Shown here piece by piece: positions 1 to 64,000 of a DNA stretch of 64,000 nucleotides. The first letter of the stretch is position 1. Each line of letters opens with the position of its first letter. This DNA is from Beroe forskalii. Its lineage: Eukaryota > Ctenophora > Nuda > Beroida > Beroidae. The notes below the pieces were generated by a model that was not told where the DNA came from, made no database searches, and saw nothing but the letters and a program-made list of their open reading frames with translations. A program made the translations under genes and the position numbers. The stretch lies in NCBI GenBank assembly GCA_011033025.1, contig WFMF01000533.1, positions 50,043-114,042 of the forward strand, written 5' to 3'.

Positions 1-96
1 TATTCATAAGGAAATGCTGACTGCTGCTTCTGATATTCTCAGAGGGAGGTCAGTATCTGTACTATGATCACTTGATGTTTAATCCCGGTCTCTCAG

Positions 97-1673
97 AGGG
101 AGATCAGTGAAGAACCTGACCTTGAGTCTCCTGAAGTCAGTGAGACCCTACGATGACACCAATCCTGACTGGACAGACCTTCTGAGGGAGTTCAAACAAC
201 TCAACGAATATGTGGTGGGGTGTCACGGGTAAGTTGAGAGGGGTGGAAAGGGGTTGGGATTCAGGGGTAAGTGGGGAGGGGAGGGGTGCCTTGAGTAAGT
301 GGAGTTCCTGAGTTTCGCTAATATCCTGAGTTTTATGCTAATATCCTGAGTTTTCTGCTAATATCCTGAGTTTTCTGCTAATATCCTGAGTTTTCTGGAG
401 AGGGGAAGGAAAGGGTAAGCCATTAGTTCAAGCCGATCACGGGAGGGGGATAAACATATCTTGGGAGGGATAGGTTTGTAAAGGGGGCCGGGGTTGGGCT
501 TGTAGGGGAGGTGTGGGCTTTTAGAGGGAGGTGTGTTCTTGGAATTGATATTATATGGGTTTTAGATGACCTTAAATATTATGCACCAATCGAAAAAGTT
601 GGAACAAAATATGTTTTCACAGAACAACTTTCCACAATTTCAACCCTTCACCGCAGCAAGGAAGGTGACTACCTGAAAACCAAGAAGTTTTCTCTGTGGG
701 ACATCAGGATGATTCCTGCTCTCTACAATCTGCTGACTTACCATAGCAACCTTCATCTTTACAATGGCAACCTTCGTCATAGCAACCTTAGTCATAGCAA
801 CCTTTGTTATAGCAACCTTCATTTTGATATAGTTAAGTAGTTACCCCATAAAACCATGAAGAGCTGAAACACCCTTGCTGACCAAGAAGACCCTCCCTCC
901 CTTCATCTGACTCCTCCTTCAGCTGACCATTGCCAACTACTTCAAGAAAGGCTTCGTGTTCCCTGACGACCAGTGCCCACAATTGAGGAGTTACCTCAAT
1001 CACGCTTTCGAGGATCCTCTCTTCATCAAGTTCCGTCCCTCCATCAAACAGGTTTTCTCTCCCCCATGATGAGGTAGATGGAAGTCCTTCGACCTTCATT
1101 ATCATGGACGACCTCATCTACCTTAGTACCTATGGTCTGATTATTTCTATAAAAAATCATTGGGCTTGCAAGTTTTCCAACGCCATCTACCAGGAAATTC
1201 ATTTACAAAAATGACTGAAAGCCGATTACTCCCTTATGAAAGGTCCTTTCAATCAAATTTTTGACTAGCTTTCTACAGCTCACTGGCTGACCTCTAACTT
1301 CACAAATGGCAAAGCCCATATTCTAAGATCTAAGATCCCCTGTGATAAGATCCCCTGTTTGTTATTAAGAACCCTGTTTGCTATTAAGAACCCCTGTTTG
1401 TTAGGATCCCCAGTGATAAGATCTCCTGTTTGTAATATTCCCTTTTTGTCATTAAGAACATCTGTTTGTCATTAAGATCCCCTGTGATACAATCCCCTGT
1501 TCGTCAAGATCTCCTGTTCGTTAAGATCCCCTGTTCTTTAAGATCCCCTGTTTGTTGGGATCCCCTGTGGGTTAAGATCCCAGTTCACTAAAACCCTCCA
1601 TTTATTTCAGCTGGTGCGTTACTATGAACCTAAACTAAACGTTAGGGTTGTTCTGCCAGAAGATGAAGCCTAG
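97..1673 (+). CDS. 3' exons of an unrecognised gene
   Basis: I do not recognise this protein. Three exons can be argued: 97-228 (after tctcag, ending cacgg before gtaagt; 43 codons including VRPYDDTNPDWTDLLREFKQ), 923-1051 (43 codons, IANYFKKGFVFPDDQCPQ, phase 0 at both ends) and 1611-1673 (LVRYYEPKLNVRVVLPEDEA then TAG). The last two join in frame. The first ends in phase 2 and does not join the second in frame, so a small exon lies between them (a candidate follows ttttcacag near 620) or a base is wrong. The protein looks soluble and conserved, rich in aromatic and charged residues, with no membrane segment. The 5' part is outside the window. The start of the first exon, with its acceptor, is also duplicated near 30-60. 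Being coding is fairly sure; identity is unknown. Confidence 0.6.
305..395. repeat. 20-bp tandem repeat
   Basis: About five copies of a 20-bp unit (TCCTGAGTTTTCTGCTAATA) lie in the intron after the first exon of the left-edge gene. The copies are nearly identical, so the array is young. Confidence 0.9.
740..828. repeat. 15-bp tandem repeat with CATAGCAACCTT core
   Basis: Imperfect 12-15-bp units built on TAGCAACCTT lie in the intron upstream of the 923-1051 exon. The core CCTAGCAAC or TAGCAACCTT recurs in other introns of this window, notably the cystatin minisatellite at 11871-12375. Confidence 0.8.
1325..1600. repeat. Minisatellite, GATCCCCTGTTTGTTAAGA-type
   Basis: Degenerate 18-27-bp units built on GATCCCCTGTT(T/C)GTTAA and AAGAACCCCTGTTTGTTA fill the last intron of the left-edge gene. 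They stop about 10 bases short of its final acceptor. Confidence 0.85.
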
Positions 1674-3007
1674 TCGAGGTGCGGAGGGGGAGGAAGTAGC
1701 ATTGAATAGTTGGCGAGTGCGCAGCGCATAGACTACATAGTTGTTAGTGCTCTCAGTGCGCGCGCAGACTGTTGATTGGTTATATTAAGATGGGAGCATT
1801 GTTTGCTACCAGATCTGAGTCTTCTGGATTAGTCAGTTGATGGGAAGGTCTGTTGTGGCAGCTGCAGATAACATCATTTGACAGAAAGATATCTGACTGC
1901 AAACTACTACAGTGTTACACTGATATACTGAAGCTTGGATAAGGAGCTCTACCGTTTAATAACTTAATAAGCTTTAATTATTGATTATTTTTCTCTTGCT
2001 TATTTAACATAATATATTTTGTTGTGCGCATAATAAGAGACAAAATTATTTTCTGGTGTTTTTCATTTTTAGAAAGATACATAATATTTTGTTTAATAAT
2101 TCTTAAAGTTTCACATTTATACAATTTTAATAAATTTTTGGATAAAATCAATACTTTTGCATTCTCGACATACTCCAAATTTTACAGCACTTGGCCATAG
2201 ACCATTGAATCAGCATCACCACGGTTTATGCAATTAAATTTGAATGAAAAGGATTGAAACTGAAAAGTTGTTTGATTAAATTCATTAAAAAGTGAAAACT
2301 TAATTGCCGCCCCAGTCAGTATAAGACTTAGATTTGGGGAAAAGCTGCAAGATCTGCTTAATACAGCATGGGTTTTTACTTGTAAAATACATTTTACTAA
2401 AATTGGTTAATGATACATGAATTATTTTAGTAATTTCGTTGCTTTTGAATGAGTATCACTATCATACTTCTGGATATGATTTAGACATCAGGATAGAATA
2501 GCACATTAGTGTCAGTGAAAACACTGTAACACGTTTTAGGTACCCAAATGGTTATTCGAGAATGGTTACTACCAAATGTTTATTACCTAACAACTTGGTG
2601 ATTCACTTGGTGATTCACAGGCTACAAGTTGATGATGAGATGAAATTCCAAACGATTATAAATTGCAAGAACCATTCTGAAGAACATATGCTTGCAATTT
2701 TATTCTTTTTCGTCCCCGACTCCCTCCCTCTCTAACTAATGGTATGAAGAAAGACTGATCGAGCCAACATAAGACATTTTAAGGCCATCGCCATTTTGGT
2801 TCCATGGCAACCCAGTAACGTTATGCACTGAAATCAGAATTGGAACAATCTGCCAATAATCCGTGTTTATGCAGAGCATAAAACAATGCACGGTAATGGA
2901 TCCTCAATGTGAGTACCACAGAACTTCCATCATTCGCTGCAGCTATCCTAACATCCCAGATTCTTCCTACACATTCTCATAGATTTGACTCAGGTTTGCT
3001 GTTTGCC
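1674..3007. other. Intergenic region before the cystatin-like cluster
   Basis: AT-rich DNA with no supported gene. From about 2540 it resembles the DNA upstream of the second cystatin-like gene (about 6340-6800): shared runs such as TGGTTATTCGAGAAT and the sequence around the start codon. This shows that promoter and gene were duplicated together. Confidence 0.6.
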
Positions 3008-5028
3008 ATGTGGGCCTTCATAGCAGTAGTGTGTTTTCTGGCGGCTTTCATTTCCACACAGTCCAAGAAGTGTGCCAACAGTGATGCTCAGCTCGAATCA
3101 TGCATCACTTACGGTTTGTTTTCATTTGCTAGGCCGAGGGTTAGGATACGAATCACTTAGACACTTACATTCAATAAGTCATCATAGTATGAATAGGATA
3201 CAAGTAAATGGCTTGATCAATCAAAACATGACTATGCACTAAACCGTCTCTGTCAGGGTACAAGGTGAAGTGGATAAAGTGCGCTGCACGGCACTATGCC
3301 ATAGAGCATCTGGGGTATGACACTGACAGCGGGATCACCAGTCAGAACGCCCATCAGGTGAGACCAGGGAAAGACATGAATGAGGAGGAGCAGGTTGCCA
3401 AGGGGCTGTCTCACAACCTGAAAGCCAACCAGCGGATAGGGAGTGACCCCAGGAAGTCTGCGCAGGACATCCAGAGTAAGGTGGTGGTTGTGAAGAAGGC
3501 CCCTCCCTCTGAGGAGAAGGAGAAGAAGAAGAAGTCGTTAGTGAGCCTCAAGAACACGGAGATAAAGACCGAGTTGACAGAGAAGGAGAGGAAGGGATGT
3601 AGAGGCGTGGAGAGGAGGATCAAGAAGCACTGCGCTGCAGAGACCAAGTACTCCTGCGTAAAGCTACAGGATGCACTGATCGATAGACAGTACAAAATGG
3701 ACGAGATTAAAGGAATTCCAAAGCCAGGTGAGATATGAGGCATGTTCAGGGATACTGTATTTTAACATGCTAATCTTTTGAAATCATGCCTGATGGGGGT
3801 TTCAAGCCTCACATTTTGGAATATGAATTGGCCAGGATGGCCTGGGCATGAGCCAACATTTTGATGGCGGACTTGAATCCATAGGTACAATATTGCCTCA
3901 GAGAAAAAATGGGTTCAAAGATAGATATTTTCACGGAGATAGAGCTTAGCTTTCGAATAGCAATAGATATGTCCAGACAAGCTGATCATTTAAGTGCATT
4001 TAGTGCATTTGGCAGTCAAAATTGGATGAAAAATGAAGTTATAGCTATGTGAAGTGCTAGCCTAAAAGATAGAGCCGGATTTTTTTTATTTAGGCCTCTC
4101 GTTTGGTGCAAATTTTAGCCAAATTTGGTGGCTCCATTTCACATATTATATTTCGGTCTTTAAGCACCTGAATCCTCATAATGAATCTCGGACATGGAAT
4201 TCAGCTCAATAACCTGCCGCAGGTGGGTCCTATCCTGTGGAGTTCAACAATCCCCGGAGCAGCGAGGCCATTAAACGGATGCTGGCCGAGTTCAAGAGAA
4301 GGGCTTACGACTCCGGCAACATGGCGCCCGAGGAAACCATCATCATAGGAGAGGTGGACGAGTTCTTATCAGCAGTGAGTCACTCTGGTGTTGTGTTGTC
4401 ACAAGCGCTTGTTATCACTTGAGGTGACAACACAAGTGCATTTTGTCACTAACACTTGACGTGAAAACACGTATGTGTTGTCTTGAATACTGAAACATTT
4501 AACAGTGCTTACCCAGTAGTGAGTGTTTCTGGTACACCAAAAGCTTGCTAGAACATAAAGGGCAATGTTGTATGTAATAAAATTCGTGGGGTTATTCAAA
4601 AAGGGCAGCATCTTGCCCAGATTAGTTCCTTATGTCCCCTGACCTAGATCCTAACACATTAACAAATCATTTCACCCAGAGCATGTCAGGGGTGGAGTAC
4701 GAGATAACCATTAACATTGGTATAACCAGCGACCCAGACTGCAAAGCTAACTCTCACGATGGAATCGTGCAATACAAGGAGTGTGGAGATCTGGAAAGTG
4801 TGAGTCCTAAACCAATCAGACATGAAGATGATATCAAACTAGCCAATGAAACAACAGAATCACCATACGTTACCCTAGCAACACAATCTTACCCTATCAA
4901 CATTTCAGCTGGGCAAGGCGCAGATGTCGGTGGTGTATCAGTCATGGAAAGCCATCCAATGGAAGTGGTTCCACTACACTGACCTGGAGGGACCACCTCT
5001 TAAGGAGAAGTACTGGAACAAAATTTGA
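3008..5028 (+). CDS. Secreted cystatin-like protein A, five exons, 322 residues
   Basis: Exons 3008-3113, 3257-3727, 4223-4374, 4680-4799 and 4909-5028 join in frame with GT-AG borders and end in TGA. The ATG at 3008 opens a signal peptide (MWAFIAVVCFLAAFIS). Residues about 20-190 are a region I cannot assign, with spaced cysteines, GYKVKWIKCAARHYAIEHLG, and a second block around GCRGVERRIKKHCAAETKYS. A lysine-rich linker (EEKEKKKKK) separates the two. The last three exons give a cystatin domain: the N-terminal GG pair made across the exon 2/3 junction, helix AIKRMLAEFKRRAYDSG, SMSG where cystatins have QxVxG, paired cysteines in SDPDCKAN and YKECGD, and a final tryptophan hairpin. Inferred role: extracellular or lumenal inhibition of papain-type proteases. 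The lost QxVxG makes inhibition doubtful for this copy. Paralogue of the gene at 6818. Confidence 0.82.
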
Positions 5029-5029
5029 G

Positions 5030-5141
5030 CTCGGCAAGGGGCAGTTGTCGGTGGTGTTCCAGTTATTGACCGATATCCAGTGGAAATGGTTCCAACTGGA
5101 GAGACCACCTCCAAAGGAGAAGTACTAGGACAATTAGATGC
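5030..5141 (+). pseudogene. Extra, broken copy of the terminal cystatin exon
   Basis: Directly after the stop of cystatin-like A lies a second copy of its last exon (GGCAAGGGGCAGTTGTCGGT and on). It is closer to the last exon of gene B, including the bases just after B's stop (GACAATTAGATGCAG). It has no acceptor of its own and reads into an early stop. This is debris of unequal exchange between A and B. Confidence 0.75.
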
Positions 5142-6817
5142 AGCTGGAGTTACTGATAGTAAACCTATTATCTCCTAACTCTGAGATACAAAATACATTG
5201 TTAGGCCTAATGTGGGCAATTTGACCACAAAATTGGTGCGTTTTTGTCCTGACTTAGAAAAAGAATGATCTATAGGATGTTTTCTAACATGAATGAATGA
5301 TTAAGAGTTCATCGCAGGAATCATTTTCACTTAATATTAGTACACTAATAGCTGATTATTTTGACATTGTATTTTTGTTGTATCAGTCTTGGAGTTTAGT
5401 TTTGGTCAAGCTTTAATGGCTAAAGTAGTTCCCTCTTAGATATCTATTTGACAATGTCTTATAAGCGTGTAATAAATGCTTTAATTTATTTATTCATTAT
5501 ATGCCCTTGAACCTATATCGTTTTGGACATTTTTGGGTGCTCAAAAGGTGTTCATTAATAATGGCCAATTTAAGCAAAAAACTGTTTTTGGGCCATGCAG
5601 TGGTTAAATTGAATTTTTTATGGTTAAATCCATTAAAGCATTAAGATAAACTATGAAGCTGAATTTGACCCCATTTCAACTTTGTAGAATAATTTGGTTA
5701 ACTCTTCAAAATCAGGTTGTCAACCTAGCCAGAAAAGTGAATGTTATCATCATCAACAGATTAACAAACACCAAGACTACATCAGATACACATAATCTAT
5801 TGGTGTTGGGGTTTCTGTCACCATTGGCTGACCATATGCAACAAAGATATTGATTGTCGGGTCTATGTTAATGTTATCACAGTTAAACCATTTCAGTGGA
5901 CAAGTCAAAAATTGCTTGGGGCCCAATTGGTTTATTCTAACCATTTGAAGCCCATTACATATGATTTTCGCCATGGAGTTGTTATTTAGTTCTTATTCAG
6001 TATGTTGGCTATAGAGAATTGGGTTAATGTAGTTAAAACCTGCACATGCACTGCGTGCAGACATCTAGGCAACATCTCCTTATATATTATGGAGATTTTT
6101 GAGATATAAAAATGGGACCTTCAACAGAATGGCACTCCACCTAATCAACAAGACGTCTCAAAACTCTTCATTCTTTTTTCTGGCTGTGGTGGAGAAAAAA
6201 CACGTGCATTGTGCATTGAAACCACTTAACTTTCATCACCACCAATGAAACATTAGTTATATTTTCTAGCCCAATTGGCTATGGTCGTACTAGGTATTTC
6301 AGAGACAACGCTGAAACATGTTTTATGTACTTGAATGGTTATTCGAGAATCATTATTACCTAACAACTACAAGAATGGCTATCTCACTTCACAAGTTGAT
6401 GCTTCACTTAACAAGTTGATGATCAAACCAAATACCTAACCATTATCTACGGAACGCTGAGCAACATATCTGCTTGCTGATTTAATTTCACTTTTGTCTA
6501 AGACCTCTTCCCTCTCAGACATATGGGTACGAAGAAAGATTGAAAAAGCTAACCTAAGACATTTTCAGGCTATCATCACACTAGAAGTCATTTCGGTTCC
6601 ATGGCAACCGATTGACGCAATGCACTGAAATAAGAGATGGAATAATTTGCCAATAATACTTGTTCATGTTGAGGAAGACACAATGCACGGTAATGGATCC
6701 TAAATGAGTAAATGGTAACTCAAATGTGAGTACTGAAGCTCCATCACGCTCAGTTATCCAACATCTCGGCCACTTCATACGCATTCCCGAAGATTTGACT
6801 CAGGTTTGCTGTTTGCC
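5142..6817. other. Intergenic region between cystatin-like A and B
   Basis: AT-rich DNA; the short open frames have no recognisable content. The last 470 bases match the upstream region of gene A and probably hold the promoter of gene B. I see no clear TATA box. Confidence 0.5.
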
Positions 6818-8668
6818 ATGCGAGGCTTCATAGCAGTGGTGTGTTTTCTGGTGTTTTTCATTTCCTTTGTCACAACGCAAATGATTTCTTCCACTAGCAC
6901 ACAGTCCAAGAAGTGCGCCAACATTGATGCTCAGCTCGAATCATGCATAGCTTACGGTTTGTTTTCATTTGCAAGGGCTAATGTTAGGATACGAATCAAA
7001 TCATCTTTAGATTCAAATTCATAAAGCCATCATATAGTATGAGTAGGATACAAATACATGCTTAAATGGCTTGATCAATCAAAACATGACTATGCACTAA
7101 ACCGTCTCTGTCAGGGTACAAGGTGAAGTGGATAAAGTGCGCTGCACGGCACTTTGCCATAGAGCACCTGGGGTATGACACTGACAGTGGGATCACCAGT
7201 CAGAACGCCCATCAGGTGAGACCAGGGAAAGACATGAATGAGGAGGAGCAGGTTGCCAAGGGGCTGTCTCACAACCTGAAAGCCAACCAGCTGATAGGGA
7301 GTGACCCCAGGAAGTCGGCGCAGGACATCCGGAGCAACGTGGTGGTTGTGAAGAAGGTGCCTCCCTCTGACTCTGAGGAGAACAGTAGCAGGAGGTGGAA
7401 GAGATCCACATCTGGAAAGAGGAGGAAGAGGAGAACGTTAGTGAGCCCCACCTTCGAGCTGGATAACAAGTACGAAGAGATAAAGGACAAATTGACGGAG
7501 AAAGAAAGGAGGGGGTGTAGGGGCGTGGAGCGAAAGATAAAGAAGAATTGCGCTGCTGAGACCAAGTACTCCTGCGTAACGCTGCAGGAGGCGCTTGGTG
7601 CAAGAAGGCGCAAACTCGCAGAGATGAATGGAGTACTCCCAGGTGAAATAGAAGTGTTTAAGAACAAGGATAAGTCACGTGATCAGGGATTCTCCATTTC
7701 AAGCTTAGCATGGCCATCTCCATTCTCCAGAGATAATATGCCATAAACATGGCTACTTTTTACATAAGCACAGCAACAATAATGAATCATGCTTCAAATT
7801 ATACAATTAGTCATGCCGGAAGTGGGTAATCACTTTACTCGCAGGTGGGTCAAGCTATGCAGAGTTTAACGACCCCCGAATCACTGAGGCCATTAAACGG
7901 GTTCTGATGGAGTTCAAGAGAAGAGCTTACACCTCCGGCAACATGGCGCCCGAGGAAGCCATCATCATAGGAGAGGTGGACGAGGTCTCAACAGCAGTGA
8001 GTCACTCTGGCGTTGATTTGTCACAAGTGCATGTTATCACTTGAGGTGACAACACAAGTGTGTGTGTGTTGTCACTAACACTGGAGCACCCAAAAGTTCT
8101 AATTGAGTACGCCTGGTGCTACAATAGGTCACTTGAACATGGAGGGCACAACTTATAATTCATGGAATCATTCTAAAATCCTTTCAAACTTCCAGGAAAG
8201 AGTAGCCAATTAACTCCAACTTTCCTACGACCTAAATCCTAACATGTTAACATTTAACCTATAAAAATAACTCCTCACTCAGGTGGTAGCAGGGCAGCTG
8301 TACGATATGACCATTAACATTGGTATAACCAGCGACCCAAGCTGCAAGGCAAATGCTTACCATGGAGTGGTGCCATACAAGGATTGTGGAGATCAAGAAA
8401 GTGTGAGTCCTTAACCAATCAGACATCTAGATGATATCAAACTAGCCAATGAAACAACGGAATCACCATACGTTACCCTAGCAACATAATGTTACCCAAA
8501 TGCCTAATAAAAATTCCATAGCGACACAATTCAACCCCATCAACATTTCAGCTGGGCAAGGCACAGTTGTCGGTGGTGTATCAGTCATGGTCAGACATCC
8601 AATGGAAGTGGTTTGAGTACATTGACCTGGAAGGAACACCTCTAAAGGAGAAGTACTGGGACAACTAG
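6818..8668 (+). CDS. Secreted cystatin-like protein B, five exons, 351 residues
   Basis: Exons 6818-6956, 7115-7642, 7845-7996, 8283-8402 and 8552-8668 join in frame and end in TAG; exon phases equal those of gene A. ATG 6818 gives a signal peptide (MRGFIAVVCFLVFFISFVTT). The unassigned N-terminal region is longer than in A. It carries a strongly basic linker with RRWKRS and GKRRKRR, which look like furin-type cleavage sites and would release the N-terminal part from the cystatin domain. The cystatin part has the GG pair, helix AIKRVLMEFKRRAYTSG, an intact VVAG (QxVxG loop), paired cysteines (DPSCKAN, YKDCGD) and QSWSDIQWKWF, a tryptophan hairpin where type 2 cystatins have PW. Likely a secreted cysteine-protease inhibitor. 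Start codon and splicing agree with gene A, and B keeps the better active loop. Confidence 0.85.
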
Positions 8669-9600
8669 ATGCAGAGGAGGCTGGATTAATGTCAGGGGAT
8701 AGTAGATCTATTATCTCCTGAGAGAGACATCATCTCATGTCGTGTGGTATTTTCACTTCTACACTATCTCCACATGGAACAACATGTAGTGGTATTCTAC
8801 CATCAATATGTACACTTGGTGACTGTGAAAATCATCAAAACCAAACTATTTCGCCTTGTAGGCGAGTACATGATAAACCTTGAGAGCTGAATGATTGCAA
8901 TCAGGAAGCAGAAGTTATGTTTCTGTATTTTCAAAATTGAAAAAGAGTTTTATGCATGATGAGGACTCAAAACATTGATTTTAAACTGATTTAATAGTGA
9001 TTGATTGTTGTAGTTTAGTAGCCAGGTCGTGACCTCAGAACCCTACAAAGCAGGAAACCTGTCCTCTGGGAGGACAGAATAATCTGTGACATGTCCAATT
9101 GGTACTTTAAGTCAAACTAGCTTACTACTATAAGGTGGAGAATGATCCGAGACAATCAGAAGCAGTCTTAAAAATGTGAAATCTCTTAAATTGCTTCTAA
9201 CTTTAAGACCACCTGTTTTTAACAGTACGATTGTCAATTATCTCATGTTTTCATGTACTGCAGCAAGAATTGAACATTGAACATTATATTTTTCACATAT
9301 CACAGCATCAATTTTTAAAATACTACATTTCATTATTCAAGAAATCGACTGAGTTTGAATTATTGAAATCTGAATTTCAAAAAAGCTTATTATATTGCAA
9401 TATAAGTCGGTATTCACTTTGTCGACTTTATGAATCTTTTATCTAACAAAAGGCAAGAATATTTGTAAATGCCCCATCTCAAAGGACAAGGTGATAATAG
9501 CGCCATTGTCAGCTCCAAAGACTAGTACATCATCAATTCTAAACTGGGAGACAAAGCTACTCTTAGAACTTAGTGAGCCGCCAGAAGCAAACACCTGTCT
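8669..9600. other. Intergenic region downstream of cystatin-like B
   Basis: No supported gene. AT-rich, with short open frames of biased composition. It holds the 3' end of gene B. Confidence 0.4.
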
Positions 9601-9613
9601 TCAGAACCACCCG

Positions 9614-9946
9614 CCAATCAGAGAGCAGGAGAACACAACCATCCAATCAGAGGCAGGGAGGCAGATGCAACCAACCAATGGGAGGGAGGGCGGAGGAGCC
9701 ATCAGCCAATCATAGACAAGCACCACCCCTCACTCCTTTATACTGGTGTGAATAACTTTTATCCCGTGTTCCAATTGTTCCTTACACTGACTCAAACTCA
9801 CTTAGTTTATAGACTACCTTCTTTGACAGGGTGACACGTTCGTCAACAAATGGAGCTGCCCCATTGGTCAACGTTCCTTTTCTCAGAAAATTCAGCCGCC
9901 CATTGGCTAACGTTCCTGTTGTCACCATATACAGCCTTTCTATTGG
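9614..9946. promoter_or_regulatory. Cluster of seven CCAAT boxes
   Basis: CCAAT occurs at 9614, 9643, 9675 and 9706, and ATTGG (the same box on the other strand) at 9863, 9902 and 9942. The last three sit in a repeated context (ATTGGCTAACGTTCC). A TATA-like TTTATACTGG lies near 9738 between the two sets. NF-Y is the known binder of CCAAT, and opposed clusters are typical of strong or bidirectional promoters. Which gene is served is unclear: the nearest recognised start on the + strand is at 11183, so a 5' untranslated exon is possible. Confidence 0.5.
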
Positions 9947-10597
9947 CTAACGACGTTCCACGTGACTGTAGTTAAATTACAGGAACAATAGGGCTGAGGA
10001 TTTAGTTACATTGAGTGGTCCTTTTGCTTTGTCGACGTCTTGTTGGGAACTACAATCCTTGTTGAAAGTGCCTTTGTTTGTTTAATATCGACAGCATAAA
10101 CAGTAAGTTCTTAGAACCCAGGTCAAGCAGACCAATCCCCAAGACCCACGTCCCTAATATGCTAATATCAATAGGCCTTTGAGTGACTTAGTGAGTTGCA
10201 AGCTCAGTTAGTTGATTTGCGTGTTTTCTAGGCTTTCCAGTCCGATAGTGAACTCCGATTATCATCTCTGGTAGTTGTTTCAAGATAAAGTATCTGTTTA
10301 TCTGACTTATCACTGACACCATTGCAACGCATCACTGACACCATTAAGACTGACAGTTGTATTGCTGCCAATCTGAATCATTTTTGACACCATTGGAACG
10401 TGTAGCAGAAAGTTAAGGGCCAAAAGATTAAGTTTGATTTTTATGCTTCTCAGTGACTTTTGGCAGAAAATCAAGCTTGGGAAATAATTTATTTTTCGAA
10501 GGAGCACTCAAAATCTAAAAATGTTCAATTCAGATGAGAGTCGTCAGACCCACGTAGGTGGAAGCACTTTGTTTAAGCTGTAACCTTTTTAACCTCC

Positions 10598-10664
10598 AAT
10601 AATGAACTCGGCACGCCTCGTTCATTATTCAACATACACAGTCTCGGCTTCGCCTCGACTGTGT
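10598..10664. repeat. Two adjacent hairpins with CTCG(GC)TTCGC tips
   Basis: AATAATGAAC...GTTCATTATT (10598-10629) and ACACAGTC...GACTGTGT (10636-10664) are perfect stems of unrelated sequence. The second has GCTTCGC, the complement of GCGAAGC, at its tip. Similar hairpins recur elsewhere in the window. Confidence 0.75.
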
Positions 10665-11182
10665 AAGTTGTGATATACTGTTACTACTTCAGTAATTTGA
10701 ATGATCCCTACTTGCTACTGGGCTTTATGTTTTTATGTCCTCGACTTTTCTCCTGTTTACAATAGTCTCGAAGTAGATATAAAAACTCTGATAATAAAGT
10801 ACAATGAGCAGCTTGTTCCTGTAGTCGAAGGGCCGTGTAGGTCATTATAAGTACAAACAATGGATGATGCGGTATATAATGCATAAGACAGGCTTAACAA
10901 GGGTAATGAAAAGGAGGAGGATTATTAAATAAAGAAACAAGTGTCATGTGTGTGGGGTGTGTAGGCTTTGTTCTGTACCAAAGGGGCTTTGTTCTGGGAC
11001 ACACAGCCTGATAATCAACTAGAGGGCGTCTTGTCTTGTGGCATGGAATAAATTGCAAATTGTTCGTTTCATATTGATTGTATTTAAGTTGGAGCTTGAA
11101 TTGCCCTTTGATTATTACTACTACTAGTGTTTCTGCTACTACTGTTGTTTTATTAGCGTTACACTCAGTTCTCATAGCAACG

Positions 11183-12956
11183 ATGAAGTGTATTCTACTG
11201 TTTCTCGTCCTTGGAGCGGTTTACTCTGAAGAGGAAAAAGTGTAAGTGTTCATTTCTTTCACTGAAACGGAAGTAAAATAGAAATGTGGAACGGATTCCA
11301 ACAAGTTGCATGAAATCTGATGAATATTATTAAATTATTATCATAGTGACATCAAACCTTTTATTCTTCAGTGATCCAATATTGGCACTTGAGCAGAACT
11401 TGAGTAGATTACATTGCTTCGTAGTCCGTACTCTTCATCTCTTCTCTTCCAGTTCTTGTTGTTTTTGGCGTGATCCTTTACTCTTACCACTTCTTCTCCA
11501 GTGTGGGTGGGGTGGAAGCGGACGATGAACACGACCCTCAGGCCCTCAACGCTCTGAACGGTTTCTTCATCAAGTTCATTGACCACGCCACGGATAACCA
11601 CTGCTTCGATCAGGAGAAGGAGAGAATTGTGATTGGGAACCTTGAGAAAATTACCAAACAGGTAAGTAATGTCCTACACTGTGACAATAAGTTAGGGGGC
11701 GGAGGATCGAACTTAGATTCACAGCACTATTTCAAACATCAATCAAATTAATGAATTAATCAACTGAATTAAATAGATGTCAAGCAAAAAGCGGCGATTA
11801 ACTAAACTACTAAATACCTAGTCCCACCTTCCCTCCCAGGTGGTTGCTGGAGAGAAGTTTGAGTTCCTCCTAGCAACATAATGTAACCCTAGCAACACAA
11901 TGTTACCCTAGCAACATAATGTAACCCTAGCAACATAATGTTACCCTAGCAACATAATGTTACCCTAGCAATATAATGTAACCCTAGCAACATAATGTTA
12001 CCCTAGCAACATAATGTTACCCTAGCAACATGATGTAACCCTAGCAACATAATGTTACCCTAGCAACACAATGTTACCCTAGCAACACAATGTTACCCTA
12101 GCAACACAATGTTACCCTAGCAACATAATGTAACCCTAGCAACATAATGTTACCCTAGCAACATAATGTAACCCTAGCAACACAATGTTACCCTAGCAAT
12201 ATAATGTTACCCTAGCAACACAATGTTACCCTAGCAATATAATGTTACCCTAGCAACACAATGTTACCCTAGCAACATAATGTTACCCTAGCAACATAAT
12301 GTTACCCTAGCAATATGATGTTACCCTAGCAACACTATGTTACCCTAGCAACATAATGTTACCCTAGCAACACAAAGAACTCCCTTTCCCCAGGTGGTTG
12401 CTGGAGAGAAGTTCGAGTTCCTCCTGCGGGCGGGTGTCAGTGACAAGTGTGCTGATGTGGCAACCCACCCTCTTCTTGAGGCTGCCAATGGGGACGGAGA
12501 GTACAACAAGTTCTTTGTGAAGGCAGAGGACTGTGGCATTGACAGCAGTGAGCTGGGAGGTTACATCTAACATAGTCTGGGATGTAGCTAAAACTATGTG
12601 ACGTTTGCTACAGCAGGAGTTTTCAGTTCAATCACTTTGTTTTTCTTTACTCCCCAACACTACCACCCCTATTTCCCTACTCCACTCCACCCCCCTTACT
12701 TACCACCTTTCTCCCCCATTGGCAATTCCCCCATTTCTCATATTTCACTTATTCCCTGATTTCTTCACCCCACTGACTCCCCTAATTCCTGTTTAATTCC
12801 CCACCCCCTCATTACCCACTAACCCCCTTTCCTCAGCTGGGAGAGCACAAGATCAGCATCGTGTGGCAGCAGTGGAAGGATGACCACTACAACTACCCCA
12901 AACTGGAGGATGTCGACGGTAAGCACCCTCTGGAGGGCCTGTGGACTGGAGGCTAA
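11183..12956 (+). CDS. Single-domain secreted cystatin (C)
   Basis: Exons 11183-11241 (signal peptide MKCILLFLVLGAVYSEEEK), 11502-11661 (VVGGVEADDEHDPQALNALN and the inhibitory helix), from 12394 (VVAGEKFEFLLRAG, the QxVxG loop, then two cysteines) and 12837-12956 (LGEHKISIVWQQW and a tail to TAA). Exons 1 to 3 join in frame. Family features are the GG pair near the N-terminus, QVVAG made across the exon 2/3 junction, two cysteine pairs and a C-terminal tryptophan loop. Oddity: the only good donor at the end of exon 3 (GTGAGC at 12548) leaves phase 1, while exon 4 is needed in phase 0. Either a base is missing, or exon 3 is terminal and ends DSSELGGYI at 12570. A polyadenylation-like AATAAA lies near 13193. 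Probably a secreted papain-family inhibitor. Confidence 0.78.
11871..12375. repeat. 19-bp minisatellite in cystatin C intron 2
   Basis: About 26 copies of a 19-bp unit (CCCTAGCAACATAATGTTA, with ACACAATG and ATATAATG variants). The array sits between two copies of the exon-3 acceptor plus the first 32 bases of exon 3 (11840-11871 and 12394-12425). Single copies of the same unit occur in the intron before the last exon of cystatin-like A (about 4870) and B (about 8470), so the array grew from a unit already present in the family. Confidence 0.92.
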
Positions 12957-13465
12957 CGGCTGCAGAGACCACCGCATTTAAAGCATTTTAAGTAACTTCA
13001 GAGCATTTTAAGTAACTTCAGAGCATTTTAAAAGGTTTTAGAGTTTGTTAATGAGAGATTTGCTTTAAAGATTTCGTTTAATTTTATTGTCTCATTTTCC
13101 CAATTTTTTTGTCATTGAATTTTAAAAACATTTGTAGAATTGTAGATTGGAGCGAGTTTTATTTTTCGAATTTAGATAGACGTTTGGGCTGGAATAAATA
13201 AATATAAATATGATATTTACATGTTAAAAATAACAGTGCTTTGGGAATCACAGTTCTGAACCAGCGACACGGATTTGTCACCAACTTCAGCAAAAAACGA
13301 GCTGATTAAAGAGCGCGCCCAGAGAAACGCGCGGTTGTGTCGCATCAAATCATCATGTTAACGCATGATAACATGATGCGACCCCCAACCACCAGTTAAT
13401 CAGAACGAATCTCTTCGCTCAAACATGACAAATCCTATCGCACCGCGCCCGGGTTACGCCCCGCA
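12957..13465. other. Tail-to-tail interval between cystatin C and RUVBL2
   Basis: Holds the cystatin C 3' end with an AATAAA near 13193. Near 13340-13382 is a palindromic stretch (ATCATGTTAACGCATGATAA context). No other gene seen. Confidence 0.5.
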
Positions 13466-18108
<4,643 letters not shown>

Positions 18109-18120
18109 CTGTAAAGAGAT

Positions 18121-18220
18121 NNNNNNNNNNNNNNNNNNNNNNNNNNNNNNNNNNNNNNNNNNNNNNNNNNNNNNNNNNNNNNNNNNNNNNNNNNNNNNNN
18201 NNNNNNNNNNNNNNNNNNNN
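18121..18220. other. Assembly gap (100 N)
   Basis: Exactly 100 N, the usual placeholder for a gap of unknown length. To its left RUVBL2 stops 12 bases after an exon start; to its right the expected NHE8 3' exons are absent. The true gap is probably several kilobases. Confidence 0.99.
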
Positions 18221-18650
18221 CGTTGGAAATGAGTTTTAAACATGACTAATGAACGAAATTAGATCTTGTTGCTATATTTCAGCACGTGAGTACACACGGA
18301 CGTTTTGTAGAAATTAGGGGATTTGAAGAAATTGATATTCACACGGGATTTTCGACTTGGTTACGTTGAAATGAGTTCAAATACGACTAATGCACGTGAA
18401 ATTAGATCAGGTTGCTATATTTTAGCACGTGAGTTCACGTAGACGATTTGTAGAAATTAAGAAATATATCAATTCTAGTAATTCCAAGTTAGAATAACGT
18501 AGTTTTGGAGTTCGTCTGGGTAAGTTGCGTGGGTTAGACTTGCATGTGGGCTAGTAACGTGGGTTCGGACTACGTGAGGGCAAGTTACGTGGGCCAAACT
18601 GCATTTGGGCAAGTAACATGGGTTCAAACTACATACATCTGTCAAGATAT
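18221..18650. repeat. Tandem repeats right of the gap
   Basis: Two copies of a unit of about 100 bp (18221-18316 and 18364-18462, sharing TTGCTATATTT(C/T)AGCACGTGAGT) are followed by four degenerate units of about 35 bp with AAGTTACGTGGG or TAGTAACGTGGG (18515-18640). Confidence 0.75.
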
Positions 18651-18795
18651 CACCACCAAAACCGTTGGACGGTTGGTCTAGTAACCCCCCGCGGGTTTGG
18701 ATGTGACAACGGTACCTGAAGAGAAACAAAATGGGCTGATCACATCCAAACCAGCGGGGGGTTACTAGACCAACCGTCCAACGGTTTTGGTGGTG
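18651..18795. repeat. Fold-back at the duplication boundary
   Basis: Arms of about 56 bp (18651-18706 and 18740-18795, with GGTTGGTCTAGTAACCCCCC and its complement) are almost perfect inverted copies around a 33-bp loop. The right arm ends where homology between the two copies of the large block begins. Confidence 0.85.
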
Positions 18796-19383
18796 TATTT
18801 AGTTATTTCCTCGAAACTTCGAAAGTGGTCCAGCTTCCCACTACGATAGTGTGCAATCAGCTTACTCAGAAATAATTTCCTTTTGTTCGAAATGTCTCAA
18901 GAAAAGATTCATTGACTTACTCCTTACAATGGTAACAATATCACGGCTACTAAGTGTGACGTCATCGAATTGTGCAATGTTTGGAAGTAACGTGAATCTT
19001 AGTTTTTGAGAGTTTGAGAACAGTAGAATGTAGGAAGATGGGCGAACCAAATGCTTAAATAAGGGCTAATTGAAACTGTAGTTCAAAAAGAGACACAAAA
19101 GAATCATCTATACACTTATATACAGAACTCAGTGCTCTAGATTCCCCAGATAATTCAGTAGGTATTCTAGATACTGAGCAATTTCTACTTTTCTAGATTT
19201 TTAGATACCCTAATAAAATATAGATCTCCTTGGTCCTTAACTTTAATTGGTAAACCAACCAGTCAACACCGAATCCATGTAAATTAAAAGTTCAAACCAC
19301 AAACCAGAATCTCAGAATGATAATTCAGTTTTATAGATTCCCTAGATTCCTATCTCACTAAGTTTCTAGTTTTTATAAAATAC

Positions 19384-19760
19384 ATAGACACGCGCCTATC
19401 GGGTCCATTTTGGGAAACTTCCCGAGGGATGTATCCGGTTTTGGCCCGAGCCCATAGAGCGAGGGTCTAAACCAATATGGACCCGATCAGGCAAGTGTCT
19501 ATATATTATAGACCCGCATGAAAACGTCAGAGGGTTCTATAATCAGTGGGTATATATACATATACCCGCAGCCTCTAGGGCTGAATTTCATATCGCACAT
19601 GCATGCGCATTGCGCGTGCGATATGAAAATATATCCCTCGAGGGCGCTAGCCCGAGTGGGATATATATCGTATAGCACGCAGGGCTCGAGGAGCCCGAGT
19701 GCTATACGAAATTCAGCCCATGAAGCGAGGAGTATATGGTATATATCCACTGACCACTCG
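19384..19760. repeat. Palindrome cluster (copy 1)
   Basis: Several consecutive hairpins of unrelated stem sequence: ATGGACCCGATCAGGC with its counterpart near 19399, CATATCGCAC...GTGCGATATG, ATATATCCC...GGGATATAT and CGTATAGCAC...GTGCTATACG. Loops carry CTCGAGGGCGC and CGAGGAGCCCGAG. Copy 2 (about 32330-32520) keeps most of them. Confidence 0.75.
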
Positions 19761-20372
19761 CGTGAGCTTTTTGGGAGAATGACATATCTAAGATGAAAAA
19801 AGTTGAATCTTCAAGTAAATCCTCGAAGATTTGAACACGTGGTCCACGAAGGTTTTGCAACAATAATATTGAGTTTTTCTTAAATTAACAAAAATTTAAG
19901 TGTTTTACAAATGCAATAAAAACACAAATAAGCATCGTAAGTATTGAATCGAAGGGTTGGCATTTGGCAAAGCCCATGTAGAAGTTGTGAGCCCGAGGGC
20001 GAAAATTTATAAAGGCGAATCGAATCAAAACATGGATCAATCTCAAAGGTCTTGCAATAGAAGGATTATTGGCTTAAATTGTGGTGAAGTTGAGAGTTTG
20101 GTGTTTCAATTTGCTTCCTTCTTTTTTGCACATTTCTTCCTTCTTTCTTTCTTTGTACTCATATCTTATCATAGTACCTATCATATTACAGTTACTGAGT
20201 CATTTCTTCTTGGATTACCATAAATTAGATCTTACATTACATTCATCAACTATAATTTGTATAGCAAAGTATGTGATAAATCATTGAGTTTATTTCTCTT
20301 CCTGTTGTGTGCTGTTTCTTCTCTCTCTGTATTTTGAAAACGCTAGTATGTTAGTGACCCGTATGCTCTTTT

Positions 20373-20404
20373 AAGGGAAAGCCTTAAATATAAGGCTTTC
20401 CCTT
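20373..20404. repeat. Perfect hairpin AAGGGAAAGCCTTA
   Basis: A 14-bp stem with a very short loop. The matching hairpin in copy 2 (33126-33157) has one stem mismatch. Confidence 0.85.
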
Positions 20405-20608
20405 GAGGAATGACCTTTTCCCCTTGAAACTGGTGGCAAACAGTGAAGAATGTAGGTTGTGTTAACTCAACATTTTGGTTATTCGGTACTGAGGCATCCA
20501 TGCTCGTGTGAAAACGCTATCTCCAAACGCTTTTCTTACAAAGAGGTAGATGAGAGGGTAGGAAATAGATGTGGTTTGGAGGATTATATTCTGATTATGG
20601 AGAATTTG

Positions 20609-21983
20609 TGTATATGTACTTTAGTGGCGTAAGACGAACACGCAGACAATATAGAGCCCTGCGAGAGCAGGGCTCTATATAATAAGATAATATTTAAATG
20701 TCAACAGCGCAGCTGGAGACATTTAAATGATTTAGAGTGCGAGGCGAAGCGAAGCTGAGCTGAGTGCTCTAAATCATATTTCTGCGGTGAGTTTGAGCCT
20801 CTAAAGTACTATAGTAGTCGAACGGTGTACACAAGACACAAACAATTTTAAACAATTGTAATTTTGTTCATATTGTACATTGGCAATGTAATCAAAGAAA
20901 ATATTTCTCTTAACAAACACACTGAAATGTTGAAATTAGGATTTGATGGGGATTGGGTTGAAAATTTCAGTAACAAAATTTGGGATTAAAATAGGCTAAT
21001 ATTTGAGTTAAATGTACAATATTTGGTGATACGCCAAACAGCTAAGAAAAACGAGAGATTGCGGGTATAAAAGAGAGCTGTCAGAAGCTTCTATCACCTG
21101 AGTGGTAAAATGCCTTGTGTAGTAATAAAATTTGTATTTAAACTAAGCAAAAAAAAACTTTAATAAGTCACAAACACACGGCACACGGCTTGTAGCTCAG
21201 TCCATGGGCACAGTGATGATATGAGAATTATTATGGGATAAGGCTGTTGATAATGGCCGAATCCTAAACTATTCAAATTGCTTATCAAAGTAGAGAAAAT
21301 ATGATCATGATATAGTATGTTTTATGATATAGTATGTTTTATGCCTTATAATAATTTGGTAATTAATGGCTGATTGTTCTTAATCGGTAAATAAAATTGA
21401 TGTCACGGTTGAAAGAGCTGTGTTACGCATATTTTCGATAAAGTATGGATCATGTTTAATTTTGACTAAATACTTATCAACATTGAAATTGGAGCTAATC
21501 CAGTTATCGTCAGAGTCGTCGGATTGCATTCTTAACAAAAATTTTTTATATCTAGTTTTGTACTGTTCAATAGTTGAGGGAAGATTATAAGCTTTGTCTT
21601 TAATAAATGGCAATAATAAATTCCCTATACACACCCTATACACAACAAGCACACATTACCTTATATGGTAAAAAGCAAATTGCTTGTTTACACATAACAA
21701 AAAAGCGCATAACTCCGCTTCCGGAGCTCAAAAATGAATCAAAACTTCACTGAGATGTTGCTTTTATGAAGCTCTAAATATCCTGAAAGTTTCATCAAGT
21801 TTGCTCAAAAAACCTCGGAGATATGCACATTTTTGTAACGCAAAAGCAAAGGTCGCGTAGATGTGTATTTGAATTGATATTAAATTACAGTGTGTCATAA
21901 CAAACACATGATATAAAGCGCGTGTGGTAACACGACTCTACGCAGATAGTACTACCCTCTATATCGGTCTAAACCTGTCGTGA
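20609..21983. mobile_element. Insertion private to copy 1 (about 1.4 kb)
   Basis: Copy 2 runs straight from GGAGAATTTGTGTATA into CTACCTTTATTCGTACTG (about 33380-33400). In copy 1 these flanks are 1.4 kb apart. The insert holds hairpins (ATATAGAGCCCTG stem at about 20654; ATTTAAATGTC stem; ATGATTTAGAG stem tipped by two GCGAAGC) and a 90-codon minus-strand frame (21380-21652) that I do not recognise. End repeats are not clear, so the class is open. Confidence 0.6.
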
Positions 21984-22331
21984 GACTACTATACTACCTT
22001 TATTCGTACTGTTAAATCTGAGAAGTGCCTGGAAGTGACAAAAATTCGTCATACCTATTTCTTTCGTAAATTCGTCATTTTTGGCGTAAATACGCCATAT
22101 TTAAATATTTGTGGCGTAAATGCAGTCATTTGGCTTTTTAGACTCGTTATAAATTTCAAATTTGTGCGATCAATGTGTGAAACTGGAACCAGCATCACCC
22201 GGCATGACCACGATTTTAGAGAGAGACTTTTGAGAGAGAGATTTTCGTGAGTGATCATATTTCTTCTATTCCTCTTTTGCTCTTTACAAAAGTATAATTC
22301 ATAAATATGTATACTATAGACAATCTTTCAG

Positions 22332-23705
22332 ATGAACTCATCAAGACTGCAAGATGATATTCCTATTTATAGAAAGAAAAGGAATCTTGTGATCTTACTC
22401 GTGTTTGCAACTGTAACCGTTTTAGTTCTCCATGAATACTATCCCTTTGATCTGTACTCAATTCTTGACAACCAAAACCCTATAAATTTTGATGGAGTGA
22501 AAATTCCCAATCCAAGTAATAATGATCAACGAGGCAACGAATCAAGACATCATGATTTGACAGCTATAAAGAAACGGAACATCATGTTTACGAAGACAGG
22601 CAAAACTGGCGGTTCCACCATTGGGTCAATACTCTATCTTTACGGTTTTCGAAACAATCTCAATTTCTTGTTGTATCCGTACGTTAATCATATGAGAAGA
22701 CCTGAACTCAAAGATATCAAATCATTACTCCCTCCACGGCCAGGCAAGGAGTACAATATCCAGACGCAGCATTCGTACTTCAACCCTGACTTCGAACACA
22801 AAGTCTTTCCGAAGGACCGGTCACTTTACACGACTGTAGTGAGATCCCCGGTAGGGCGTTTTAGGTCACACTTAGTTTACACCGGGTCGGATAAGAAGGA
22901 GAGAAGTAAGCACGAAGACGGTGATGAGCTGTCATTCGAAGAGGTATCAAATTTGTATCTTGATCAATTTGTACCGACTTGCAACTTTTCTGCACTGAGT
23001 GTTGAGCCATTGCATAAGTCCTGCATAAAGTTGAACATACTCTTACAATACCTTAGTTGGTCGCATTTCACTGCTTTGTTAGGCAATCATACAACACTTC
23101 AAGAGAGAGTCGATCTTTACATACAGATGCTAGACAAAGAATACGACCTTGTCATGATCACCGATAGAATGGATGAGTCTCTTGTTGTGCTGAAGGAAAT
23201 GATGGGTTGGGAAATGAGAGACATTCTTTACTTAAGAAAGAAGCCTTCTCCAGAAAACCCACGCTATTCAGCGGCAACAGAGGAACGAATCGTTGACCTT
23301 TTGAACATCGAGCACCAAATCTTTAACTTCTTTAACGCAAAGTTGGACTCACATATAGATCACCTCGGCAAAGACCGAATCAGGAAAGCAGTGAGCGAAT
23401 TCAGGGAGATGCGTGAGGGTTTTGAGAACAGATGCTTTAACAAGGAGGCCGGAAAAACACCTTCCTGTAAGAAGTACACTGATTCACGGGGATGCAATAT
23501 TGTAGACTGGGAATTGTCAGAGTATGGAAAAACGGGGGACTTGTCTTGTGCCTTCCTTTACACGAGATTCAGTGATTATTCAAAAGTTGTCTCGGATTTG
23601 CAACTGTCACATGACTATACGGTTAGAGATTTCAAGTATAGAACAGAGGGATTGAAACTAAAAGATGTTGTGGAGCGGTTAAGAAACGAAACAAAACAAC
23701 CGTAA
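22332..23705 (+). CDS. Galactose-3-O-sulfotransferase family protein, copy 1 (457 residues)
   Basis: A single-exon coding region for a type II Golgi enzyme that would move sulfate from PAPS to C3 of galactose on glycolipid or glycoprotein glycans. Residues 1-17 are cytosolic and basic, 18-36 form the membrane anchor ([16 protein letters not shown]), then a stem. The catalytic domain starts with the 5'-phosphosulfate loop [20 protein letters not shown] (86-105). The 3'-phosphate motif [11 protein letters not shown] is at 169-179, and [20 protein letters not shown] matches the family's FDLVLIAExxDESLVLL block. Cysteines in the C-terminal 90 residues are probably paired. The ATG directly follows ctttcag, and gtgagt near 22248 may start a 5' UTR intron. 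Lies antisense to the NHE8 gene. Substrate not determined. Confidence 0.9.
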   Translation: MNSSRLQDDIPIYRKKRNLVILLVFATVTVLVLHEYYPFDLYSILDNQNPINFDGVKIPNPSNNDQRGNESRHHDLTAIKKRNIMFTKTGKTGGSTIGSILYLYGFRNNLNFLLYPYVNHMRRPELKDIKSLLPPRPGKEYNIQTQHSYFNPDFEHKVFPKDRSLYTTVVRSPVGRFRSHLVYTGSDKKERSKHEDGDELSFEEVSNLYLDQFVPTCNFSALSVEPLHKSCIKLNILLQYLSWSHFTALLGNHTTLQERVDLYIQMLDKEYDLVMITDRMDESLVVLKEMMGWEMRDILYLRKKPSPENPRYSAATEERIVDLLNIEHQIFNFFNAKLDSHIDHLGKDRIRKAVSEFREMREGFENRCFNKEAGKTPSCKKYTDSRGCNIVDWELSEYGKTGDLSCAFLYTRFSDYSKVVSDLQLSHDYTVRDFKYRTEGLKLKDVVERLRNETKQP

Positions 23706-23764
23706 TATTTTACATAAGGGTGTCCTTTGTTGACTTAAAGAGTCGTATGAAATTATACCAATGA

Positions 23765-23890
23765 ACCCCATACTGATATCTGACCCCCTATTGATCCCCT
23801 GGTGAACCCCTACTGACCCCTGACGACCCTTTACTGACCCCTCCTTACCCTCTGTTGACCCCCTGGTGAACCCCTACTGATCCCCTGGTC
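23765..23890. repeat. GACCCC minisatellite after sulfotransferase copy 1
   Basis: Units of 15-20 bp (TGACCCCCTGGTGAACCCCTA and variants). The array in copy 2 (35215-35530) is more than twice as long. Confidence 0.9.
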
Positions 23891-24386
23891 AATTTGTATG
23901 ACTTTGTAATTGGTTCAAGTTATTCACCTCTGGCAGACTAAAATTGCTAGAATGTTTACGGGATGAATAGTCTACTTTTCTCAGATTTGGATTCATTTAG
24001 TTTTTCAGGAACTTATATGATGTGCTATTATTTTCATAATCGAATTTCTATGAATCCTATTACCAATTACTTACCATAGAAAATTAATAATATGATGATG
24101 TCATATTTTACCGGGCTATGCGCGCCCGCTACCCAAAATATCTTCAAAAAGCGCACGCGAGTGGATATATAATTCAGTATTCTCCAGATACTGCGCGTTA
24201 AATCTAGATTTCTAGATAACTCAGTACACTAGGTATATTCTATTGTAATCTATAAAACACAGTACAAAGTTGCAGTGATTCGATCAACTCATGTCTCTGT
24301 GTTATGAATAATTTAATTTGAAAAAACAGGTATGAATGTGGACATTCATGCATTCGTTTAAATAATCGTCTTTATAATCGTCTCAC

Positions 24387-25281
24387 CTCCCCGAGAATCC
24401 AGAGACCTCCGCCCACGGTGAAAGCAGAGATAGCCGTCCCCAGCACTGCGAATAACACTATAGAACCGAGGTTGGAGAAGAAGTTACCCTGAAACATACG
24501 GGAAACATGTGAAACATGTGAAACATATGTAACACGAAAAAAAATGCAAAACATATACTTTAGTACATGAACTTAAGGTATCACTTAATTAAGGTGATCG
24601 ACTCGAATTTCACCTTAAAGTGCTCGTAAATAATGTGTAACCTAAGTTACTTGACAACCTTAATTTCATGTAATAAAGTAATAAGGTAGGTATTGTGATA
24701 TTATGACACTATGTGCCTATTGCCTAACTGAGCATCATCATGGAAGGGCCCAACCAACCAAGCCCCAAGGCCATACAATTACCATAATATTATTATTGTA
24801 ATAGTGTAAAACCCAGATCAAATTGCAGCACTTATGTACGGTGATGGTGGATTGAAATACCTAGATTCTAGATGATCATGTAATTCAGGTGATACCAGCT
24901 TCAATAGGTAGGATAATTACTGGCAGCTGTTACAGCCAAAAAGACAAAATGTAGACACGATGTCTATCATTGGTCAATAGATGCAGAGATCAAAGTGCTC
25001 GATTCAAAGAATCACCACATCTCACTGCCTTTTTATGTGCACAGTACTGTAGTCTTTACTACTAAACACAGGGCTTTTTGACCGAATTGAACCCCCAGTA
25101 TTGTTGAAAACTAGACATTGCAAATCAGCTAATCAAACCTTGTGGAGCGAGTAGCCTGACTCGAATATGATGGGCGGCAACATAACCAGAAAGAAGATGG
25201 TGGGGTTCAGCATCTCCGATTGGATGATGTTCCCAATGTTGAAGTGGGCGAATATCTGGAAGATACCTCCTATGATGGATC
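24387..25281 (-). pseudogene. SLC9A8: Second copies of NHE8 exons 3 and 4
   Basis: 25139-25281 and 24387-24488 are near-identical copies of NHE8 exon 3 ([25 protein letters not shown]) and exon 4 ([29 protein letters not shown]), with intact splice sites. They lie 3' of exons 5 and 6 of the same gene, so they cannot serve in order in that transcript. They come with block copy 1. Either they are stranded by the duplication or they belong to the other haplotype or a second gene whose remaining exons are in the gap. Confidence 0.8.
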
Positions 25282-25764
25282 CTGAAAGTGGGAATTCTTA
25301 GAGAAGTGGAGAGGTGCAACTTGTAAAAATGTAAATAAGCAAAAAGTAATAATATGTAGAATAAATTTTCAAATAATTAATTTACTTTGGGGGCCCTTAT
25401 AGTGAAAAGTCTGACCTCGCACTTCGCCACTTTCAATGGTCAGAATGAGGGGTTTAGGTAATGCAAAACTTGTGTGTCCCATTGTCCCAATGATGAATGA
25501 TGTAGTAGCGTGATACATAACACAGTAAGTAACATATCACTTAACTTGTAGGTATTCAGCCAACTTCTCATAGTTACATGATACAATCTGTGTATCTGTA
25601 ATATTGTCATGTAATAGACTGAAAGGAATGGCATCAAGAAGCTTGAAAATGTAGATCATTGCAAAATGTGACTCTTGTAAATTCTAGACTTGATCATAAA
25701 ATTCCATATAACAGTACCTATACAAACAAGGGCTAAAAATCCATTCTTCAAAACCACAAACTGC

Positions 25765-25935
25765 CAGCTAGATCCAGCTAGATCACAATACTTCAATAGC
25801 TAGATCACAATAGCTCTAGAGATCACAATAGCTCAATAGCTAGATCACAATAGCTCAATAGCTAGATCACAATAGCTCAATAGCTAGATCACAATAGCTC
25901 AATAGCTAGATCACAATACTTCAATAGCTTGATCA
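25765..25935. repeat. 22-bp tandem repeat (copy 1)
   Basis: About seven units of AGCTAGATCACAATAGCTCAAT. The unit itself is partly self-complementary (AGCTAG..., ATTGAGCTATTG). A counterpart is at 43935-44105. Confidence 0.93.
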
Positions 25936-26323
25936 CATAATCGCAGGCTTATACAAGCATCCAGTAAAATTGCGTTTGGTCTGCTGGTCGACATAATTCC
26001 ATATTTTCATAAGATTTCAAGAGTTTATTACATCGGGAACAGGACGTGCCGTAAATTCTTGTATTATATCAGCAATCTTACTGTCAACCACTTTTTTGAC
26101 ACCTCCATTTAATACAATATGCACTGTACCAGTTCAGTGTGTGACAGTTCATATAATTTGAACTGGCCCGTTGCCAACTCACTGCTTCACAGAAATTAGA
26201 AAGCGACACACTCATAGTGTAAAGACTCTCAATGTACAGTCTGAGAATAGACTTATAGAAATGTAGAGGTATTACAAAGGTAGAGACACTGAACCCCATG
26301 TGAGTAATTGCTACGGTGTTTTA

Positions 26324-26779
26324 CTACACAAATAGCACTATTTGGTATATGATATTTAAAGACGTACACATGGCATGACATCATGTTATTACGTAAGGAG
26401 CAGCCTGCGGTACATTAATAAGAGCCTGTGGTGCACTATCTTAACGTCTTTAACCCGTAACGTAAGAGGGTAATGTGGTGTTGTACATAATATAATCCTG
26501 GGATTGCGACACACCCTCATTTACTACAGGTGTGCAGTAGCCCGTGTGACGAAACCAATTACCAAACGCGTGTGTTTGGTGTGTGTTAAGCCAATTAACA
26601 CAGCACTAATTAGCACGTTAATCAGACCGCCCGCGCACGAATAATAGGCGGTTATTTTCTTATTTTCAACATAATTTGGCAGCACGCCCAGTGTAAATGA
26701 CGTCACAACGACCACCTATTCATTCCAAGAGCGCATATTAACCTGTGTCATTAATTAGCACGTTAATCACCCCTGTAAC
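26324..26779. other. Intron sequence between the duplicated block and NHE8 exon 6
   Basis: AT-rich, no gene. AATTAGCACGTTAATCA is repeated (about 26609 and 26753). Confidence 0.4.
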
Positions 26780-29700
26780 CTGTGTCATGAAAGAGAGGTT
26801 GTAATGAGCGTAGTGACTCATGACAATCCCACTGGATAGTATCGCCATGATCCCGCTCAGATGCAGTCCCTCTGCTAGGAAGTACGGACCGTACGCAAAG
26901 AGGCACACCGTACAGAACTCTGGGAGGGTGTCTTCTGGAGGGCGATGTGTTTGAGGAGCAGGGCAAGGACCAGGGCGAATACCACGCCTACCACTCCGCT
27001 CATACTGAAGGAGAGGAAGAAGTCTCCGAACGCGGAGCCAATGGCACTCCCTGCTTCTGTGTCGTTGAAGTGGATGATAGTGCTGAGGGGGAGGGGTATA
27101 TTAGATAAGGGGGCGGGGGGGAGGGAGCCGATAGCACTCCCTGCTTCAGTGTCGTTGAAGTGGATGATCGTACTGAGGGAAGGAGTAGGTTAGATGAGTA
27201 GATAGCCTTAAGGGTCCAGTTCATGATAATACATAGATCATAACTGCAAATTTTCGGATTTGCAAGGCATCTCTAATTCATACGCCACGCCTCTTGATTC
27301 TTGACGGTAATTACCTATATTTACCTACTTGCTTAGGTGTATTACGTGACGTCTTTCCTATTTCCCTACACGCTAATAAACTGTATGTGGGGTATTTTGA
27401 ACTTTTGAAATTAGGAAACACTCTGTGTCCGCATCATTAAAGTATACCACACTAAATACCGAATTGAGATATTATATCGGCCATTTAAAAATACCAAGAA
27501 TTTATAAGGGGGTAAATACTATCGATTTCCTTTCCTATTTTTAAACTCAGCTAGCGGTTTCTATATTTAAAATTTTAAACGTCAAAGCAGGAAAATCTAG
27601 GTACGTCTGGTGTACACACCAATAGCTCAAACTTTGCGGCATTCACTAAACTAGAGTTGACTGAAGCATTCATTTTTTCAGAAAGTTGAATCACTTTATT
27701 TACTCTGTCGAATGACAACACATGATAGCACTTACTCTGTCATGACAACACATGAAAGCACTAACTCTGTCATGACAACACATGGCAACACTCACTCTGT
27801 GATCTGTCATGACAACACATGTACAGCCCCCCTGTACATGACAACACTTACTCTGTCGAATGACAACACATGACAACACTCACTCTGTCATGACAACACT
27901 CACTCTGTCGAATGACAACACATGACAACACTTACTCTGTCATGACAACACATGACAACACTTTCTCTGTCATGACAACACATGACAACACTTTCTCTGT
28001 CATGACAACACATGACAACACTCACTCTGTCATGACAAAACATGACAACACTTACTCTGTCATGACAATGGAGACTGCGTCGTTGAGAACACTCTCCCCA
28101 AACACCAGCATGTAAAGTGTAGGGTGCACATCAATGGCTGAGAATATGGCTAGCGTTGCCACCGGATCTACTGCTGAGATCAGCGCTCCGAAACCAAAAC
28201 TGAAACAGATCAAACAGTTTATTAGGTCTCCGACCACAAACGCAAATGGAATCGAATAAAACCGCAGGATTTAGGGGTTTGGGAAATCGTGAATTGTGAT
28301 CTACCTAGGTCAATGTTTTAATCAGGGACCAGGGTGCTATCAAGTGCCCGCAGCCACAGTTGAGGAAAATACTGAAGACATCTGCCCGAAGGGCTGACGC
28401 CAGGGCATCTTTAAACCACCAACTTGCTGCTCGGTATAATTAACTTAACCTAAAATGGTATTATCAATGGAGTACTCAAGTCCTAATTCTTACAGAGGTC
28501 AATAATACTCATGCCATTGATAAAGTATGCAAAATCAGGCACGTGCCAAGCTAACCTTGGTAGTCCGATTCTGATACTATTGATTGTGATAACTTGATAA
28601 TAAGCAAGTATGCATTTCAGAGAAGATTGCTCGTTAATAACAGTAAATTAATCAAACTCGGTCACCTGCCATAAGATTAATGTATAGTAAACAATTATTA
28701 AAGTGGCAGAGTTAGCATTATTGTAATTACTGTATAGCTACATCTCCACATGCAGGACTTGACATCTTATAATATAGGATAATCAAACACCCTTAGGATA
28801 CGTTTATATGAATTATCACACGAGCGAAGCGAGTGTGATAATTCGAATTATTGCTCGAGCCGAAGGCGAGTGCAATAATTCCGATTATCACTCGAGCCGA
28901 AGGCGAGTGTGATAATTGATATAAACGTATCCTTAGGGTGTTTGATTAATCTATTATATAACGTGAGAAACGGGCAGATATTTACACTGGTTTTCCAATA
29001 ACTCAATAAGAAAGCAAATTTAGAAGCCTTTATGGATATAAAAATCCTTTAAACTAGAGCGCCTGAAATTGAATCTTGAAAATATCAAGCTTCGAAGTGG
29101 CCGGGAATTTTAGATTTAGATGGTGAAGAGTGGCTATGTATATTTGAATTTGCCCAAGAAAGTATGAATAAAAACGCAAGTCCGGAATATTCATCAACTT
29201 TGATCGTATCTTTTGATTCAACAAGGTACTATAAAGTGATTGTCGATTGAAATGTACAACAAAAAAATAGAAAGGACATTTCCGTGTAAGTGTGTAACGC
29301 CGTAGCGGACGCAAATGTTTCGGCAAATTGCGAGCGGTGGCATTTGTTTAAAATGTAAAGATGTAAGAAGGGAAACATGATTCAAACAAGCGAAATTTCA
29401 CCAACGACCAACGTGTACAACAAGTATACAAAACATCAAAACAAGAAACCTTAACGCCAAAGCAAGAGAATAAATTTGTATATGCTCGTGTATCGTTATT
29501 TATACAAGTAGTGAGGGTAAGTGGTCCTAATTGTACTCCTTGTGACACGTGCGTGCGCGGCTCATATAACGACTACTGAGTACACATAAACTCATTAAAT
29601 CAAAACAAGATAACATGATAATGTATACACTGATGTATTGTAATGGAGTGAGAGCAAGTGGTCTTCAAGTTTTCCTGACACGTGCGTGCGCGGCTCATAT

Positions 29701-32700
29701 AACGACTAAAGTGGACACATGAAACGAAAACAAGATAACGTAATATGTATACACCGGTGTATCGCAAGGGAGTGAGAGCATTAAAGGACGAGTAAAGCGA
29801 AATTTAAGGTATATTAAAAAATTCATATTATGATAGGTATCATAATTAAAAGCACTTTAGTCAAAGTCCGATGTTTCTATTCACTTACTACCGCACGCTA
29901 TAGCTAAATCAAAGAGCAATTCTAGGCGCAAAATATGATGCAGTATGGTCCCCAGTATCAAATTACACTCTGAGTTCACTATGTAAACACAGTATATATT
30001 GCATTGTTATTGACGGTTTTGATTGATTCTTTCACGCCTCGATTATTAATTAGATAGATTTTTTGGTTTCTTTTATTGACTCAGAAAATTGAGAATTCCA
30101 CTAGACGAAACAAAACGGTGTTTAACCACTCATATGGGATCGATAATTATACCAAAACGCAAGATAAATAACATACAAAGTACATAACATGCAAGGTCGC
30201 GTGGAAAGGAAGGGGACCAGATTTCGACATCAAGTGCATGTTATGTATGATAAATATATGGAAGGGAATATCTCGTCTTGTGGGTGTGGTAGAATCTTCG
30301 TTTTTTAACGATTAGATTAGAGAATTGCCCTAGATTCTGTGTACAACGTCTCAGAACTATATTTGAACAAAATTTCTTCGCTTTACTCGTCCTTTAACTA
30401 AAACTATAAAAAGTCAGATTTAAATGATTTTACATAGTAGATAAATACTAATCACAAAATTCAAAAGTTTCGATTTTTGGGGTGTGATAATTTTTCAAAG
30501 GTGTGATAACTGTTCTTTGAGGGGTGTGATAACTGTACAGTTATCACGCACCTGGAAAAATTATCACACCCCAAAATTTCGAAAATTTTAAAATATTATG
30601 AAAATTATTAATTGACCCCTAAACCCCATTTTTGAAGCCGTTATATAACAAAAATTATCGGAGCAAGAATTATATAACGATCGTTATATAATTGATAATT
30701 ATATCATTGATCGTAATTACTGGGCTACATTATCAAAATGGTAATCTCTTACGTGTTAATTATTTATTAAATATCATGTGAGGACACCCTGATTTTATAT
30801 AATCGAACTAATTCTACAAGTTGATCTCTACGAGATTATAACAATACAATCGTCACATTGTCCTAGTAGAGTAATGGAGCGACACCCACACCGCTTATAT
30901 TATGATATGTGATACAACACACAATGACAATACTCTCTGTGTATGAAACTTGGCATTGTTCATGGTGTGTTTTAATATTATACCACTACCAGCATTAGAC
31001 ACAGTAGGTATTATATATAAGGCAGTACCAGTACCAGCATTAGACACAGTAGCTGTATTATATAGCAGTTCCATGTTTTATATCGCAGTTCCAGTGCCAG
31101 TTTAATAAGAACATAACAGGGAACACCATTACCACTAGTCACTACGACACAATACAGAAGCCAACACCAGAACCACTAACTCACTAACCAGTGTACAGTT
31201 GTACACTGTGTTTTAATCTTTAGAAATACAGCGCCACTAACCAGTGTACAGTTGTACACTGTGTTTAAATCTTTAAAAATACAGCGCCACATGGAATCAA
31301 TTCAACAGAAATGTAAGTAACCCGGGATAATTTGCTTTGTCATTTTCAACAGATGTGAGTTAGACTCAGAGTTGGGGCCAGCACATTTCAGCTCTTTTCA
31401 GAATTCTCATAAAGCAAGATACTAAACTGTGGTACTTGATTATACAGAAGTACAGAGTATCAAATATCATTTGGCAATGGCAAAATAACATGTTCAATCG
31501 TTAATAAGTTAATAAGCACGTATCAAGTTGAAATTAAGTTCATTAAATCTTACCTTTGTTTGGCAGTTAACTGGTAGGATATGTTAGCCTGAAACGAAGT
31601 GACTGATCAGAACTACACGATTTATTGAGTGAATTGGACTTATTGAGTAAATTGATACATTTTTCCAATTGAAAAATAATCTAATAGTCCAAAAATCACG
31701 AAATCAGTGTCCATTTCGGGAATATTATGTTGAAATTCATCGTATTCCTTTATTTTTTTTATTTCCTCGAAACTTGGAAAGTGTTCCAGCTTCCACTACC
31801 TCACCACGATGGTGTGCAATAAGCTTACTCAGAAATAATTTCCTTTTGTTCAATGTCTCAAGAAAAGATTCATTGAAGGACTTACTCCTTAAAATGGTGA
31901 CAATATCACGGCTACTAAGTGTGACGTCATCGAATTGTGCAATGTCTGGGAGTAACGTGAATCTTAGTTTTTGAGAGTTTGAGAACAGTAGAATGTAGGA
32001 AGATGGGCGAACCAAATGCTTAAATAAGGGCTAATTGAAACTGTAGTTCAAAAAGAGACACAAAAGAATCATCAATACACTTATACAGAACTCAGTGCTC
32101 TAGATTCCCCAGATAATTCAGTATGTATTCTAGATACTGAGCAATTTCTAGATTTTTAGATACCGTAATAAAATATAGATCTCCTTAGTCTTTAACTTTA
32201 ATTGGTAAATCAACCAGTCAACACCGAATCCATGTAAATTAAAAGTTCAAACCACAAACCAGAATCTCAGAATGATAATTCAGTTTTATAGATTCCCTAT
32301 CTCGCTAAGTTTCTAGTTTTTATAATCAGTGGGTATATACCCGCAGCCTCTAGGGCTGAATTTCATATCGCATGCGCGTGCGCGTGCGATATGAAAATAT
32401 ATCCCTCGAGGGCGCTAGCCCGAGTGGGATATGTATCGTATAGCACGCAGGGCTCGAAGAGCCCGAGTGCTATACGAAATTCAGCCCATGAGGCGAGGAG
32501 TATATGGTATATATCCACTCGCGTGAGCTTTTTGGGCGAATGACATATCTAAGATGAAAAAAGTTGAATCTTCAAGTAAATCCTCGAAGATTTGAACACA
32601 CACTTGAAGGTTTTGCAACAATAATATTGAGTTTTTCTTAAATTAACAAAAATTTAAGTGTTTTACAAATGCAATAAAAACACAATTAAGCATCGTAAGT

Positions 32701-35700
32701 ATTGAATCGAAGGGTTGGCAAAGCCCATGTAGAAGTTGTGAGCCCGAGGGCGAAAATTTATAAAGGCGAATCGAATCAAAACATGGATCAAAGGTCTTGC
32801 AATCGAAGGATTATTGGCTTAAATTGTGAAGTTGAGAGTTTGGTGTTTCAATTTGCTTCCTTCTTTTTTGCGCATTTGCATTTCTTCCTTCTTTCTTTCT
32901 TTGTACGCATATCTTATCATAGTACCTATCATATTACAGTTACCTGTTATTGAGTCATTTCTTCTTGGATTACCATAAATTAGATCTTACATTACATTCA
33001 TCAACTATAATTTGTATAGCAAAGTATGAGATAAACCATTGAGTTTATTTCTCTTCCTGTTGTGTGCTGTTTCTTCTCTCTGTATTTTGCAGACGCTAGT
33101 ATGTTAGTGACCCGTATGCTCTTTTAAGGGAAAGCCGTAAATATAAGGCTTTCCCTTGAGGAATGACCTTTTCCCCTTGAAACTGGTGGCAAACACTGAA
33201 TAATGTAGATTGTAGGTTGTGTTAACTCAACATTTTGGTTATTCGGTACTGAGGCATCCATGCTCGTTTGAAAACGCTATCTCCCAAGGCTTTTATTTCT
33301 TACAAAGAGGTAGATGAGAGGGTAGGAAATAGATGTGGTTTGGAGGATTATATTCTGATTATGGAGTCTGGAGAATTTGTGTATACTACCTTTATTCGTA
33401 CTGTTAAATTCTAGAAGTGCCTGGAAGTGACAAAAATTCGTCATACCTATTTCTTTCGCAAATTCGTCATTTTTGGCGTAAATACGCCATAGTAAATATT
33501 TGTGGCGTAAATGCAGTCATTTGGCTTTTTAGACTCGTTATAAATTTCAAATTTGTGCGATCAATGTGTGAAACTGGAAACAGCATCACCACGATTTTAG
33601 AGAGAGACTTTTGAGAGAGAGATTTTCGTGCGTGATTATAATATATAACTCCATTTCTTCAATTCCTCTTTTGCTCTTTCCAAAAGTATAATTCATAAAA
33701 TACCAGTGTGTTGAAATTCAATTTCTCAAAGTGCTCTAGCATTCATAAAATATGTATACTACAGACAATCTTTCAGATGAAATTATCAAGACAGCAGAAT
33801 GATATCCCTATTTATAGAAAGAAAAGGAATCTTGTGATCTTACTCGTGTTGGCAACTGTAACCGTTTTAGTTCTCAATGAATACTATCCCTTTGATCTGT
33901 ACTCAATTCTTGACAACCCACACCCAAACCTTATGAATTTTGAGGGAGTGAAAATTCCCAATCCAAGTAATAATGATCAACGAGGCAACGAATCAAGACA
34001 TCATGATTTGACAGCTATAAAGAAACGGAACATCATGTTTACGAAGACAGGCAAAACTGGTGGTTCCACCATTGGGTCAATACTCTATCTCTACGGTTTT
34101 CGAAACAGTCTCAATTTCTTGCTGTATCCGTACGTTAATCATATGAGAAGACCTGAACTCAAAGATATCAAATCATTACTCCCTCCACGGCCAGGCAAGG
34201 AGTACAATATCCAGACGCAGCATTCGTACTTCAACCCTGACTTCGAACACAAAGTCTTTCCGAAGGACCGGTCACTTTACACGACTGTAGTGAGATCCCC
34301 GGTAGGGCGTTTTAGGTCACACTTAGTTTACACCGGGTCAGATAAGAAGGAGAGAAGTAAGCACGAAGACGGTGATAAGCTGTCATTCGAAGAGGTATCA
34401 AATTTGTATCTTGATCAATTTGTACCGACTTGCAACTTTTCTGCACTGAGTGTTGAGCCATTGCATAAGTCCTGCATAAGGTTGAACATCCTCTTACAAT
34501 ACCTTAGTTGGTCGCATTTCACTGCTTTGTTAGGCAATCATACAACACTTCAAGAGAGAGTCGATCTTTACATACAGATGCTAGACAAAGAATACGACCT
34601 TGTCATGATCACCGATAGGATGGATGAGTCCCTTGTTGTGCTGAAAGAAATGATGGGTTGGGAAATGAGAGACATTCTATACTTAAGAAAGAAGTCTTCT
34701 CCAGAAAACCCCAGCTATTCAGCGGCAACAGAGGAACGAATCGTTGACCTTTTGAACATCGAGCACCAAATTTTTAACTACTTTAACGCAAAGTTAGACT
34801 CACATATAGATCACCTCGGCAAAGACCGAATCAGGAAAGCAGTGAGTGAATTCAGGGTGATGCGTGAGGGTTTTGAGAACAGATGCTTTAACAAGGAGGC
34901 CGGAAAAACACCTTCGTGTAAGAAGTACCCTGATTCACGGGGATGTAATATTGTAGACTGGGAATTGTCAGAGTACGGAAAAACGGGGGACTTGTCTTGT
35001 GCCTTCCTTTACACGAGATTCAGTGATTATTCAAAAGTTGTCTCGGATTTGCAACTGTCACATGACTATACGGTTAGAGATTTCAAGTATAGAACAGAGG
35101 GATTAAAACTAAAAGATGTTGTGGAGCGATTAAGAAACGAAACAAAACAACCGTAATATTTTACATAAGGGCGTCCTTTGTTGTTAAAGAGTCGTATGAA
35201 ATTATACCATTGAACCTCATACTGATAACTGACCCCCTGGTGAACCCCTACTGACCCCCTGACGACCCTTTACTCACCCCTCCTTACCCTTTGCTGCCCC
35301 CCTGGTGAACCCCTACTGACCCCCTGACAACCCTTTACTCACCCCTATTGACCCTCTGCTGACCCCCTTGTGAACCCCTACTGACCCCCTGACGACCCTT
35401 TACGGACCCCTCCTTACCCTCTGCTGACCCCCTGGTGAACCCCTACTGACCCCCTGACGACCCTTTACTGACCCCTATTGACCCCCTGGTGAACCCCTGG
35501 TGAATGGTGAACCCCTAATGATCCCCTGGTCAATTTGTATGACTTTGTAATTGGTTCAAGTTATTCACCTCTGGCAGATTAAAATTGCTAGATTGTTTAC
35601 GGGATGAATAGTTTACTTTTCTCAGACTTGGATTCATAAATTAGTTTTTCAGGAACTTATATGATGTGCTATTATTTTCATAATCGAATTTCTAGGAATC

Positions 35701-38700
35701 CTATTACCAATTACTTACCATAGAAAATTGATATGATGATGAATTATTTTACCGGGCTATGCGCGCCCGCCACCTAAAATGTCTTCAAAAAGCGCACGCG
35801 AGTGGATATAATTCAGTAGTTATTCTCCAGATACTGCGCGTTAAATCTAGAGTTCCAGATAACTCAGTGCACCTATCATTCTATAATCGTTAAATCTGTT
35901 AAATCTAGATTTGTAGATAACTCAGTACACCTATATTCTATAATCGTCTCACCTCCCCGAGAATCCAGAGACCTCCGCCCACGGTGAAAGCAGAGATAGC
36001 CGTCCCCAGCACTGCGAATAACACTATAGAACCCAGGTTGGAGAAGAAGTTACCCTGAAACACATGGGAAACGTGTGAAACATGCAAAACATGTAAAACA
36101 TGTGAAACATGTAAAACATGCAAAACATATACTTTAGTACATGAAATTAAGGTATGACTTAATTAAGGTGATCGACTCGAATTTCACCTTAATTAAGTGC
36201 TCGTAAATAATGTGTAACCTTAGTTACTTGACAACCTTAATTTCATGTAATAAGGTATTGTGATATAACGACACTATGTGCCTATTGCCTAACTGGGCAT
36301 CATCATGAGCCCAACCAACCAAGCCCCAAGGCCATACAATTACCATATTATTGTAATAGTGTGAAACCTAGATCATATTGCAGCTCTTATGTACGGTCAT
36401 TAGGGTGTAACAGAATTTCCCGACACTTTGGCAATTCAAAATGCCTGGGGCATTTTCATGCAGCCTAGGACACAAGAAAACCAAAAATCGAAAAAATTTT
36501 GGTAAAAATCATGTTTTGGGCCTCGCCAGATGGCAAAAACTTTTTTGCCTGTTAATTATAAAGGCCAATTCCTTGGGTGCATCAACTCAGAAACTACTTG
36601 TTTATAGGTTTATGTAACTTCTCGTTGTGTTCATCGTTTTCTACAGGTATGAAAATGGGGGTATTACGCGTTAAAGTTATGCCCATATATGCTCATTCAG
36701 CAGAGGAACTTCTCTTATCTATGTAAAATACTTTCACTTTCATTATGAATTTTCCAGAATTATAACATAAGTATTAATACCTACAGACCTTATTGAAAAT
36801 ATTGTTTACTCCCTGGCCTGGTTAAGTTATCGAATATAATGACTAGTATAGTACAGGAAGAGCGTGATAGTGCATACGGCTCAGGAGATGATGATAATGA
36901 ATTCTTAAATTTTTATAAGGAAACACTTAATATTAAAGATAATGAAGCAGAAAACTCATAGATCAGGAAATAGAGGGTCCAGACTTCCCCACGAGCATTG
37001 CATAACAACATGGATAACTTCCAATACTATGATGCAGAAAAATTTAACTCTATAGATTGCAATTCAGAAAACTGTTTCGAATATTAATATTAACATACGA
37101 GGCATAGATCGTAATTACTACAACCTTTTGCAGTATCTTGACGCATTACAACATAGATTTGATATTATTGTACTGACTGAATGTCACATAGAATCCAATG
37201 AATATTTCAACGCAGATTTACATAATACCCATATAATTGATGGATATGACAAATTCTATGTTAGATCTTCTATAAAATACGGGGGTGTCATTGTGTACGT
37301 CAAAAAAGAGTGGAATGCAGAGTACCACTATGATCTTACTAAAACTACCAATACATGATTCAGTGTTTGTTAAAATTAGGTCACCTAAACCCAACTCTAA
37401 AGTCGCTATTTGTAGGAGGGTATTACCGGCACTGCAGAGAGGCTGACAAAATTATGTTTACTGATCGTTTCAACTCTGACATTTCTCATAAATCTCTGCA
37501 AAAAACGATATAATTATTGGAGGTGATTTTAATATATGCTTAATGAAAAGTACTTTTAATTATGACTCTCTGACTTTCCTGAACACCATAATTAGCAATT
37601 GTTGTGAAATTTTAATCTTAAAGCCCACCAGGATACAATACCATAAAAACTCGCTGCAAATAAGGTCCACCTCTTTAATTGACCAAATTATCACTAACTT
37701 ATTTGAATACGAATGTATTGCTGGTAACCTTTCTTATCCAGATTCTGATCACTGCAACTTTTGCCATATTTCAGAACTATAAGGGAGATGTTTCTAACAA
37801 TACATCGTTGTGTACTAGGCGTAATCTTAAAAATGTTGATGATGAAAAGGTAATTGAAGATTTTAATAATTATAATTGGGATGAACTAATATATTTTGAA
37901 CCTAATCTTGACACTGCTACTGAAAATTTACAAAACAGGCTCATAGAACTATGTGATAAACACGCCCCTTTGGAACAGCTTTCTAATAGAGCTAGAAAAT
38001 ATGTTAATAAACCTGGGTTGATAACGAGCTAGCCAATGATATTAGGATGAAAAATATAGCACATAGCACCAAAACCTCGACACCCACGGCTATCAATAGG
38101 CAAAAGTTTAATGATATGAGAAACCATGTAACTTATGAAACTAGAAAAAAGATGACAAAATACCTTATTGTAGGAAATTAAGCACTCAGAAAATTAAGCA
38201 CCAATGCCTCGAAAAGGGCTTAATTTCATGGTGCTTAATGACATGCTGGCTTATTTTTTGTATACCTTAATTTTCGAATAATTTTGGGATTTTTAAATGT
38301 CAAAAAATGTCCGATATTTTGCTATATTATATGTACAGTGCTAATTTAGAACAATGGAAGTAAAGAATTTAAATAATAATTTAATGATGAATTGAAAATA
38401 GTGGAATAATCAAATATCCTCGCCATAAGCCTCCGTCTCCTCGTCTTCAGCTTCCACAAATTCTTGGTTCTACATCCTTTTGAATCGTTCTTGTCAGATC
38501 TTTCAAGGCTGTAGCTCTCCTTGATGTACGCACAAAACACCAAAAACTTAATCTTTACTTCAACTGACCATTCAAGTCTGACCTGGCTCCTGATCTACAG
38601 CCCTCCTTGTGTGATTGGTGGCCGGAACTGTTCTTCTGTCAGGACTTAAATCTGTTTTACATAACAGACGCACATTACAATTTGCGTTTCATTTGTATAA

Positions 38701-41700
38701 ATTGTGAAAAATTTAATTAAGCCTACAAGTAATTAGGCCTACCTGAAATCAAGCTTACACGTTATTAAGCACCAGATGTGTTAAAAGGGCCTAATTTCAT
38801 GGTGCTTAATGACGTGTAGGCTTAATTTTTTGAGTGCTTAATTTCCTACAATAAGGTACTTTGCCAATTACTTTGAGAAATTTAGGACAAATTCTAGGAA
38901 ATTATGGAATGGTATAAACCTGGCACTGGCCCAAACTAATGCTAGAAAGGGCCCACCAGTAGCAATTAAAACTTTAAAGGGGATTAAATGTGAAGGCGAT
39001 CAAAAATTGCTAATGGTTTTCAATTATTTCCGTAATGTGCCTGGGCAAACTAAGAAGAAAATAGAACCTATTCACATGATTATATGTATTATGTAAACAA
39101 ATCTCGCAAAATAAATGACTACTTAGAATTAAAACGATAGTGATCCTGATGAAGTATGCAAGCTAATCAACAAGTTAGGCAATAATAGTAGTCGGGTCCC
39201 GTTCAAGTACCAAATAGTTTCCTAAAAATAGTAGCAAAACCATTATCAGTAATTTTATCTTCTATTATAAATAGATCTATGTTCTCAGGATATGTACCGA
39301 AGATTATGAAGGTAGGTAAACAAACACCGATACACAAGGGCGGGGATATGTCAAAACTACCGTCCGATTACTGTAGTAAGTAGTATAGCCAAAATACTGG
39401 AAAAAGTGGTGCGTGAACAAGTAATGAAATATCTTAAAAGGATTAGAATACTTAACAAATGTCAATTTGGATTTAGAAATAAACACAGTACTAATCATGC
39501 AGTTATAAACTTACTAGAATTAACTCTAGATGGCATGGAACAAGGGCTAAAAAGTGGAGGTGTGTTTCTTGACGTTGCAAAAGCATTTGATACGGTAAAC
39601 CATAGGTACTTACTAAGAAAATTAGAGTATTACGGATTCAGAGACAAAACCCTTATGTGGATGGAATTTACATCACAAAAGGATACAATTTGTTAATATA
39701 AGGAATCATAACTCTAATGCGTATGAACTTGATTGGGGAATACCACAAGGTGGAGTGTTAGCCCCTATTCTATTTATTTTATTTATGAATGATATAACCA
39801 ACAGCTCAAATATTTTTGAATTCTCCATTTATGCTGATGATACCTGTCTCACGCTTAAAATTGAATCTGAAAAAGTATGATGAAACCATGAGGCATGAAT
39901 TGAAGCATATAGTTGACTGGTTTAGTAGCAACGAGCTCCTACTTAACTTCTCCAAAACTGAATATCTATTATTTTGGCCGCATTTTAATAAATGCTATGA
40001 TAAGGGTGAACTTGACCTAACTGATATGCACTCGGCGTTGCCGCAGTTTCTTTGAAGATCCATTTCACGAACCAGGTGATCCCAGTCCTGCTGAATTAAA
40101 TAAAAAGGAGAATTTTGTCATGCATGAAATTACTAAAGTGTGTCCCAAACTGATGATTGAAGAGTTCATAAGAATGCCAGATGACTCCCAGATAAATGAA
40201 CCGTACTATGTTAAGTATCTAGGTGTTAACTTTGATAACAAACTTAAATTTAAACATCACATTAATATATTAAGTACCAAAATAAACAGCATTGTTGGAA
40301 TTTATGGAAATGTGATCATCTTAACTTACAAATCAAAAAACCATTTACCATGCTTTTGTAGAGTCCCACTTAAACTATGGTATCATGGCATGGGGCGCCC
40401 TTTCGCCAAAAAATTTATTAGTAAATAGTAATCCTGAAACTGTTCCAAATATTCTTAAACCACTGACAAGTACCCAGAATAAAGTTATCAGGGCAATTTT
40501 AGGAAACCAAAAAATATGATAAAATTACCCAAAATTATACCAGTAATACCCCTTATATTCGAACTTAGGAGTATTAAAATTCAGTGACCTCTACTACTTT
40601 AATCTCTGCTGCCTGGCATACGACTATTTTTATGATATGGGCTTTCCGGATAAAAATAGCGGAAAGCTTTGTCAAAAGGTCAGATGTATCCTCACAAGTA
40701 ACTCGTAGAACAAATATTGACCTACACTGTGATACACCCCGCCTATCTTCAACTTTACTAAACCAAGTACTGCAGCTTCTCTTATGTGGAATTCTCTCCT
40801 AGTGACTTGAGGTTATTGAAAACTAAACATAACTTTAAAGATAAACTTAAAAAATACTTGTTATCCAGATATGACTCTTAGAGTAATTAAATATTGATAT
40901 TGCTATCTATACTGCAACGATAATATATCTTATTAAGGAAGTCATGTTAATGAAACTCTTCTGATCTAACAATTTTTACCATATAATCATCATCTCTTGG
41001 TCTGTGCAATGTGACGTTAATTTGGGTGCGCTGTACCGGGGAACGCTTCTGTTAGCCAGACGAGCTATTGCGGGACTCCGGTTACTCACACTTTCATATC
41101 ACTTTTCACTGTCCACAACACAATTTTTCGAAAATTTCATGTATTTACCTTTTATTCTTCTAAAATATTTACAGCCAATTGTTGCAATACATGATGAGTT
41201 AACCGGATTTAATAATTTAATTGGATGATACAGGAAAATTTAGTAAATAGTTTATAACTATATTATTCAATGTTTACTATTTGAAAAGTGATATTGTCAA
41301 CTATATTTTCAATTTCAATTTCAATTTCAATTTCAATTTCAATTTCAATTTCAAAAATTTCAATTTATATGGTCATTGACCATATATGGGCAGACGAAAA
41401 TCGGCCATATCTCAGCCCCTGAACAAGATAGAAGCATAATTCTTTGACCTATACCCCCATTTTCATACCTGTAGAAAACGATGAACACAACGAGAAGTTA
41501 CATAAACAAGCAGTTTCTGAGTTTTTTGTTTTTTTTTTTGTTTTTTTTGTTTGTTTTTTTTTTTTCACTCATATTGTGGCGAATGATCATTGAGCACCTT
41601 TTTTAGGGCGCTCTCACACCCTGTCACATTCATCATCGTGTACATGTACTTTAAATAGTGACATTTTTCCTTGTCTATTGCCTCAGCCTTCATCCCACAA

Positions 41701-44700
41701 AATCTGAAATATCTGAAATAAAAGTAGGTATATTAAAATAAATAATTAACTAAGTTTAAATATTCTTTTCTTTTCTTTTATTTAATATATTCATTTTTTT
41801 TAAACTTCATTTTTCTTATTTTTTTTTTATTTTTTTTTGTTTTTTTTTTTTTTTTCGGTTTTTGTAACTTCATATTTCACCTCATCAGCAGACAGCTCTC
41901 ACCACGTCAGATTTCACCACCCTGGCACGGCACAAGATCTGAAGGTGTCAGAAAAAGAGGTAGAATTCAGGGAGGGAAGAGCAGGAGCGAGATAACCGAG
42001 AGAGAGGAAGATTAATTAGATCACGGAGTCAGCTTCTCCAGTAGAATAACGCGGATATTTGATCTATCGCCGTTTAATGCGAATTTTGTATATCTAGTAT
42101 ACTCTAGCCAATCTAGTGGTTTAGAGTTCTGAAAGTTCTTACTTATGTACCATTTAGCGGATAAATTTAGATAATTTATAGTTGGGTCGGTGTGGTTACA
42201 TAGCACGAAAAATATATTGTTCCTATCATCATAATGAGTGTCTATATTATTCTTAATGAATCTTTCCAGCTTATCTGTAAATAGCTGTGTGTGGGCATTT
42301 TAGGAATATATGTTCTAGAGTTTCTAAGGAGGTATGGCAAAGACTACACTGACCATTGTCCGTCGCAATTTTCATTTTGTATCTCATATATTTACAGGTT
42401 GAGATCCGCATTAGTAACTTATACTGAAATTGGATTAATTTATAATTGTTGGTAATGCCATTGAAGGTATTATCTAGCACTACTGTCCAGTCTATATAAT
42501 CTTTATTAAGGTGTGTAGTCCATGCTTTGAGTGCAGCAGTTTCTGAGTTAATGCACCCAAGGAATTGGCCTTTATAATTAACAGGCAAAAAAGTTTTTGC
42601 CATCTGGCGAGCCCCAAAAAATAATTTTTTCCAAAATTTTTTCGATTTTTGGTTTTCTTGTGTCCTAAGCTGTATGAAAATGCCCCAGGCATTTTAAATT
42701 GCCAAAGTCGGGAAATTCTGTTACACCCTAACGGTCATGGTAGATTGAAATACCTAGATGATCATGTAATTCAGGTGATACCAGCTTCAACAGGATAATT
42801 ACTGGCAGCTGTTACAGCTGTTACAGACAAAATGTACACAAGATGTCTGTCATTGATCAATAGGTGCAGAGATCAAAGTGCTCGATTCAAAGAATCAACA
42901 CATCTAACTGCCTTTTTATGTGCACAGTACTGTAGTCTTTATTATTAAACACAGGGCTTCTTGACCGAATTGAATCCCCAGTATTGGTGAAAACTGGACA
43001 TTGCTAATCAGCTAATCAAACCTTGTGAAGCGAGTAGCCTGACTCGAATATGATGGGCGGCAACATAACCAGAAAGAAGATGGTGGGGTTCAGCATCTCA
43101 GATTGGATGATGTTCCCAATGTTGAAGTGGGCGAATATCTGGAAGATACCTCCTATGATGGATCCTGAAAGTGGGAATTCTTAGAGAAGTGGAGTAGTGC
43201 AACTTGTAACAATGTAAATAAGCAAAAAGTAATATGTACAATAAATTTTCAAATAATTAATTTACTTTGGTGGCCCTTATAGTGAAAAGTCTGACCTCGC
43301 CCTTCACCACTTTCAATGTCTCAGAATGAGATATAACTATTTAAGAAAGTCATGTATTTTATAATCTACTCATTGGTATTTTTACATGATGAGTGATCAC
43401 AGATGCAACCACCTGGTAGTGAACTTTTCATACGTTCATGCATGTACATTGCTATATAAACTGTTAAACTGACCTATTGTCTATGATACACTATACAGAC
43501 TTTTATCTGTTTTGTATACAGCGTGGAAATTAGCAGTGATACGTAAGTAAGTCTTCAATAGATGCCACTTAGAAATGGACACGCCTTCAACTCAATAGTC
43601 AATAGGTATACAAAACTTAATGTCCCATTGTCCCAATAATAATGAATGATATAATGTAGGTCAACACAGTAGTAACATATCATAACTTGTAGGTATTCAA
43701 TAACTACTTCATGATTACGCTAATTACAATCTGTATTCTGTAATATTATTACATCTGTACAGAAGCGAGACCGAAGGAAGGCCGGAATTAGCTCCGATCA
43801 TGAAATGTGGTGTTTACGAAATGTGACCCATGTAAATTCTAGACTTGATCATAAAATTATATACCAGTATAACAGTATACCTATACAAACAAGGGCTAAA
43901 TCCTGCCATTCTTCAAAAGCCACAAACTGTCAGCTAGATCCAGCTAGATCACAATACTTCAATAGCTAGATCACAATAGCTCAATAGCTAGATCACAATA
44001 GCTCAATAGCTAGATCACAATAGCTCAATAGCTAGATCACAATAGCTCAATAGCTAGATCACAATACTTCAATAGCTAGATCACAATAGCTCAATAGCTT
44101 GATCACATAATCGCAGACTTATACAAGCATCCAGTAAAATTGCGTTTGGTCTGCTGGTCTACATAATTCCATACTTTTTATAAGATTTCAAGAGTATATT
44201 GCATCGGGAACAGAACGTGCCGTAAATTCTTGTATTATATCAGCAATCTTACTGTCAACCACTTTTGACACCTCCATTTAATACAATATGCACTGTACCA
44301 GTTCAGTATGTCAGTATGTGACAGTTCATATAATTTGAACTGGCCCGTTGCCAACTCACTGCTTCACAGAAATTAGAAAGCAACACACTCATAGTGTAAA
44401 GACTCTCAATGTACAGTCTGAGAATAGACTTATAGAAATGTAGAGGTATTACAAAGGTAGAGACACTGAACCCCCATGTGAGTAATTGCTACGGTGTTTT
44501 ACTACAATAAAACAGTACTGTATAAATATGTAACGTGTGGTTCAGTAGCAAAAGCGTCCATAACTGTGCTATTCAAAGGTTTATTAAAAGTGGACAAGTT
44601 GGTGATTCAGATACAGACCGTAGGAGTTTGTGTGAGCTATGAGCATTTACTGTTATCGCAATAAAGAAGGAACTACTCAACACGCTGGTGAGTGGTGGTT

Positions 44701-45355
44701 TGGAGGATTATAAAACTATAAAACAACTGATCATTACGTATTCTCATAACATACGAGCAGAAGCCGAATATAACATGAGGCGGAAGCCGACTATGACATG
44801 AGGCGGCAGCCGACTGACCTAGCACTACAATATACTATGACATGAGGCAGGAGCCGACTGACCTAACACTACAATAGCGATGCTCTCCGGGAGGTAGTGG
44901 AACTTGAACTTGATGAGGAGGTACACGAGTAGGATAGCCACTACCAACACACACAGGATGAAGAATATCCGGAAACTGTTCTGACTTTCCTCCTGAGATG
45001 CTTCCTGAGGCGGCTCAACAGGGGGTAATGCCTGTTTGTCTCCCGTTGTCTTGGAGACAGAGCTGTTGGTTTCCATGGTAACTCCCTCACCCAGTGTGTA
45101 CTGGGTTTTCAGCTGATCTGCAGCATTAGGGATGTCTCCTGTGTTCCTGTGATGGCGAAATGGTTACTGTGGACAGAGAATCACTCAAATTTTAATTACG
45201 ACAATTTGTAGCTTATCATATTAGCTTAGAGCCCACATTCATTTTGACAGCTGAGATTATTAATGAACACTGAGATTGTAAATTATAACTTACTGATCAG
45301 CGCAGAATCCAGTCTGAAGAAGCCCAGACAGCAGGAGCACTACTATCTTCAGCAT
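26780..45355 (-). CDS. SLC9A8: Na+/H+ exchanger NHE8, N-terminal two-thirds of the transport domain
   Basis: Exons on the minus strand: 45294-45355 (signal peptide [20 protein letters not shown]), 44863-45146 (acidic lumenal stretch, then helix [20 protein letters not shown] and [11 protein letters not shown]), 43022-43164, 35953-36054, 28056-28199 ([18 protein letters not shown], with the ion-binding aspartate region, and [13 protein letters not shown]) and 26780-27082 ([46 protein letters not shown]). All junction phases agree. The order and residues follow NHE8, an electroneutral exchanger of Golgi, endosome and apical membranes. One base is missing near 26921 (CCCTCCCAGAG where family members read PSLEF). 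The 3' exons, beginning with the usual LRTVAFLCE helix, are not visible and should be in the gap. The exon 4 to 5 intron contains the antisense sulfotransferase. Confidence 0.88.
27034..27172 (-). repeat. Duplicated acceptor and start of NHE8 exon 6
   Basis: The acceptor and first 49 bases of exon 6 (27082 downward) occur again exactly 90 bp upstream (27172 downward), with four differences. Both acceptors have pyrimidine tracts and both keep the frame after exon 5. Using the upstream one would add 30 residues, including a second [15 protein letters not shown]. Confidence 0.88.
27715..28060 (-). repeat. Minisatellite made of the NHE8 exon 5 end and its 5' splice site
   Basis: On the minus strand the real junction reads GTCATGACAGA/GTAAGTG. 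The intron after it repeats GTCATGACAGAGTRAGTGTTG about ten times in 20-32-bp units. Several copies keep a good donor (GTAAGTG or GTGAGTG); others are changed (GAAAGTG, GTTAGTG). The repeat begins in the exon itself. Confidence 0.9.
28781..28947. repeat. Fold-back with three nested hairpins
   Basis: The outer ends AATCAAACACCCTTAGGATA and complement are nearly perfect inverted repeats of about 35 bp. Inside are three hairpins: AATTATCACAC/GTGTGATAATT tipped by GCGAAGC, AATTATTGC/GCAATAATT tipped by GCCGAAGGC, and ATTATCACTC/GAGTGTGATAAT tipped by GCCGAAGGC. It lies in the exon 4-5 intron of NHE8. Confidence 0.9.
30475..30585. repeat. Inverted repeat GGGGTGTGATAATTTTTC
   Basis: The arms meet at ATAACTGTACAGTTAT, giving a long stem with a few mismatches. 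A direct copy of GGTGTGATAACTG inside suggests it grew by duplication. The arms share GTGTGATAATT with the 28781-28947 hairpins. Confidence 0.8.
31189..31290. repeat. 54-bp tandem duplication
   Basis: Two copies of ACTAACCAGTGTACAGTTGT... to ACAGCGCCAC. Each contains the small palindrome GTGTACAGTTGTACAC. Confidence 0.9.
33777..35156 (+). CDS. Galactose-3-O-sulfotransferase family protein, copy 2 (459 residues)
   Basis: The paralogue or allele of the gene at 22332. The start is set at ATG 33777, the position matching copy 1, directly after ctttcag; the longer upstream frame has no ATG support. Anchor, 5'-phosphosulfate loop ([14 protein letters not shown]), 3'-phosphate motif ([11 protein letters not shown]) and the [10 protein letters not shown] block are all unchanged. 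About eight substitutions separate the copies over the last 400 residues. The first 55 residues differ by about ten plus a two-residue insertion. The possible 5' UTR donor reads GTGCGT here instead of GTGAGT. It lies within NHE8 intron 4, on the opposite strand. Confidence 0.9.
   Translation: MKLSRQQNDIPIYRKKRNLVILLVLATVTVLVLNEYYPFDLYSILDNPHPNLMNFEGVKIPNPSNNDQRGNESRHHDLTAIKKRNIMFTKTGKTGGSTIGSILYLYGFRNSLNFLLYPYVNHMRRPELKDIKSLLPPRPGKEYNIQTQHSYFNPDFEHKVFPKDRSLYTTVVRSPVGRFRSHLVYTGSDKKERSKHEDGDKLSFEEVSNLYLDQFVPTCNFSALSVEPLHKSCIRLNILLQYLSWSHFTALLGNHTTLQERVDLYIQMLDKEYDLVMITDRMDESLVVLKEMMGWEMRDILYLRKKSSPENPSYSAATEERIVDLLNIEHQIFNYFNAKLDSHIDHLGKDRIRKAVSEFRVMREGFENRCFNKEAGKTPSCKKYPDSRGCNIVDWELSEYGKTGDLSCAFLYTRFSDYSKVVSDLQLSHDYTVRDFKYRTEGLKLKDVVERLRNETKQP
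35215..35530. repeat. GACCCC minisatellite after sulfotransferase copy 2
   Basis: An expanded version of the array at 23765-23890. Higher-order units of about 60-65 bp (TGAACCCCTACTGACCCCCT then GACGACCCTTTACTCACCCC) are repeated about five times. Confidence 0.92.
36700..41365 (+). mobile_element. LINE inside the TIR element
   Basis: Frames in order: an upstream acidic stretch; an AP-endonuclease (37080-37780; [25 protein letters not shown], then SLIDQIITN and DSDHCNF); a linker interrupted by a MITE; reverse transcriptase (39310-40430; [39 protein letters not shown]-type loop, YADDT); and a C-terminal part to about 40870. The 3' end is a run of TTTCAA hexamers (41311-41356). Stops and shifts break it into at least six frames, so it is inactive. 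Endonuclease type and tail suggest a CR1/L2/Jockey-like clade. Confidence 0.85.
38163..38856. mobile_element. MITE with TA target duplication, copy 2 (694 bp)
   Basis: Same element as 16853-17516 (ends CCTTATTGTAGGAAATTAAG, flanked by TA). It sits within the LINE: removing it restores AAATACTTTGCC (KYFA) in the LINE reading frame between the endonuclease and reverse transcriptase. Confidence 0.92.
41524..42535 (-). mobile_element. 5'-truncated L1-like LINE splitting the right TIR
   Basis: GCAGTTTCTGAGTT flanks it on both sides (41510-41523 and 42536-42549), a 14-bp target duplication. On the minus strand it ends in an A-rich tail (the T/G run at 41521-41566). The body encodes the zinc-knuckle C-terminal part typical of L1-type reverse transcriptases ([15 protein letters not shown], then [20 protein letters not shown]). 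The 5' 80-90% of the element is absent, as usual for target-primed integration. Confidence 0.88.
43935..44105. repeat. 22-bp tandem repeat (copy 2)
   Basis: Counterpart of 25765-25935 (AGCTAGATCACAATAGCTCAAT), with a slightly different unit count and arrangement. Confidence 0.93.
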
Positions 45356-46005
45356 ACTATATAGTTATATAGGTATATATTCCTCTACTGCGAGAGAGAC
45401 TGGCTGAATTGTGTCTTTGTGTTTGCGAACTCTATAATCTTCTTGGGAAATAGCACAGCCCTTTACAACACATTTTGTGTCTCCGCTACACAGAATGGGG
45501 ATGTAGCAGTGAGGAAATTACAAACGTCATATGCCTCAAAGTGGGATAATTCGTTACGATTTCATAATATGTAGCAATTAGAGAACGGGAATGAAAAACC
45601 CAGACATAAAGATTAGCTCCTCGTGGGATGGCCAAATGGAATTGGTGCATTTGGATCATAATTCATACTAAATACGAATTCAATTATAAACTAAAGATAT
45701 CGATAGACGATATCAGAATTCAAATAACATATTACTACCTGCATTACTGTACATTAAGAACTTTGTATTTTATTGTCTCAACCACTACTGGTTTGGTAAG
45801 GGTTCAAGACCTAAGTCTGAATAAACAGATATGTCCTAACTTTCTAAGTAATAAATCAATGGTGCTTAAACTTTAAAAAAATCATTATATAATATAGAAA
45901 TCACTAAAAGAACCCTGAACCAGTAACCCACGTCCAACACATAAGCAAACGTAAGAAATTCATCTAAAAAACCATCACAATGGATTTAATAATAAAAATT
46001 TGAAC
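45356..46005. other. Interval between NHE8 and the TTLL12-like gene
   Basis: Holds the NHE8 promoter (not resolved) and the 3' end of the TTLL12-like gene. An 82-codon + frame (45628) has no recognisable content. Confidence 0.5.
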
Positions 46006-48306
46006 TCAAGAAATGTTCCTAAACCCACTTACAGATGGCATAGGTTTACAAAATAATAACTTCCAAGCTGATGCAAGATGTTGAACAGAGGGAAAATAAG
46101 TCGGAGATGGGTTGATACCAACAAGCTTGATATCAAGCTGAGGAGTAATAAGGATCTGTACTCCATAACAATGTTTTTCTGAGGTTTTACTTGTTAGATT
46201 AGACAGCAAATCATGAAGGATGTGGTGTATCTTAGTTTCCGTTGACGGCCATGAATCCTTCAAACTAAACTCCACGAGGAACTTAGGCCACAATGTCGAT
46301 GGGAAGTTGCTTCCGTCGCTCCTTGGTATGAAATGGTCCGTTAGATAATAGTTTTCTCCCTCCTCCGAAGGCAACCGTGCCTTGTGAACTGATGGAATGT
46401 CAGAAACGTAGCATTGCTTGTCCCGAATAACAACTGTAAATTCAAGGCTGCACTGACGGTTCTCAAGTTGCAAAGACTCGATGTATGGCTGAGCAAAGTA
46501 AGTCAGACTGTTCTCACAGAGTCTTGCTAAACGTGTTGGGTCAGTCGTGAGGACTGACAAGGCTGAGTTTTCTGCGCACCTCATGAACCAGACAAGGTCC
46601 CAGGATGATGGTGAGGCAAGAATTGCAGCTAGTTCCTTGTTTAGATGATAACCAGCAGGCCACCAGTCAGCTGAACCAAACGTACTTTTGATAAATGTGT
46701 TCAAATGCAGCAAGTTAGTTAGGGCATTATCAAAACTATTGAAATTTACTAATCCATCCCGTTCTTTACGGCCTTGCTTCCAGTGACAACACTCCTTACC
46801 TGGAACTTCCTCCTTAACAACTGTTATACCAAGGTCTTTGAGAATGCCCATGGCACCCTCATTCAAACTCATGTCTGTCACCATAGTTAAAGAGGTACAG
46901 CCCTCATCGTTAGGTTCCAATTGTTCAACTGGGTCCCAACTACTTGGCTTGTATTTGTGAGGAGGCAGCAAATTATCATACTGGCTCTTGAATGTTTTTG
47001 GAACATCTTTTGCAAGATTTGCAGGGTTAGAAGCCCAGATTCTAGCTTTCCTTTGAAGTTCAGGTTCGTCACTGAAAAGAGTTACATATTTATTGAGGGA
47101 ACAAGTATCACCAGCTTTGACATTTTTGATGGGCCAAATCAATGTCATAATCTTCCCACCATAACAAGACCAGAAAGGGGCAAGTCGGAATGTAGGATTC
47201 TTGCTGTGTACCATCTTTGTGACAGTTTTAGGTGGCAGATACCAGTTATGTGCTTGTCTCCCTTCGGCAGTTACAGCTTGATAAGTAAGAGCACAACTCC
47301 AGAGCTGATCCATAGCCCCAATAAGTTCCCTCCTCCTCTCACAACTCAAGAAACCCTCACTTATCTTCTCCTCCCCAACAATGAGATTCTGCCACATGTA
47401 CTCTTCGTTTTCTCCTTTCTGGATGCTCGCTATGATGTTATCAGTGCCCTTCTCAAAGTACCACGTACACTCATCTGGTTGCACCATTCCCTCAAAGTTC
47501 CCATAGATTATGGGAGTCTCCCCTCGTATGCCAAATGTCCAGTGGCGACTGGTTATTTTGCTCACGACATCCCCCCTTTTGGTGCCAGGAGGAACAGGAA
47601 TTGTGACAGTGATAACATGTTCCTCTGCATCATCCTCCCATTTGTATTTATCTGTCGTACCAAAGCCATCTTCACCAATTTCTTGCTGCTTCTTCCTAAC
47701 ATACCCGTTATAAAGTTGCTCAAGTTCAGCCTCGGATTTCTCTTCTGTTACAGCTGACTTGAACTCTTCGAATGTTATGATTGACGGCTTTTTAGGGAGA
47801 TTCAGGGATTGAGCAAGCTTTTCTCCATCTACATTGTCTTCGGACAGGTCCTCAAGCTTCTGCACAGTAAGAACTAAGTCACCTTTGGCTTGGTGGTATG
47901 CTGCCTTTGCTGAATCAAATGAACATGAGCAAAACCCAGCAATTCCTTCGATGATCTCGTTAGATGTAAGGGAGGATTTAAATGCCCCATCATCAGGAGG
48001 ACCCATGATATCAAGTAAACGAGCAGGTTGACTGATATCTTCATCAAGATTAGAATAGGTGGTTCCACTCCCATCTCCAGTCCACAAATGAGGCACTAAG
48101 TAGACACAGCTGTAGGGTTGATGGGGTTTCAGTGCTACGACAACGCCATCCTTGACTTGGAGACCACTTTCGATGTCTAGCACAGTTTTAGGCTGCAGTT
48201 TCTCGTATACCTGTCTCCACGCTTCCTCAGGCAGCCCGTTGTGACGAAGTTGTTGTTCGTGGTACTGCACGAACTCACTGTATCCCTCTTCTAAATCAAT
48301 TCCCAT
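46006..48306 (-). CDS. TTLL12: TTLL12-like protein with inserted UBA-like and CS domains (766 residues)
   Basis: One long open frame. Residues 8-77 match the TTLL12 N-terminus (YSEFVQYHEQQLRHNGLPEE, VYLVPHLWT). 111-153 look like a UBA-type helical domain (IIEGIAGF...AKGDLVLTVQKL). 221-315 are a CS/p23 domain of NudC type (DKYKWEDDAEEHVITVTIPV, RGETPIIYGNF, DECTWYFEKG, MWQNLIVGEE). 325-430 return to TTLL12 (MDQLWSCALTYQ, IMTLIWPIKNVKAGD), and 440-755 are a diverged TTL ligase domain. Where active TTLs have a KPW-type nucleotide lysine, this one reads VWFMRCAENSAL; the metal-binding ExN near the end reads VGIN. It is therefore probably a pseudoenzyme, with CS suggesting an Hsp90 or dynein-pathway partner. 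A strong donor (GTAAGTGGG) at about 46033 suggests the last residues come from another exon. Confidence 0.85.
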   Translation of the reverse strand: MGIDLEEGYSEFVQYHEQQLRHNGLPEEAWRQVYEKLQPKTVLDIESGLQVKDGVVVALKPHQPYSCVYLVPHLWTGDGSGTTYSNLDEDISQPARLLDIMGPPDDGAFKSSLTSNEIIEGIAGFCSCSFDSAKAAYHQAKGDLVLTVQKLEDLSEDNVDGEKLAQSLNLPKKPSIITFEEFKSAVTEEKSEAELEQLYNGYVRKKQQEIGEDGFGTTDKYKWEDDAEEHVITVTIPVPPGTKRGDVVSKITSRHWTFGIRGETPIIYGNFEGMVQPDECTWYFEKGTDNIIASIQKGENEEYMWQNLIVGEEKISEGFLSCERRRELIGAMDQLWSCALTYQAVTAEGRQAHNWYLPPKTVTKMVHSKNPTFRLAPFWSCYGGKIMTLIWPIKNVKAGDTCSLNKYVTLFSDEPELQRKARIWASNPANLAKDVPKTFKSQYDNLLPPHKYKPSSWDPVEQLEPNDEGCTSLTMVTDMSLNEGAMGILKDLGITVVKEEVPGKECCHWKQGRKERDGLVNFNSFDNALTNLLHLNTFIKSTFGSADWWPAGYHLNKELAAILASPSSWDLVWFMRCAENSALSVLTTDPTRLARLCENSLTYFAQPYIESLQLENRQCSLEFTVVIRDKQCYVSDIPSVHKARLPSEEGENYYLTDHFIPRSDGSNFPSTLWPKFLVEFSLKDSWPSTETKIHHILHDLLSNLTSKTSEKHCYGVQILITPQLDIKLVGINPSPTYFPSVQHLASAWKLLFCKPMPSVSGFRNIS

Positions 48307-49625
48307 GGCACTATGTAAATTAAATATAAGATATTATATTCAACTTTATTGTATAGTAAGAGACCAACCGTAATATAAGGTAAGATATTTGCTTATTCAA
48401 GTTCTATCACTGTAATGAATCAAGTTTTGAAGGAAAAGTACTATCATAGGCAAGTTCTACTACTTTAACAGGAGTGAGAATTAAATACTCTGCCAATTAG
48501 TATTGCAGTGAGTAAAAAACGCAATTATATATTTTTTGCTCAGAAACTTGTAGAAAATGTGGTCATTTTTTGCAAGAAAAATCAGAGAAAGGAAAAGGGA
48601 ATTACTTTGCAGTACAATATAATGGCTTATGTGTGTCAGAACTTCAGAAGTATCAAAGAATTAATGTCTTGTGTCAGGTAAAAAAACGACTTAACTTGCT
48701 CAGGCACATGGTGATAAAAAGCGACTAAAAAGTAAAAAGACTTATATCATACGTGAGCAACAGAAAATAACAATGTTTGTGACATTATCATGCTAACTTC
48801 ATAATTGCAATTAAAAACAAATCATTACGTCCGTATTATTAACAGTTCCCCATTGATCCGTATAAATATCAATAACTGTTGCTCCTCCCAAACTACTGGC
48901 CGAGTACCTAACAATTTAAAACTCTGCACATAATAAGATGGTATATTTACGATTGGAATTCTAGAAACATCAATCAACGAATTTACAGAACCGATATTTG
49001 GCTAATTCATGGCTAAGGAAATTAAAAATATATCATTCATCATATTACATAAATAACACTAGGTATACATGGTACTACAGCCGCAGGCAAAACTAAATGC
49101 AAAATCTATACACAATATAATATTTTTTCAATAAATATAATGCTAGGTTTATCCTACATATATGATAGAAAGACATTATAATTAGCCATACAAACCGTCT
49201 TAAGTTTATAACATTAAGAAACTAGAGCCCTTATCAAATTTAAAACACAAATGAGCCACAGGATGCTATCTCTATATGGGCAATTTGTCGAAGTATATTA
49301 GATAGATATTATGATATGACTTGATCAAATAGCATGTTTGTAAGAGTGTGTTATTACATGATGACATTCAAGACTCCTCCACTGATCTCTACTGATACCA
49401 ATCAAATATTAAATTTCATGATTGGGAACTGATTAATCATAGATCCAACAGAACAGCACTATTCCAATCAATTTTCATACAGTATAATCGTATGATAATA
49501 TTTTATATGCAGCTATAATGCTGCCTTTCTTAAAAATGCAGTTTTTGAATAATAAGTTATGATAAAATATTCACCCTCGGAATTTTCCTGCATGAGATGA
49601 TAACCCAGTGCAGTGAGTCCCTAGC
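48307..49625. other. AT-rich intergenic region
   Basis: 1.3 kb with no gene, RNA or clear repeat that I can support. It should contain the promoter of the TTLL12-like gene. Confidence 0.5.
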
Positions 49626-50383
49626 TTAGCTACTCTGAGAAGTGTGAGTGTTACTCTCCTCCTCTTCCTCCTCAGCAAAGCTCTCCACATTGGCAAAGTA
49701 CAGGTCTCCAGGGTCAGGGAACTTGTGGGAGTTAGTGTAGAAGTTGGGCGGATTGTTCCTGGAGTTGTTAATGATGGGAGACATGGGCAGGGCGAATGAA
49801 GTTTGCTGCTGTTGGCGGAGTGCCCAGAATTGTCCAGACGGACAGTATTGTACCATCTGGATTAGGTTTGCAGTGTAAGATGCTTGGTGATTCTGCACGG
49901 CTTGAATGTACCTGAATAGAGGTAATGATATCATGAAACTAACGAGACTTGGACCTTTACTTACACTTAACAGCCATGTTGGATCACAAGTATGTGCATT
50001 ACAGCATTGAAATCGGAGAAATCTATGCCATTCTCATTAGGTAAGTACTCAATGAATGTTGAGTACAAAATGCATACCTAGTTCTATATTGAACAATACC
50101 ATTGATGTTCACTGTACAATGTACATGTTACCATTAATTATTGCATATTGTTACAAAATTAAATCGATAAAAATGTAAGAGCAAACCTTTTTTGTGACTC
50201 TAGGTAAAGCTTTTTATTCCTTTCACTCTTGTTCCGAATACATTTGGCATTATTGTTTTGTAACTTTTTGTAAGAGTCATCTAACTGACTAGTCCACCAG
50301 GGTTTAGGAGGTGCATCAGGCATACCACCACCTATCCCAACAGGTCCACCAACTGAACCCATCATTGTGCTAGAAAACGACAT
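49626..50383 (-). CDS. Unrecognised small protein, two exons, about 160 residues
   Basis: Exon 50187-50383 (ATG 50383; MSFSSTMMGSVGGPVGIGG, PPKPWWTSQLDDSYKKL, ending phase 2) joins exon 49626-49911 (YIQAVQNHQASYTANLIQMV, ending in an acidic, serine-rich tail and TAG) in frame through KR/YIQ. In between is a charged helix (RNKSERNKKLYLESQK) that continues through the junction as a likely coiled coil. Low-complexity ends and a helical middle suggest a scaffold or nuclear protein. A tttctag just inside the first exon could be an acceptor, so earlier exons are possible. I do not recognise a family. Confidence 0.65.
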
Positions 50384-51049
50384 GATATTATTGTAAAGAA
50401 ATCCAATAGCCAACAATAGCCCTCACAAGCTGTATGAGTCAAGAAATAAAGTAAAACTAGTGCTCAATATCTCAGCTTTTTTTTGGAGTTTTTAAAATTT
50501 AAATGTCATAGGTATGCTCCATGGAACATAAGCTCATAAGTTTTTGCACCAAACATTTCTAAAAATATCAAATACATAATACATTACTCAAGAAATACAA
50601 ATCTAGCTGATTTATTCTGACACTTTCTTGATATCATCTTGTTTTTCTAATAAATATAGGACATCTTTATAAGCATCACATAATTGAGGTAATTCATTAC
50701 TTTTAAAATCCTACCCATGTTTGCTATCATAACAGTTTGCTATCATTTTATATTAGTGCAGGATCTGGGTGGTCCACTGTCCAGGACTGGGTATCTGCTT
50801 TTAGCCCATGATATCACCAAAAGTAGCTTTGACACTACTCATGAGCACACTACCTCCATCCCATGAATATAGTTCAGGGATGCCTTCATGCTCAGCATAA
50901 CTACCACTGCACTGATTGATTATTAGAACAATCTTGACTTAATCCAGGTATGAAATTCATTAGAAATATAAATAAAATGTAAAACTGAATGTCTATAAAT
51001 TGATTTAAAAAATAAAGTTTCAGCAATGATCAATCACTTCAAACAAGGT
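50384..51049. other. Interval between the small gene and RRP7A
   Basis: AT-rich, no gene supported. Confidence 0.45.
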
Positions 51050-52191
51050 TCAATATGGCTTGAATTTTCTAGCTGACTTCATTTTAGCAATTTTCTGCTT
51101 ATCTTCTTGAAATTTCTGTTTCAATGTGGCTAATGATTCTTTACGCTTTTCACGTTCTTGGAAGGAATATAAATGCAGGGTGTCTTTCTTCCTTCTCTCC
51201 ATCTTCTTATCATAGACTTTCTTCTTTTCTTGAGCTGATTCTGTAGAAGCTCCTAGTTTATTACTTTTTGTAACAGTTATCCAGCCATCCTGAAAATGAG
51301 ACTGTACAGCAGTGGTACAAAACACTTAATCTCTCAAAAAACAGAGCAGATAATAAGTTCTTGAAATTTAAATTACTTAAAAATTGGTATATAACAGAAA
51401 TAGAACTGTTTTTAAATTCAAAAAGAACTTGAATTCAAGTAACTTTCAATTTCAAATCATTTGCAATGTTTTTGCTAATATTAGATAAATTACCTCATCA
51501 GGTGTATCTGCCAACTCTTTCTCCCTCAGTACTTTTAATCTTTCTCTTTCATCATATTCAGCCATATACTCTTCACACTCTTTCTGGAGACCATCTTCAT
51601 TGGGATATGTGGTCTCATACTCTGAAACCCACTTCTGCACTCCAATCAGAGGCTTAGTTTGATCAGTGATATTAATTGAGAGTCCCTGAAAATACAAAAA
51701 GGAAATGTGGCAAATGTTTATGATTGCAAAATTAAATACAACAAAAAAGCTTAGCATGATGAAAAAATCAATTTGATGTTTCAATATCTTTATAATGGAA
51801 AAATCAAACACTTTTGTGGATTCAAGCTAAATATAAATTTTGTTATCATAAAAATTACCATTTTAGCTGCTGATAAAAATTGAAGCAGACCATCATTTTC
51901 TTTGAACTGTACAAAAACACAACGAAAAGAAGAACTTGTCCTAGTTGAATTAAAATATTCACTTTTGTTTGGAATGTGAAATTTAGGAGTAGCAGAAGGT
52001 TTGGGCTGTGATGTAACATTGATCACACTACCATATTTCTTGAGAAATTCATGAAAAAAATCATCTGTTGCATACACAGGCACACCTAATATCAAAGCTA
52101 AATTTGGATTGTCTAAATGGGAACAGCAAGGAAGAAAGTGAGGGGCATAGTTCTTGTTCCATGATAATTTTATCCATTCATAAGATTCCAT
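51050..52191 (-). CDS. RRP7A: Ribosomal RNA-processing protein 7 (RRP7A), three exons, 254 residues
   Basis: Exons 51859-52191, 51494-51685 and 51050-51289, all phase 0, ATG 52191 to TGA. The N-terminal half is a diverged RRM (LALILGVPVYATDDFFHEFL for RNP2, RCVFVQFKENDGLLQFL for RNP1). The second exon has the linker helix (VQKWVSEYETTYPNEDGLQK, EYDERE). The last exon is the family signature: DGWITVTKSNK, then a long basic helix ending EDKQKIAKMKSARKFKPY, almost identical to the end of human RRP7A. Known role: nucleolar component of the UTP-C/CURI complex in small-subunit ribosome assembly. Length is close to the human protein (about 280). The start is likely but may miss a short upstream piece. 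Confidence 0.93.
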
Positions 52192-52504
52192 GCCATATGA
52201 CTCAAAATATTATAGAGTTAATAGTATATAGTGACAGCTTCTGCAGCACAAAAAAATCAAAATCCACCAGACCTTTGTTTAGTTGAACTTAGGAGCACTG
52301 TAGTAGCTCCAGTGATCAGCATACCTTTTGGTACAGTGTCATTGAATTCATGACACTCTAAATATTTTAAATGTGCATATATCAGTAGCAATGATACTGA
52401 CATATGTTGAAATGTGAAACACACAATGAATGAAGGGGAAAACCACGTGAACTGAATACTTTAAAACAATTGAATGGAATAATAAACTATAATAATACTA
52501 AGTA

Positions 52505-52670
52505 TTTTTTTCTTGGTGAAGTGGTGTAAGGTGTTATGGTCTCACATCTGGCTCTTGATTGAAAGATCTCGGATTTGATCCTTTTGCAACTCCCAATGTG
52601 CAATAGCCACAGAACACTCAGGTGAGTAGTAGGCTCAGATGAACAGGATGAAATAAAAAATAAATAAATG
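52505..52670 (+). mobile_element. Possible tRNA-derived SINE
   Basis: GGTGAAGTGGTGTAAGGTG resembles an A box and, about 40 bases on, CTCGGATTTGATCC resembles a decayed B box (GGTTCGAATCC). A tail region follows, with GATGAACAGGATGAAATAAA and AATAAATAAATGAA. The fold is too poor for a working tRNA. Confidence 0.45.
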
Positions 52671-52671
52671 A

Positions 52672-53345
52672 ACAGTCATCTTTGGGATACAAATACAGTC
52701 ATCTTTGTACAGTCAAGCCACAAAACTTTCCAACAGCTCTTTCCTTAGTCTCTGACAGGATCCAAGTGAGATACCTTTATCAGAGATTTAGGCAGATCTA
52801 AACAAATGATAATGAGACACCAAAAATGATATGGTGTAATGAAAGCTAACACTGTGGCACACGGACTTGCGACCGTGTTGTGGGGTTGAATGCATTTGAC
52901 GGGCTTAACGCTCCCCAACCACTAGATGGTGTGTTAGTCTCATAAGCTTCAAGTTCATCCAGGAATTTAAGTTCATCATTAGTCTTTGTCCAGTGTAGGG
53001 AATTCAAAGCTCCATCTGGTCAAACTAGATCAAAAGATCAAGTCAACTGTCACATAAAGTGTTATGAGCACATTTGAAGGCGTCTCCATTCTGGGCGACT
53101 GTTTCCTTGCAAGCAAGGTATAAACAATCATCTTTGGGATACAAATACAGTCATCTTTGTACAGTCAAGCCACAAAACTTTCCAACAGCTCTTTCCTTAG
53201 TCTCTGACAGGATCCAAGTGAGATACCTTTATCAGAGATTTAGGCAGATCTAAACAAATGATAATGAGACACCAAAAATGATATGGTGTAATGAAAGCTA
53301 ACACTGTGGCACACGGACTTGCGACCGTGTTGTGGGGTTGAATGC
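52672..53345. repeat. Direct duplication of about 220 bp
   Basis: 52674-52897 and 53130-53342 are almost identical (CATCTTTGGGATACAAATAC to GACCGTGTTGTGGGGTTGAA), 456 bp apart. A 230-bp middle piece lies between them. High identity means a recent event, perhaps a transposon whose two terminal copies are seen. Confidence 0.88.
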
Positions 53346-53900
53346 ATTTGAATGCATTTAAATGAACAGGATAATAAATAGCAGTTTCTTGAAGTGTCTG
53401 ATTAATGTTTAGTGTGAGCCTGTATGATATCATGTGAATGGACACAAGTGAAACTGGAGGATGATAATGAACGGAATGAATCTAAAAATTTCACATAACC
53501 ACACAAATCTACTGACAGTTTCGGGATCTCTGTGTGAATGTTAATCATCCTCAGTTTTGAACATCCTCAGTTAATTAATTTAATGTGTGAGTCTGTTAAA
53601 TCAATCATAAACTTATAAAGTAAAAGTAAAGTAAAGTATCAATCCATAAATTCACATTATTCAAGACAAATATACTTCTTGTTATATCCAGACCCTGTTG
53701 TGTCTCTAAATTTTGTTTCCCTATTACAGCATAGATGAATTGAATAAATAATTTTTTTGCAATGCAGCAACAAAATTTCTGCATGAAACACTAATATAAA
53801 CAGACTTTTTGAAATAAAGTTAAGCAAAGTAAAGTAAGCATAATGGTATTTAACCATCTCTAATCTCATACCCAATTGATCAATATCAAACATTAACTTC

Positions 53901-54600
53901 CCCTAACCAGGGCGCTGGTTAGGGCAATAGGGCAAAACATCGAAACAATTATTTACTTATTTAGCACCATATCACTTTGGTGCCCATTCCATAGTAACAT
54001 TAATAAAAATCGAATTACGTTATATATCCAAACAAAAATGCTTGAATACTAAAACAAACATATAGCAACAGTGAAATTTTAATATTCAGAATTATCAAAA
54101 AGGTGAAAAAATGGTTTATGGCAAAATCTTTTAATCAGTGTTTTAAATTCAAGTGGTATTTTGTCTGTTATGTCGATGATTTGCTAAATTAAGTATATCC
54201 CTGCCCTGTTTGCGTTGCGCGGTGCGCCGCGCCTCCCCAGAACATATCGTAGCGTAGGATGTTACCCTATTCTCAAGCGTGGCGCAACGTTCCACATAGA
54301 CTTCCTTTCCTAAGCCCGCATAGGTGTGCGTACGCGCGCCGCCACTCGCCAGCCGCGCTACGCAACGCAGACAGGGATATACGTGTTTATTGATGGATTT
54401 CTCCCATCCCTGCGCGCAACACTCGCGTACTCGGAGGTTTGGAGGGTCGTGTTGCATACTCCCCGCGGAAAACCTTGCGTGCGTGGCGGAGGGTAGGGTA
54501 ACATCCTACAAACGTGTTTAGCAAAGATTTCCCCTAACCAGGGGAGTCGCTTGCCGCGCCGCGCACTCCGTGCGCGAAACCAGGGCGCTGGTTAGGGCAA
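53901..54600. repeat. GC-rich fold-back bounded by CCCTAACCAG palindromes
   Basis: CCCTAACCAG and CTGGTTAGGG lie 4 bases apart at 53901-53924 and again, split by a 43-bp GC-rich insert, at 54532-54597. Between them are nested inverted repeats: GTAGGATGTTACCCT with its complement near 54494, and TATCCCTG...TTGCG with CGCAACGCAGACAGGGATA near 54361. The CpG content is far above the neighbourhood. Confidence 0.75.
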
Positions 54601-54994
54601 CACATAAATGGGCAACGTCCGTCGACCAGAACAGGGAAGTGCCGCGCGCGCACGTATACACACCTATGCGAGCTTAGAATATCGATGATTAACCCTGGTA
54701 TCACCAGGCAATTGGTTTTTCGATAATTTGAAAAATTCGATTAATTTATGTGTAACTAGCGGGCCCGTTGGACCTGCTGACACACAGCTCACTCGACACT
54801 GCTATGCAGCACCTCTTTCGCAAATTTTAAACACCAACATTCCAATTGATTGGATAGTTTTTCATTTTTCCGCATCAAAATATCCCTATCAGATCAAATA
54901 AATCAAATATCAAATTTTATGAAGGAGCAGATTGGAAAATAGAACTTTGTTGGTTACTTTTAGTCGTGCTAAACCATGTGAATTTTGATGTGGA

Positions 54995-55463
54995 ATGTCT
55001 GCCACATCCCTCAAATCATCGCTCAAGCTGTGCTACTCTAACCAAGAACGGGAGAAGAAACGAGCCTACAACAACAGAGTGATGCAGAACGAAGGAGGCA
55101 CATTCACGCCACTCGTGTTCACGGTTTTTGGCACAGCGAGCAGAGAATGCTCGAACTTCCTCAAAACTTTGAGCATGAAATTAGACACTAAAACTGAGGA
55201 CAAAAATGAAGATGCTATTTGTTGGCTTAGATGTAAACTATCATTTTTGTGTATCAAACATTTAGGTATGTGTGTGAGAGGTAGTAGAACTTCAAATAAA
55301 AATTTATATGTTTCGAATGACTTTGCAAACGATATAGCAGATGCCAGACTTTGATTTTATGAGGGTATTTAGGGGTTTTCATTTATGCATGATTTTAAAA
55401 TTTCGAAGTGCCAATGTAAATACAATTTTGTAAATAATATTTTGTTTTCAAAAAAAAAAAAAA
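54995..55463 (+). mobile_element. 3' remnant of a retroelement
   Basis: A 119-codon frame resembles the C-terminal tail seen in many invertebrate reverse-transcriptase elements (basic EREKKRAYNNRV, FTPLVFTVFGTASREC, then an IRGSR-like end). An A-rich run follows at 55449-55463. Only the 3' end is present, so it is an old truncated copy. The family is not certain. Confidence 0.6.
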
Positions 55464-55811
55464 ATTTTGATCCGTTTTGATTGCAAGATGATACAAATTC
55501 TGACAACTATTTCTCATACTTACATTGGAAAATTTTGTTTCGTTCACATTGATCAAGAACAGGTACCGTCCTCGTATCTGCTACACCTATCTTGAGATCT
55601 TGAATTTGATGTAAAACAACGTCAAATTTTCAAAAACTGCAGCACAGCATTTAACAGTAGTAGCGTAATAGAAAGCTCTCGCATAGCACTGATTATAATC
55701 TGCACGTGCGCAAAAATTGGTTTCCATAGCAACGGCGCCTCATTTCTCCCTTTCGCCTTTGTTTCTCTTGATATTTTCTTGGCAAGCTCAAATTTAATTG
55801 TGGACGGCGGC

Positions 55812-55852
55812 ACATACAAACATTATTCACGACGTGAATAATGTTTGTATGT
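55812..55852. repeat. Perfect 41-bp palindrome
   Basis: ACATACAAACATTATTCACG, one base, then its exact complement. It sits just upstream of the LINE that begins near 55880. Confidence 0.95.
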
Positions 55853-55879
55853 ACTTTATATATAAGATGTACCGTACAT

Positions 55880-57570
55880 GTTTGAAGTGATTGATCATTG
55901 ATGACAATGTCCACCCCAAGCTGCTCCACTCTTTAGCTAATAATTGTGACTTTGTCAGATCTATCACATTGCTGTATGCAAAGTGTATTGAAACATGTGC
56001 AATGCCTAGTATCTGGAAAACAGCAAATGTTGTAGCTTTACATAAGAAAGACTCAAAGCTTGATCCTCTTAACTATATAGGCCTGTTTCCTTAACCTGTA
56101 TTTTGTGTAAGATTTATGAGAAGTTTTTGAGAGAACACATACTCAGTATTGTCGAGAAGAATATTTCCAATGGTCAACATGGTTTCATTGAAGGGAACTC
56201 ATGCCTTTCAAATTTACTTGAAACTTTTGATACTGTTTTAGATATGCTTGACTCAGGTTACCCTGTAGACTTATTCTTCCTTGATTTTCTTGAAGCTTTT
56301 GACTCTGTGCCTCACTATAGACTTTTAACTAAACTTGAGGGTTATGGAATAAAAGGGTCTTTGTTAGAAATTTTACGGGATTTCTTATCTGGTAGAACAA
56401 TGAGAACAAGTGTCAGAGGTTGCTACTCTAAGAGCAGAGCTATTCTTAGTGGTGTCCCTCAGGGCTCAGTTTTGGGACCCGTACTTTTTATACTGTTCAT
56501 TAATGATCTACCAGAGGAAATTAAGAACAAGAGTATGTTATTTGCTGATGATTTAAAACTAATTGCAAATGCTGGAAATATTGAAATAAGATTCAGATAA
56601 ATGAAGATCTTCATAAGCTAGAGCAGTGGGAACAATTGTGGCTTCTAAAGTTTAATACTGAGAAATGTAAAGTTATGCATCTACCCTATAACAATAATCC
56701 TAATAATCAATACTTTCTAAATGGTGTGTTATTAGATGATGTTAAAAATTGAAAAAGATTTAGGCTTGTTTGTGGTGAAAATTTAGGCTGGGATGACAAT
56801 ATTAGATCTTGTATTAAATTAACTAATAAATGTATTGGTTGGGTATCTAGGAACATGATTGACAGAGATCACAGGTTGTTGTCTCGTGTTTATAAATCAA
56901 TAATCCGTCCTAGACTTGAATACTGTGTCCAGTTGTGGAACCCGTTGCTTGCCATGGGAACTGGTCGACAATCTTGGAGTTGGAGTCTATTCAGAGGAGG
57001 TTCACCCGTCTTGCCAATGATGTTGGCCTCCTTCCCTACAGCAAGCGACTGGAAATAATGCAACTTACTACTCTTGGGGAGAGGCGTATACGTGGAGACC
57101 TCATAGAAACCTTTAAGATTGTTACAGGCAAAAGTTGGTTATGGTAAGAATGTGTTCAATTTGAGCAGATCCGGTAGCAAGATTGTAAGTAAAGTGAATG
57201 TTCAAGTAGACAGTGATATCCTAAAGTTGAGACAATCATTTCTTCCTGATAGAATTAAAAAGTATTGGAACATTTTACCTTCTTATGTCAAGTCATCAGA
57301 CAATGTTTCATCTTTTAAAGTGAACCTAGAGAAGTTTAGAGAATCTTCTCATTTAGAAAATCATTTTTGGGAAGTATCTTATATTATAATTGATAAAATT
57401 GAAGGGAATGCCAGTTATCTGATCATAAGGAAAAATTTAACAAGTATCTTATGGAAAACCCCTTTGTTGCTAAAAGGAAAGGTTTTAATACTTTTTCTCA
57501 TAATGGGTAATTAATATTATTATGTCTGCTGTGTTTTTTTTTATCTATTTTTCGTTTTTAACCATAATTT
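55880..57570 (+). mobile_element. 5'-truncated CR1/Jockey-like LINE
   Basis: Reverse-transcriptase motifs in order: MPSIWKTANVVALHKK, QHGFIEGNSCLSNLLETFD, FLDFLEAFDSVPH (usually DFxKAFD), GVPQGSVLGPVLFILFINDL, LFADDLKL (the FADD active site, with two intact aspartates). Then come the C-terminal block SIIRPRLEYCVQLWNP and a terminal helical part to about 57514. The endonuclease half is missing, and at least four stops or shifts interrupt it, so it is inactive. The AT-rich end near 57520-57560 has no clean tail. Confidence 0.9.
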
Positions 57571-60300
57571 TGTTTTCAGAATCTTAAATTATTCTAATTT
57601 TTATGTATATATTTTGGTGAAACTTAACTTTTAATTCATAACAAACTCATAACAAACTCTGCATCTGTATCAGCTATCAAATCTAGAATCAAAAACACGC
57701 TCCTCAGTGAACAAAAAAGTGGGTGTGAAATAACATGGTGAAATCGTCTTTCGAATAGCAACTCTCTCGTAATGAGATAAGGAAAACTTCTCTTCCATGT
57801 AAGTGTCTATCTATATTCACAATAATACAGTAATATTAATGGACAATTTACTCCATACATAGATGCATCCACTTTTCAACTACTGACTTGTATTTAAACA
57901 TACAAATTTTGTAATATTTAAGTACCTAGTGCAACTTTTTCTTATGTAATATCTAAGTACCAAATGCAACTTTTCCCTCTGTAGAATTACCAAAATTGTA
58001 AGCCAATGTAGCAGCCACAGGCTTGTTAAAAAGGAAGGCAAACGTTATCTGTTAAAGAAAATGCATATCCTTCATCTATCAAAAATTACACCCCAACCCC
58101 CTAAATTTTGTGCCCACCTTGCCCTTGCCTGATCTTGGTACCCGAACCATCATATTTAAAACCTGCAACTACCAAGCAGAAAGCATCAAACTTTCCTTAG
58201 TACTTCTTGCTTCCATTATACCACTTTTTTCCTTCTCCAAATCTTAGATACCCAAAATTACAATCACTGAACCAGGGATGTGATTAAGCTGACAAGGCAA
58301 GAGCATCCTTTAGCTGCAGTGATTGTTTGAGAGAGAAAAGTTGAAACTATCAAAAAGTTTTGTGTGAACTTGGGACTGCCTGATTATTTGAATATATAAT
58401 TTAGGCACTCCCGCATTTATTAAGGCTTAAGGTTTAGTCATAAGGACTTAAGTAACTGGAACTAAAATTGAATTCACCATGCTGAAAGAAAACATCACCA
58501 CCCCAACAGCATCTCAAATGAAATGCTTTGTTATACAACTTGAACCTCTAAAACATACCTTCTGACCCATCCCTGACCCCATGCAGCTAACCCTGAACCT
58601 TAGGCTGAGTCCCTCAGTATTATCTTGACTTATATTATAACTTCTAATGTGTACTTCAACTTAATACACTGCTTGATATTTTTGTCTGAATGGTACCACC
58701 AATAATGTTCGACATATTATCTGATTATAATTTACTGACATTAATTGATAATTATTATTATTTGAGTTGATATGATTCTAATAAAAGAAAATGTTGTCAG
58801 CTATAAATTTTAATCTTTGTTTCACTAATCTTTGTTTCACTAATACCAAAAATTTACTCTAATTCTAATTCTGATATTTCTTCTGAAAGTCTTGTAGTTT
58901 CAGAAAGCCAGGTCTCCTCGGTGAAAGGAAGGTGGTTTAGGCCTTAGATGACAGGTAGGGGTCTCAGAATTCAGGTATTTAGGTATTTAGGACAGATAGT
59001 GACTGAAAGGCTCTTTTACCAGGTTTTTATTGTTGTTCTACATTGTAGATCAAAGTATGAATTTTTAATTTATTATCTTTTATTTTTTAATGCTATATAC
59101 CTTCGATGTGATTTATTTAATAAAATTTTTCCATTTCACTTTAATTTATTAGATTGCCTAAGGCGCCCATTTGATAAACCAACAGACTATCAATAGGTTT
59201 TAGAATACTAATACGGTTGGATGTGCCCTTCAGACAGATTGATAAATGAATTATCTGAAGATAATATTTTCTATAGAAACTTTACTACTCAAAACATAAA
59301 CACATAATTCTTCGCTAGGAATGTGGAAGTCGGTCTGAGTTGGTATGGTAACTGCTGTTTGCATTTGGAATGGTCATTTTCCAAGTTAAAAGACAGGGAA
59401 TGTCCGTCGGCCCATATGCTGGCAGTGGGTATTGCTGACTTAACTGGCTCCTGCATAGTGTACCCATTGCGGTATACCTACTTGGCGCCTGAAACTAATA
59501 TTCAAAAACAGTCTGTTGTAAAACGAGCTGATTCGGGCACACCAACTGCACATGTGACATTTCTGAACGTGAAAATGTAATCTTGTGAAACAAATCTTTA
59601 CACTGAAGGGTAGCCTATCATTAATATTTATAAATATATTTGATATGATTTGATTGTAAAGTGCCGAAAAATTTATTAAACGTTGTTTCTCTATTAAACG
59701 TTGTTTCTCTGTTTGTCAGGGCACTATATCATAGTGCAACTTATTGTATTATTTAAACTGAATATTGAGAGTACCTTGTAGAGGTACATGACGTGAAGAA
59801 GGATGATGAAGAGCAAGTTTGTTCTATTTGTGTTGTATTCATTACAAAACTATTATCTTATCTTATCTTATGCAGTGAAACACACACACTATGTATAGCA
59901 CTAATCGACTGACAGTTTCGAAATTAAATATTAATGTACCGTACATGATACACAAACATTATTGGTCATTATTTCCTAAGCCCACATAGGTGTTTGTATG
60001 TGTCTACGTACACACACCTATTCTTCCATTTGGGAGAACACTTTCATGTTTCATAATTAAATCTGAAGCTTTACATTGGTCATCTTGAAACTTTCTTCGT
60101 GTTTTTGTGATCTATTTGTGTGGTCAATTCATTGGTCAAATTATTTTGATTGATTCAGATAATTGGATTGAAGTTTGAAGTATTGGGTTTTTGAGCCTGT
60201 ATGGGCCTGCAGAGTCTTGCAGATTGATGCCTTGCAGAAAGTTTTCTTAATGAACTCAATGAACTGAGGCACCTGCATCGTTATGCATCGATCGAATGAA
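57571..60300. other. Region without recognised genes
   Basis: 2.7 kb of AT-rich DNA. Short frames (58948 and 59323 on +) have no recognisable content and no splice support. Small local repeats are present (TTAAACGTTGTTTCTC twice near 59675; TTATCTTATCTTATC near 59850). Confidence 0.5.
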
Positions 60301-60302
60301 CT

Positions 60303-60394
60303 GATCAAATGAAAAACGCACACAATAGCGTGCGCTTGCCTTTTTGCGCGGATGTCTTCATAAAATTGTATTGTGCGCGTTTTTCATTTGATCA
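60303..60394. repeat. Inverted repeat GATCAAATGAAAAACGC
   Basis: Arms of about 24 bp (60303-60326, 60370-60394) differ at one base. Close by are direct repeats of TGAACTGA and AACTCAATGAACTGA. Confidence 0.85.
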
Positions 60395-60964
60395 ATCCAT
60401 TTGATCGACGCGGAACGATGAAACCACCTGATAAACTCAATGAACTGATAAACTCAATGAACTGATTTGCTTTTTATCACATGTGCTTTCAAGTAATAAA
60501 CAGCTGTGTTGCCTAGGCAACCCCGATGCGCGAGGTTGCGCTACATGCTAGTACCTTGTGCGCAGTTTTGGGAATCGCACCAATTTCGCGACAACATCGC
60601 ACGATTTGAGGGTCTAAACTTAAGAAAAATGAATTTTGAAGGTGACCATTCAATAGAGCTCAGCTGTACGAGTTTATAGGTGAAAAGATCATTAAGATAC
60701 GCTATTCCTGCCAGGAGTTATGTTCAATAACAGCTCGCAACAGAAAACACGTTTTTCTAATTGCGCCGTCTTCCATGGTTCATTGTGGAGCTCAGGAGCG
60801 TGATATCCAAAAATCTAAGATCAACTTGAAGTACAAAATTTTATCCTCTAGCGATTCCCGAAGGTTTCAAAGTCTCTATCTTCAAAAATGGATTTCTATA
60901 GAACGACACCACGAGTCGATGTAAAATTGGTGTAAATTTATCCGAATGAGGTTGCGCTACAAAT

Positions 60965-63835
60965 TGTAGATGGAATTTTGCCGAGCCGGCTACAAGCGCA
61001 ACCTCGCTCATTTCGATTGATAAACAATCAACGTCTTGATCCGAGATCGTATCGACAAGAAATTCGATTTTCCTTGTAAATTTGCTATTAAACAAGACGA
61101 CAGCAGCATCTTCACAAATCTGCTAATAATTGATTAACTAATTTGTCATTTCAGGTGTCTTTCAGGTGACTCACATAAGGTGAAACAGGAATCTGAGATG
61201 CTGGGGTACAAGAACCGGAGGAAAATTCTCAACAATTCTACCAACAGATGAGATTAAGAGGTAATTTCAGATGGCACAGATTCGTGATTTATATTCCATT
61301 ACAAAAATATTTTGTATTTCATTGGGACAAAGAAGTACTGAAAATCGATCACATAACCACGGTTTTGGTCGCTAAAACAGTGTAGCATTTTGGCCTGTTA
61401 ACACCCGACAAGCAATACCCTATATTTTAGACACACGGACATTAAACCTCGAAATTTTCTACCTACAACACTTTACCGCATGATGTTTCAACTATAGAGT
61501 TAGACTAAGGTTAGGGTCTTGGTTAGGGTATGGAATAGGGTAAAGGGTTAGGGTCAGAGAAGAGAGATAAAGTGCTGTGAGGTAAAATTTCTGAGGTTTC
61601 AAGTGGGTTTCCCAGCAAAGTCTCTATCATGAGGCAAAACAAGCAAAAGAAGGACTTTTGTCAGTTGATTATCATGAAACATGGTGGCAATGTGAAGTAG
61701 TCAAGCTCTCGCCTCACGAAATTAAATGCTAAACTGTTATTATAGTCCAGCAGCGAACAGAAATATTAAAGTATAAAAGTACAGACTCTGAAATAGAAAT
61801 TATGTCAAATTAACATCACTTCTAACAGCAGTGGATAAATCTCGAATCAAATAGCCGAGAGAACAGTGAACTGCAGTGAAAGCAGTGATAGGCTGATAGC
61901 AGCAGGCCAAATTCTGTGAAAGCAATCATTTTGAGAAAGTTAAAATCATACGCAAGGAAGAGAAGTAAAAAAAATACAAAATCAAACACGAGAGAATTAA
62001 ATACAAAATCACGAAATAAAGTTTGAATTTGCGTTGATCATTTTATTTTGCCATTTTGTCATGGTAACACATTCTTCGGAAATAGCAAGAGCTGAGTGAG
62101 AGTAATACGTCATTATCATAAGTAACAATGGTGGATTACTTTTTCTCACACACTGAGGAAATGATGTCAAATAAATGCCGCCTAATTACCGCAACAGTCT
62201 GATACATTGTGCAACTGTCCCATGAGAAAAGTAAGATACTACACACTTTTAAATTCATTGACATACCATATTCAACCATAGTAATTACGTCATTCTCATT
62301 TGCCTATTATTACAGTGCTGCAAAAACCGAGTTTCACCAAATGTAAATTTTCTGTTTTAACCGATTTCCTTCATCGTTTTGTATATCATTTTCATGTTTT
62401 TTTTGTAATTGATGCGTTTCAAAGTGACATGCTACCAACATTCGTTTGTTTTATCAATCTGATTATTGTTTGTTTTTCTATGATTACTAGCGTTTCAAAT
62501 TTTTTCACAGCATCACACCACATTTTGACTCAAGCTTCTATTTCAAAAACTTTTGAGATTTATTTAAATACATCCATGCTTTGAGTCCATGCTTTGATTC
62601 GATTTGTTTTAACAAATTTTCGCCCCTGACCCCTTCAAGCCCTCGGGCTTAACAACTTCCACTTGGCTAAGCCAGGGATCGTTCACATCTTACTTAATCA
62701 CCTAAGGGGGGGGGATTACGAATGACCATTACATGTTATTGTATAAACAAATGTAACTTACTGTAAACTTGCTTAGGAGGGGGGAGGGGTTAAAAATTGG
62801 CCAAAATTGATTATAAAATATGTGAATCATTCCTAATACTCACCCAGCTCTTACCAATTCCAAAGAAGCAAAGAATATGTTACCAAGGCAACATGGCAGA
62901 GATCAACGCAATTATGCAAATTCCAAGCTTAATTCCGTGATATTGTATTCTATCTTTCGTATCTTTCGACTTTTATTTCATTCCTAATCCGATGTTTGTA
63001 ATTTTTGTATGATTGCAACTCTCGAAATGGTTGTATTACAGAATTTGAGCTTCATTCTATCCACTTCACTGTTCTCTGTATTATTTGATTCGAGGTAAAT
63101 GTCTACTGCTGATGGAATTGCTGTTAATTTGATTCAAGTTTTTATTTCAAAGTCTGTACTTTTATACTCTTATACTTCCTGTTCGCTGCTGACTATCTAG
63201 ATATCAGTTTTTAACATTTAATTACTTGAGAGCCTGACTACTTCTGCATTGTCTGATGTTTTGCTGACAATCAACATACAAGATAACTTTATTTGCTTGT
63301 TTCTATTTCATTATAGAGACTTTGCTGTTTATTAAAATCTTATGGTGACACTTTCAAAGCATCATGTGTGTTTAAAACATAGGTATTGCTTGTCGGGTGC
63401 TTACAGGCCAAAATGCTACACTGTTTTAGGACCAAAAACTGTGATTATGTGATCGATTTTCAGTACTTTTTGTCTCAATGTAATACAACAAGGAAATATT
63501 TTGTAATGAATATTAATCACGAAAATCTGTGCCATCTGAAATTAATCTCATCTGTTGGGTAGAATTGTTGAGAATTTTCCTCCGGTTCTTAAAAATTCCC
63601 AGCATCTCAGATTCTGTTTCACCTTATGTGAGTCGCCTGAAAGGCCTGAAATGACAAATAATTAGTTAATCAATTAGCAGATTTGTGAAGATGCTGCTGT
63701 CGTCTTGTTTAATAGCAATTTACAAGGAAAATCGGAATTTTTGTCGTGATACGATCTCGGGATCAAGACGTTGATTTACCAATCGAAATGAGCGAGGTTG
63801 TGCTACAGCGCGCGGCTCGGGCAAAATTATCTACA
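60965..63835. repeat. Large inverted repeat at the right edge
   Basis: 60965-61440 matches the reverse complement of about 63390-63835 (e.g. CTCGCTCATTTCGATTG, TCAACGTCTTGATCC, CTGAGATGCTGGG, AGTGTAGCATTTTGGCCTGT). The match continues with breaks (AGCAGCGAACAG...TATAAAAGTACAGACT, 61745-61790 against 63145-63190) to about 61870. Arms reach about 0.9 kb around a loop of about 1.1 kb. Divergence is perhaps 10-15%. No gene is seen in it. Confidence 0.85.
61508..61556 (+). repeat. Short degenerate TTAGGG run
   Basis: GGTTAGGG occurs twice and GGGTTAGGG once, with related TAGGGTA units between. Present in the left arm only. Confidence 0.7.
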
Positions 63836-64000
63836 ATAGCCCCTTCAAGCGGGCGGTAGCACAGGTAAAAAAATTAACGCCCCATTGCGAAATTGGTACC
63901 GTTTAAGGAAACTTGAACGCATAATTACAGCTTGAACGCGAAAACAACCTGCTATTCGCGTTCATTTCAATCGTGCGTTTTTAAAAATTGTGCGCCTTTT

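Follow-up and report, generated by a model that had tools for sequence, protein, structure and literature searches.

A probable mirage-type minisatellite with repeated splice donors at the end of an NHE8-like exon of Beroe forskalii

The exchanger gene in the window

The window, which is the whole stretch of DNA that was analysed, comprises 64,000 nucleotides of the ctenophore Beroe forskalii and contains on its minus strand the exons of a gene with a Na+/H+ exchanger domain. With a human NHE8 sequence as the query, tblastn yielded minus strand matches at 45121-44861, 43165-43022, 36057-35953, 28243-28058, 27024-26923 and 26920-26777; the second and third of these matches recur at 25282-25139 and 24497-24387. 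Identity to this query ranged from 38 to 77% for the individual pieces and was 62.5% for the match at 28243-28058, which represents the exon bearing the array of tandem repeats (Table 1). This exon also matched the Pfam Na+/H+ exchanger domain PF00999 above its cut-off, in agreement with the first-pass annotation, which had assigned it to NHE8. As the matches to the NCBIfam exchanger models were below their cut-offs and no molecule named NHE8 was found among the listed solved structures (the best being an unspecified exchanger and NHE9), NHE8-like is the safe name for the gene. A search for the exon in bacterial and archaeal contigs brought up no relative.

An exon between the third and the fourth detected ones has probably been missed, since the peptide which human NHE8 has at this place was not found and the phases of the flanking exons do not match. 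Given this exon, the earlier numbering of the array-bearing exon as exon 5 may be right. For the following exon, E5, choice of the upstream one of its two acceptors would add 30 residues. By eye, sequence variants of these two acceptors are seen in the opposite order and 88 nucleotides apart on a second contig, C358 (L002, 2199 and 2287). Relative to human NHE8, E5 carries a frame shift at about 26923-26920 of the window on the minus strand, for which a pseudogene, a polymorphism or a sequence error are candidate explanations.

Table 1. Coordinates of the features of the exchanger gene and its array within the window
Feature	Position	Strand	Basis
Junction-bearing minisatellite, 12 times exon end and donor, last copy GAGTAAATAAAGTG	27700..28068	-	TRF, U1 pairing, script
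NHE8-like exon (exon 5 of the first-pass annotation, E4 of the detected exons), 47 residues and GA of a split codon	28056..28199	-	tblastn, sequence
Authentic donor, GTAAGT, with U1 pairing predicted at -8.3 kcal/mol	28050..28055	-	U1 pairing prediction
Seven intact GTRAGTG decoys (28025, 27935, 27903, 27883, 27851, 27795, 27735)	27735..28025	-	U1 pairing
Two adjoining dead copies, GAAAGT instead of the donor	27960..28000	-	sequence, script
Next detected exon E5, starting at 27172 or 27082 by two acceptors 90 nt apart that both keep the frame of the preceding exon	26780..27172	-	tblastn, sequence
Further, smaller junction duplication (44 bp, 2 copies) with the donor and the end of detected exon 1 (last base 44863)	44790..44876	-	TRF, sequence
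Second copy of exon E2 (other at 43022-43164; identical at 140 of 142 positions compared), apparently belonging to a large within-gene duplication	25139..25281	-	tblastn, alignment

The surroundings of the gene are rich in duplications. Exons E2 and E3 are each present twice within the window, and the stretch at 22297-23887 is duplicated at 33741-35326, that at 24373-25449 at 35939-36397 and 42754-43330. Half of the region 31100-32300 is matched by another place on the contig of the window (C618) and half by C358. In both copies of E3, some 15 bases at most separate the acceptor from a 9-bp repeat resembling AAACATGTA (36062-36128 and 24502-24534). Between the exons of the exchanger a galactose-3-O-sulfotransferase-like gene lies on the plus strand, again in two copies, which are 95.7% identical (Pfam match on one copy). 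The minus strand at 46006-48306 contains an open frame of 766 amino acids with a CS domain and a SET-like domain of tubulin tyrosine ligase type, presumably a TTLL12-like protein.

The array and its donors

Tandem Repeats Finder called the array with a period of 30, 12.6 copies and a score of 401, overlapping rows having periods of 52 and 20. On the minus strand the array starts within the exon, reading GTCATGACAGA up to the boundary between exon base 28056 and donor base 28055 and GTAAGTGTTGTCATG beyond it, whereafter this junction is repeated. The first copy is thus the exon end itself, GTCATGACAGA followed by GTAAGTG, and by a script count 12 junction copies follow in register with it, the first one included. 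The tandem unit therefore extends across the exon-intron boundary, which bears out the earlier statement that it contains the exon end and the donor. The 11 complete copies measure 30 bp in six cases, 32 bp in three, and 20 and 56 bp in one case each; the unit of 30 bp is composed of TTGTCATGACAGA, the donor GTRAGTG and TTGTCATGTG.

From these 12 copies eight carry GTRAGTG when the authentic donor is counted, so that many but not all units contain the splice signal. The 11 non-authentic copies divide into seven intact ones, two weaker ones (GTTAGTG at 27765 and GTAAAT at 27703) and two dead ones which adjoin each other and probably go back to a single mutation that was later copied. The array announced by the first-pass annotation is real, its 11 extra copies departing slightly from the about ten decoys named there; that copies keep GTAAGTG or GTGAGTG while some are dead was described correctly, two of them having lost the GT. 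Of the 18 GTRAGTG motifs which the minus strand has in the window, eight fall within the 369 bp of the array; the plus strand has 11. With the 5' end of U1, duplexes of -7.5 to -8.4 kcal/mol were predicted for the seven intact decoys. As these values are close to the one of the authentic site, U1 pairing alone cannot separate the decoys from it.

Another finding concerns the message. Reading on beyond the authentic donor yields ...VMTE followed by TAA, i.e. an in-frame stop right at the junction (GAG-TAA), and a script confirmed that this in-frame TAA precedes all decoys. Use of any decoy would therefore truncate the protein inside its exchanger domain. The variable exon ends that had been proposed as one role of the array could only be non-productive because the TAA is taken in by every decoy product, and variable ends of a useful kind are thereby ruled out. 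At the duplicated end of the first exon, use of the second donor would by eye likewise lead to an in-frame stop. In the 972 nucleotides from the donor to the downstream acceptor one AATAAA and no ATTAAA was found, the former at the end of the array (27700). Shielding of an intronic poly(A) signal by U1 was considered and given no weight, about one such signal being expected from base composition by a hand estimate.

Occurrence of the junction-bearing unit in the genome

A copy of the exon together with its array is present on C358, where the array occupies 875272-875428. The surrounding region matches 26331-31723 of the window in six pieces with 86-93% identity, and 28774-30686 of the window has no match on C358 at the length shown. 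In the exon 139 of 144 aligned positions are identical, in the intron stretch behind the array 486 of 499. The array on C358 has six junction copies, consisting of the authentic donor, four decoys with GTRAGTG and a last copy, GAGTAAATAAAGTG, identical to that in the window; downstream of the donor two bases distinguish the first copies of the two arrays. The two arrays agree in the exon end, in the donor and over the entire last copy but have 12 and six copies, so that the copy number has changed. The two contigs may be paralogues or haplotypes: from the alignments, their copies look like one large within-gene duplication split over C618 and C358, and some of them might be haplotypes of one locus.

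Occurrence of the unit widely in the genome had been named as an observation that would make the match to the exon a matter of chance. The junction-bearing 21-mer GACAGAGTRAGTGTTGTCATG was found by exact match eight times in the 216-Mb genome, six times on C618 in the array of the window and twice in the array on C358; away from these two exchanger arrays no exact match was found in the 216 Mb, and the reversed control gave none either. For this 21-mer a genome-wide family is thereby ruled out at the level of exact matches. One third of the unit behaves differently. The dimer of TTGTCATGTG gave 44 exact matches on seven other contigs (C161, C170, C175, C197, C552, C758 and C876), most of them on C758, and none within either exchanger array. 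As this third of the unit is arrayed elsewhere, the array is, judged from these matches, a mixture of exon-derived and generic repeat sequence. A search with the whole array gave at least 42 matches including the window array and its copy on C358. Two of the 40 further matches were inspected with Tandem Repeats Finder (L003 on C484 and L005 on C758) and proved to be repeats of 10 and 12 bp resembling CACATGACAA, with about 50 copies in the CACATGACAA array of C484.

In the window 39 arrays of tandem repeats, after merging of Tandem Repeats Finder rows by hand, cover 4153 of the 64000 bp, and duplication of a junction in such repeat-rich surroundings is only mildly surprising. Local duplication was scored when the 30-mer centred on a position had a match of at least 22 out of 30 bases within 200 bp. 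This was the case at 5.4% of the random positions (n = 4000), 9.2% of the GT positions (n = 3000) and 7.7% of the AG positions (n = 3000), and three of nine junctions scored positive (binomial p 0.010-0.043), namely the donor of the first exon with 25/30, the donor of the array with 27/30 and the acceptor of E5 with 22/30 at a shift of 90; the other six reached 14 to 18. The two acceptors of E5 were counted once in this test, the duplicates of E2 and E3 were excluded, and the donor boundaries of E1, E2, E3 and E4 were set one base upstream of the GT, which has a small effect in a comparison of 30 bases. When the array junction, which was known beforehand, is dropped two of eight remain (p 0.066-0.164), and an enrichment of duplicated junctions in the exchanger gene is on these figures not convincing.

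Origin of the array and its relation to known mirage repeats

The reading which is most probable, and which we hold with good confidence, is that of a mirage-type minisatellite which was seeded by the exon-intron junction, extended by slippage or unequal exchange into the intron, and is passive. An 8-bp direct repeat, TTGTCATG, which flanks the donor on both sides, probably aided this extension. The spliceosome would be expected to act mainly at the authentic, exon-proximal donor, and splicing at an intact decoy would lengthen the exon by 30 to 320 nucleotides starting with the in-frame TAA and give a non-productive message ending in ...SIVMTE-stop. A caveat to this reading is that the three of nine junctions found in local duplications could exceed chance; others are the downstream repeat units acting as donors in human IFI6 (PMC4526556) and the possible role of mirage units as cryptic sites (PMC3087553).

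Two alternatives are unlikely to about the same degree. According to the first, the array was not seeded by the exon; an intronic minisatellite of the generic TTGTCATGTG type would have met an exon edge containing TTGTCATG and gained the donor by slippage. The dimers of TTGTCATGTG on other contigs, the share of this 10-mer of one third in the unit and the long CACATGACAA array of C484 are in line with this, and the seed may indeed be in part a generic repeat. Against it stand the confinement of the junction 21-mer, by exact match, to the two exchanger arrays and the lack of an exact TTGTCATGTG dimer in both of them. The present array carries the junction under both readings.

The second one, improbable as well, takes up the ideas of U1 spreading and of a splicing buffer from the first-pass annotation. 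The decoys would compete for U1 as a sink, their use would lead to messages with a stop, and the copy number would tune the productive NHE8-like mRNA. In its favour the seven decoys resemble the authentic donor in their context from -3 to +7 and have roughly its U1 energy, the TAA would be contained in every decoy product, the two arrays differ twofold in copy number, and human IFI6 provides a precedent in which donors of repeat units are used (PMC4526556). It is opposed by the donor columns: changes were found in 2 of 48 cells as compared with 5 of 232 in the other columns for the window array (10 copies), and in 0 of 18 as compared with 4 of 88 for the array on C358 (4 copies), in a count that omits the authentic copy at the start, the incomplete one at the end, position +3, which varies, insertions and gaps. 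In neither array is there a sign of selection on the decoy donor columns at these small numbers (10 and 4 copies), so that their conservation does not appear to favour spreading or buffering. The two dead and two weak members among the 11 extra copies, and the reportedly undisturbed splicing at lancelet mirages (PMC3087553, PMC3902484), also speak against a sink. The same holds for the doubtful state of the gene, as E5 has a shifted frame in the window and departs still further on C358; either copy may be the intact one, and sequence error may account for part of these changes. In its strictest form, where U1 is spread over the seven decoys behind an obligatory stop and array length sets the amount of productive exchanger mRNA, the idea is more doubtful still. 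An assembly artefact, by which the copy number or the two arrays would arise from a duplicated, repeat-rich region on two contigs with some copies being haplotypes, is very unlikely. In its favour E2 and E3 each have a second copy in the window, the following exons occur again on C358, the copies are close in places and E5 is disturbed on both contigs, but the units of the array differ from each other and the two contigs hold different variants, which shows that the array exists though its exact length is uncertain.

The array is a further example of the known mirage repeats and not a new kind of system. Such repeats are described for lancelet globin, Adh3, troponin C and PGBD5 genes (PMC3087553, PMC3902484), the latter paper contributing PGBD5 and troponin C. 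In lancelet mirages AG and GT signals are present in many but not all repeats, repeat numbers vary between haplotypes with 6 and 3, and mirage units could serve as cryptic sites (PMC3087553); the data reportedly suggest that regular splicing is undisturbed (PMC3087553, PMC3902484). The anatomy is the same as in Beroe, with a unit across the exon-intron junction, and the range of 10-72 bp for the lancelet Adh3 unit includes the 30 bp of the present array. Unlike in the lancelet mirages, all decoys of the Beroe array lie behind an immediate in-frame stop, and the animal is probably of a different kind, COX1 being open under mitochondrial table 4. This COX1, on a contig of 13,339 bp, is open over 507 codons under table 4, with five TGA as tryptophan and six AGA and one AGG as arginine. 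The small size of the contig and the divergent, T-rich sequence of COX1 point to a ctenophore. The positions of these AGA and AGG codons are presumably arginine in other animals; chordates read AGA and AGG otherwise and are not known to use table 4, a code which is common to sponges, cnidarians and placozoans. Ctenophores are thought to use it too (PMC6991124).

Human IFI6 resembles the Beroe array in having a minisatellite with donors at an exon end. It was reportedly described by Turri et al. in 1995, and its unit is said to measure 12 bp. Two downstream repeat units act as donors there (PMC4526556), and their use gives isoforms, whereas in Beroe any decoy would lead to an immediate stop. 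In view of these lancelet and human cases the description of the array as unusual is not supported. Variable internal tandem repeats are also described for human genes in segmental duplications (PMC2812944); the units of these minisatellites average about 30 bp, and some of the repeats lie at exon-intron boundaries of duplicated genes. In contrast to the array in Beroe, those repeats are backed by transcripts and some of them made new introns. A tandem duplication across an intron-exon boundary is known to copy splice signals, which is relevant to the duplicated acceptor at 27172 and 27082; a new intron was detected there, whereas nothing in the Beroe locus shows one. A paper joining ctenophore, minisatellite and splice was not found in the open-licence literature searched.

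As an array in a ctenophore, it would extend junction-spanning minisatellites from lancelets and human genes to a non-bilaterian, and it may serve as a natural test of how the spliceosome chooses one donor among eight nearly identical ones.
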